Shown: positions 1-38,023 of the stretch, piece after piece
Layout: every line of letters starts with the position of its first letter
Numbering within the stretch: position 1 is the stretch's first letter
From: Nitrosomonas sp.
Lineage (GTDB): Bacteria > Pseudomonadota > Gammaproteobacteria > Burkholderiales > Nitrosomonadaceae
NCBI GenBank assembly: GCA_017984435.1
Contig: JAGNZK010000030.1
Span: 1-38,023, forward strand
Length of the DNA stretch: 38,023 nt
Direction of reading: 5' to 3'
Notes under the pieces: model-generated
What the model was told of the DNA's origin: nothing
Seen by the model: only the letters and a program-made list of their open reading frames with translations
The model's database searches: none
Translations under genes and position numbers: made by a program

Positions 1-197
1 ATGAGGAAGTTGCGAAGACGGACTTGAATGCGAGCTTGGCGGCGGGCAAGATGGTATTGGTGAAGGAAGAAGAGGATAGTGGTGATGGAGATGAGGAAGA
101 AGACGAAGAGGATGAAGAATCTGAAGGAGAAGGTAGTAGTGGAGCGGTAGAAAGTAAAGCCTCCGAAGATGAGGAAGAGGAAGAAGATGAGGAGTAG
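1..197 (+). CDS. C-terminal end of an acidic protein (partial, enters from left edge)
   Basis: An open frame runs in from the left edge (codons in phase with position 3) to a TAG stop at 195-197, about 64 residues visible. The last ~45 residues are almost entirely Glu, Asp, Ser and Gly, including runs such as EEEDEEDEE and EDEEEEEDEE, so this is a highly acidic, probably disordered tail. The coding strand is strongly A/G-rich as a result. A rho-independent terminator follows at 270-297, which supports a real gene end here. I do not recognise the protein; acidic tails occur in several unrelated bacterial proteins, so no function is assigned. The start and any folded domain lie outside the window. 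Confidence 0.6.
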   Translation, partial: EEVAKTDLNASLAAGKMVLVKEEEDSGDGDEEEDEEDEESEGEGSSGAVESKASEDEEEEEDEE

Positions 198-269
198 ATT
201 ATTTATCAATTCCCTATCTCTAGTGCCAATCTCAATATAGTTAAAGAATGCTATAATCCTAAGAAAATT

Positions 270-297
270 AAAAAGCCCGCCTATGGCGGGCTTTTTG
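270..297 (+). terminator. Rho-independent terminator
   Basis: Perfect 12-bp stem AAAAAGCCCGCC / GGCGGGCTTTTT with a 3-nt loop (TAT) and a run of five T. It ends the acidic-tail gene. The A-run on the 5' side means it could also work on the minus strand. Confidence 0.9.
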
Positions 298-319
298 TTA
301 CGACTGAGGTTTTTCTTAT

Positions 320-1075
320 ATGCTGGATCATTTTCCAAAGCCGGATACTGATTATCCACATAGAAATAGAGATTATTTTATTGCTGGTTTTACTTTCTTC
401 TGTGTTGGAGTAAGTCTGGTAATTGATGGTAGTGCAAGTTCTGAAATGCAAAATTTGCTGGGAATTATAGCCTGGGTCTTCCTGACTGGATTATTGATCG
501 GTGAGAATAGAGAAGTAAGAATGCAGGTTGTTGTTGCAGTGGCATTTGCTACTGCTGGCGAACATTTTGCTTCTATTTATATGGAAGGATACACCTATCG
601 ATTTGGTAATGTGCCACATTATGTACCCCCTGGCCACGGAATGGTTTATTTGACAGCTGTGGCACTTGCACGCTCAAGGCTTTTCTTAATGAATGCAAGG
701 AAATTGGCCGCCTTTGTTATTGTGACAGGTGGTTTATGGTCGCTGTGGGGAATTAGTGGGATACCTGAGCAAGGGGATCAAGTTGGCGCATTTTTATTTT
801 GTATTTTTGTAGTTTGCCTATTTAAAGGTCGATCTCCTATGGTTTATCTGGGGGCCTTTTTTATTTGTACTTGGTTGGAGATTGTTGGTACAGCAGCTGG
901 AACGTGGAAATGGGCATCTATTGAACCGGTTTTTAATTGGACGCAAGGAAATCCGCCTAGTGGGGTAGCCGCTTGGTATTGTTTAGTCGATGCAGTGGCA
1001 ATTGGTTCTGCGCCAAAGATTCTAGGCGGTTTGCAAAAAATGAGTAATTGGTATAAAACATCACTTATTAAATAA
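320..1075 (+). CDS. Multi-pass membrane protein of unknown function
   Basis: A 251-residue protein with about seven or eight hydrophobic segments (for example residues 22-40, 47-62, 67-83, 125-145, 155-168, 173-190). The ATG at 320 follows a GAGG at 306-309, a rather long spacing of 10. Polar conserved-looking patches between the helices (VPPGHGMVY near residue 102; TWKW and GNPPSG near residues 195-210) look like loop motifs of a specific family, but I do not recognise one. It sits between a terminator and thrS on the same strand, 90 bp before thrS, so it may have its own promoter or read through into the translation operon. Integral inner-membrane location is inferred from hydrophobicity only. 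Confidence 0.75.
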   Translation: MLDHFPKPDTDYPHRNRDYFIAGFTFFCVGVSLVIDGSASSEMQNLLGIIAWVFLTGLLIGENREVRMQVVVAVAFATAGEHFASIYMEGYTYRFGNVPHYVPPGHGMVYLTAVALARSRLFLMNARKLAAFVIVTGGLWSLWGISGIPEQGDQVGAFLFCIFVVCLFKGRSPMVYLGAFFICTWLEIVGTAAGTWKWASIEPVFNWTQGNPPSGVAAWYCLVDAVAIGSAPKILGGLQKMSNWYKTSLIK

Positions 1076-1105
1076 CTATTTGCTTAAAGAGAGCTTTTTT
1101 AGGAG

Positions 1106-1123
1106 TTACAGAATAATCTGTAA
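1106..1123 (+). promoter_or_regulatory. Small hairpin in the thrS leader
   Basis: TTACAG / CTGTAA, a 6-bp stem with loop AATAAT, about 40 nt before the thrS start. In E. coli, thrS is repressed by its own product binding anticodon-like hairpins in the leader. Whether this short hairpin does that is unknown; its loop does not carry a clear Thr anticodon. Confidence 0.25.
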
Positions 1124-1165
1124 GGATCTCGATATTTTAAATACAACTACTTGGAAGGAATATTT

Positions 1166-3073
1166 GTGACCGTTGTTCGTTTGCCAGATGGATCTGAGCG
1201 TATTTTTGATCACCCTGTAACTGTGATGGATGTTGCTTCAGCAATTGGACCAGGTCTGGCTCGTGCAGCAATTGCTGGGAAGGTTAATGGAAAACTGATT
1301 GATGTATATAGTCGAATCGATAGAGATAGCGAGCTTGCCATCATTACAGAGAGAGATACTGAAGGATTGGAAATTATCCGGCATTCTTGTGCTCATTTAC
1401 TAGCTCATGCGGTAAAAGAATTATTTCCAGAAGCGCAAGTTACTATTGGTCCCGTGATTGCTGATGGGTTTTATTATGATTTTTCTTACAAGCGTTCATT
1501 TACCCCGGAGGATCTGCTTGCGATTGAGAAACGCATGCTAGAAATCAGTAAACGAGACTTAAAGATAGAGCGAAAAATATTGGATCGCAATGAGGCAATT
1601 GATTTTTTTAAACAACAACGCGAGCACTATAAGGCGCAAATAATTGAATCAATACCGGGTAATGAAGATTTGTCACTTTATTCTCAGGGTGACTTTACGG
1701 ATCTTTGTCGAGGACCGCATGTACCCACTACTTCCAAGATAAAAGTTTTTAAGCTTATGAAGGTGGCAGGAGCTTATTGGCGGGGTGATTCCAATAATGA
1801 AATGCTGCAGCGTATTTATGGGACAGCCTGGATAAATAAAGATGATCAGAAAGATTACTTGCATCGTTTAGAAGAAGCAGAGAAAAGAGATCATCGAAAA
1901 CTAGGAAAACAACTCAATTTGTTTCATATGCAAGATGAAGCGCCTGGTATGGTATTTTGGCACCCAAAAGGATGGATGCTATGGCAGCAGATTGAACAGT
2001 ATATGAGAAATATATTGGATCAAAATGGCTATCAGGAAATACGCACACCGCAAATTCTGGATAAAGATTTATGGGTGCGTTCAGGGCATTGGGAGAATTT
2101 TCGTGAAAATATGTTTACTACAAATTCGGATGAGCGAGACTTTGCAATAAAACCAATGAACTGTCCTGGTCATGTTCAGATATTTAATCAGGGTTTGCGT
2201 AGCTATCGTGAGCTTCCAATAAGGCTAGCTGAATTTGGCTCGTGCCACCGAAATGAGGCATCCGGTGCATTGCACGGTATTATGCGGGTACGTTCATTTA
2301 CGCAAGATGATGCACATATTTTTTGTACAGAAGAGCAAGTGCAAGATGAAGTTGTACGATTTATTGAATTATTGAAAATTGTATATGCAGATTTTGGCTT
2401 TAAAGAACTTTTCGTTAAACTTTCAACCCGTCCGCAAAAGCGAGTAGGATCAGAAGCGCAATGGGATAAAGCCGAAGCAGCACTGGAAGCAGCTTTAAAT
2501 GAGGCTAAACTTAAATGGGAACTACAACCGGGTGAGGGTGCATTTTATGGACCAAAAATTGAATTTTCGCTAACGGATTGTATTGGAAGGGTATGGCAAT
2601 GCGGAACACTACAATTAGATTTTTCCATGCCAGGTCGCCTAGGTGCAGAATATGTGGCAGAGGATAATTCACGCCAAGTGCCAGTTATGCTTCATAGAGC
2701 TATTTTAGGATCAGTGGAAAGGTTTATTGGCATTCTAATAGAAAACTATGTCGGTGCATTTCCTCTGTGGTTGTCACCCGAACAAATTATCGTATTAAAT
2801 ATTTCTCGGGGACAGACTGACTATGCGCAAGAAGTGGCTGCTCAGTTGAGATATCATGGTATTAGAGCTAGCTTAGACTTGAGAAATGAGAAAATAACCT
2901 ATAAAATCCGCGAGCATAGTTTGCAGAAATTGCCTTATCAGATTATTGTTGGAGACGAGGAAGTGCGAATAAATAAAGTTGCTGTTCGTAATCGTGCGGG
3001 TGAAGATCTTGGTCAAATGACATTACAAGCTTTAATAGAACGCTTTAAAGAAGAACTTTCTTCAAAAGTATAA
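1166..3073 (+). CDS. thrS: Threonyl-tRNA synthetase
   Basis: Class II synthetase charging tRNA-Thr with threonine in the cytoplasm. About 635 residues, the normal length for the bacterial enzyme (E. coli 642). Order: TGS domain (first ~60 residues), editing domain with [10 protein letters not shown], catalytic core, anticodon-binding domain. The three Zn/threonine ligands are visible as the Cys in KPMNCPGH, the His in [17 protein letters not shown] and the His in [13 protein letters not shown]. Start chosen: GTG at 1166, because GGAAGGAA (1153-1160) lies 5 nt upstream and the protein then begins [10 protein letters not shown] like its homologues; an in-frame TTG at 1151 lies before this ribosome binding site. 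First gene of the translation operon with infC, rpmI, rplT, pheS, pheT and ihfA. Confidence 0.97.
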
Positions 3074-3109
3074 ATTTTATTTTAATAAACTCAACTCGGA
3101 GGATTTGCC

Positions 3110-3682
3110 ATAGCTCAGGAAAAAACAGCGCGCATCAATCAAGAGATAGATGTGCCGGAGGTACGTCTGATTGGTGTAAATGGGGAGCAGGTCGGTGTTG
3201 TTACACTTGCTGATGCAAATGTCTTGGCTGAGGAAGCAGGGGTTGATTTAGTTGAGATCGCACCAACAGCGCAGCCGCCCGTTTGTCGTTTGATGGATTA
3301 TGGTAAATTTCGTTATCAGGAAAGTAAGAAAAAACATGATGCGAAATTAAAACAAAAACAAGTTCAGATTAAAGAAATTAAATTTAGACCGAATACGGAC
3401 GAGGGAGACTACAATATAAAATTAAGAAACTTAACTAATTTTCTTAATGAAGGGGATAAAGTTAAAGTAACGTTGCGTTTTCGGGGACGTGAGATGGCGC
3501 ACCAAGAGTTTGGTATGCGGTTATTGGAGCGTGTGAAAGGCGATTTAGAATCGTTTGCAGTAGTGGAACAATTTCCAAAAATGGAAGGGAGACAAATGGT
3601 TATGGTACTGTCACCTAAGAAGAAAGATGCGAAAATCGACAAGTCTAGAGCAGCGACAGAACACTCGATCACTACATCATAA
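3110..3682 (+). CDS. infC: Translation initiation factor IF-3, with AUA start codon
   Basis: IF-3 binds the 30S subunit, keeps subunits apart and proofreads the initiation codon. The frame encodes about 190 residues: an N-terminal domain (RINQEI...[10 protein letters not shown]), the linker [17 protein letters not shown], and the C-terminal domain (IKEIKFRP...[16 protein letters not shown]). No ATG lies at the expected start. A strong GGAGG (3098-3102) sits 7 nt before an ATA (3110-3112) opening [13 protein letters not shown], which matches the start of IF-3 proteins. The first ordinary start, GTG 3152, would remove that conserved segment and lacks a ribosome binding site. Non-canonical AUU/AUC/AUA starts are typical of infC and underlie its autoregulation. 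36 bp after thrS. Confidence 0.95.
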
Positions 3683-3733
3683 GTTTTTAGCTCATAGCAG
3701 ATTTCTATCAATGTAATGGAATAATAAGTGATC

Positions 3734-3773
3734 GCTGGGTTTTCGAAGTTTTCCAATCACGGAAACACCTAGC
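3734..3773 (+). promoter_or_regulatory. Candidate structured leader before rpmI
   Basis: In the 115-nt infC-rpmI gap, GCTGGGTTTTC (3734-3744) can pair imperfectly with GAAACACCTAGC (3762-3773) around a 17-nt loop, about 25 nt before the rpmI start. In E. coli, ribosomal protein L20 represses rpmI-rplT by binding a structured leader at this place. This is a position-based suggestion; the stem has a mismatch and a bulge. Confidence 0.3.
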
Positions 3774-3797
3774 TTCATATATAAACGAGGAGTATTT

Positions 3798-3995
3798 ATG
3801 CCAAAAATGAAAACGAAAAGTGGTGCGGCAAAACGGTTTAAGTTTCGAGCGAATGGAAGTATCAAACGTTCACAAGCTTTTAAGCGCCATATATTGACCA
3901 AAAAAACGACTAAGAATAAGCGTCAGTTACGAGGGATTGTAAGCGTTCATTCTACGAATGTAACTTCAGTGCGCGCTATGATGCCGTACGCTTAA
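3798..3995 (+). CDS. rpmI: 50S ribosomal protein L35
   Basis: A 65-residue, very basic protein starting [16 protein letters not shown], the signature of L35, and ending in the typical [11 protein letters not shown]-type tail. Ribosome binding site GAGGAG lies just before the ATG. It lies between infC and rplT, the universal order, with rplT starting 12 bp after its stop. L35 is part of the large ribosomal subunit. Confidence 0.97.
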
Positions 3996-4007
3996 AGAGG
4001 AGCGATC

Positions 4008-4367
4008 ATGCCAAGAGTTAAACGTGGTGTAACCGCCCATGCGCGGCACAAAAAGATATTGAATTTGGCGAAGGGTTATCGTGGACGTCGTAAGAATGTC
4101 TATCGCATAGCTAAGGAAGCTGTTATGAAGGCGGGTCAATATGCTTATAGAGATCGCCGTCAACGTAAAAGACAATTCCGGGCTTTATGGATTGCACGTA
4201 TTAATGCGGCTGCTCGTGAGTATGGTTTGTCATATAGTGTATTTATGAATGGACTCAAAAAGGCAAGTATTGAAGTGGATAGAAAAGTATTGGCTGATTT
4301 GGCTGTATTCGATAAGAAAGCTTTTGAGAAAATTGCGGAGCAAGCAAAAAACAGCCTGGCTGCATAG
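4008..4367 (+). CDS. rplT: 50S ribosomal protein L20
   Basis: A 119-residue basic protein starting [16 protein letters not shown] with the family motif [13 protein letters not shown] near residue 20 and [19 protein letters not shown] in the middle. It is required early in 50S assembly and, in E. coli, represses rpmI-rplT translation. Ribosome binding site AGAGGAG precedes the ATG. A terminator-like hairpin follows 24 bp downstream (4391-4427), before pheS. Confidence 0.97.
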
Positions 4368-4390
4368 CCAATTGTAAGAGAAAAGATATC

Positions 4391-4427
4391 GGGAGGTCGG
4401 GGCATAAAACCTGAACCTCCCTTTTTC
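4391..4427 (+). terminator. Terminator or attenuator between rplT and pheS
   Basis: GGGAGGT (4391-4397) pairs with ACCTCCC (4415-4421), 7 bp with a 17-nt loop, followed directly by TTTTTCTT. It should end some of the thrS-rplT transcripts and set a lower level for pheST. In E. coli the same gap holds the pheM attenuator, but no Phe-rich leader peptide is visible here. Confidence 0.75.
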
Positions 4428-4476
4428 TTGCTAACCGCAATGACTCTGATGATTGTTCTTTAATTCTAGATGTTAA

Positions 4477-5502
<1,026 letters not shown>

Positions 5503-5546
5503 ATCTGATTAATTTACTCACTTGTTGTAACTCATAGTAGATTCAC

Positions 5547-7913
5547 ATGAAATTTTCTGAAAATTGGCTACGTACCTTTGTTAATCCGCCTTGCTCAAGT
5601 AATGAACTTGCCCATGCATTAACCATGGCAGGGATTGAAGTTGAAAGCATTCAACCGGTAGCGGCAATCTTTGATAACGTGGTTGTGGCTGAAGTCCTGT
5701 CGATTGAAAAACATCCTACCGCAGATCGATTGAAAGTCTGCAATGTCAAGACAGGAAAAGCCGAAACAGACTTGCTGCAGATTGTCTGTGGCGCACCTAA
5801 TGTCAGTATCGGTGTGAAAGTACCTTGTGCGCTGATCGGAGCAACTTTGCCGGGTTTTACGATCAAAAAAACGAAGCTGCGTGGTATCGACTCTGCCGGT
5901 ATGTTGTGCTCTGCCAAGGAGCTGGGTATCACTGATGCCGCGGATGGTTTATTACTGCTTCCTGAAGATGCACCAGTAGGTGTGGATTTTCGTAGTTATT
6001 ACGGACTTGACGACACTGTTCTGACACTCAGCCTGACGCCTAATCGCGCTGATTGTCTTGGAATGCTGGGTGTGGCGCGTGAAGTGGCAGCGATAACAAA
6101 TACTGATCTGAATGCATCGGAGATAAATTCTGTTGTTAGTGATACTGGAGATATTCTAGCAGTACACGTAGTCGCCCAAGAGGCTTGTCCTTTGTATTGT
6201 GGCCGGGTAATACGTAACATTAATCTCGATGTATTAACGCCATTGTGGATTGCGCAACGATTGGAGCGCAGTGGGATACGATCTATTAATCCGGTTGTTG
6301 ATATCACCAACTACGTATTGCTGGAAACCGGACAACCTATGCATGCGTTTAACCTGGCTAAGATTACTGGAGCTCTTCAAGTACGTTATGCTTTTCCACA
6401 TGAAAAAATACAATTATTGAACGGTAATGAAATAGATCTAAATTCAGGCATGCTGTTAATTGCGGATGAACATAAGCCGCTCGCATTAGCGGGTATCATG
6501 GGCGGATTGGATAGCGGTGTAACACACGGTACGACAGACATTTTTCTAGAGAGTGCATTCTTTAGCCCGAATGTGATCAGTGGTAAGTCATTTTGCCTTG
6601 GATTCAGTTCGGATTCAGCTTATCGTTTTGAGCGTGGTGTAGATTTTGCTGCAACCAGAAATGCATTGGAACGTGCTACTTATCTGATACAAGCTATCTG
6701 TGGTGGTAAGGCAGGTCCTGTGACTGAGATGAAGCATCAATTGCCACAAAGATCCTCTGTCAATGTGCGCACTGATCGAATAAAACGGGTGCTTGGTATT
6801 GATATCAATGGGCAGCAAATAAGCGCTTATTTTAAGCGCCTGGGGTTTGAATTCTCTGTGAAAGAGGGGATTTTTAATGTTACACCGCCGACTTATCGTT
6901 TCGATTTGGCGATTGAAGAAGATTTTATAGAAGAACTGGCGCGTATTTACGGCTATGATCACATACCTGCCCATTCTCCGCGTGCCAATATGGCGATGTT
7001 GCCGGCCTCGGAAGCAGAATGTTCCTCGACGGAAATAAAGCAACTTCTGATATTGCGTGATTATCAGGAAGTTATCAATTATTCGTTTGTGGATGCAGAG
7101 TGGGAACTTGATTTTGTGGGCAATAGTAAGCCGATCACATTAAAGAATCCGATTGCGAGCCAGATGAGCGTCATGCGCAGCACATTAATTGGTGGTTTAA
7201 TTTCCAATCTACAGTTCAATTTAAATCGTAAACAAACCAGAGTACGTCTGTTTGAAATGGGTTGCTGTTTTATCAGGGATGATGCCAATGACTGTAAGCA
7301 GATGGAGAAACTTGCAGGACTTAGCTATGGCGATATTGCGTCTGAGCAGTGGGGTATATCGGCTAGGAACGCTGATTTCTATGATATTAAAGCAGATATG
7401 GAAATTTTGTATAGGAATCAGGCTATTCATTTCAAGAAATTTTCTCATCCGGCATTGCATCCTGGAAAATCGGCAGAGATTTATATTGAAGATAAATCCA
7501 TTGGATGGTTGGGAGAGCTGCACCCACGCTGGCAGAAGAAATATGGTTTGCAAAAGAATGCAATATTATTTGAAGTAAGTTTGGAAAGCCTGATACCTAA
7601 ATTATTACCTGTTGCTCAGGAAATTTCTAAATTTCCGCCAGTGCGGCGCGATATTGCGATAATTGTTGATAGTGATGTCAGTGTGCATTCACTTTTAGCT
7701 AGTATGTATGCAGAAAAATCAACAATTGTCGCGGATATTTCATTGTTTGATATTTATCGCGGCAAGGGGGTGGAAAACACCAAAAAAAGTCTTGCATTCC
7801 GTGTGTTGTTACAAGATACTGAGAAAACATTGACGGATGAAGAAGCTGATTTTGCAGTGACAAATTTAATAAAAATTTTAGAAAATAAGTTTTGTGCAAC
7901 ATTACGTACTTGA
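5547..7913 (+). CDS. pheT: Phenylalanyl-tRNA synthetase beta subunit
   Basis: Large subunit of the Phe-tRNA synthetase, 788 residues, usual length for the bacterial form. Order: N-terminal MKFSENWLRTFVNP, OB-fold tRNA-binding domain (about residues 40-150, VVVAEVLSIEKHPTADRLKV), B3/B4 editing domain (HAFNLAKITG, LALAGIMGG), B5 domain, and the C-terminal ferredoxin-fold anticodon-binding domain (SKFPPVRRDIAIIVD from about residue 690). Works with PheS upstream. The stop codon lies inside an 11-bp inverted repeat (7908-7950). Confidence 0.97.
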   Translation: MKFSENWLRTFVNPPCSSNELAHALTMAGIEVESIQPVAAIFDNVVVAEVLSIEKHPTADRLKVCNVKTGKAETDLLQIVCGAPNVSIGVKVPCALIGATLPGFTIKKTKLRGIDSAGMLCSAKELGITDAADGLLLLPEDAPVGVDFRSYYGLDDTVLTLSLTPNRADCLGMLGVAREVAAITNTDLNASEINSVVSDTGDILAVHVVAQEACPLYCGRVIRNINLDVLTPLWIAQRLERSGIRSINPVVDITNYVLLETGQPMHAFNLAKITGALQVRYAFPHEKIQLLNGNEIDLNSGMLLIADEHKPLALAGIMGGLDSGVTHGTTDIFLESAFFSPNVISGKSFCLGFSSDSAYRFERGVDFAATRNALERATYLIQAICGGKAGPVTEMKHQLPQRSSVNVRTDRIKRVLGIDINGQQISAYFKRLGFEFSVKEGIFNVTPPTYRFDLAIEEDFIEELARIYGYDHIPAHSPRANMAMLPASEAECSSTEIKQLLILRDYQEVINYSFVDAEWELDFVGNSKPITLKNPIASQMSVMRSTLIGGLISNLQFNLNRKQTRVRLFEMGCCFIRDDANDCKQMEKLAGLSYGDIASEQWGISARNADFYDIKADMEILYRNQAIHFKKFSHPALHPGKSAEIYIEDKSIGWLGELHPRWQKKYGLQKNAILFEVSLESLIPKLLPVAQEISKFPPVRRDIAIIVDSDVSVHSLLASMYAEKSTIVADISLFDIYRGKGVENTKKSLAFRVLLQDTEKTLTDEEADFAVTNLIKILENKFCATLRT

Positions 7914-7950
7914 TGATCGTTGAGAAAGATGTATCGACTGATCATCAAGT
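7908..7950. repeat. Inverted repeat at the pheT stop
   Basis: ACTTGATGATC (7908-7918) and GATCATCAAGT (7940-7950) are perfect 11-bp inverted copies with a 21-nt loop. The arms include the pheT stop codon. No T-run follows, so this is not a standard terminator; it could be an RNA 3'-end stabiliser or processing point between pheT and ihfA. Confidence 0.6.
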
Positions 7951-8103
7951 GAAATAGAAGGTATCAGTCAGATTTGCCCTTCGTAGACTGGCATATGGGA
8001 TGAGTTATTAATCTGTTTTGTTAAAAGAAGAGTGTTGCTGTTTAATGAATCAAATATTAATAAATTAAGAGTAATAAAAATTAATAGCTAAATGGAGTGA
8101 AGC

Positions 8104-8412
8104 ATGGCGTTAACGAAAGCTGAGTTGGCAGATTTATTATTTGAGAATGTAGGACTTAACAAACGCGAAGCCAAGGATATGGTTGAGTCTTTTTATGAGG
8201 AAGTACGCACTGCCTTACAAAATAATGAAGGTGTCAAACTTTCCGGATTTGGCAATTTTCAATTACGGGAAAAGCCGCAACGCCCCGGCAGAAATCCTAA
8301 AACCGGAGAAGAAATCCCCATTACCGCACGTCGTGTAGTTACATTTCATGCCAGCCAGAAACTAAAGACCTTGGTTGAGAAGAATTATCATGGAAAACAA
8401 AAAAGCAAGTAA
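8104..8412 (+). CDS. ihfA: Integration host factor alpha subunit
   Basis: 102 residues, a DNA-bending nucleoid protein that works as a heterodimer with IhfB. Begins [24 protein letters not shown] and carries the DNA-intercalating beta-arm [12 protein letters not shown] (about residues 62-73) whose proline inserts into the minor groove. Ribosome binding site GGAGTGA is 3-7 nt before the ATG. Position directly after pheT is the typical proteobacterial arrangement. The 190-bp gap upstream is AT-rich and may hold a promoter of its own. The 3' end overlaps the next gene by 23 bp. Confidence 0.96.
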
Positions 8413-8758
8413 CACACTTCTTCCAATTCCGGTCAAACGTTATTTCACAATCGGGGAAGTAGGTACGCTCTGTGGCGTTAAACCGCATGTATTGCGTTAT
8501 TGGGAGCAGGAGTTTACACAATTAAAGCCCGTTAAACGTCGTGGTAATCGTCGATATTATCAGCATCAAGAGGTGTTATTGATACGACGTATTCGAGAAT
8601 TGCTATATGATCAAGGGTTTACGATTAGCGGGGCACGTAACCGACTGGATCATAGTGAGGATATATCGGTGCTTGTGAAGTCAACTGATAACTCTATGGA
8701 AGATTTAAGCTACGTTCGACGTGAGATTAGAAGTGTCATGTCGCTACTTCTTTCCTAA
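8390..8758 (+). CDS. MerR-family transcriptional regulator
   Basis: 122 residues. The N-terminal winged helix of the MerR family is clear: [25 protein letters not shown], followed by [37 protein letters not shown]. No ligand or metal-binding cysteine cluster follows; the protein ends about 40 residues later. Such short MerR proteins commonly follow ihfA in proteobacteria. Start ATG 8390 chosen because GAGAAG (8377-8382) is 7 nt upstream; it overlaps the end of ihfA, indicating co-translation. An in-frame TTG at 8375 is less likely. Target genes are unknown. Confidence 0.9.
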
Positions 8759-8780
8759 AAATATGTTTTTCATTGATAGT

Positions 8781-8810
8781 TTCTAAAATGAGTGCGTTGT
8801 TTGCTATAAT
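8781..8810 (+). promoter_or_regulatory. Promoter of the tRNA-Pro gene
   Basis: A perfect -10 TATAAT (8805-8810) with an extended -10 TG at 8802-8803, ending 8 nt before the first tRNA base. A weak -35 candidate TTCTAA (8781-8786) lies 18 bp upstream. Confidence 0.75.
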
Positions 8811-8818
8811 TTCCTGTT

Positions 8819-8895
<77 letters not shown>

Positions 8896-8985
8896 TTTGA
8901 TTGCAATGTTCTATTTAAATATGACAGAACTGAGTTTATGTGCGAGATTGTTTGACTATTCAATGATTATCATAGCCTTATAGAA

Positions 8986-9729
8986 ATGCGCATATTACTT
9001 AGCAATGATGACGGATATTTTGCACCTGGCCTTGCGTGTCTTGCCGAACTACTTTCCAAAATTGCGGAAATCATAGTGGTTGCACCCGAAAGAGATCGTA
9101 GCGGATCCAGCAATTCATTAACGTTGGATCGTCCGTTAAGCTTACATAAATCCCATAATGGTTTTTATTATGTCAACGGTACACCGACGGACTGTGTCCA
9201 TCTGGCAGTTACCGGTATGCTGGATGTTATGCCGGATATGATAGTTTCCGGTGTGAATCATGGTGCTAACATGGGCGATGACACGATTTATTCAGGTACC
9301 GTTGCTGCTGCGACAGAAGGCTTCTTGCTGGGGATTCCCTCACTAGCTGTTTCCTTGGTTAGTGCATCCAGTGGAAATTATAGGACAGCTGCTCGTGTTG
9401 CGGCTGATATGGTGTTACGTTTCAGAGAGAATGATATTCAGAGTCCGGTTTTATTGAATATTAATGTGCCGGACGTTGAATATCAGCAGCTTGAAGGCGT
9501 TGAGGTTACCCGATTAGGTCGGCGTCATAAAGCGGAACCCGTCATCAAATCGCAAAACCCCCGTGGAGAAAGTCTATATTGGGTTGGTGCAGCAGGTGCC
9601 GCACAGGATGCAGGTAAAGGTACGGATTTTTATGCTGTACAGCATAATCGGGTATCAGTAACGCCATTGCAGATTGACTTAACCCGCTATGATCAATTGG
9701 ATCTCATAACAAAGTGGCTTAATAATTAA
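8986..9729 (+). CDS. surE: 5'/3'-nucleotidase SurE
   Basis: 247 residues. SurE removes phosphate from nucleoside monophosphates using a divalent metal. The metal site and family motifs are visible: [10 protein letters not shown] at the N-terminus (Asp-Asp pair), [14 protein letters not shown] near residue 36, and [22 protein letters not shown] near residue 88. Start ATG 8986 is fixed by the buried N-terminal strand RILLSNDDG. It begins 90 bp after the tRNA and leads the surE-pcm-nlpD group, which in many proteobacteria precedes rpoS and is linked to stationary-phase survival. Confidence 0.96.
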
Positions 9730-9774
9730 GTGCTTGTTATGTTAAAGTGATTTAAATTTTATGGATACTAATTG

Positions 9775-10437
9775 GTGAGTGTTCGTCATTCTGGGATTGG
9801 TATGACTTCACAGCGCACACGCATGCGAATGATTGAGCGTTTACGTGCACAAGGTATAGCCGATGAAGTGATTTTATCCGCGATGGGTGTTATTCCTCGT
9901 CATATTTTTGTTGAAGAAGCACTGGCAAGTCGAGCCTATGAAGATGTTTCCTTGCCCATAAACTATGGACAGACAATATCGAGCCCTTGGATTGTGGCAC
10001 GTATGAGCGAGTTATTACATGTGAATTCCGATCTGGGTAAGGTGTTGGAAATTGGAACGGGTTGTGGTTATCAGACGGCCGTATTAGCACAGATTGCACA
10101 AAAAGTTTATTCGATAGAACGTATCGGACCATTGTTAACACGCACGCGAATCCGATTGCAAGAATTACAGATTAGAAACATTCATTTGAGACATGCGGAT
10201 GGTTTGCGTGGATTGGCAGAAGCTGCACCATTTGATGGTATTATCATGACAGCGGTAACAACGCATGTTCCTGCTTCATTATTAGAACAGTTGGTTATTG
10301 GGGGCAGAATGATTTTCCCTAAAGGAACCCAAAAGCAGAATTTATGTATTATTGAGCGGAATTCCCAAGGCTATACTGAAACAATATTGGAAGAAGTAAA
10401 TTTTGTACCCTTACTATCTGGTGTCGTAAAAAAATAA
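9775..10437 (+). CDS. pcm: Protein-L-isoaspartate O-methyltransferase
   Basis: About 220 residues. Methylates damaged isoaspartyl residues with S-adenosylmethionine to start their repair. Visible motifs: GMTSQRTRMRMIERLRAQGI at the N-terminus, the substrate-site region YEDVSLPINYGQTISSP, and SAM motif I VLEIGTGCGYQTAVLA (about residue 90). The start is uncertain: GTG 9775, TTG 9772 and ATG 9802 are all in frame, none with a clear ribosome binding site. GTG 9775 keeps the HSGIGMTS segment usual in betaproteobacterial homologues. Between surE and nlpD. Confidence 0.94.
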   Translation: MSVRHSGIGMTSQRTRMRMIERLRAQGIADEVILSAMGVIPRHIFVEEALASRAYEDVSLPINYGQTISSPWIVARMSELLHVNSDLGKVLEIGTGCGYQTAVLAQIAQKVYSIERIGPLLTRTRIRLQELQIRNIHLRHADGLRGLAEAAPFDGIIMTAVTTHVPASLLEQLVIGGRMIFPKGTQKQNLCIIERNSQGYTETILEEVNFVPLLSGVVKK

Positions 10438-10456
10438 CGATACAGGGAATATTAAA

Positions 10457-11518
10457 ATGACGAATAATGCAATGAGGCTAATAGCTATTGATATAGGCAG
10501 ATGCGTTATTAAGGTAAATTTTTCTTTGATAAAGCGGTCAAAATTACTATCTTTTAATTGTTATCTATTATCATCGGTAGCCTGTTTTGTACTCATTGGA
10601 TGTAGTACGACACAGCCTCCAGTACCCGTGATCGACCGTGCGAAAACTGATTTATCCGGATCAATGGGTAAATCAACTGAAGCAAGTAATCTCAATAATC
10701 AGTTTTATGTCGTGCAGAAAGGAGATACGCTATACAGTATTGCTTTGAATCATGGCATTGATTTCAAGAAACTAGCAGAATGGAATAACATTGTTGATCC
10801 TAAAACGATTAGACCAGGTCAAAGACTTAGTCTATCGACTGCAGTGCAGGATGCACAACCTACTTTGTTTGCTTTGACTCCGCAGCCGGTTGAAACAACG
10901 ACTGAACCGACCGAACAACCGTCTATCGCCGTTTCCCGGGAAAGTGATACCACCAAAACAAATCTAAAGACAAGTCCTAAGGCGCTTAAATTAGCTTTTA
11001 CAGAACAAAATATAGCGCGACTAAAGGATCCGGCAACAAATTTGTTTCCAGCACAGAAATCAACATCTTCTCCGGTGGCGGAGAGAAACACCAGAATTGA
11101 AGCCGCTCCTCAACCGGAACCGCAAAAATCCGAGCGTACAGTTAAGCAACCTGACGCTGAGTGGATATGGCCGACAGCTGGCAAATTGCTATCATCTTTT
11201 TCAAAAAACTCCAAAGGTGTAAAGATTTCCGGGCAGCCTGGGCAACCGGTTCTAGCCTCTGCTGCAGGCGAAGTGGTCTATAGCGGACATGGTTTACGTG
11301 GTTATGGAAATTTGATTATTATTAAACATAACAATACATTCCTAAGTGCATATGCGCATAATAGTAAAATACTGGTAAAAGAAGGAGAAACGGTGACGAA
11401 AGGTCAGAAAATTGCAGAAATGGGTAATACGGATACAGATACCGTACAACTGCATTTTGAGATACGAAAACATGGTAAACCAGTCGATCCAATGGAATAT
11501 CTGCCGAACCAATCGTGA
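10457..11518 (+). CDS. nlpD: NlpD-like lipoprotein (LysM plus degenerate M23 peptidase)
   Basis: 353 residues. A signal peptide with lipobox VLIGC puts the lipidated cysteine at about residue 49. A LysM peptidoglycan-binding domain spans about 82-125 (YVVQKGDTLYSIALNHGI), then a low-complexity Pro/Thr/Gln linker, then an M23/LytM domain (about 232-347). The first zinc ligands of active M23 enzymes are missing (GVKISG in place of an HxGxD-type motif) although LHFEIR keeps a histidine, so it is probably an amidase activator, as NlpD is for AmiC in cell separation. The N-terminus before KRSKLLSF is unusually long, so a later start is possible. GGGAA precedes ATG 10457. No rpoS follows; a terminator does. 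Confidence 0.92.
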   Translation: MTNNAMRLIAIDIGRCVIKVNFSLIKRSKLLSFNCYLLSSVACFVLIGCSTTQPPVPVIDRAKTDLSGSMGKSTEASNLNNQFYVVQKGDTLYSIALNHGIDFKKLAEWNNIVDPKTIRPGQRLSLSTAVQDAQPTLFALTPQPVETTTEPTEQPSIAVSRESDTTKTNLKTSPKALKLAFTEQNIARLKDPATNLFPAQKSTSSPVAERNTRIEAAPQPEPQKSERTVKQPDAEWIWPTAGKLLSSFSKNSKGVKISGQPGQPVLASAAGEVVYSGHGLRGYGNLIIIKHNNTFLSAYAHNSKILVKEGETVTKGQKIAEMGNTDTDTVQLHFEIRKHGKPVDPMEYLPNQS

Positions 11519-11544
11519 TCGGAGTTATAGACAAATTACCTAAT

Positions 11545-11573
11545 AAAAAAGCGGATAGATCATCCGCTTTTTT
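11545..11573. terminator. Bidirectional rho-independent terminator
   Basis: AAAAAAGCGGAT (11545-11556), loop AGATC, ATCCGCTTTTTT (11562-11573). It has a T-run in both orientations and sits between convergent nlpD and smbP, so it should serve both. Confidence 0.92.
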
Positions 11574-11589
11574 ATTTCACTTCGTTGAT

Positions 11590-11943
11590 TTATTTTGCAG
11601 CCGATTCGCGCATATGTTTCAAAGCTTCTATGACATGTTTGGTGGCGACATCCGCATGATCTTGTTTGGCATGCGCAATAGCCTCGTCTAAATGTTTGAT
11701 GGATTCGGTCATGTGCTGTTGATGGGCTTTATCAAGTTCGTTTCCTGCAGCTTTGGCATGTGTGAGGCTTTCTTGCGTATGGTCCAGTAATGCTTTGGTA
11801 TGGCCTGCTTCACCATGAATTTGCGCTGTTTCAGCGTGTTTTATGGCTTCAATGGTATGCTGATTGACACCCGCAGCGATTGCTTGAGTAGTGAAGTAAA
11901 GCGCCAGTATACTAATCGTAATGATAGTCCGTATGAATTTCAT
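11590..11943 (-). CDS. smbP: Small periplasmic His-rich metal-binding protein SmbP
   Basis: 117 residues with a signal peptide (residues 1-23, cleavage likely after AIA). The mature part is entirely helical heptad-like repeats with His at regular places (IKHAETA, LDHTQES, LTHAKAA, IKHLDEA, IAHAKQD, LKHMRES): 13 histidines, no cysteines. It matches the small metal-binding protein SmbP described from Nitrosomonas europaea, which binds several Cu(II) and other divalent ions in the periplasm. Ribosome binding site AGAGGG lies about 8 nt before the ATG. Single gene with its own terminator. A copper-buffering role fits an ammonia oxidiser with copper enzymes; that role is inference. Confidence 0.92.
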   Translation of the reverse strand: MKFIRTIITISILALYFTTQAIAAGVNQHTIEAIKHAETAQIHGEAGHTKALLDHTQESLTHAKAAGNELDKAHQQHMTESIKHLDEAIAHAKQDHADVATKHVIEALKHMRESAAK

Positions 11944-12158
11944 AATGTTATCCCTCTAGTTATTGTGATTAAAAGAACTCCAACTGCCCGCCATCCGCAT
12001 TCGGTTCAGAGAAACTTCGCATATTTTGTTTATAGCATAAATTAGTTAGCATAAAAATTGATATTTTATATGTATATGACTCTAATAAATATTATTCATT
12101 ATTTCGTTTCATGGAGACGCAACAGATTGGTTTCTACACGTTGATTGTATCCGTATTT

Positions 12159-12191
12159 GATACTCAACAAGTCATCAGCTTGTTGAGTATC
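12159..12191. repeat. Hairpin at the 3' end of cbbY
   Basis: GATACTCAACAAG (12159-12171) and CTTGTTGAGTATC (12179-12191) form a perfect 13-bp stem with a 7-nt loop, overlapping the last codons and stop of the cbbY gene. There is no T-run on either side, so it is either a rho-dependent or processed 3' end, or a stabiliser of the nadA-clsB-sua5-cbbY transcript. Confidence 0.7.
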
Positions 12192-12937
12192 TGATAATCA
12201 ACCCATTGCTGATCAAGTGCTGTGCCTCGGATTTGAGTAAACGGTTGGAATGGTTCGCCCAGGTCTGATAAAACCGCCGCTGCACCGCTAAAATCCTGCA
12301 AACGGGTATAACCGCTTACAGTAATGAGCGTCGGGAGATCTGCAGCTAGCGCAGACTTTAGTCCATTCTCCGAGTCTTCTATTGCGATACATTGCTGCGC
12401 GGTTAACTGGAGTTGATTGAGTACCCAATGGTAAATATCAGGCGCCGGTTTTTTCATGGGTACAATATCACCAGCGCCAATCACATCGAACCAACCAATG
12501 GATTCTTCACCTAACGTTGATTTTAATAAGGCGGTGACATTTTCCATCGTTGTTGTAGTCGCAATCGCGAGTCTTATTCTTTCCTGACGTAGCTCATGAA
12601 TTAATCGTGCGACACCCGGACGTAATGGAATGCTGCCGTTTTCCATCAGTGATTCAAAGTATTTGGTTTTGGTTTTGTGCAGAAGGATGATCCAGTCGGC
12701 CAAATCGCTTCTATTGAGTGCAGCGGGTGCATATTTCTCCATGTAATGACGGATCCGTTCTTTGCCGCCGGTAATCTGTAGTAGTTCACCATAAAGATCA
12801 ATATCCCAATGCCAGTCGAGATTAAGTTGTTTGAATGCAGCATTGAAGGCAAGGCGATGGCCGTCTTGCTCTGTGTCAGCAAGCGTGCCATCCACATCAA
12901 ATAGTACAGCTTGTAGTTTATGATTTGTATTTATCAT
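12164..12937 (-). CDS. cbbY: CbbY-type HAD phosphatase
   Basis: 257 residues. HAD superfamily hydrolase: motif I LFDVDGTLADTE (nucleophile Asp at about residue 14 and acid Asp two later), motif II IATTTT (about residue 126), motif III Lys in MKKPAPDIY and motif IV AIEDSENGL. The cap-domain signature GGKERIRHY is typical of CbbY, which removes the Rubisco inhibitor xylulose-1,5-bisphosphate in autotrophs. That substrate fits a CO2-fixing nitrifier but is not proven here; related HAD enzymes use other sugar phosphates. It starts 11 bp after sua5 on the same strand and ends the four-gene minus-strand unit. No clear ribosome binding site. Confidence 0.85.
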   Translation of the reverse strand: MINTNHKLQAVLFDVDGTLADTEQDGHRLAFNAAFKQLNLDWHWDIDLYGELLQITGGKERIRHYMEKYAPAALNRSDLADWIILLHKTKTKYFESLMENGSIPLRPGVARLIHELRQERIRLAIATTTTMENVTALLKSTLGEESIGWFDVIGAGDIVPMKKPAPDIYHWVLNQLQLTAQQCIAIEDSENGLKSALAADLPTLITVSGYTRLQDFSGAAAVLSDLGEPFQPFTQIRGTALDQQWVDYQILNKLMTC

Positions 12938-12948
12938 GTTCGTTAATA

Positions 12949-13986
12949 TTAATTTTTGTCGGATGAATGATAACTGGCGCGTTGCAGTCGATCAATAACG
13001 GCTAACCAGCCGAGCTGATCAGGCGGCGTTTCGACAAGCATATAATCAAACCCTGCCTGGTCAAACTGGCGTAATTTTGCATAAAGTTGCTGGCCGTAAG
13101 CGACTGGATCTGCCGACATGGAAAATTGTTGAATAGATTGATCCGCAGGCTGGGATTTATCAATAGTCGACCAGGTAATGACCAGTACTCGCAGACCTTG
13201 TGTGGCTAATGCACATGCACTATGCCATATTTGTTCTGTTGCATGCATTCTTAAAGGGGTCGCGGGCGCATAATGTGCCGGTAATGATCCGGATGTACGG
13301 ATAGCCTGGCTGGTATTATGGGCCAGAGTAATCGGACGATTGAGCACGGATTCAAGCGCGGATAATGTGATTCCACCCGGTCGGAGTATTTTGGGGGATT
13401 GATCATGGAAACTGATGATTGTACTTTCCAGCCCTACGTTACAGACGCCGCCATCCAGAATCATGTCAACCTCGGAGCCCAAATCTGTGTGTACATGCGC
13501 TGCCGTGGTTGGGCTGATGCGTCCAAAACGATTTGCTGACGGTGCAGCCAGTGCCTTCTCCGGGCCCAATGCTTCAAGCAACGCGAGTGCAACGGGATGC
13601 GATGGTATGCGTAGACCTACGGTATTCTGCCCGCCTGTCACGCTATCCGGTATATGGCGGCTGCGTTGCAGGATCAATGTCAATGGCCCGGGCCAGAAGC
13701 GGTTGGCCAGTTTCCAGGCGGATTCCGGTATTGCTTGTGCCCAATAGTCCAAATGGGAAATATCACCTATGTGCACGATGAGCGGATGATCAATAGGTCG
13801 TTGCTTGATTTTGTAAATCTTACCGATGGCATCCAGGTTTGTGACATCGGCACCGAGACCATAAACGGTTTCGGTAGGAAATGCTACCGTGCCACCCTTG
13901 CATAGTATTCGGGCTGCTGCAGTAATTTGATAATATTGTTCCGGTAACAAATTTGATTTGTTTTGTGCGTATTGTCTTTGTTTCAT
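12949..13986 (-). CDS. Sua5-type L-threonylcarbamoyladenylate synthase
   Basis: About 345 residues. Makes threonylcarbamoyl-AMP from threonine, bicarbonate and ATP for the t6A modification of tRNAs reading ANN codons. The YrdC domain (first ~205 residues) has GGTVAFPTETVYGLGADV, the KQRP basic patch and SANRFGRISPT; the extra C-terminal Sua5 domain (from about residue 240) makes it the long Sua5 type and not the short TsaC. The start is uncertain: ATG 13986 is chosen; an in-frame ATG at 14028 would add 14 residues and lies 19 bp after clsB. Third gene of the nadA-clsB-sua5-cbbY unit. Confidence 0.93.
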   Translation of the reverse strand: MKQRQYAQNKSNLLPEQYYQITAAARILCKGGTVAFPTETVYGLGADVTNLDAIGKIYKIKQRPIDHPLIVHIGDISHLDYWAQAIPESAWKLANRFWPGPLTLILQRSRHIPDSVTGGQNTVGLRIPSHPVALALLEALGPEKALAAPSANRFGRISPTTAAHVHTDLGSEVDMILDGGVCNVGLESTIISFHDQSPKILRPGGITLSALESVLNRPITLAHNTSQAIRTSGSLPAHYAPATPLRMHATEQIWHSACALATQGLRVLVITWSTIDKSQPADQSIQQFSMSADPVAYGQQLYAKLRQFDQAGFDYMLVETPPDQLGWLAVIDRLQRASYHSSDKN

Positions 13987-14047
13987 TTTTATCCGCTTAG
14001 GCTTGAGGGGAAATCGAGCGAGCGTCATCGGCTATTTAAAATCGAAT

Positions 14048-15226
14048 TTACGATTGATTGTCGTACCAGTCATAACCCAGAATGCCCTGCATCATACGTA
14101 CGATGTAGAAACTAAGCCAGCTAATGACGTAATTGCGCCATGAGAAGAATTTCTTGTCTGCTGGCGTTACAGATAAGGATTCCTGTGCGATCGCGGTTTT
14201 TAAACTCATTCTTAACTCGTTTGCAAAGTGATGATCTTCGATAACGATATTGGCTTCGCGCGCCAGGAGCAAACTGAAAGGATCGATGTTGGAGGAACCC
14301 ACTGTCGCCCAATACTGATCAATCACAGCTACTTTGGCGTGTAGATAGCTATGATTATATTCATAAATTTTTATCCCGGCCTGTAACAAATTCTCATAGA
14401 GTGCCTGGGTCGCATGATACTGTAGACGATATTCAACTTTGCCTTGCAGTAAAAGTTCAACATTTACACCGCGTTGTGCGGCAGTTTTCAAAGCACTGCT
14501 AAACTTTCTGCCCGGTAGAAAATAAGCATTGGCAATAATGATTTCAGTCTGTGCTCGGTTAATAGCTTCTAGATAAGCGTGTTCGATGTCATGACGATGG
14601 CGCCAGTTATCGCGTATTACAAATGCAGCTGTTTGATTCCCGCAAGGTTTGTCCGTTGGTTTGTTAACGATAGGATTAATCCAGCGTTTCTTTAAATGCA
14701 CCCATGCGACTAACATCCATAAATGCTTCACAGCTTTATGTATATGGACGAGTAATGGACCTTGAATAGCGACAGCATAGTCAAAACGCGGTGTTAGTTT
14801 CTCCGGATTATGTTGATCATCAATGATATTAATTCCACCGGCAAAAGCGATCTGTGCATCAATAACGACTAATTTACGATGCATGCGACGTAAACGATGA
14901 CGACGCGGTATTGAAAAAATAAATTCTGGCCTTGGTCTGAATATCAATACTTGTATACTGGCTTCCAGCATGTTTTGTATTTCATTACGTGAGAGATCTT
15001 GACAGCCAAACCCATCCAGGAGCAAATGTACGGATACACCGCGTTGTGCTGCGCGTTTTAAAGCTTCAGATATTTTGCTGCCGATGGCATCATATTCAAA
15101 AATATATGTTTCAATGTGTATTTCAAATTTTGCCTTTTCTATTGCCGCTTCCAATTCCGGAAAGTATTCCTCGCCATTGTGCAACAAGGTGATATGGTTA
15201 CCATCGACAAAATGAAAATTTCTCAT
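14048..15226 (-). CDS. clsB: Cardiolipin synthase B-type phospholipase D protein
   Basis: 392 residues. Two HKD motifs of the phospholipase D superfamily: HRKLVVID (His116, Lys118, Asp123) with the following GGINI, and HAKVAVID (His296, Lys298, Asp303) followed by VGSSNIDPFSLLLAREAN. There is no N-terminal pair of membrane helices as in ClsA; the protein starts directly with the catalytic part like E. coli ClsB (YbhO), which makes cardiolipin at the inner membrane. The C-terminal end has a hydrophobic/aromatic segment (WRNYVISWLSFYIV) that may attach it to the membrane. 53 bp after nadA on the same strand. Assignment to ClsB rather than ClsC is by length and motif context. Confidence 0.88.
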   Translation of the reverse strand: MRNFHFVDGNHITLLHNGEEYFPELEAAIEKAKFEIHIETYIFEYDAIGSKISEALKRAAQRGVSVHLLLDGFGCQDLSRNEIQNMLEASIQVLIFRPRPEFIFSIPRRHRLRRMHRKLVVIDAQIAFAGGINIIDDQHNPEKLTPRFDYAVAIQGPLLVHIHKAVKHLWMLVAWVHLKKRWINPIVNKPTDKPCGNQTAAFVIRDNWRHRHDIEHAYLEAINRAQTEIIIANAYFLPGRKFSSALKTAAQRGVNVELLLQGKVEYRLQYHATQALYENLLQAGIKIYEYNHSYLHAKVAVIDQYWATVGSSNIDPFSLLLAREANIVIEDHHFANELRMSLKTAIAQESLSVTPADKKFFSWRNYVISWLSFYIVRMMQGILGYDWYDNQS

Positions 15227-15279
15227 GTATGGATTAATTTGTTGCTAACGCAGAAAAATTCCAGACACCGGCTGCATGG

Positions 15280-16377
15280 CTATGAAATTTCTAACATTCT
15301 ATCTAGTGCGAGTTTTGCAAGCTTGGCTTCGTCTTGCGGGACTTTGATTTGATTCACAACATTGCCATTGATCAGATTTTCCAGTGCCCAAGCCAGATGC
15401 TGCGGATCAATTCGCGCCATTGTCGAGCACATGCACACCATGGGTGACATGAATTGAACAATTTTTCCCTGTGATTTGAACTCTTCAGTGATCCGGCTGA
15501 CCAGGTTGAGTTCAGTGCCTACCAGCCAACGTGTGCCGCTTTTTGCGGCTGCAATGGTTTTAATGATGTATTCGGTTGAACCGACATAATCCGATGCCTT
15601 GCAAACTTCATAACTGCATTCCGGATGAGAGATGACAATGCCATCGGGGTGCTGATTACGAAAACGAATAATGTGTTGCGGTTGAAACATTTGATGAACG
15701 GAGCAATGACCTTTCCATAATAAAATTTTGGCTTTCTTGATTTGGTCTATAGTCAATCCGCCCATGGGTTCATCAAAATTCCATACCGGCATGTCTTCGA
15801 GTGGAATACCCAATTGATGCCCACTCCAGCGGCCGAGATGTTGATCAGGGAAAAACAAAACTTTCTCCCGTTGTTTGAATGACCACTGCAGCACTTTGCT
15901 GGCATTACTGGAAGTGCAGACGATACCTGCGTGTTCACCACAGAAAGCTTTAAGATCAGCTGCGGAATTGATATAGGTCACCGGTGTGATCATTTCATCA
16001 GGATCCAGTATTTCCGCGAGTTCACGCCAAACACGTTCTACATTGGCGAGATTGGCCATATCTGCCATGGAACAGCCAGCTGCCAGATCGGGCAGAATAG
16101 CAATTTGTTGCGGACTGGAAAGGATATCTGCAACTTCAGCCATAAAGTGAACACCACAGAAAACCAGATAATCAGCGTCAGTCTGAGCGGCAAGAAAGGA
16201 AAGTTTTAAGGAATCGCCCGTCAGATCGGCGTGCCGGTATACATCGGCACGTTGATAGTGGTGAGCCAGAATGACGGCGCGCTTGCCGAGAATATTCTTA
16301 GCGGCAATAATGCGCTGGGCACAGGTTTCATCCTGCAATTGGTCATATTGTTCAAATTCAAGAGCTTCTGCATGCAT
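15280..16377 (-). CDS. nadA: Quinolinate synthase
   Basis: 365 residues. Condenses iminoaspartate with dihydroxyacetone phosphate to quinolinate in NAD synthesis, using a [4Fe-4S] cluster. Family motifs visible: ILAHHYQRADVY near residue 37, FCGVHFMAEVADIL near residue 73, SHPECSYEVC and the C-terminal SPMVCMCSTM that supplies a cluster cysteine. Length is normal for bacterial NadA. The ATG at 16377 is taken as start. It leads the minus-strand unit nadA-clsB-sua5-cbbY; nadB and nadC are not in the window. A promoter should lie in the 250 bp shared with the divergent MEDS gene. Confidence 0.96.
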   Translation of the reverse strand: MHAEALEFEQYDQLQDETCAQRIIAAKNILGKRAVILAHHYQRADVYRHADLTGDSLKLSFLAAQTDADYLVFCGVHFMAEVADILSSPQQIAILPDLAAGCSMADMANLANVERVWRELAEILDPDEMITPVTYINSAADLKAFCGEHAGIVCTSSNASKVLQWSFKQREKVLFFPDQHLGRWSGHQLGIPLEDMPVWNFDEPMGGLTIDQIKKAKILLWKGHCSVHQMFQPQHIIRFRNQHPDGIVISHPECSYEVCKASDYVGSTEYIIKTIAAAKSGTRWLVGTELNLVSRITEEFKSQGKIVQFMSPMVCMCSTMARIDPQHLAWALENLINGNVVNQIKVPQDEAKLAKLALDRMLEIS

Positions 16378-16477
16378 TGCTGATTTGTCTTCTCAAATGT
16401 TTGTCAAATGATGCACATTACCACACTAAACGATAGATTCAAGGTTGGTTTAATTACATAGCGAAAATCTTGCGATT

Positions 16478-16499
16478 TCCCGTGGTCTTGCCACAGGGA
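16478..16499. other. Imperfect hairpin in the nadA/MEDS divergent region
   Basis: TCCCGTGG and CCACAGGGA pair with one bulged base around the loop TCTTG, in the 251-bp region between the divergent nadA and MEDS genes. No recognisable operator or riboswitch was found; nothing else clear is seen in this region. Confidence 0.3.
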
Positions 16500-16628
16500 T
16501 AGCTGCAGGGCGCGCGGAGCAAATTTATTGAACCATGATTTAGAACTTTTTTATTGCCGTTGTATAGTATTTCCGTATTCAGTGTTTTAAACTTAAACTT
16601 AATACGTTGGCTATTGATGGAAGGACAT

Positions 16629-17333
16629 ATGGGCACAAATCGGACGTGGCATTTAACAAATCCTGCTGGCAATCACATTGTGCAGGTTTCTCAGAATGAT
16701 ATATCTCAGACAGAAGCAGTTACTCATTACATTCAAGAGGGTTTGCTTAATAATGAGGCGGTTATTGTTTTCGCCAGACCTGCTCTGAGGCGAGCGGTGA
16801 TGTCTAAAATGGATGGGCTAGGTTTGGATGTGCAAACTTTCAAGAGCCAGGGCCAGATCAAATTTTTTGATGCTGAATTTTTACTATCAAGCTTCCTGAT
16901 TGAGAATGAACTTGAAGACTCAGCTTTTCAGGAATTCATAGGGCTTCCGATTCAGGCTGCACAATTGAAATTTGGTAAAGTGCGCGCCTTTGGTGAGATG
17001 GTGAATGTGCTCTGGAAAAAAGGTCAGTACGATACAGCAATGCAATTGGAAGATTCCTGGAATGATTTATCCAAGCAGCTAGAATTCTCGCTGCTTTGTT
17101 CTTACTCTTTGGATAATCTTGATCCGAATGCCTATGACGATTCTTTGGAAATGATTTGTAAATGTCATAAGCACTTGGTTCCGGTGGGAGAGGCTGATTT
17201 ATCTGAATCCACAATGGATGATGCGATGCTGGACGTATTCGGAGCAGCCTGGAATCGCGTGATGGGTAAACTAGCAGAATCCAAAAAGATTCCGGAGCAA
17301 ATGTCATCTGCCCAAACAACGCTTCTAAATTAA
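16629..17333 (+). CDS. MEDS-domain (DcmR-type sensory) protein
   Basis: About 234 residues, one MEDS domain over most of the length: an N-terminal half with EAVTHYIQEGLLNNEAVIVFARPALRRAV-type sequence, then KVRAFGEMVNVLWKKGQYDTAMQLE and LLCSYSLDNLDP, the three conserved blocks of the family. MEDS domains are found in DcmR-type regulators of methylotrophs and in signalling proteins; here no DNA-binding, kinase or response-regulator domain is attached, so it would act through a partner. Start ATG 16629 is chosen because GGAAGGA (16619-16625) lies just upstream, though close; ATG 16617 is the alternative. Divergent from nadA. Confidence 0.8.
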   Translation: MGTNRTWHLTNPAGNHIVQVSQNDISQTEAVTHYIQEGLLNNEAVIVFARPALRRAVMSKMDGLGLDVQTFKSQGQIKFFDAEFLLSSFLIENELEDSAFQEFIGLPIQAAQLKFGKVRAFGEMVNVLWKKGQYDTAMQLEDSWNDLSKQLEFSLLCSYSLDNLDPNAYDDSLEMICKCHKHLVPVGEADLSESTMDDAMLDVFGAAWNRVMGKLAESKKIPEQMSSAQTTLLN

Positions 17334-17560
17334 CCGAAAAAAGATCCTTGCTTTTAAGAAAATACATAACCCAATTTAAATGGATTATGCAGGATGCTGC
17401 ATCAATATCATCTATGAACTGAATATTCTTCTTATAAGCAGCGTGGAAAGCAGTAGCTAAGCGCACTATTTTTCCTCCGTCGCTTCCAGCACTTATAAGC
17501 TGTAGCCTCCTCCAGTTTCACGCTATTACCCGATAACCCTCAGTCTATTTGCCTTGTTAC

Positions 17561-18481
17561 ATGAAAACTATCCTGGTTTATTTGCGTGAATATGCCTTGG
17601 CTGTTGATAAATGCCTGCTGCTTTTTTGCATGATATGGATTGGCATTCTCGTAACGCTTAATTATCAACTGGGTATCGAAAGTAAAATGATTGCTGGCCT
17701 TGGTTCCCGGTTTGAGCAATTCATGGCGCTTTTTGCAGTTTACTGCTGTGCTTTCATTATTCCGTATTTGTTTGTCATCCTATTCAGAAAACATCTGATA
17801 GTTGCCACGCCGATGTTTTGGTCGCTACTTTTTATTGCACCGGCTGTGTTTGCACTCAAAGTAAGTGTTGCTAATCCACTGGAAGATACGATGGAAGGAA
17901 TCTGGGGTGATTATCTGACGGCGATCACGACCTTGCCGTTTAAATTCCTGGTGGTGCTGATTCCATTGATTGTTTTAACCAGGATATTGCCCGCGCAACA
18001 GAGCTTCTGGGGTTTCACATTGAAGAATTTACAGTGGCGACCTTATGGTTTGATGCTCGGTTTGATGGTGCCGCTGATCATTTTTGCCAGTACGCAAGCG
18101 GATTTTTTAAGTACGTATCCGCGGTTAAAACAAATTGCTTTTATTACACCGTATACAAACAATCCTTTGGGGTATCAACTGCTGTATGAAATCAGCTATG
18201 GGATTGATTTTGTGACTATCGAATTATTCTTTCGTGGATTTCTGCTGTTTGCATTTATGCGTTATGCAGGAGCGACGGCTATTTTGCCGATGGCTACCTT
18301 TTATTGCAGCATTCATTTTGGTAAGCCTTTGTTCGAATGCATCTCTTCTTTCTTTGGTGGGCTAGTATTGGGGGTTATTGCTCATAGAACACAATCCATT
18401 GTAGGTGGTTTGGCGGTACATCTGGGGATAGCTTGGATGATGGAAGTAGGCGGTTATGTTGGGAACCTCCGGATAAGGTAA
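17561..18481 (+). CDS. CPBP-family intramembrane metalloprotease
   Basis: About 306 residues with roughly eight hydrophobic segments. The C-terminal third carries the CPBP (CAAX protease/bacteriocin-processing) motifs: a Glu-rich first motif IELFFRGFLLF (normally EExxxR; here only one Glu is followed by the Arg), a His motif FYCSIHFGKPLFEC, and VHLGIAWMMEVGG with the last His. The first Glu of the usual pair is replaced by Ile, so activity is uncertain. Start ATG 17561 is preferred over the in-frame TTG at 17549. It follows the MEDS gene by 227 bp, a gap with only a weak inverted repeat (17366-17388). Substrate unknown. Confidence 0.8.
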   Translation: MKTILVYLREYALAVDKCLLLFCMIWIGILVTLNYQLGIESKMIAGLGSRFEQFMALFAVYCCAFIIPYLFVILFRKHLIVATPMFWSLLFIAPAVFALKVSVANPLEDTMEGIWGDYLTAITTLPFKFLVVLIPLIVLTRILPAQQSFWGFTLKNLQWRPYGLMLGLMVPLIIFASTQADFLSTYPRLKQIAFITPYTNNPLGYQLLYEISYGIDFVTIELFFRGFLLFAFMRYAGATAILPMATFYCSIHFGKPLFECISSFFGGLVLGVIAHRTQSIVGGLAVHLGIAWMMEVGGYVGNLRIR

Positions 18482-18561
18482 TGCAGAATCAGATGACGAA
18501 TCGTTATGAAACAGTACGGTGTCGCATAGTATGATGAATGGTGGTTATCGTAGAAAGATTA

Positions 18562-18585
18562 AGTGGGTTGCCGGGGCAACCCACT
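18562..18585. terminator. Strong hairpin between CPBP gene and exported-protein gene
   Basis: AGTGGGTTGCC (18562-18572) and GGCAACCCACT (18575-18585), a perfect inverted repeat between convergent genes. Read on the minus strand it is followed by TTAATCTTTC, a weak T-rich tail, so it probably terminates the minus-strand gene; on the plus strand no T-run follows. Confidence 0.6.
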
Positions 18586-18625
18586 GTTGCTAATGGAATA
18601 ACAAAATCATTACAGCAACGAGCTT

Positions 18626-19144
18626 TTATTGTTTATGTGAGAGTCTGACAGTTCCTGCACTATCCAGATATACACCGAGGCGTTTCGCCAGATAAATCTC
18701 TGCGACACCGGTTGATGTGCTGGTTTTGGTTTCCAAGCCGACACCGCAGTCATAGATTTGAGCGTCTAAAATGGCAACGCGCGTGTTGTGATTCTCATTG
18801 ATGGCTTTAGCAACGAAATTATCGTAGGTGTTAGTGGCGCCTTTGGAAGTATCTACCACTACAGTTCCGTCCGGAAGCGTTACAACGATGCGGCCATTTG
18901 CAAGTAAAGCAGCTGTTGCGTTCGCTTCAGTAAGTAGTGTGCCATAAGTAGCCTGATTGGTGACCGCATTCAGTTTGTTTCTGAAGCTGGTTACTTTGGC
19001 AGGTGTAAGTATGGCGTTCAAGGTATCATAAGGTGCTGCGGCTAGTTTGGTTTGAACTTGTGGTGCGCATGCCGCCATCACGTTGACACTGGTCAGGAAC
19101 AATGCGGCAAGTACAAGCAGAAATGACATTTTTTGCATTTTCAT
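18626..19144 (-). CDS. Exported protein of unknown function
   Basis: 172 residues from ATG 19144, which has a GGAG 6 nt upstream. A typical signal peptide (MKMQKMSFLLVLAALFLTSVNVMA, cleavage after about residue 24) is followed by a soluble domain with two cysteines (ACAPQ at the mature N-terminus and YDCGVG) that could form a disulfide in the periplasm. Thr- and Ala-rich; no family recognised. It is divergent from the large RTX gene across a 645-bp region, so the two may share control, but that is inference. A hairpin terminator follows. Confidence 0.8.
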   Translation of the reverse strand: MKMQKMSFLLVLAALFLTSVNVMAACAPQVQTKLAAAPYDTLNAILTPAKVTSFRNKLNAVTNQATYGTLLTEANATAALLANGRIVVTLPDGTVVVDTSKGATNTYDNFVAKAINENHNTRVAILDAQIYDCGVGLETKTSTSTGVAEIYLAKRLGVYLDSAGTVRLSHKQ

Positions 19145-19789
19145 AGGTGGCTCCAATTTATTTTTTAAGTATCATGAGATCCATTAAGAACACTACGAGA
19201 GTGATCATTAATACATTGATTGTAATCAGCATAATCCGTATAAATACTATGTCGGGTTATGCGATTGAAATGCTAACAGTCACTGATGACATGTTGATGT
19301 CAATATTGTTTCACTACCGTGAAAGTTCCGAGTATTGGCAGCAATAGCCTAGAATCTGAATAATCTGGTGCAGAGTTGTTTAAAACATCTATAGTCGGTA
19401 GATTTTGATAGGCGGAGAAGAATGGTTATATATCCATTTTACTTTCGTGAAGTGTTATCGAATCCTGTTTTTCAAGCCCTTCATTGAGTTTGACCAATGC
19501 ATTTGTGGGGGAGCATATAGTACAAGATGTCCTACTTTTTAGCGGATAGTAGTAGTATATATGTGTGAAAAAAGGGAGAAATCTACTGTGTTTTTAGGGG
19601 AATCATAAGTATAGAATAGAGATAAGGGGATGAGTCGCGCTCATTCTTGAATCTATAGATCCAATCTAAGTAAAATTGGAAGTCACCGCACTTTATAGTA
19701 TTACAGATATGTCAAGTTCATTGCGATGCAGCCTAGATTTAAGTCTAGATTAGTAAGAATTAACTACCTTTCTCTTTAAGGGAGCACTC
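19145..19789. other. 645-bp non-coding region upstream of the RTX gene
   Basis: An AT-rich stretch between the divergent exported-protein gene and the RTX gene. I see no convincing gene: a 66-codon frame on the plus strand lacks a ribosome binding site and family resemblance. Visible structure is limited to a short hairpin ATGAG-TCGCG-CTCAT near 19632-19646 and the inverted repeat CTAGA-TTTAAG-TCTAG near 19733-19748. No certain sigma-70 or sigma-54 promoter could be fixed. The length suggests complex regulation or a long 5' leader of the RTX mRNA. Confidence 0.6.
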
Positions 19790-22700
19790 ATGTCATCTCG
19801 CATCATATTTATTAATTCAAACGTAGCCGACTATCAAAGGCTGATTCCACAGTTGCCCTCTGATTCAGAAATCGTTGTGTTGAATGCAGATCAAGATGGT
19901 GTGAGCCAGATACTTGCTGCACTGCGAGGCCAAATGGATTTGGATGCGATGGACATTATTTCGCATGGCATGCCGGGTACGTTGACGTTGGGTTCGGGTG
20001 AATTAAACAGTGCGAATGTGGCGGATTATGCGGAGCAATTAGCGCAGATTGGCAGGCATCTGGGGCATAACGGCGATATTCTGCTCTATGGTTGTGAGGT
20101 AGCTCAAGGAAAGACCGGCCAAGTATTTGTGGAGCAACTGGCCCGATTCAGCGGAGTGAATGTTGCCGCTTCCACCACGCTGACTGGTGCTGCTGACTTG
20201 GGCGGGAACTGGATGCTGGAAGCGCGCGTAGGATCGATCAAATCGACAACATTACAATTATCCTATGGTGGTGTCTTGGCAGTTTTTACAGGTACGTCAG
20301 ATGATGATGTACTGACTGGAGGTGCTGATGATGACACATTTACAGGGGATGGCGGCAATGACACGTTGATAGGCGGTGCGGGTAACGATATCGCTATTTT
20401 TTCAGGTAATCAGAACGATTATGCGTTTCTACTCAACTCAAGCGGTCAGATCACTGTACGTGATCTGGACACCGCCAATGGAGATGAAGGTACGGATATT
20501 CTTTCCAGTATTGAAATTGCCCGTTTTGCTGATGGCGATATCGAAATCGCCCAGAAGGGTAATGAGTTTAGGGTCAATACCTTTACCGCCGGTGATCAAT
20601 CCGATCCATCAATCACTGCATTGACTAATGGCGGTTTTGTGGTGACTTGGGTGTCTACCGGTCAGGATGGCGATCTCCATGGGGTTTATGCGCAGCGCTA
20701 TGATGTCAATGGCGTGCCCCAAGGCAGTGAATTCAGGGTTAATACTTATACCACCAATTCGCAACAAACCGCTTCCATCACCGCCCTGAGCAATGGCGGT
20801 TTTGTCGTGAGCTGGATGTCCAGTGGGCAGGATGGTAGTGGTTATGGCATTTACGCCCAGCGTTATGATGTGGATGGTGTGCCCCAAGGTAGTGAATTCA
20901 GGGTCAATACTTATACCACCAGCTCGCAACAAAACGCTTCAGTCACTGCCTTGAGCAGCGGTGGCTTTGTGGTGAGCTGGCATTCTAACGGTCAGGATGG
21001 TAGCGGGCTGGGTATTTATGCGCAGCGTTATGACGTAAATGGAACAGCTCAGGGCAGTGAATTCAAGGTCAATACTTATACGGCTGGTTCGCAACAAAAC
21101 GCTTCGGTCACTGCGCTGAGCAATGGTGGATTTGTGGTGAGTTGGGTATCTAACGGTCAGGATGGCAGCGGCTTGGGTGTTTATGTCCAGCGTTATGATG
21201 CGGATGGCGTATCCCAAGGTGGTGAATTCAGGGTCAATACTTATACAGCCGGCGATCAAACTGATCCATCAATCACCGCCCTGAATACGGGTGGATTTGT
21301 GGTGACCTGGGAGTCTTCCGGGCAGGACGGTAGTGGTTATGGTATTTATGCCCAGCGTTATAATGCAAATGGTGTGCCTCAGGGCAGTGAATTCAGGGTC
21401 AATACTTATGCAACTAGCACGCAGAGCGATCCATCAATCACCGCTCTGACCAATGGTGGATTTGTGGTGACTTGGATGTCCAATGGTCAGGATGGCAGTG
21501 GTTACGGCATTTATGCTCAATGCTACGATGCGAATGGCGTGCTCCAAGGCATTGAATTCAAAGTTAATGCGTATTTAACCGGAACGCAAAGTGACCCATC
21601 AATCACTGCTCTGTCCGATGGTGGATTTGTGGTGAGTTGGGAGTCTTTGAGTCAGGATGGCAGTGGTAATGGTATCTACGCTCAACGCTATGATGCTGAA
21701 GGAAGAATAGCTGGGACCCTAGTGCTGACGGGCAGTGCTAATGGTGATCATCTCAATGTGACAGCAATATTGGATCCCTTAGTAAATCTGCCAGTTAATC
21801 TAATGGGTATGGCGGGGAATGATTCTTTACAAGGTGGATTCGGTAACGATACGCTGAATGGCGGAGCCGATAATGATTTACTGTATGGAGGAGGGGGTAG
21901 CGATACACTGATAGGTGGTGATGGCGATGATGTGGCAGTCTATTCGGGTAACCGATCTGATTATGCAGTCTCACTCAACCCAACCGGTCGAATCGTTGTG
22001 AGCGATACGAATACATCTAATGGTGATGAGGGTGTTGATACACTCGCTGAGTCCATGATATTACGTTTTGCGGATGGTGATTTTACAACCAATATCGTGT
22101 CCAGGGGGGATGAGTTTAGAGTGAATACTTATGCGCCCAACTCACAGCAAACTCCTTCAATGACGGCATTGGCTGATGGTGGATTTGTCGTGACCTGGGA
22201 ATCTTCCGGTCAGGATGGCAGTGGCTTAGGTATTTATGCTCAGCGTTATGATGCGAGCGGGGTGGCTCAGGGCAATGAATTTAAGGTCAATACTTATACG
22301 ACTTTTGATCAGTATCACTCTTCAGTTACTGCGCTAAGCAATGGCGGTTTTGTGGTGAGTTGGGCATCGCTTCAGGATGGTAGTGGCTTGGGTATTTATG
22401 CGCAACGCTATGATGCGGGTGGAATAGCTCAGAGCAGTGAATTTAAAGTGAATACTTATACAACGATTGATCAATATGATGCTTCAATCACTGCATTGAC
22501 TGGTGGCGGATTTGTCGTGACCTGGTCATCTACCGGTCAAGATAACAGTGGCTTGGGTATTTATGCGCAACGCTATGATGTGAATGGAGTAGCCCAGGGT
22601 AGTGAGTTTAAGGTGAATACTTACACAACGATTGATCAGTATGACTCCTCAATTACCACCTTGACCAACAATGGTGGGTTTGTGGTGACCTGGACTTCTT

Positions 22701-24745
22701 CCGGTCAGGATGGTAACGGTACAGGCATTTACGCTCAGCGCTATAATACGAATGGGATAGCACAAGGTGCTGAGTTTAAAGTAAATACCTTTATAACCGG
22801 CGATCAAACTAACGCTTCCATTATCGCGCTCAACGGGGGTGGATTTGTAGTGACGTGGACATCTTCGGGCCAGGATGGTAGCGGTGCGGGCATTTATGCG
22901 CAGCGCTATAATGCGCTTGGTGTGGCTCAGAATGGCGAATTTAAGGTGAATACTTTCATAACCGGTGGTCAAACTAATCCATCGATCACCGCGCTAACGA
23001 ATGGTGGGTTTGTGGTGACGTGGGAATCTTCCGGTCAAGATGGCAGTGGTTCGGGTATTTATGCCCAACGCTATGCTGCGAATGGCGTTGCTCAGGGCGG
23101 TGAATTCAAAGTAAATACTTTTACAGTCGGCGATCAAACTAACCCTTCAATCACTGGCTTGAACGATGGTGGGTTTGTAGTGAGCTGGAGTTCAGGTAAT
23201 CAGGATAGCAGCGGTCGAGGTGTTTTTGCACAACGCTATGATGCCAATGGAGTAGCTGTTGAAACGGTGATTGAATTAACTCCAGTTTCTGCTGGAATCA
23301 ATCATGCGCCCACTCTGATCGCTCCTTTAGTTGATCAGGCAGTACAATACGGGACGATTGATTGGAGTTACGATGCAAGTGTAGCTTTCAATGATGAAGA
23401 TATTCTGGATTTCCTGAGTTACAGTATCACTTTAGTCAATGGTAATCCCGTGCCAGTCTGGATGCAGGTGGATCCAGCTTCCGGATTAATAACAGGATCG
23501 CCGGATCTTGAAGACCGTGGCACTTATTCGCTGACTGTGAAAGCCACTGACTCACATGGATTAAGTGTCAGTGCGCCTTTAGCGGTTGCAGCGACAACAT
23601 TTAATGCAGGTCAATTACTGGTAGGTACGAACGGGAACGATACTTTTTCCGGTATATCGTCTAATAATACAGTAAGTTATTTTTATGCAGCCGCTCCAAT
23701 AGCCGTTTCTCTGCTTATCACCAATCAGCAGAACACCGGTGGTGCAGGACTGGATACACTGACTAACATCAATAATCTGATCGGCAGTGACTATAACGAT
23801 AGCTTGACAGGTAATACCCAGAATAATGTTCTGGACGGGGGGGGGGGTAACGACACACTCAACGGAGGGGTTGGAACAGATACCCTTATCGGTGAATTGG
23901 GCAATGATATTTTTATTGTGAACAGTGCGGGCGACGTCGTTGTAGAGTATTTCAATGAAGGTATTGATAAGGTCAGCAGCAGCGTGACATATACTTTGCC
24001 AGTTAATGTGGAGAATCTCACGCTGACAGGCTCTCAGGCGATTAATGGCACAGGTAATGATCTGGCTAACACCATTACTGGGAATGCAGCTAACAATATA
24101 CTCAGTGGAGGTGCCGGTAACGACATAATCAGTGGATTTCTTGGTGCAGATACTTTGCTTGGTGGGTTGGGTAATGATATCTATACGGTTGATAATGTGA
24201 ATGATGTGATTATTGAGGATCTCAATGAAGGCACTGATAAAGTCAACAGCAGTGTGACATACACGTTGTCAGCCAATGTGGAGGATCTTACATTGACGGG
24301 TTCACTGGCGATCAATGGCACAGGTAATGATCTGGCTAATAAGGTTATTGGAAATACAGGCAATAATCAGTTGGATGGAGGGGCCGGTAATGATGTTCTT
24401 GACGGTCGTACAGGTACCAACATTTTAACAGGTGGAACGGGTAACGATCTTTTCAAGTTTACTACAACAGGCCATATTGACACGATTACTGATTTTAACG
24501 TGGCAAATGACACTATTCAGTTGGAGAATTCTGTATTTACGGCATTAACGGCGACGGGCACATTGGCGGCCAGCAGATTCAGAATTGGTACACAAGCAGT
24601 GGATGCCGATGATTTCATCATTTACGACAGTGTGGCGGGTAAATTGCTATATGATGCAGACGGCAATGGTGCAGGGGCTACGGTACAAATTGCTACAATA
24701 GGCATTGGATTGAGCATGACCAATGCGGATATTGTGGTGATCTAG
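19790..24745 (+). CDS. Giant DUF4347-RTX repeat protein, probable type I-secreted surface protein
   Basis: 1651 residues; GGGAG precedes ATG 19790. Order: DUF4347 (about 4-160) with DIISHGMPG and LLYGCEVAQG (His59, Cys102); RTX nonapeptides (about 167-200); a short module ending RFADGD; seven 55-residue repeats (259-643); a second RTX plus RFADGD module (about 670-770); seven more 55-residue repeats (775-1159); an Ig/cadherin-like domain (about 1171-1268); C-terminal RTX repeats (about 1340-1560) with two copies of an ~84-residue VTYTL...LTLTGS unit; and a C-terminus KLLYDADGNGAG typical of RTX proteins secreted by type I systems. No signal peptide. No transporter genes lie nearby. An 11-G run encodes Gly1350-1353. 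Function unknown; adhesin or biofilm matrix protein is a guess. Confidence 0.9.
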   Translation: MSSRIIFINSNVADYQRLIPQLPSDSEIVVLNADQDGVSQILAALRGQMDLDAMDIISHGMPGTLTLGSGELNSANVADYAEQLAQIGRHLGHNGDILLYGCEVAQGKTGQVFVEQLARFSGVNVAASTTLTGAADLGGNWMLEARVGSIKSTTLQLSYGGVLAVFTGTSDDDVLTGGADDDTFTGDGGNDTLIGGAGNDIAIFSGNQNDYAFLLNSSGQITVRDLDTANGDEGTDILSSIEIARFADGDIEIAQKGNEFRVNTFTAGDQSDPSITALTNGGFVVTWVSTGQDGDLHGVYAQRYDVNGVPQGSEFRVNTYTTNSQQTASITALSNGGFVVSWMSSGQDGSGYGIYAQRYDVDGVPQGSEFRVNTYTTSSQQNASVTALSSGGFVVSWHSNGQDGSGLGIYAQRYDVNGTAQGSEFKVNTYTAGSQQNASVTALSNGGFVVSWVSNGQDGSGLGVYVQRYDADGVSQGGEFRVNTYTAGDQTDPSITALNTGGFVVTWESSGQDGSGYGIYAQRYNANGVPQGSEFRVNTYATSTQSDPSITALTNGGFVVTWMSNGQDGSGYGIYAQCYDANGVLQGIEFKVNAYLTGTQSDPSITALSDGGFVVSWESLSQDGSGNGIYAQRYDAEGRIAGTLVLTGSANGDHLNVTAILDPLVNLPVNLMGMAGNDSLQGGFGNDTLNGGADNDLLYGGGGSDTLIGGDGDDVAVYSGNRSDYAVSLNPTGRIVVSDTNTSNGDEGVDTLAESMILRFADGDFTTNIVSRGDEFRVNTYAPNSQQTPSMTALADGGFVVTWESSGQDGSGLGIYAQRYDASGVAQGNEFKVNTYTTFDQYHSSVTALSNGGFVVSWASLQDGSGLGIYAQRYDAGGIAQSSEFKVNTYTTIDQYDASITALTGGGFVVTWSSTGQDNSGLGIYAQRYDVNGVAQGSEFKVNTYTTIDQYDSSITTLTNNGGFVVTWTSSGQDGNGTGIYAQRYNTNGIAQGAEFKVNTFITGDQTNASIIALNGGGFVVTWTSSGQDGSGAGIYAQRYNALGVAQNGEFKVNTFITGGQTNPSITALTNGGFVVTWESSGQDGSGSGIYAQRYAANGVAQGGEFKVNTFTVGDQTNPSITGLNDGGFVVSWSSGNQDSSGRGVFAQRYDANGVAVETVIELTPVSAGINHAPTLIAPLVDQAVQYGTIDWSYDASVAFNDEDILDFLSYSITLVNGNPVPVWMQVDPASGLITGSPDLEDRGTYSLTVKATDSHGLSVSAPLAVAATTFNAGQLLVGTNGNDTFSGISSNNTVSYFYAAAPIAVSLLITNQQNTGGAGLDTLTNINNLIGSDYNDSLTGNTQNNVLDGGGGNDTLNGGVGTDTLIGELGNDIFIVNSAGDVVVEYFNEGIDKVSSSVTYTLPVNVENLTLTGSQAINGTGNDLANTITGNAANNILSGGAGNDIISGFLGADTLLGGLGNDIYTVDNVNDVIIEDLNEGTDKVNSSVTYTLSANVEDLTLTGSLAINGTGNDLANKVIGNTGNNQLDGGAGNDVLDGRTGTNILTGGTGNDLFKFTTTGHIDTITDFNVANDTIQLENSVFTALTATGTLAASRFRIGTQAVDADDFIIYDSVAGKLLYDADGNGAGATVQIATIGIGLSMTNADIVVI
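20564..21718 (+). repeat. First block of seven 165-bp coding repeats
   Basis: Seven tandem units of exactly 165 bp (55 residues), each starting EF(R/K)VN and containing GGFVV(T/S)W, GQDGSG and GIYAQRYD. The last unit is the most diverged (SQDGSGNG, EGRIAGT). High similarity between units makes them recombination-prone and hard to assemble from short reads. Confidence 0.95.
22112..23266 (+). repeat. Second block of seven ~165-bp coding repeats
   Basis: Seven tandem units homologous to the first block. Unit 2 is one residue shorter (WASLQDGSG) and unit 4 one longer (LTNNGGFVV), the total again being 385 residues. Units of this block resemble each other (EFKVNTYTTIDQYD in units 3 and 4) more than those of block one. 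Confidence 0.95.
23837..23847 (+). repeat. 11-G homopolymer inside the RTX coding sequence
   Basis: Eleven consecutive G encode Gly1350-1353 of an otherwise standard RTX nonapeptide (LDGGGGNDTLNGG). In the present length the frame is open. One extra G gives an immediate TAA after the run; one fewer gives a TGA at 23919-23921. Confidence 0.93.
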
Positions 24746-24751
24746 ATCACC
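24736..24751. repeat. 16-bp perfect palindrome over the RTX stop codon
   Basis: GGTGATCTAGATCACC reads the same on both strands and contains the TAG stop at 24743-24745. It could be a protein-binding site or the base of a transcript hairpin; with no loop it is a poor RNA hairpin. Confidence 0.6.
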
Positions 24752-24785
24752 GGTTCATCACAGAAATAGCGAATATAAATTGAGC

Positions 24786-24810
24786 CGAGCTGTTGTGCTC
24801 GTATTTTTCT
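24786..24810 (+). terminator. Probable terminator of the RTX gene
   Basis: CGAGC (24786-24790), loop TGTTGT, GCTCG (24797-24801), followed by TATTTTTCT. The stem is short (5 bp), but GC-rich and well placed 40 nt after the RTX stop. Confidence 0.6.
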
Positions 24811-24898
24811 AAGTTAACATTATCCCGACACTAGATAAATCCGAGTTAGTCCACATATTGTGAATGTGTTGTGTTTTCTAACAAATGAGTAATTTTCC

Positions 24899-25609
24899 AT
24901 GTCTGAAGCAGCAGAAATAATTCAAAGTCCCTGCAACAGTGCAGACTTAAGCGCACAAGCTATCATAGAGTTGAATGACTGTTACCATCCGCTCAATTTT
25001 GAAGCGCGTTTGCACAGAATTTACACGGATTTTCGGCCTGAAAAGATTATGGTGACGTCATCTTTTGCGGCGACTTCTGCCTATTTCTTGCATATTATTT
25101 CCCACATTCGGCCGGAACAGATTATTTTCTTTATTAATACCGGTTTTCATTTTCCGGAAACCTTGATGTATCGCGATTATCTGATCAAGCTTTACCATCT
25201 GAAAGTTGAAGATCTGAAAGCGGATGACTATCAGCATCAATACAGCAAAAAAGAAAAGCTGTATGTAACGGATCCGGATTTTTGCTGCACAATTAACAAG
25301 GTCAATCCACTAGAAGCGATCAAACCCAATTACGATATTTGGATCTCAAGCCTGATGAACTGGCAGACGGATCACCGCGCCGGTTTGGATATTTTTGAGG
25401 AGCGCCGTGGGATTATCAAGTTTAATCCCATGATTGATGTGACGCGTGAAGAGCGCGACGCATATATTCGCGAACATGATTTGCCGTTTCATCCGCTAGT
25501 GGAAGGCGGCTATTCTTCCATTGGTTGTACGCATTGTACTGTGAAAGGCGAAGGCCGCAGCGGTCGCTGGATGGGAAAACCTAAAACCGAGTGCGGCCTG
25601 CATCTTTAA
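24899..25609 (+). CDS. cysH: Adenylylsulfate (APS/PAPS) reductase
   Basis: 236 residues. Reduces activated sulfate to sulfite in assimilatory sulfur metabolism. It carries the four cluster cysteines of the iron-sulfur APS-reductase type: a CC pair (Cys129-130, DFCCTINKVNP) and CxxC (Cys210, Cys213, GCTHCTVKGEGRSGRW), plus the catalytic Cys232 in TECGLH at the C-terminus. The nucleotide loop is TSSFAATSAYFLH, slightly different from the usual SSFGAES. The [4Fe-4S] motif suggests APS and not PAPS as substrate. Its stop overlaps the stop of the convergent iminopeptidase gene. No other cys genes are in the window. Confidence 0.94.
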   Translation: MSEAAEIIQSPCNSADLSAQAIIELNDCYHPLNFEARLHRIYTDFRPEKIMVTSSFAATSAYFLHIISHIRPEQIIFFINTGFHFPETLMYRDYLIKLYHLKVEDLKADDYQHQYSKKEKLYVTDPDFCCTINKVNPLEAIKPNYDIWISSLMNWQTDHRAGLDIFEERRGIIKFNPMIDVTREERDAYIREHDLPFHPLVEGGYSSIGCTHCTVKGEGRSGRWMGKPKTECGLHL

Positions 25610-26571
25610 GAGCTTCGCATTTTGAATCTATCGGTTGCTCTGATCAGTGCTGCCTGAATGCCAGGCTCCCAGACGGAATGACCGGCATCGTCAATAATGA
25701 TGTACTCAGCCTGCGGCCATGCGTGATGCAGGTCGTCGGCGCTGATGATCGGGCAGACGGCATCGTAGCGGCCTTGCACAATGGTGGCAGGGATGCCGTG
25801 CAATTTGTGTACATTATCCAACAATGCGTTTTCCGGTAAAAAGATATCGTGACTAAAGTAATGCGCTTCCATTCGTGCAAGCCCTAATGCCACGGTGTCA
25901 CTGGCGAAATAACTGACGGTTGCCGGATTTGGTAATAATGTCGAGCAGGAACCTTCATAGGTACTCCACGTGCGTGCGGCAGGCATGTGGATGGTTGGAT
26001 CAGGATTCATTAAACGATGGTAATAGGCAGGAAGTATGTCGTTGCGTTCTGCGGTGGATAGTGATGCGACAAATTCATGCCAGGCTTCCGGGAATAAATT
26101 GCGTAATCCATAGAGAAACCAGTCAATTTCCGCTTTGCGACAAAGAAAAATTCCACGCAGAATAAAGCCTAAACAGCGCTTAGGATGCGTTTCGCCATAG
26201 GCAAGAGCCAATGTGCTACCCCATGACCCCCCGAATACGAGCCATTGGTCAATTTCTAAATGTTGCCGGAGCAATTCCAAGTCATTAATTAAATGGGGCG
26301 TTGTATTATCGCGTATCTCGCCAAGTGGCGTTGAGCGCCCTGCGCCTCTTTGATCATAAATGACAATACGATAATATGTCGGATCAAAAAAGCGCCGGTG
26401 TGCGGGCGTCGCTCCTGCTCCGGGTCCGCCATGCAGAAATACGACAGGTATGCCGGAGGGATTACCCGATTCTTCCCAGTACATGGTATGTATTTTGTCC
26501 AGGGATAGCGATCCCTGCCGATAAGGTGCAATTTCTGGATAGAGTATGGTTGGTAAGTTGTTGTTCGTCAT
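25606..26571 (-). CDS. pip: Proline iminopeptidase
   Basis: 321 residues, alpha/beta-hydrolase of peptidase family S33 that releases N-terminal proline. Visible: HGGPGAG oxyanion loop (residue 48 on), DQRGAGRS, nucleophile elbow GGSWGSTLALAY (Ser116), the acid in GRYDAVCP and the base in DAGHSVWEPG near the C-terminus. Length is normal for the family and it is a cytoplasmic enzyme without signal peptide. The 3' end overlaps cysH by 4 bp in convergent orientation. The 143-bp gap to the divergent next gene should hold promoters for both; none was fixed with certainty. Confidence 0.95.
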   Translation of the reverse strand: MTNNNLPTILYPEIAPYRQGSLSLDKIHTMYWEESGNPSGIPVVFLHGGPGAGATPAHRRFFDPTYYRIVIYDQRGAGRSTPLGEIRDNTTPHLINDLELLRQHLEIDQWLVFGGSWGSTLALAYGETHPKRCLGFILRGIFLCRKAEIDWFLYGLRNLFPEAWHEFVASLSTAERNDILPAYYHRLMNPDPTIHMPAARTWSTYEGSCSTLLPNPATVSYFASDTVALGLARMEAHYFSHDIFLPENALLDNVHKLHGIPATIVQGRYDAVCPIISADDLHHAWPQAEYIIIDDAGHSVWEPGIQAALIRATDRFKMRSS

Positions 26572-26714
26572 ATGGATTTAAAGTTACTGGTTGATTGGTT
26601 CTAAAAATAATAGAAAAAGGTGGCAAACAGCACAGAGTTCAAAACTTAAATGAATTATAGTTCTGATATATTGCTAGACAGGATGCACACTGTTTCAATG
26701 TTATAAGGAATCAT

Positions 26715-26972
26715 ATGCCTAATACTATACTGAGAGAACAAGAGATTTTCATGTTAAGAGAAGAAGTTGAAATATTAATGAATGAACGTCGATGTTTGCT
26801 GGATACGGCAGGGGCTGCCGCAGTTTTTGTGGCCAAGCTGGATGGTAATTTATTGCCGGATTCTGCCTGTCAGGCGGCAAAGATGTTATCAAGCGCTTTA
26901 AATACTTTACCGGAAGAAACCTTGCGGGATGCGCTGGATAGAGTGAAAGCAAAGTTTCTGGTTCGTGTATAA
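26715..26972 (+). CDS. Small protein of unknown function
   Basis: 85 residues. The N-terminal half is charged and helical (LREEVEILMNERRCLLD) and may form a coiled coil; the rest is Ala/Leu-rich with no motif I recognise. AAGGAA (26705-26710) precedes ATG 26715. It sits 20 bp before the patatin start, so the two are probably co-transcribed; an in-frame GTG of the patatin gene at 26965 would even overlap it. Confidence 0.7.
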   Translation: MPNTILREQEIFMLREEVEILMNERRCLLDTAGAAAVFVAKLDGNLLPDSACQAAKMLSSALNTLPEETLRDALDRVKAKFLVRV

Positions 26973-26991
26973 GCAGAAGACAACAATAGCC

Positions 26992-28134
26992 ATGCCTAAG
27001 GTTGGCCTTGTTCTAACCGGCGGCGGCGCTCGTGCTGCTTACCAAGTAGGTGTATTGCGCGCCATTGCTGAGTTATTGCCGGATAAAACGCGTAATCCCT
27101 TTCCCATTGTTTGTGGAACGTCAGCAGGCGCCATCAATGCGACCAGTATTGCCGTTTCAGCCAACAACTTTGCTGAAGGTGTTGCGCAACTCGAAGCCGT
27201 TTGGTCAAATTTTCATGTCGACCAGATTTATCGCTCAGATTTTATGGGCGTAGTGCATAACACTCTACGTTGCTTACTGTCATTAGTATCGAGTGAATAT
27301 GGTCAGCACAATGCGATTTCCTTACTGGATAACTCACCGTTGGAAGCATTACTGAAGAATCGCTTTCCATTTCGTAATATTCAATATGGTATTCGTTCAG
27401 GCGCATTGCACGCTTTGGGTCTTACCGTATGGGGCTATACTTCCGGGCAATCGGTGACATTTTATCAGGCAGCAAGAGAGGTAATGCCTTGGAGAAGGGC
27501 ACAGAGATTAGGTATTCCGGTTGATATCGGTGCTGAGCATTTAATGGCATCTTCATCAATACCATTTATTTTTCCCGCAGTAAGACTGAATCGTGAATAC
27601 TTTGGCGATGGTTCAATGCGCCAGTTGGCGCCCATTAGCCCGGCGCTTCACCTGGGAGCGGACAAGGTGCTGATTATTGGTGTACGCAAACCAGTGACTG
27701 ATGAACCTAAACGTGTCAGTACCACAGGTTATCCGCCTTTTGCGCAAATTGCCGGTCATGCGCTGAACAGTATATTTGTCGATAGCCTGGATGTTGATTT
27801 GGAACGTCTGTTGCGCATCAACGAAACCATTAAATTGATTCCTCACGAGCTGATTAAAGAAAAAAATATATCGCTGCGTCCCGTTGAAGCAATGATGATA
27901 GCACCCAGCGAAGGCATTAACGAAATTGCACAAAAATATGCGTACACCTTACCGTGGATCATGCGTTATCTCTATCGTGCCATCGGTGCAATGGGGCCTA
28001 ATGGTTCGACCTTATTAAGTTATGTGTTATTTGAAGCGCCTTTTTGCCGGGATTTAATAGAACTGGGTTATAACGATACATTGCAGCAAAAAGACGAGTT
28101 GTTGAAATTTATAGGCGTTCAAAATAAAAGATAA
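26992..28134 (+). CDS. Patatin-like phospholipase
   Basis: About 380 residues. Patatin family serine hydrolase cleaving acyl chains from lipids. Visible: oxyanion-hole GLVLTGGGARAAYQVGV at the N-terminus, nucleophile elbow CGTSAGAINA (Ser44), and the catalytic Asp in YFGDGSMRQ (DGS, where DGG/DGA is usual). No signal peptide or transmembrane segment, so probably cytoplasmic or peripheral. Start ATG 26992 places the conserved GLVLTGGG at the N-terminus as in homologues; GTG 26965 is the alternative. Substrate not predictable. Confidence 0.92.
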   Translation: MPKVGLVLTGGGARAAYQVGVLRAIAELLPDKTRNPFPIVCGTSAGAINATSIAVSANNFAEGVAQLEAVWSNFHVDQIYRSDFMGVVHNTLRCLLSLVSSEYGQHNAISLLDNSPLEALLKNRFPFRNIQYGIRSGALHALGLTVWGYTSGQSVTFYQAAREVMPWRRAQRLGIPVDIGAEHLMASSSIPFIFPAVRLNREYFGDGSMRQLAPISPALHLGADKVLIIGVRKPVTDEPKRVSTTGYPPFAQIAGHALNSIFVDSLDVDLERLLRINETIKLIPHELIKEKNISLRPVEAMMIAPSEGINEIAQKYAYTLPWIMRYLYRAIGAMGPNGSTLLSYVLFEAPFCRDLIELGYNDTLQQKDELLKFIGVQNKR

Positions 28135-28193
28135 AGCGTATCCGCTAAGGATAATTCTTTCTATTAAATTGAAATTTTTTAGGAAAAAATTAA

Positions 28194-28916
28194 ATGGGTT
28201 TTGATAGTCCGCAATTCTGGATTGCTGTATTACAAATTATTGCGATTGATATCGTGCTGGGTGGAGACAATGCGGTTGTGATTGCACTTGCGTGCCGACG
28301 ATTGCCTGAACAACAACGTAAGCTTGGAATTTTCTGGGGCGTTTTTGGTGCCATTACGTTACGTGTGGTGCTGATCTTTTTTGCATTAAGTCTGCTGGCG
28401 GTGCCTTACTTAAAGATTGTCGGTGCGGCTTTACTGATATGGATCGGTATCAAATTACTGCAACCGGAAGCGGAAGGTACGCACGAGATTGATGCCAGCA
28501 CGACTTTGGTAGGTGCCATCAAAACCATTATTGTGGCGGATGCGGTGATGAGTCTGGACAATGTGATTGCGATTGCCGGGGCAGCCAAGGACGATCTGAG
28601 TTTAGTAATTTTTGGTTTGGTGATTAGTGTTCCCATCATCGTTTGGGGAAGTCAATTGGTGATGAAAGTTATGGATCGTTACCCGGTAACGATCGCGATT
28701 GGTGCTGGCCTGTTGGGGTGGATTGCCGGTGATATGGTGGTAACGGATGTGGTTACCAAAGAATGGGTCAGTACCCAAGCGAAATATTTACATTGGGTTG
28801 CACCAGCTGCGGCTGCGTTACTTGTTGTGGTTGCGGGCAAAGTAATGGCAGCCCGACAGCCTGCTAAAATCAAGCCTGTGGTTGATCTGATCGACGACAC
28901 AATGCCTAAGCAGTAG
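28194..28916 (+). CDS. TerC/YjbE-family integral membrane protein
   Basis: 240 residues with about seven transmembrane helices. The two acidic family motifs are clear: DIVLGGDNAVVIALA in the first helix and ADAVMSLDNVIAIAGAAKDD in the middle, the Asp-Asn pairs thought to form a metal path. TerC relatives (Alx, YceF/MeeF, YjbE) export manganese or metallate exported proteins; tellurite resistance is only the historic name. The upstream 59 bp is too short for a yybP-ykoY manganese riboswitch, and none is seen. A GGA lies 10 nt before the ATG. Confidence 0.9.
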   Translation: MGFDSPQFWIAVLQIIAIDIVLGGDNAVVIALACRRLPEQQRKLGIFWGVFGAITLRVVLIFFALSLLAVPYLKIVGAALLIWIGIKLLQPEAEGTHEIDASTTLVGAIKTIIVADAVMSLDNVIAIAGAAKDDLSLVIFGLVISVPIIVWGSQLVMKVMDRYPVTIAIGAGLLGWIAGDMVVTDVVTKEWVSTQAKYLHWVAPAAAALLVVVAGKVMAARQPAKIKPVVDLIDDTMPKQ

Positions 28917-28954
28917 TTGTCTATTTGTTGTTATAAAAAACTGAGAGATTGATC

Positions 28955-29383
28955 ATGCTGAAAATACTGTTACCCGTGGATGGTTCTGATGATTCCAGTA
29001 AAACAATCACCGATTTTATTCATTTACTGGATTGGTACAAGGAAAAACCGGAGATTCACTTGCTGAATGTTCAATACTCGCTGGATGGCAATGTTTCATT
29101 GTTTATTAATTCGGCGGATATCAAACAATATCACCAGGAAGAAGGCTTGAAAAGCCTGCAAAAACCCCGTGATTTACTCGATCAGGCAGGGATTGCTTAT
29201 CAGTATCATATTACTGTCGGTGATCCGGCTGAAATGATTGTCCGTTTTGCTGTGGAGAAGAACTATGATCAGATTGTCATGGGACCACGTGGAAAAGGAA
29301 GAGGCATACAAGGTTTACTACTGGGATCAGTCACCCATAAGGTCATGCAGTTATCAAGTATTCCGGTGTTATTGATTAAATAA
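28955..29383 (+). CDS. Universal stress protein (UspA family)
   Basis: 142 residues, one Usp domain. Begins MLKILLPVDGSDDSSK and ends with the ATP-binding pattern G-x2-G-x9-G-S within MGPRGKGRGIQGLLLGSVTHKV, so it belongs to the ATP-binding Usp branch. Start ATG 28955 with GAGAG upstream; an in-frame TTG at 28949 is less likely. 38 bp after the TerC-type gene on the same strand, probably one transcript. Role in stress response is by family only. Confidence 0.92.
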   Translation: MLKILLPVDGSDDSSKTITDFIHLLDWYKEKPEIHLLNVQYSLDGNVSLFINSADIKQYHQEEGLKSLQKPRDLLDQAGIAYQYHITVGDPAEMIVRFAVEKNYDQIVMGPRGKGRGIQGLLLGSVTHKVMQLSSIPVLLIK

Positions 29384-29476
29384 AGAGCACTCTGGACGTG
29401 CAAGTTCTAAACTGAGCGAAGCATCGTAATGAAATTTGGATTTTAGAGGTACTGTTATATTGTTGAGGTAAATCGA

Positions 29477-30241
29477 TTGAAACTTAGGATTCTGGGGTGT
29501 AGCGGAGGCATAGGAAGCGGTGCGCAGACCAGCGCCATGCTGCTGGATGATGATATTTTAATTGATGCCGGGACGGGTGTGAGCAATCTGAGTATGGATG
29601 AGATGCTCAAGATTGATCATGTTTTTGTTACACACGCACATTTGGATCATGTTGCCTGTATTCCTTTCTTGGTGGATACCGTCGGTTCCATCCGTACCAA
29701 ACCCATCACAATCCATGCGACACAAGCGACACTGATTACACTGCGGGAACATTTGTTTAATTGGTATATTTGGCCGGATTTTACAAAAATTCCTAATAGT
29801 CATTCCCCTTATATGCGTTATGAGGCTTTATCACTGGGTGAGGTCATCAGTCTGGATGGGCGCAGAATCACACCGTTACCTGCAAACCATGTTGTGCCGG
29901 CAGTGGGCTATCAATTGAATTCCGGTCAAGCCAGCCTGGTGTTTACCGGAGATACGACGACCAATCCTGCGTTGTGGCCAATTGTCAATAGCATTGAGAA
30001 TCTAAAGTATTTAGTTATTGAATCAGCCTTCTGCAATCAGAAAAGAGATATTGCGATCCGATCCAAGCATCTTTGCCCCAGTTTGTTGGCAGAGGAGCTG
30101 GAGAAATTGCAACGCGCTGCCAAAATATTTATTACTCACTTGAAGCCAAGTGAAGCCGACGTAATCATGTGCGAAATACAGCAATGTATGGCGAAATTCA
30201 AGCCGCGCGCGCTTGAGAACAATCAATTATTCGAGTTTTAG
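29477..30241 (+). CDS. MBL-fold hydrolase resembling class II cyclic-nucleotide phosphodiesterase
   Basis: 254 residues. Metallo-beta-lactamase fold with the metal motif HAHLDH (His53, His55, Asp57, His58), a later NHVVPAVGYQL His, and FTGDTTTNP with the metal Asp. The start of the protein (MKLRILGCSGGIGSG) and its layout resemble class II 3',5'-cyclic nucleotide phosphodiesterases and RNase Z-like hydrolases; the substrate is not certain. The start is a TTG at 29477, supported by a GAGGT 7 nt upstream and by the immediate family N-terminus. It ends 22 bp before the GspE-type ATPase gene, so coexpression is likely. Confidence 0.85.
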   Translation: MKLRILGCSGGIGSGAQTSAMLLDDDILIDAGTGVSNLSMDEMLKIDHVFVTHAHLDHVACIPFLVDTVGSIRTKPITIHATQATLITLREHLFNWYIWPDFTKIPNSHSPYMRYEALSLGEVISLDGRRITPLPANHVVPAVGYQLNSGQASLVFTGDTTTNPALWPIVNSIENLKYLVIESAFCNQKRDIAIRSKHLCPSLLAEELEKLQRAAKIFITHLKPSEADVIMCEIQQCMAKFKPRALENNQLFEF

Positions 30242-30263
30242 AGAATTCTGGAGAACGGATGCT

Positions 30264-32645
30264 ATGAGTACAGCTGCCACTACACAATCGATCCAAAAGA
30301 ATGTTCTGGATATTAATGAGGAGTCGGTTTTTTCCAGGAATTTACAATCGATTATCAGCAGAATATACGCTGCCAGTGATGCTGACGAGATTATGCTGAC
30401 GGTGAGTAAAGAGATCTGTACGCTGTTCAGCGCAGATCAATTGATTATTTACGCGCTGAGTGAGGATCGCGCTTTTCTGACTTCCAGAGTAAAAGCAGGA
30501 TTCGATTCTTATCAGGATCTGAAATTACCTTTGATTGAAAGCAGTATTGCAGGTTATGTCGGTCTGATGAAAAAAGTTGTCAATATCGAGGATGTTTACA
30601 ATAAAAGTGAACTAAAGAGGATCAGTGCATTACTTACTTTCTCCTATGAGGGGGACAAGCGCACAGGTTATCGTACCAAACAAATGTTGGTGGCGCCGAT
30701 TCTGAATGCAGATAACCAAGAATTGGTCGGTGTAGTGCAAGTGATTAATCATAAAAGTAATCAACCATTCACCATCACAGCTGTTGAAGCCATCATTGAG
30801 ATCTGCCAAGCACTTGCCATTGCATTGAGACAACGCCAGAAACCCGCTCAGTTACTGAAATCAAAATATGATTATCTGATTTTTGATGCAGTGATTTCTG
30901 CGGCCGAGTTTGAATTGGCGACGCGCTCGGCGCGAAAGAAAGGTTGTGATTTGGAAGATGTGCTGATCGACGAGTTTCAGATTGGTTTGCCGCTTATCGG
31001 CAAAGCGCTGGCTTCATTTTTTGATATCCGCTACGAGCCTTTTAAAAAAGACCGTATCAAACCGATGGATCTGCTCAGAAATTTAAAAAAGGATTATGTA
31101 GAGAGCAATGCTTGGTTACCGATTGATGAAACCAGGGATGGTTTGGTAGTTTTAACATTGGATCCTGAGCGGATTAAATCTCAGCGCATTGCCAGCACAA
31201 TTTTCCCTAAACACAAGATTATTTATACAGTGACCACCAGGCATGAGTTTGCTGCAACGGTCGAACAGTTCTACGGCGGCAACCAGGATGAGATGGCCAC
31301 GGGCGATATTAATGAAATGCTGTTTAATCTTGGTGGGGAGAGTGTTGAAGAAGCTTTTAGCGAAATAGAAGAATCTTCAGCCGCTTCCGACAATGAGTTG
31401 GTCAAGCTGGTCAATAAAATCATAGTTGATGCTTATAAAATGGGTGCATCCGATATTCATGTGGAACCCTATCCAGGAAAAGAAAAAACCAAAATACGTT
31501 TCCGCAAGGATGGTTCACTGATGTCTTATATCGAGATTCCAGCCGGTTATCGTAACCCACTGGTGACGCGAATTAAGATCATGTGCGATCTGGATATTTC
31601 CGAGAAGCGCAGACCGCAGGACGGCAAAATTAAATTCAGAAAATTTGGCCCCTTGGATATCGAGCTGCGTGTCGCCACCATTCCTTCTGCGGGTGGTATG
31701 GAAGATGTCGTCATGCGTATCCTGGCGACCGGTGAGCCGATTCCTTTGAATAAAATGGGTTTTACCGCATACAACCTGGAAGAATTGCAAAAAATAATCA
31801 GTAAACCGTATGGCTTGTTTTTTGTATGTGGCCCAACAGGTTCGGGTAAAACAACCACACTACATTCTGTTCTGAAGCATCTGAATCGAACAGAGACCAA
31901 AATATGGACCGCGGAAGACCCGGTTGAGATCACGCAAAAGGGATTGCGGCAGGTGCAGATCAATGTGAAAGCCGGTTTAACGTTTCCGGTCATCATGCGG
32001 TCTTTCCTGCGGGCTGATCCGGATATCATCATGGTCGGCGAGATGCGCGACAAGGAAACCACCAGTATCGGTATTGAAGCATCGCTAACGGGACATCTGG
32101 TGTTTGCCACACTGCATACCAACAGTGCGCCGGAATCGGTGATTCGCTTGCTGGATATGGGGATGGATCCCTTTAACTTTTCGGATGCTTTACTGGGAAT
32201 TTTGGCGCAGCGACTGGCTAAGCGCTTGTGTAAATGTAAGGAATCGTATGTGGCCAGCGAACATGAAATCAAGTCATTATTAACCGAATATTGTGAGGAA
32301 TTGAATCATATCGCCCGGTTTAAAACCGATCCGGAAGCAGCGCGCAAGGCCATTCGCGACGAATGGGTCAAACAGTACGGCAACGACAAAGGTGAAATTA
32401 TATTGTGCAAGCCGGTCGGTTGCGATGATTGCACCGGCAGCGGCTTCTCCGGCCGGGTAGGATTGCACGAACTAATGACCGCAACCGATGCCTTGAAAAA
32501 GAATATCCAGGAAGGTGCGCGCGTCGCGGAAATGCTGGTGACGGCGCTGGGCGACGGCATGCGGACGTTGAAACAGGATGGCATCGAGAAAGTGCTGCAG
32601 GGGATTACGGATATTCATCAAGTGCGGGTGGTGTGTATTAAGTAA
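30264..32645 (+). CDS. GAF-domain GspE/PilB-type secretion or pilus ATPase
   Basis: About 793 residues. Order: GAF-type sensory domain (about 25-175, from SIISRIYAASDADEIMLTV to the LRQRQ end), GspE/MshEN N-terminal domain (about 190-340), and the secretion ATPase domain (from about 375). The ATPase has Walker A GPTGSGKTTT (523 on), an Asp box and Walker B IIMVGEMRD, the His box GHLVFATLHTN, and a zinc tetracysteine motif (Cys656, Cys658, Cys720, Cys723). Start ATG 30264 with GGAG upstream is chosen over in-frame upstream codons. It would drive a type IV pilus or type II secretion-like machine; the GAF domain suggests control by a small molecule. No pilus assembly genes are adjacent, but a pilin lies at 34081. 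Confidence 0.9.
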   Translation: MSTAATTQSIQKNVLDINEESVFSRNLQSIISRIYAASDADEIMLTVSKEICTLFSADQLIIYALSEDRAFLTSRVKAGFDSYQDLKLPLIESSIAGYVGLMKKVVNIEDVYNKSELKRISALLTFSYEGDKRTGYRTKQMLVAPILNADNQELVGVVQVINHKSNQPFTITAVEAIIEICQALAIALRQRQKPAQLLKSKYDYLIFDAVISAAEFELATRSARKKGCDLEDVLIDEFQIGLPLIGKALASFFDIRYEPFKKDRIKPMDLLRNLKKDYVESNAWLPIDETRDGLVVLTLDPERIKSQRIASTIFPKHKIIYTVTTRHEFAATVEQFYGGNQDEMATGDINEMLFNLGGESVEEAFSEIEESSAASDNELVKLVNKIIVDAYKMGASDIHVEPYPGKEKTKIRFRKDGSLMSYIEIPAGYRNPLVTRIKIMCDLDISEKRRPQDGKIKFRKFGPLDIELRVATIPSAGGMEDVVMRILATGEPIPLNKMGFTAYNLEELQKIISKPYGLFFVCGPTGSGKTTTLHSVLKHLNRTETKIWTAEDPVEITQKGLRQVQINVKAGLTFPVIMRSFLRADPDIIMVGEMRDKETTSIGIEASLTGHLVFATLHTNSAPESVIRLLDMGMDPFNFSDALLGILAQRLAKRLCKCKESYVASEHEIKSLLTEYCEELNHIARFKTDPEAARKAIRDEWVKQYGNDKGEIILCKPVGCDDCTGSGFSGRVGLHELMTATDALKKNIQEGARVAEMLVTALGDGMRTLKQDGIEKVLQGITDIHQVRVVCIK

Positions 32646-32677
32646 ATGACACGATGGAAGTAGAGAGGGATATCTCA

Positions 32678-32935
32678 ATGCCTGTAATCAGCAGATTTCT
32701 TGGAATAGTGATTGTTATGTATTGGGAAGATCATGCACCACCGCATTTTCATGCCAAATACGCAGGCTATGAAATAACTGTAAATATTTTAACCGGTGTG
32801 GTAGAAGGCAGATTCACAAAGCGGGCATTAGGACATGTACTCGAATGGTATACACTATACAAAGACGCGCTAATTGAAAATTGGGCACTTTGTCAAAGAA
32901 ATGAGCTGCCCAAACCCATAGAACCTCTGGAGTGA
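32678..32935 (+). CDS. DUF4160 protein
   Basis: 85 residues. Begins MPVISRFLGIVIVMYWEDH and contains the family pattern HAPPHFHAKYAGYE; DUF4160 is defined by this HxPPHFH core. Start ATG 32678 has GAGAGG 8-13 nt upstream; ATG 32654 would add 8 residues. It is followed 6 bp later by a DUF2442 gene, a pairing seen often in bacteria and resembling a two-gene toxin-antitoxin arrangement. No activity is established for this protein here. Located in the accessory stretch between the ATPase gene and REP elements. Confidence 0.88.
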   Translation: MPVISRFLGIVIVMYWEDHAPPHFHAKYAGYEITVNILTGVVEGRFTKRALGHVLEWYTLYKDALIENWALCQRNELPKPIEPLE

Positions 32936-32941
32936 TCAATC

Positions 32942-33229
32942 ATGTTTATTCATATTACGAGCGCCGAGTATTTAGAAGACTATAAGGTGGCGGTATCATT
33001 TAATAATGGCCGCAAAGGTGTAGCCGACTTGTCAGATGCTTTAAAAGGACCGGTGTTTGATTCACTTAAAAACAAATCGGCATTTTCAACTTTTGCTGTT
33101 GATGAAGAATTGGATACGATTGTTTGGCCAAATGGTGCGGATCTAGCGCCGGAGTATATCTATTTTCTGGCATTCAAAAATGAAGCAGGGTTGCAATCCC
33201 AATTCAGAACATGGGGATATGTTGAGTGA
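32942..33229 (+). CDS. DUF2442 protein
   Basis: 95 residues. Matches the DUF2442 pattern: an N-terminal beta-strand region (YKVAVSFNNGRKGVADLSD), FDSLKN, and the middle DTIVWPNGADLAPEYIY. GGAG lies inside the end of the preceding DUF4160 gene, so translation is coupled. The partner pair is discussed as a possible toxin-antitoxin or DNA-binding unit; DUF2442 members may bind nucleic acid, but this is not shown. Confidence 0.9.
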   Translation: MFIHITSAEYLEDYKVAVSFNNGRKGVADLSDALKGPVFDSLKNKSAFSTFAVDEELDTIVWPNGADLAPEYIYFLAFKNEAGLQSQFRTWGYVE

Positions 33230-33297
33230 TGTTGTAGCATGAAGGGCACAGAATTAACAGTTATTGCATTCTATACATCTCGAGATGAGCGACTTAT

Positions 33298-33334
33298 CAG
33301 CCCGCGTATGCTCGATTAGCGCAGCGTAATCGGA
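33298..33334 (-). repeat. REP element upstream of the transposase remnant
   Basis: A 37-bp copy, inverted relative to the downstream element: tail CAGCCCGCGTA then the palindrome CGATTAGCGCAGCGTAATCG (33313-33332). Read on the minus strand it matches the downstream element through the palindrome and the tail TACGCGGGCTG. Confidence 0.85.
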
Positions 33335-33403
33335 TGCATGCTATTTGAAAACTCAGTGTTAACTTAACATCGATACTGTCTCAAGACAGGGAGAAGATAT
33401 GAA

Positions 33404-33933
33404 ATGTCCAACTATCGGCGCGCTTTCATACCGGGAGATATCTGGTTCTTTACGGTGAACCTGCTGCAACGGCAAGATAATGATTTACTCGTGCGCGAAA
33501 TTCACTTGCTACGCGAAGCGGTGAAACGGGTGCGTAAACGCTATCCTTTTCGAATCGATGCCTAGGTGGTTTTGCCGGAGCATTTGCATTGTGTGTGGAC
33601 TTTGCCGCCAGGTGATGCCGATTTCAGTACGCGATGGCGTTTGATCAAAAGTGGATTTTCGCGTGCATTGCCCAGAACCGAATATCGATCGAATATACGC
33701 AAGGCGGCAGAAGAACGTGGGATATGGCAACGGCGTTATTGGGAGATTTCATACGTGACGATACCGATTATCAATGCTATGTCGACTATGTGCATGTGAA
33801 TCCTTTAAAGCATGGTCACGTCAGACGTGTAGCCGATTGGCCATATTCCACGTTCCATCAATATGTTGCGAGAGGTATTTATCCAATGGATTGGTACGGC
33901 GATGCCAATTCCATGGTTGGCGGGGGTGTGTGA
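33404..33933 (+). pseudogene. REP-associated tyrosine transposase (RAYT), decayed
   Basis: Reads as a Y1-type transposase of the RAYT family: MSNYRRAFIPGDIWFFTVNLL, then FRIDA-stop-VVLPEHLHCVWTLP with the HxH nuclease motif, RWRLIKSGFSRALPRTE, IWQRRYWE, and after a frame change IRDDTDYQCYVDYVHVNP and ADWPYSTFHQYV. Two lesions: TAG at 33563-33565, where the family has Trp (TGG to TAG), and a missing base after 33745 (expected GAG-CAT-TTC, seen GAG-ATT-TC). Both parts are otherwise well kept, so the decay is recent. A ribosome binding site GGGAG precedes it, and a short hairpin CTGTC-TCAA-GACAG (33376-33389) stands just upstream. Flanked by two inverted REP elements, the usual setting. Confidence 0.92.
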
Positions 33934-33961
33934 TGAGGAAGTGGTGAATGGGTGATGTAAT

Positions 33962-34054
33962 GGCCGGAGTTGGCGAGATTGGCAGGAATAGTAGGCCCGA
34001 TTAGCGTAGCGTAATCGGGCTTACGCGGGCTGTATTTCAATCGAGTCTCCGGCC
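33962..34054 (+). repeat. REP element downstream of the transposase remnant, with outer inverted repeat
   Basis: GTAG (33991-33994) is followed by a palindrome starting GCCCGATTA and ending TAATCGGGC (33995-34020), one bulged base, loop TAG, and the tail TTACGCGGGCTG (to 34032). GTAG before the palindrome is the known head recognised by RAYT enzymes. Around it, GGCCGGAG (33962-33969) and CTCCGGCC (34047-34054) form an outer inverted repeat, so the whole is a BIME-like structure. Confidence 0.9.
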
Positions 34055-34080
34055 CCCAATTGAATCTGCCATTGAATTAG

Positions 34081-34533
34081 TTAGCAGAGTGCACCAGCAG
34101 CACGTGTTGCGCAGGAACCAGATTTAACCCAAACTATAGGTGCGCCGATTGCAGCAGCAGTTCCGGTTAGTATATAAGTTTCACTGGCAAGACCATTTCC
34201 ATTTATTGCAGTCATTGTAAGGTCAGCAGTTAGTGCGCCATTGTTGGCAACAACACCAGAACCAGCTGCTACTTTATTTCCAGCAGCGGGAGCAGCAGTG
34301 ATACCAGGTACACCATTCAGGCCGTTAGTGCAACTTGCTGCAGCTAGTGTACCTTGTTCCTGGAAGCATAGTTCTAGGCCAAGTTTGTAAGGAGCTGCAG
34401 CTGATACAACTTCACTATATCTAGCTTTCAAAGTATAGTTCTGATAAGCAGGCACAGCTACAGCAGCCAGAATACCAATAATCGCCACCACGATCATTAA
34501 TTCAATCAATGTAAAACCTTTTTGTGCTTGCAT
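34081..34533 (-). CDS. pilA: Type IV major pilin-like protein
   Basis: 150 residues from ATG 34533, which has a strong AAGGAGAA upstream. Short leader MQAQKG, then the class III prepilin motif [28 protein letters not shown] with the conserved Glu at position 5 of the mature protein; prepilin peptidase cuts after the Gly and methylates the Phe. The globular domain has four cysteines; the two C-terminal ones ([13 protein letters not shown], the last being the final residue) look like the usual disulfide region. Same strand as glnE, about 250 bp downstream of it; the GAF-GspE gene on the other strand is a possible motor. An upstream sigma-54 site was looked for without clear success. Confidence 0.92.
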
Positions 34534-34780
34534 GGAAATTCTCCTTAAAGTTGAGTAAGACATTGGTGTGTGTAATTTAGCACTAGTAGAATTCGCGCCA
34601 ATTTTTTATTGAATGATTCTACTAGAACAGGGTGTGTAACGGTTGTATCCAAAATAAATTTAGTAAAATATCGCAATTTGTCCTGCCTTATTTAGCAAGG
34701 TGTCCTGTATTACAGTTCTACTCAAAAGTTAGCCCGGATTGAGTTTATTGTTATCATTATGTGGATTGGTTCTGTGCAAG

Positions 34781-37588
34781 CTACAGCCGAAAGACTTCTT
34801 CCCATAATTGCAATACTGCCATGCGGTCAGTGCTCAAATGATCGGCGGCAATACGTGCGAATTTCTGTGATTTGTCTCTTGAAGCGTTAGCGCTGGTTAG
34901 TTCCGGTTCGCCACCCAATCGCAGGCGGTGTTGCAGACGGCGGTATTCGCGGTACACGGTACGTACTTTTGCGGCAGCTTCAGATGACACAAGTCCTAGT
35001 TCTCCGGCCAGTTTCAGGAGCGCGATATTGCCGATGTTGCCGGTGAGTTGCGGATATTGATGGGCATAACCCAGTACCAGATACTGCACAATAAATTCCA
35101 CATCGATAATGCTGCCACGGTCATGTTTGATGTCAAATAGGGTGGTTGGGTTGGGATGAACGTCCAACATCTTTTCGCGCATTCTCAGAATCTCTTGCTT
35201 GAGTTGAACTAAGTCGCGCGATTTGCAAAGAATTTCTTTGCGGGTGTTTTCGAAAGCTGCTCCCACTTGCTTGTCGCCGACGACAAAGCGCGCCCGCGTC
35301 AATGCCTGGTGTTCCCATACCCAGGCTTGTTCTCGTTGGTATTGCGCAAAAGCCTCCATCGAACTGACCAGTAAGCCGGTAATACCATTGGGGCGTAAGC
35401 GCAGATCCGTTTCGTACAGCAAGCCTGCCGAGGTGTGGCGGGTGAGCCAGGCGTCGATACTTTGACCCAGCTTGGTATAAATCTCCGCCGCATCGGGATG
35501 ATCGTCTTCATACAGAAAAATCATGTCGAGATCAGAGGCGTAGCCGAGTTCTTTGCCGCCCAGTTTGCCATAGCCAATAATGGCAAAGGCAGGTTCTTCC
35601 CGGTGGCGTTTTTTTAAACCGCACCACGCCAGGTTCAATACGGTATCCAGCATCAGATCAGCGAGTGCGGTCAAATGATCGCTGAGTGTTTCGAGCAGTA
35701 ATGAGCCTTCCAGATCAGTGACTAATAGCCGGAATACCTGTGCGTGCTGAAAATGTCGCAGCACATCCATTTGCCATTCGACAACATCATTTTTGGGATT
35801 GTCGACATGATTCAACTGATAGATGAGCTCGTTGTTGAGTGCATGCCAGTCAGGCACAGGATGCGGCGCATCGTGGCGTAGTAACTCATCTAGTAAAATA
35901 GGGTGCCGTCCCAGGTAATCGCTGGCCCATTGACTGATGCTGACAAGTTCCGCCACGCGTTGCAGGGTATGTGGATGTTCCAGTAAAAGCGCCAGATAGG
36001 CGGTTTGCGGGCTGATTCTTTCCAATAACTGCAACATGCGTTCCAGCGTGGTTTCCACCGGCGGAAGCTCAGCAACCGCCTCAATCATCATGGGAACCAG
36101 CGTGTTGATTTGCTGCCGACTGGATTCGGGCAGTTGATGATAGAAAGTGCCTTGATAAAACAAGCGTAATCGCTCTGAAATTTTTGCCGGCTCAGTGAAT
36201 CCCATGGTGCTGAGTTGTGTGGTAGCCGCCTCGGTTTGCGAGATATCCTGTGTTTCAGCCCGCCACAGATAAGCCAGCATGTCATGGGTCGGTGATTTTC
36301 TGGGCGCCGCAAAAATCAGTTCAAAATGACGCGTCACGTTTTTACGATGAATATCCAGTTGTTGCATAAAACCGGCGTAATCTGAAAACCCCATCGCGGT
36401 TGCGATGAGGTTTTGATCGGCAGGATTGACTGGGAGTGTTTGTGTCTGTTGATCATCCAGATATTGCAGGCGATGTTCCAGTTTGCGCAAAAAGTGATAG
36501 GCTTGCGTGAGTTCCGCAACCGCTTGCTGCGGAAGCTGCTGTTTTTTTTGTAGGCGTTGTAACACACTGAGTGTGGGTCGGATGCACAGATCAACATCGC
36601 GGCCGCCACGGATCAATTGAAAAACCTGGGTAATAAATTCTATTTCACGGATGCCGCCGGGGCCCAGTTTAATGTTGTCGTGCATTTCGCGGCGTTCAAC
36701 TTCTTTGCGTAATTGTGCATGGAGGCTGCGCATCGATTCGTAAGCGCCGAAATCCAGGTACTTGCGGAACACGAAGGGCCTGACAATTTTTTCCATGAGG
36801 ATCGACTCGGCTTCAATATTGGCATGTCCTGCAATCACCCGACCCTTGATCCAAGCATAACGCTCCCATTCGCGTCCTTGCTTGATGAAATACTCTTCCA
36901 GCATGGGAAAACTGATCGCCAGCGGGCTGTTTTCTCCGTGCGGACGCAGGCGCATATCGACCCGGAAGACATAACCGTCGATGGTATAGTCATTGAGACT
37001 GGCAATCAGTTTGCGACCGAGGCGGGCAAAAAATTCATGGTTCGAAATGGACTTTGCGCCATCGGTTTCGCCATCTTCGGGATAGACGAAAATCAAATCA
37101 ACATCGGATGATACATTGAGTTCACCACCACCCAGCTTGCCCATGGCGACAACCAGCATATGCTGAGTAGTATTGCTGTGCTCCCCTTTGGGTAATCCAA
37201 ACCGATTGGGTTGTGTCAGCCAGCTTTCATGGTACTTGAGTGCAAAATTGATGGTGACCTCGGCGAGTTCGGTCATGCTGGACATCACTTCCGTTAAATC
37301 AGCCTGGTTGCTGATGTCGCGGATGGCTAATCGCAGGATGACTTGTTTGCGCAAATTACGCAGCACGCCATGTAGAATCTCTTCGTTGGTAATATGTTCA
37401 GATTGGGAATCGAGAAATGCCTGCATATCAGCGCTTCTGAACGGAAGTTGCAAGGTTCTTAGCAGCGCTATTTTTTGCGTAGGTTCGCTATCCAGTATGC
37501 GCTGTGCATAGCGACTGAAAGGCAGTGCGGTTGTAAGCATCGTATCGGGAGAATAGCTATTGCTCCCGTTCCCGCTCAAATTATTCAT
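34781..37588 (-). CDS. glnE: Bifunctional glutamine synthetase adenylyltransferase/adenylyl-removing enzyme
   Basis: About 935 residues, close to the E. coli length (946). Adds AMP to or removes it from glutamine synthetase in response to PII and glutamine. The protein is a tandem of two nucleotidyltransferase halves: the N-terminal adenylyl-removing half with MGKLGGGELNVSSDVDLIFVY (near residue 150) and the C-terminal adenylyltransferase half with GYGKLGGKELGYASDLDMIFLY; each is followed by the FRVDMRLRPHG / YETDLRLRPNG block and a helical linker. The start is uncertain: ATG 37588 is used; ATG 37540 and GTG 37627 are also in frame, none with a clear ribosome binding site. An IS3 remnant lies upstream, from about 37761. 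Confidence 0.95.
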   Translation of the reverse strand: MNNLSGNGSNSYSPDTMLTTALPFSRYAQRILDSEPTQKIALLRTLQLPFRSADMQAFLDSQSEHITNEEILHGVLRNLRKQVILRLAIRDISNQADLTEVMSSMTELAEVTINFALKYHESWLTQPNRFGLPKGEHSNTTQHMLVVAMGKLGGGELNVSSDVDLIFVYPEDGETDGAKSISNHEFFARLGRKLIASLNDYTIDGYVFRVDMRLRPHGENSPLAISFPMLEEYFIKQGREWERYAWIKGRVIAGHANIEAESILMEKIVRPFVFRKYLDFGAYESMRSLHAQLRKEVERREMHDNIKLGPGGIREIEFITQVFQLIRGGRDVDLCIRPTLSVLQRLQKKQQLPQQAVAELTQAYHFLRKLEHRLQYLDDQQTQTLPVNPADQNLIATAMGFSDYAGFMQQLDIHRKNVTRHFELIFAAPRKSPTHDMLAYLWRAETQDISQTEAATTQLSTMGFTEPAKISERLRLFYQGTFYHQLPESSRQQINTLVPMMIEAVAELPPVETTLERMLQLLERISPQTAYLALLLEHPHTLQRVAELVSISQWASDYLGRHPILLDELLRHDAPHPVPDWHALNNELIYQLNHVDNPKNDVVEWQMDVLRHFQHAQVFRLLVTDLEGSLLLETLSDHLTALADLMLDTVLNLAWCGLKKRHREEPAFAIIGYGKLGGKELGYASDLDMIFLYEDDHPDAAEIYTKLGQSIDAWLTRHTSAGLLYETDLRLRPNGITGLLVSSMEAFAQYQREQAWVWEHQALTRARFVVGDKQVGAAFENTRKEILCKSRDLVQLKQEILRMREKMLDVHPNPTTLFDIKHDRGSIIDVEFIVQYLVLGYAHQYPQLTGNIGNIALLKLAGELGLVSSEAAAKVRTVYREYRRLQHRLRLGGEPELTSANASRDKSQKFARIAADHLSTDRMAVLQLWEEVFRL

Positions 37589-37760
37589 GATGCAGCATAT
37601 GCAACTTTTGGATCTTTGAAATAGCACATCACACGTTCAGGTATTTTTTCCAGTATGGGCATGTGGTCGGTTGTTCAGCTTTAAGTTTAGGCTGGGTATA
37701 CGCTGGTACCTTGGAGGCGATAGTATACTTGAGATCGGCATTGAGGGTATTGTGAGGTAA

Positions 37761-37901
37761 GCTGTAAAAAGAGGAGTCCGACGTTTCTATAAGATACTGG
37801 AAATGGAGTTGGCCCGGGCCAAGCGCGAACTAGCTGAAGTCAAGATGGAGCGTGATTTGCTAAAAAAAGCAACGGCCTACTTTGCGAAGGAGTCGAGGTG
37901 A
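37761..37901 (+). pseudogene. IS3-family OrfA, 5'-truncated remnant
   Basis: An open stretch of 46 codons preceded by an in-frame TAA at 37758. It ends MELARAKRELAEVKMERDLLKKATAYFAKESR-stop, the coiled-coil end of IS3 OrfA. The normal ~60-residue N-terminal helix-turn-helix is missing. The run of seven A before GC (37862-37868) is the slippery site at which IS3 elements shift -1 to make the OrfAB transposase. Confidence 0.8.
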
Positions 37902-38023
37902 AGTACGGTCGAATGGAATCCCTGCGACAACACTATCCGGTAGCGTTGATGAGCCGCGTTTTCGAAGTTTCTGAGAGTGGCTATTACGCCTGGCGTGATC
38001 GCCCTTTATCGACGCGAGCACAA
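37898..38023 (+). CDS. IS3-family transposase OrfB, N-terminal part (runs off right edge)
   Basis: Starts GTG 37898, overlapping the OrfA stop as GTGA, in the -1 frame relative to OrfA. The visible 42 residues, KYGRMESLRQHYPVALMSRVFEVSESGYYAWRDRP, are the N-terminal helix-turn-helix region that precedes the DDE integrase domain in IS3 OrfB. The catalytic part lies outside the window. Confidence 0.85.
   Translation, partial: MKYGRMESLRQHYPVALMSRVFEVSESGYYAWRDRPLSTRAQ

Follow-up and report, generated by a model that had tools for sequence, protein, structure and literature searches.

Poly-G tracts that lie within coding sequences are known from Campylobacter and Neisseria; in the excerpts available of these reports (PMC6321876, PMC3786947), a long poly-G tract sits within an open reading frame (ORF) and a one-base change in its length truncates the product. 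One of these excerpts (PMC6321876) also explains how such tracts may be born, given that three glycines can become 9 Gs by drift. In Bordetella, the genotyping of nine tracts across 90 strains showed that some of them were stable, according to the accessible part of that study (PMC1891110). For nitrifiers, no paper on phase variation is apparent among the search results from open-licence PMC text, judged by titles and the starts of abstracts.

In this work we analyzed a stretch of 38,023 bases of Nitrosomonas DNA (the window), which carries a run of eleven Gs (G11) in a gene for an RTX repeat protein and resembles the Campylobacter and Neisseria loci in both of the features mentioned above. 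The tract was compared with the same site in relatives, with the G/C runs of 86 genomes of the genus, and with RTX genes of the genus that are broken at such runs. From these analyses we conclude that G11 is a candidate for phase variation rather than a demonstrated on/off switch.

Results

The RTX gene and its product

The gene occupies positions 19790..24745 of the forward strand and encodes a protein of the DUF4347 type, as judged from the ORF translation and Pfam; with 1651 residues, the term giant used for it in the first-pass annotation is overstated. The DUF4347 domain (PF14252, E 8e-52) covers residues 5-154 (19802..20251, forward strand), an Ig-like He_PIG domain (PF05345, E 3.2e-10) covers residues 1193-1266 (23366..23587, forward strand), and the Gly/Asp-rich RTX nonapeptide repeats (PF00353, E 3.4e-38) form nine stretches. 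Between the Pfam domains, two blocks of repeats of about 55 residues of the GGFVVTW type were recognized by eye, and no family model named them. The NCBIfam scan reported no secretion-target domain at the C-terminus. The NCBIfam toxin and protease models match the protein through its repeats and far under their cut-offs; for instance, RTX_toxin reaches 115.9 bits where the cut-off is 1000, and its best-matched stretch lies in the repeat region. As far as its sequence goes, nothing marks the product as a toxin.

The genome that contains the window (G000) is a draft of 2.8 Mb in 85 contigs, in which the protein has 19 matches, itself included. One paralog of 1716 residues (L112) has the same architecture, and the domain order is found both in this paralog and in the ortholog of a related genome (G092, see below); the C-terminal end is likewise common to the ortholog and to paralogs in G000 such as L112. 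A search of named genomes, from which the window's own genome was possibly excluded, gave 41 loci with 25-62% identity, and Nitrosomonas sp. Nm33 was the only one titled as Nitrosomonas. A PrtD-type ABC exporter was found above cut-off by profile search elsewhere in G000 (G000:C11:20856-22484), and no type I exporter was seen among the ten window proteins scanned with Pfam. G000 also has a MutS-family gene, and the loss of mismatch repair as a cause of the tract was rejected because of it.

The G11 tract and its effect on the reading frame

The tract is located at 23837..23847 of the forward strand, 82% along the RTX gene, and is the sole run of at least 7 Gs or Cs in the window. Its first G is codon position 1 of the ORF, so that it encodes the four glycines (residues 1350-1353) of the RTX motif LDGGGGND, and with eleven Gs, as assembled, the gene is open. 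If the tract had 12 Gs, a TAA at 23848..23850 would come into frame and the product would have 1353 residues; with 10 Gs, a TGA at 23919..23921 would end the product at 1376 residues, the last two dozen of them out of frame (both stops on the forward strand, determined in silico). After either change the stretch 23849..24742 (forward strand) would be read out of frame, that is, four RTX stretches, which pass the search threshold by themselves, and the conserved C-terminal end, presumably the secretion region. Therefore, the eleven in-frame Gs, the two stops and the loss of about 300 native residues either way, all of them proposed in the first-pass annotation, hold up.

Two features of contingency genes are thus present: the in-frame mononucleotide tract is above the length commonly regarded as mutable (cut-offs of at least 7 and of more than 8 bases), and a one-base change switches off, in silico, the full product. 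When the synonymous codons of the RTX gene were shuffled, a run of at least 11 appeared in 9 of 4000 shuffles; within this gene, G11 exceeds the chance expectation.

The same site in relatives

G092 carries a syntenic ortholog, whose product is 69% identical over residues 1-1507. Downstream of the RTX gene, the window has a cysH-like gene for PAPS reductase (24899..25609, forward strand, Pfam), followed by genes for a hydrolase, a patatin and TerC; the four neighbours are conserved beside the G092 gene with 86-89% identity, which supports the orthology. The ortholog is intact (1556 residues) and its site reads GAT GGG GGG GCT GGT AAT GAC, a G7 with no indel at the site. It is 95 residues shorter (L369:1501-6171), and the gap in the alignment, which starts shortly 3' of the tract site, looks as if a single RTX module had been lost or gained.

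Among the other homologs, 24 of 30 loci yielded a copy that aligns with the site, some of these copies coming from neighbouring repeats rather than from the exact site; none has a run of more than 5 Gs, the codons are mixed, and two of the 24 are gapped there. The motif DGGGGND occurs at 16 sites in 10 of the 86 genomes of the genus, and only in the window does an unbroken run of Gs pass through the glycine codons. Ten other loci of G000 that match the RTX protein contain one G7 (in frame), one C6, and in eight cases no G/C run of at least 6. With one genome per species, neither G092 nor the 24 homolog copies showed a tract kept at the same site with differences in length, and from these comparisons G11 looks lineage-specific. 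GGTGGC-type codons in relatives, without a change in length, which the first-pass annotation had set against its own reading, are largely what was found (GGG GGG GCT GGT in the ortholog and mixed codons in the homologs). The idea of a conserved switch was rejected on the G7 of the ortholog and the mixed codons in the aligned copies of the other homologs.

Long G/C runs in the genus

Runs of at least 9 Gs or Cs are present in all 86 genomes. G000 has five, and a second one, in an NADH-dehydrogenase-like gene (G000:C1:35711-35721), is also 11 bases long. The count of nine-base G/C windows has a median of 7 in the genus, is 10 in G000, and reaches at least 10 in 30 of the 86 genomes; runs of exactly 10 are found at 104 places in 53 genomes, and those of at least 11 at 52 places in 37 genomes. 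Hence G11 is not exceptional for its genome or its genus.

The proportion of runs extending by at least one further base was 0.16-0.24 at lengths 1-5 in 223 kb of genus DNA sampled without regard to tracts, and 0.46 and 0.30 at lengths 6 and 7, where runs are few; from length 9 up it was about 0.33-0.62, the window's own run being left out of this long class. By rough arithmetic, with 258 Mb assumed in all, runs of at least 11 are some five-fold above the trend of the short runs. Slippage would produce a heavier tail of this kind, as would assembly error, and together with the shuffle result the excess leaves room for selection or for a strong slippage bias.

Besides the run of the window, the tract set of the genus comprised 151 runs of 10-17, after four longer runs were dropped. 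For 99 of the 151, the surrounding frame stays open over 180 or more codons, a figure that includes frames stopping soon after the tract. Ten tract-bearing ORFs, picked by look and not at random, all pass a curated family cut-off, and nine of them look like housekeeping genes with runs of 9-11. In-frame tracts were seen in the genes for RadA, DnaK, the succinate-CoA ligase beta subunit (SucC), FtsH, TrpB, an ArgD-family transaminase, YebC and MurD, as well as in that for valine-tRNA ligase (ValS), whose ORF is cut by the end of the locus; the runs of MurD and valine-tRNA ligase are 9 long. RTX-type proteins, recognized by motif count, hold 5 of the 152 runs of 10-17 (window included), and housekeeping genes hold such runs too. 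A glycine-rich protein with two motifs (L216) was taken as a chance match and not counted as RTX-type.

Several other tracts were noticed in this survey. The tenth of the picked ORFs encodes a PrtD-type secretion ATPase of genome G009 (L190:1618-3399, 770 bits), in which an in-frame G12 lies just 5' of the LSGGQ signature. Three genomes have an in-frame G10 at seemingly the same place of one protein family, unbroken in all of them (L340, L344, L348), and in three a gene that appears TatA-like by eye carries long C runs in its 3' tail (L183, L185, L099). At or just before the start of a homologous gene, G053 and G060 have G/C runs of 9 (L094) and 14 (L191, the same as L106), that is, of different length at a homologous site. 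Finally, the runs at four loci (L179, L187, L188, L217) are 17 to 82 Gs long, and those of L187 and L188 lie at contig ends; all four are probably assembly artefacts.

Short and long tracts in RTX motifs, and genes broken at tracts

Across the genus, the pattern of 7 Gs closely followed by GGN-AAY-GAY matched 41 windows, spread over 22 of the 86 genomes, and the reversed control matched 6. The 41 windows represent 29 sites, from which three that are not RTX (L224, L226, L357) and one cut by a contig end (L242) were removed, leaving 25. In the RTX-motif tracts of 7-8 Gs the frame was kept in all 22 evaluable cases. There were three RTX-motif tracts of 10-12 Gs: that of the window, which is open, and two broken just after the tract, a G10 in the isolate Nm33 and a G12 in G064. 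In Nm33 (G090; NZ_FNPJ01000053.1, L343:4049-6480), an RTX ORF of 433 residues stops within a few codons after the G10; 3' of this ORF lies, in another frame, an RTX ORF of 381 residues with the C-terminus of the family. In G064 (L195/L360), an ORF of 526 residues ends soon past the G12 and is followed by an RTX ORF of 200 residues. Alleles in the OFF state thus occur in the RTX gene family, assembly error being possible in both. The remaining RTX-type carriers of long runs are open, one with a G10 (L351) and another with a G11 in a domain ahead of the RTX C-terminus (L204/L361). A homolog of the window gene lies immediately downstream of the split gene of Nm33, and this split gene offers a test case in an isolate.

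Frames were also found broken in other contexts. In G008, a further homolog is split at a G7 in its GGFVVTW repeats, and in G016 an RTX gene (L113) is split where no G/C run of at least 6 exists. A peptidase M3 gene of G008 (L355:722-2831) is split at a G10, with the Pfam profile running over 1-206 and then 202-456 across the break; the cause is either an assembly error or slippage, here in a housekeeping gene. A GDPD gene (L314) and two GNAT-like genes homologous to each other (L271, L312) are probably split as well, and none of the three is RTX. The two GNAT-like genes (L312:1554-2239 and L271:1051-1831, minus strand) belong to different genomes and share the position of a G10, and in both of them the frame upstream of it differs from that downstream; a weak match to FeeM was obtained for L312 only (E 0.0064). 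They are possibly better contingency candidates than the RTX gene. A frame that ends at a G10 in L327 was set aside as a split gene, given that the downstream frame looks like a gene in its own right.

Frames were broken in 2 of the 5 RTX-type cases and in 4 of the 96 remaining open-frame cases (p 0.027, one-sided). These counts are small and post hoc, and the non-RTX breaks may be undercounted, since the screen for them was restricted to frames ending close to a tract. If the proven case alone is counted as a non-RTX break, the p value is 0.006; without the breaks of G064 and G008 the proportions are 1 of 4 and 3 of 95 (p 0.15). This excess is a hint of a different treatment of RTX tracts.

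The search beyond the genus

In the wider order, 8 Gs before N-AAY-GAY were found in 16 of 399 genomes, against 5 matches for the reversed control. Only two of the 16 loci have RTX repeats, the window and L132; the other 14 are not RTX, and two of these are FtsH-like by eye. G tracts in RTX motifs as an order-wide habit were consequently rejected. L132 belongs to G319, outside the genus, and has an in-frame G8 in an RTX motif (L132:1508-1515), in a frame of 1005 residues with 11 GGxGxD motifs.

Discussion

The reading that we favour, with a probability of roughly 0.65, is that G11 is a recent, chance-born hotspot of slippage, incidental to a dispensable exoprotein gene that has paralogs, rather than a dedicated switch maintained by selection. 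The glycine codons of the RTX motif GG-x-G-N-D would drift to GGG and so give rise to a recent, lineage-specific homopolymer. The codon that is GCT in the ortholog reads GGG in the window, where it joins the Gs into a run of 11, and the simplest path would be that GCT became GGG beside an existing G7. At 11 Gs, replication slippage would be expected to lengthen or shorten the tract by one G occasionally, and the slipped product would end about 300 residues early, probably unable to be secreted for want of the last RTX repeats and of the presumed type I secretion end. Since two Nitrosomonas RTX genes are broken at such tracts, truncating slippage at long RTX tracts, and with it the removal of the C-terminal end of the protein, is credible.

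The first-pass annotation had proposed more than this, namely a candidate phase-variable switch. As a true contingency locus, the tract would toggle the secretion of the RTX protein by slippage, and selection for a diverse cell surface or biofilm matrix would maintain it. Its frame arithmetic stands, G11 is within the length range of phase-variable poly-G tracts (cut-off of at least 7 in the available excerpt of PMC6321876), and the breaks at G10 in Nm33 and at G12 in G064, both 5' of the C-terminal ends, the split at G7 in the G008 homolog and the frame kept in 22 of 22 short RTX-motif tracts are all consistent with it. We nonetheless consider a selected switch rather unlikely: the ortholog has a G7, no aligned copy in the homologs has a long tract, comparable runs are ordinary in housekeeping genes, where switching makes little sense, and G000 retains a MutS-family gene. 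A position 82% along the gene is also odd for a switch, given that the excerpted text of PMC2831843 favours the 5' end, although from poly-A/T tracts. A broader version, in which the Nitrosomonas RTX genes form an ON/OFF contingency system with tracts arising anew in different paralogs and at no one conserved site, appears to us similarly doubtful; under it, the OFF alleles of Nm33 and G064 and the ON allele of the window would be snapshots of one system.

The same broken genes could instead record slow decay, in which redundant RTX paralogs tolerate and fix frame breaks at G tracts, as a practically irreversible step to a pseudogene. The 19 matches to the protein in G000, the RTX gene of G016 split where there is no such run, and the peptidase M3 gene split at a G10 in G008 agree with this explanation; the window gene and its ortholog are, however, intact over 1651 and 1556 codons, which suggests continuing selection, and we regard decay as improbable. 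Even less probable is an artefact of sequencing or assembly, the real tract being shorter, longer or interrupted: G000 is a draft in 85 contigs and the longest runs of some relatives have the look of artefacts, but a wrong count would hardly leave a frame of 1651 codons that ends in a conserved C-terminus.

An incidental hotspot would mean that glycine-rich repeat genes breed slippage-prone tracts through codon drift, and the exoprotein gene that carries G11 is best read as fast-evolving. The survey of the genus provides a null for any poly-G reading in Nitrosomonas, where the presence of a tract alone is weak evidence of a switch. Were the switch true, it would be a case of phase variation in a nitrifier, a free-living ammonia oxidiser.

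Among the Nitrosomonas DUF4347/RTX exoproteins, the window protein, its G092 ortholog and the paralog L112 have their domain order and C-terminus in common, and in the aligned copies of the site the runs of the homologs never exceed 7 Gs. For the Campylobacter and Neisseria loci, the excerpts consulted record variation between isolates or phase states, whereas the long tract of the window is absent from its ortholog and from the copies of the site aligned in homologs. The Bordetella study (PMC1891110, as far as its text was available) likewise found C/G tracts of at least 9 by genome scan; its genotyping covered 90 strains, as against one genome per species here. One of those tracts seemed unstable only above 8 bases, which fits the contrast between the tracts of 7-8 and of 10-12 Gs in the RTX motifs of Nitrosomonas.
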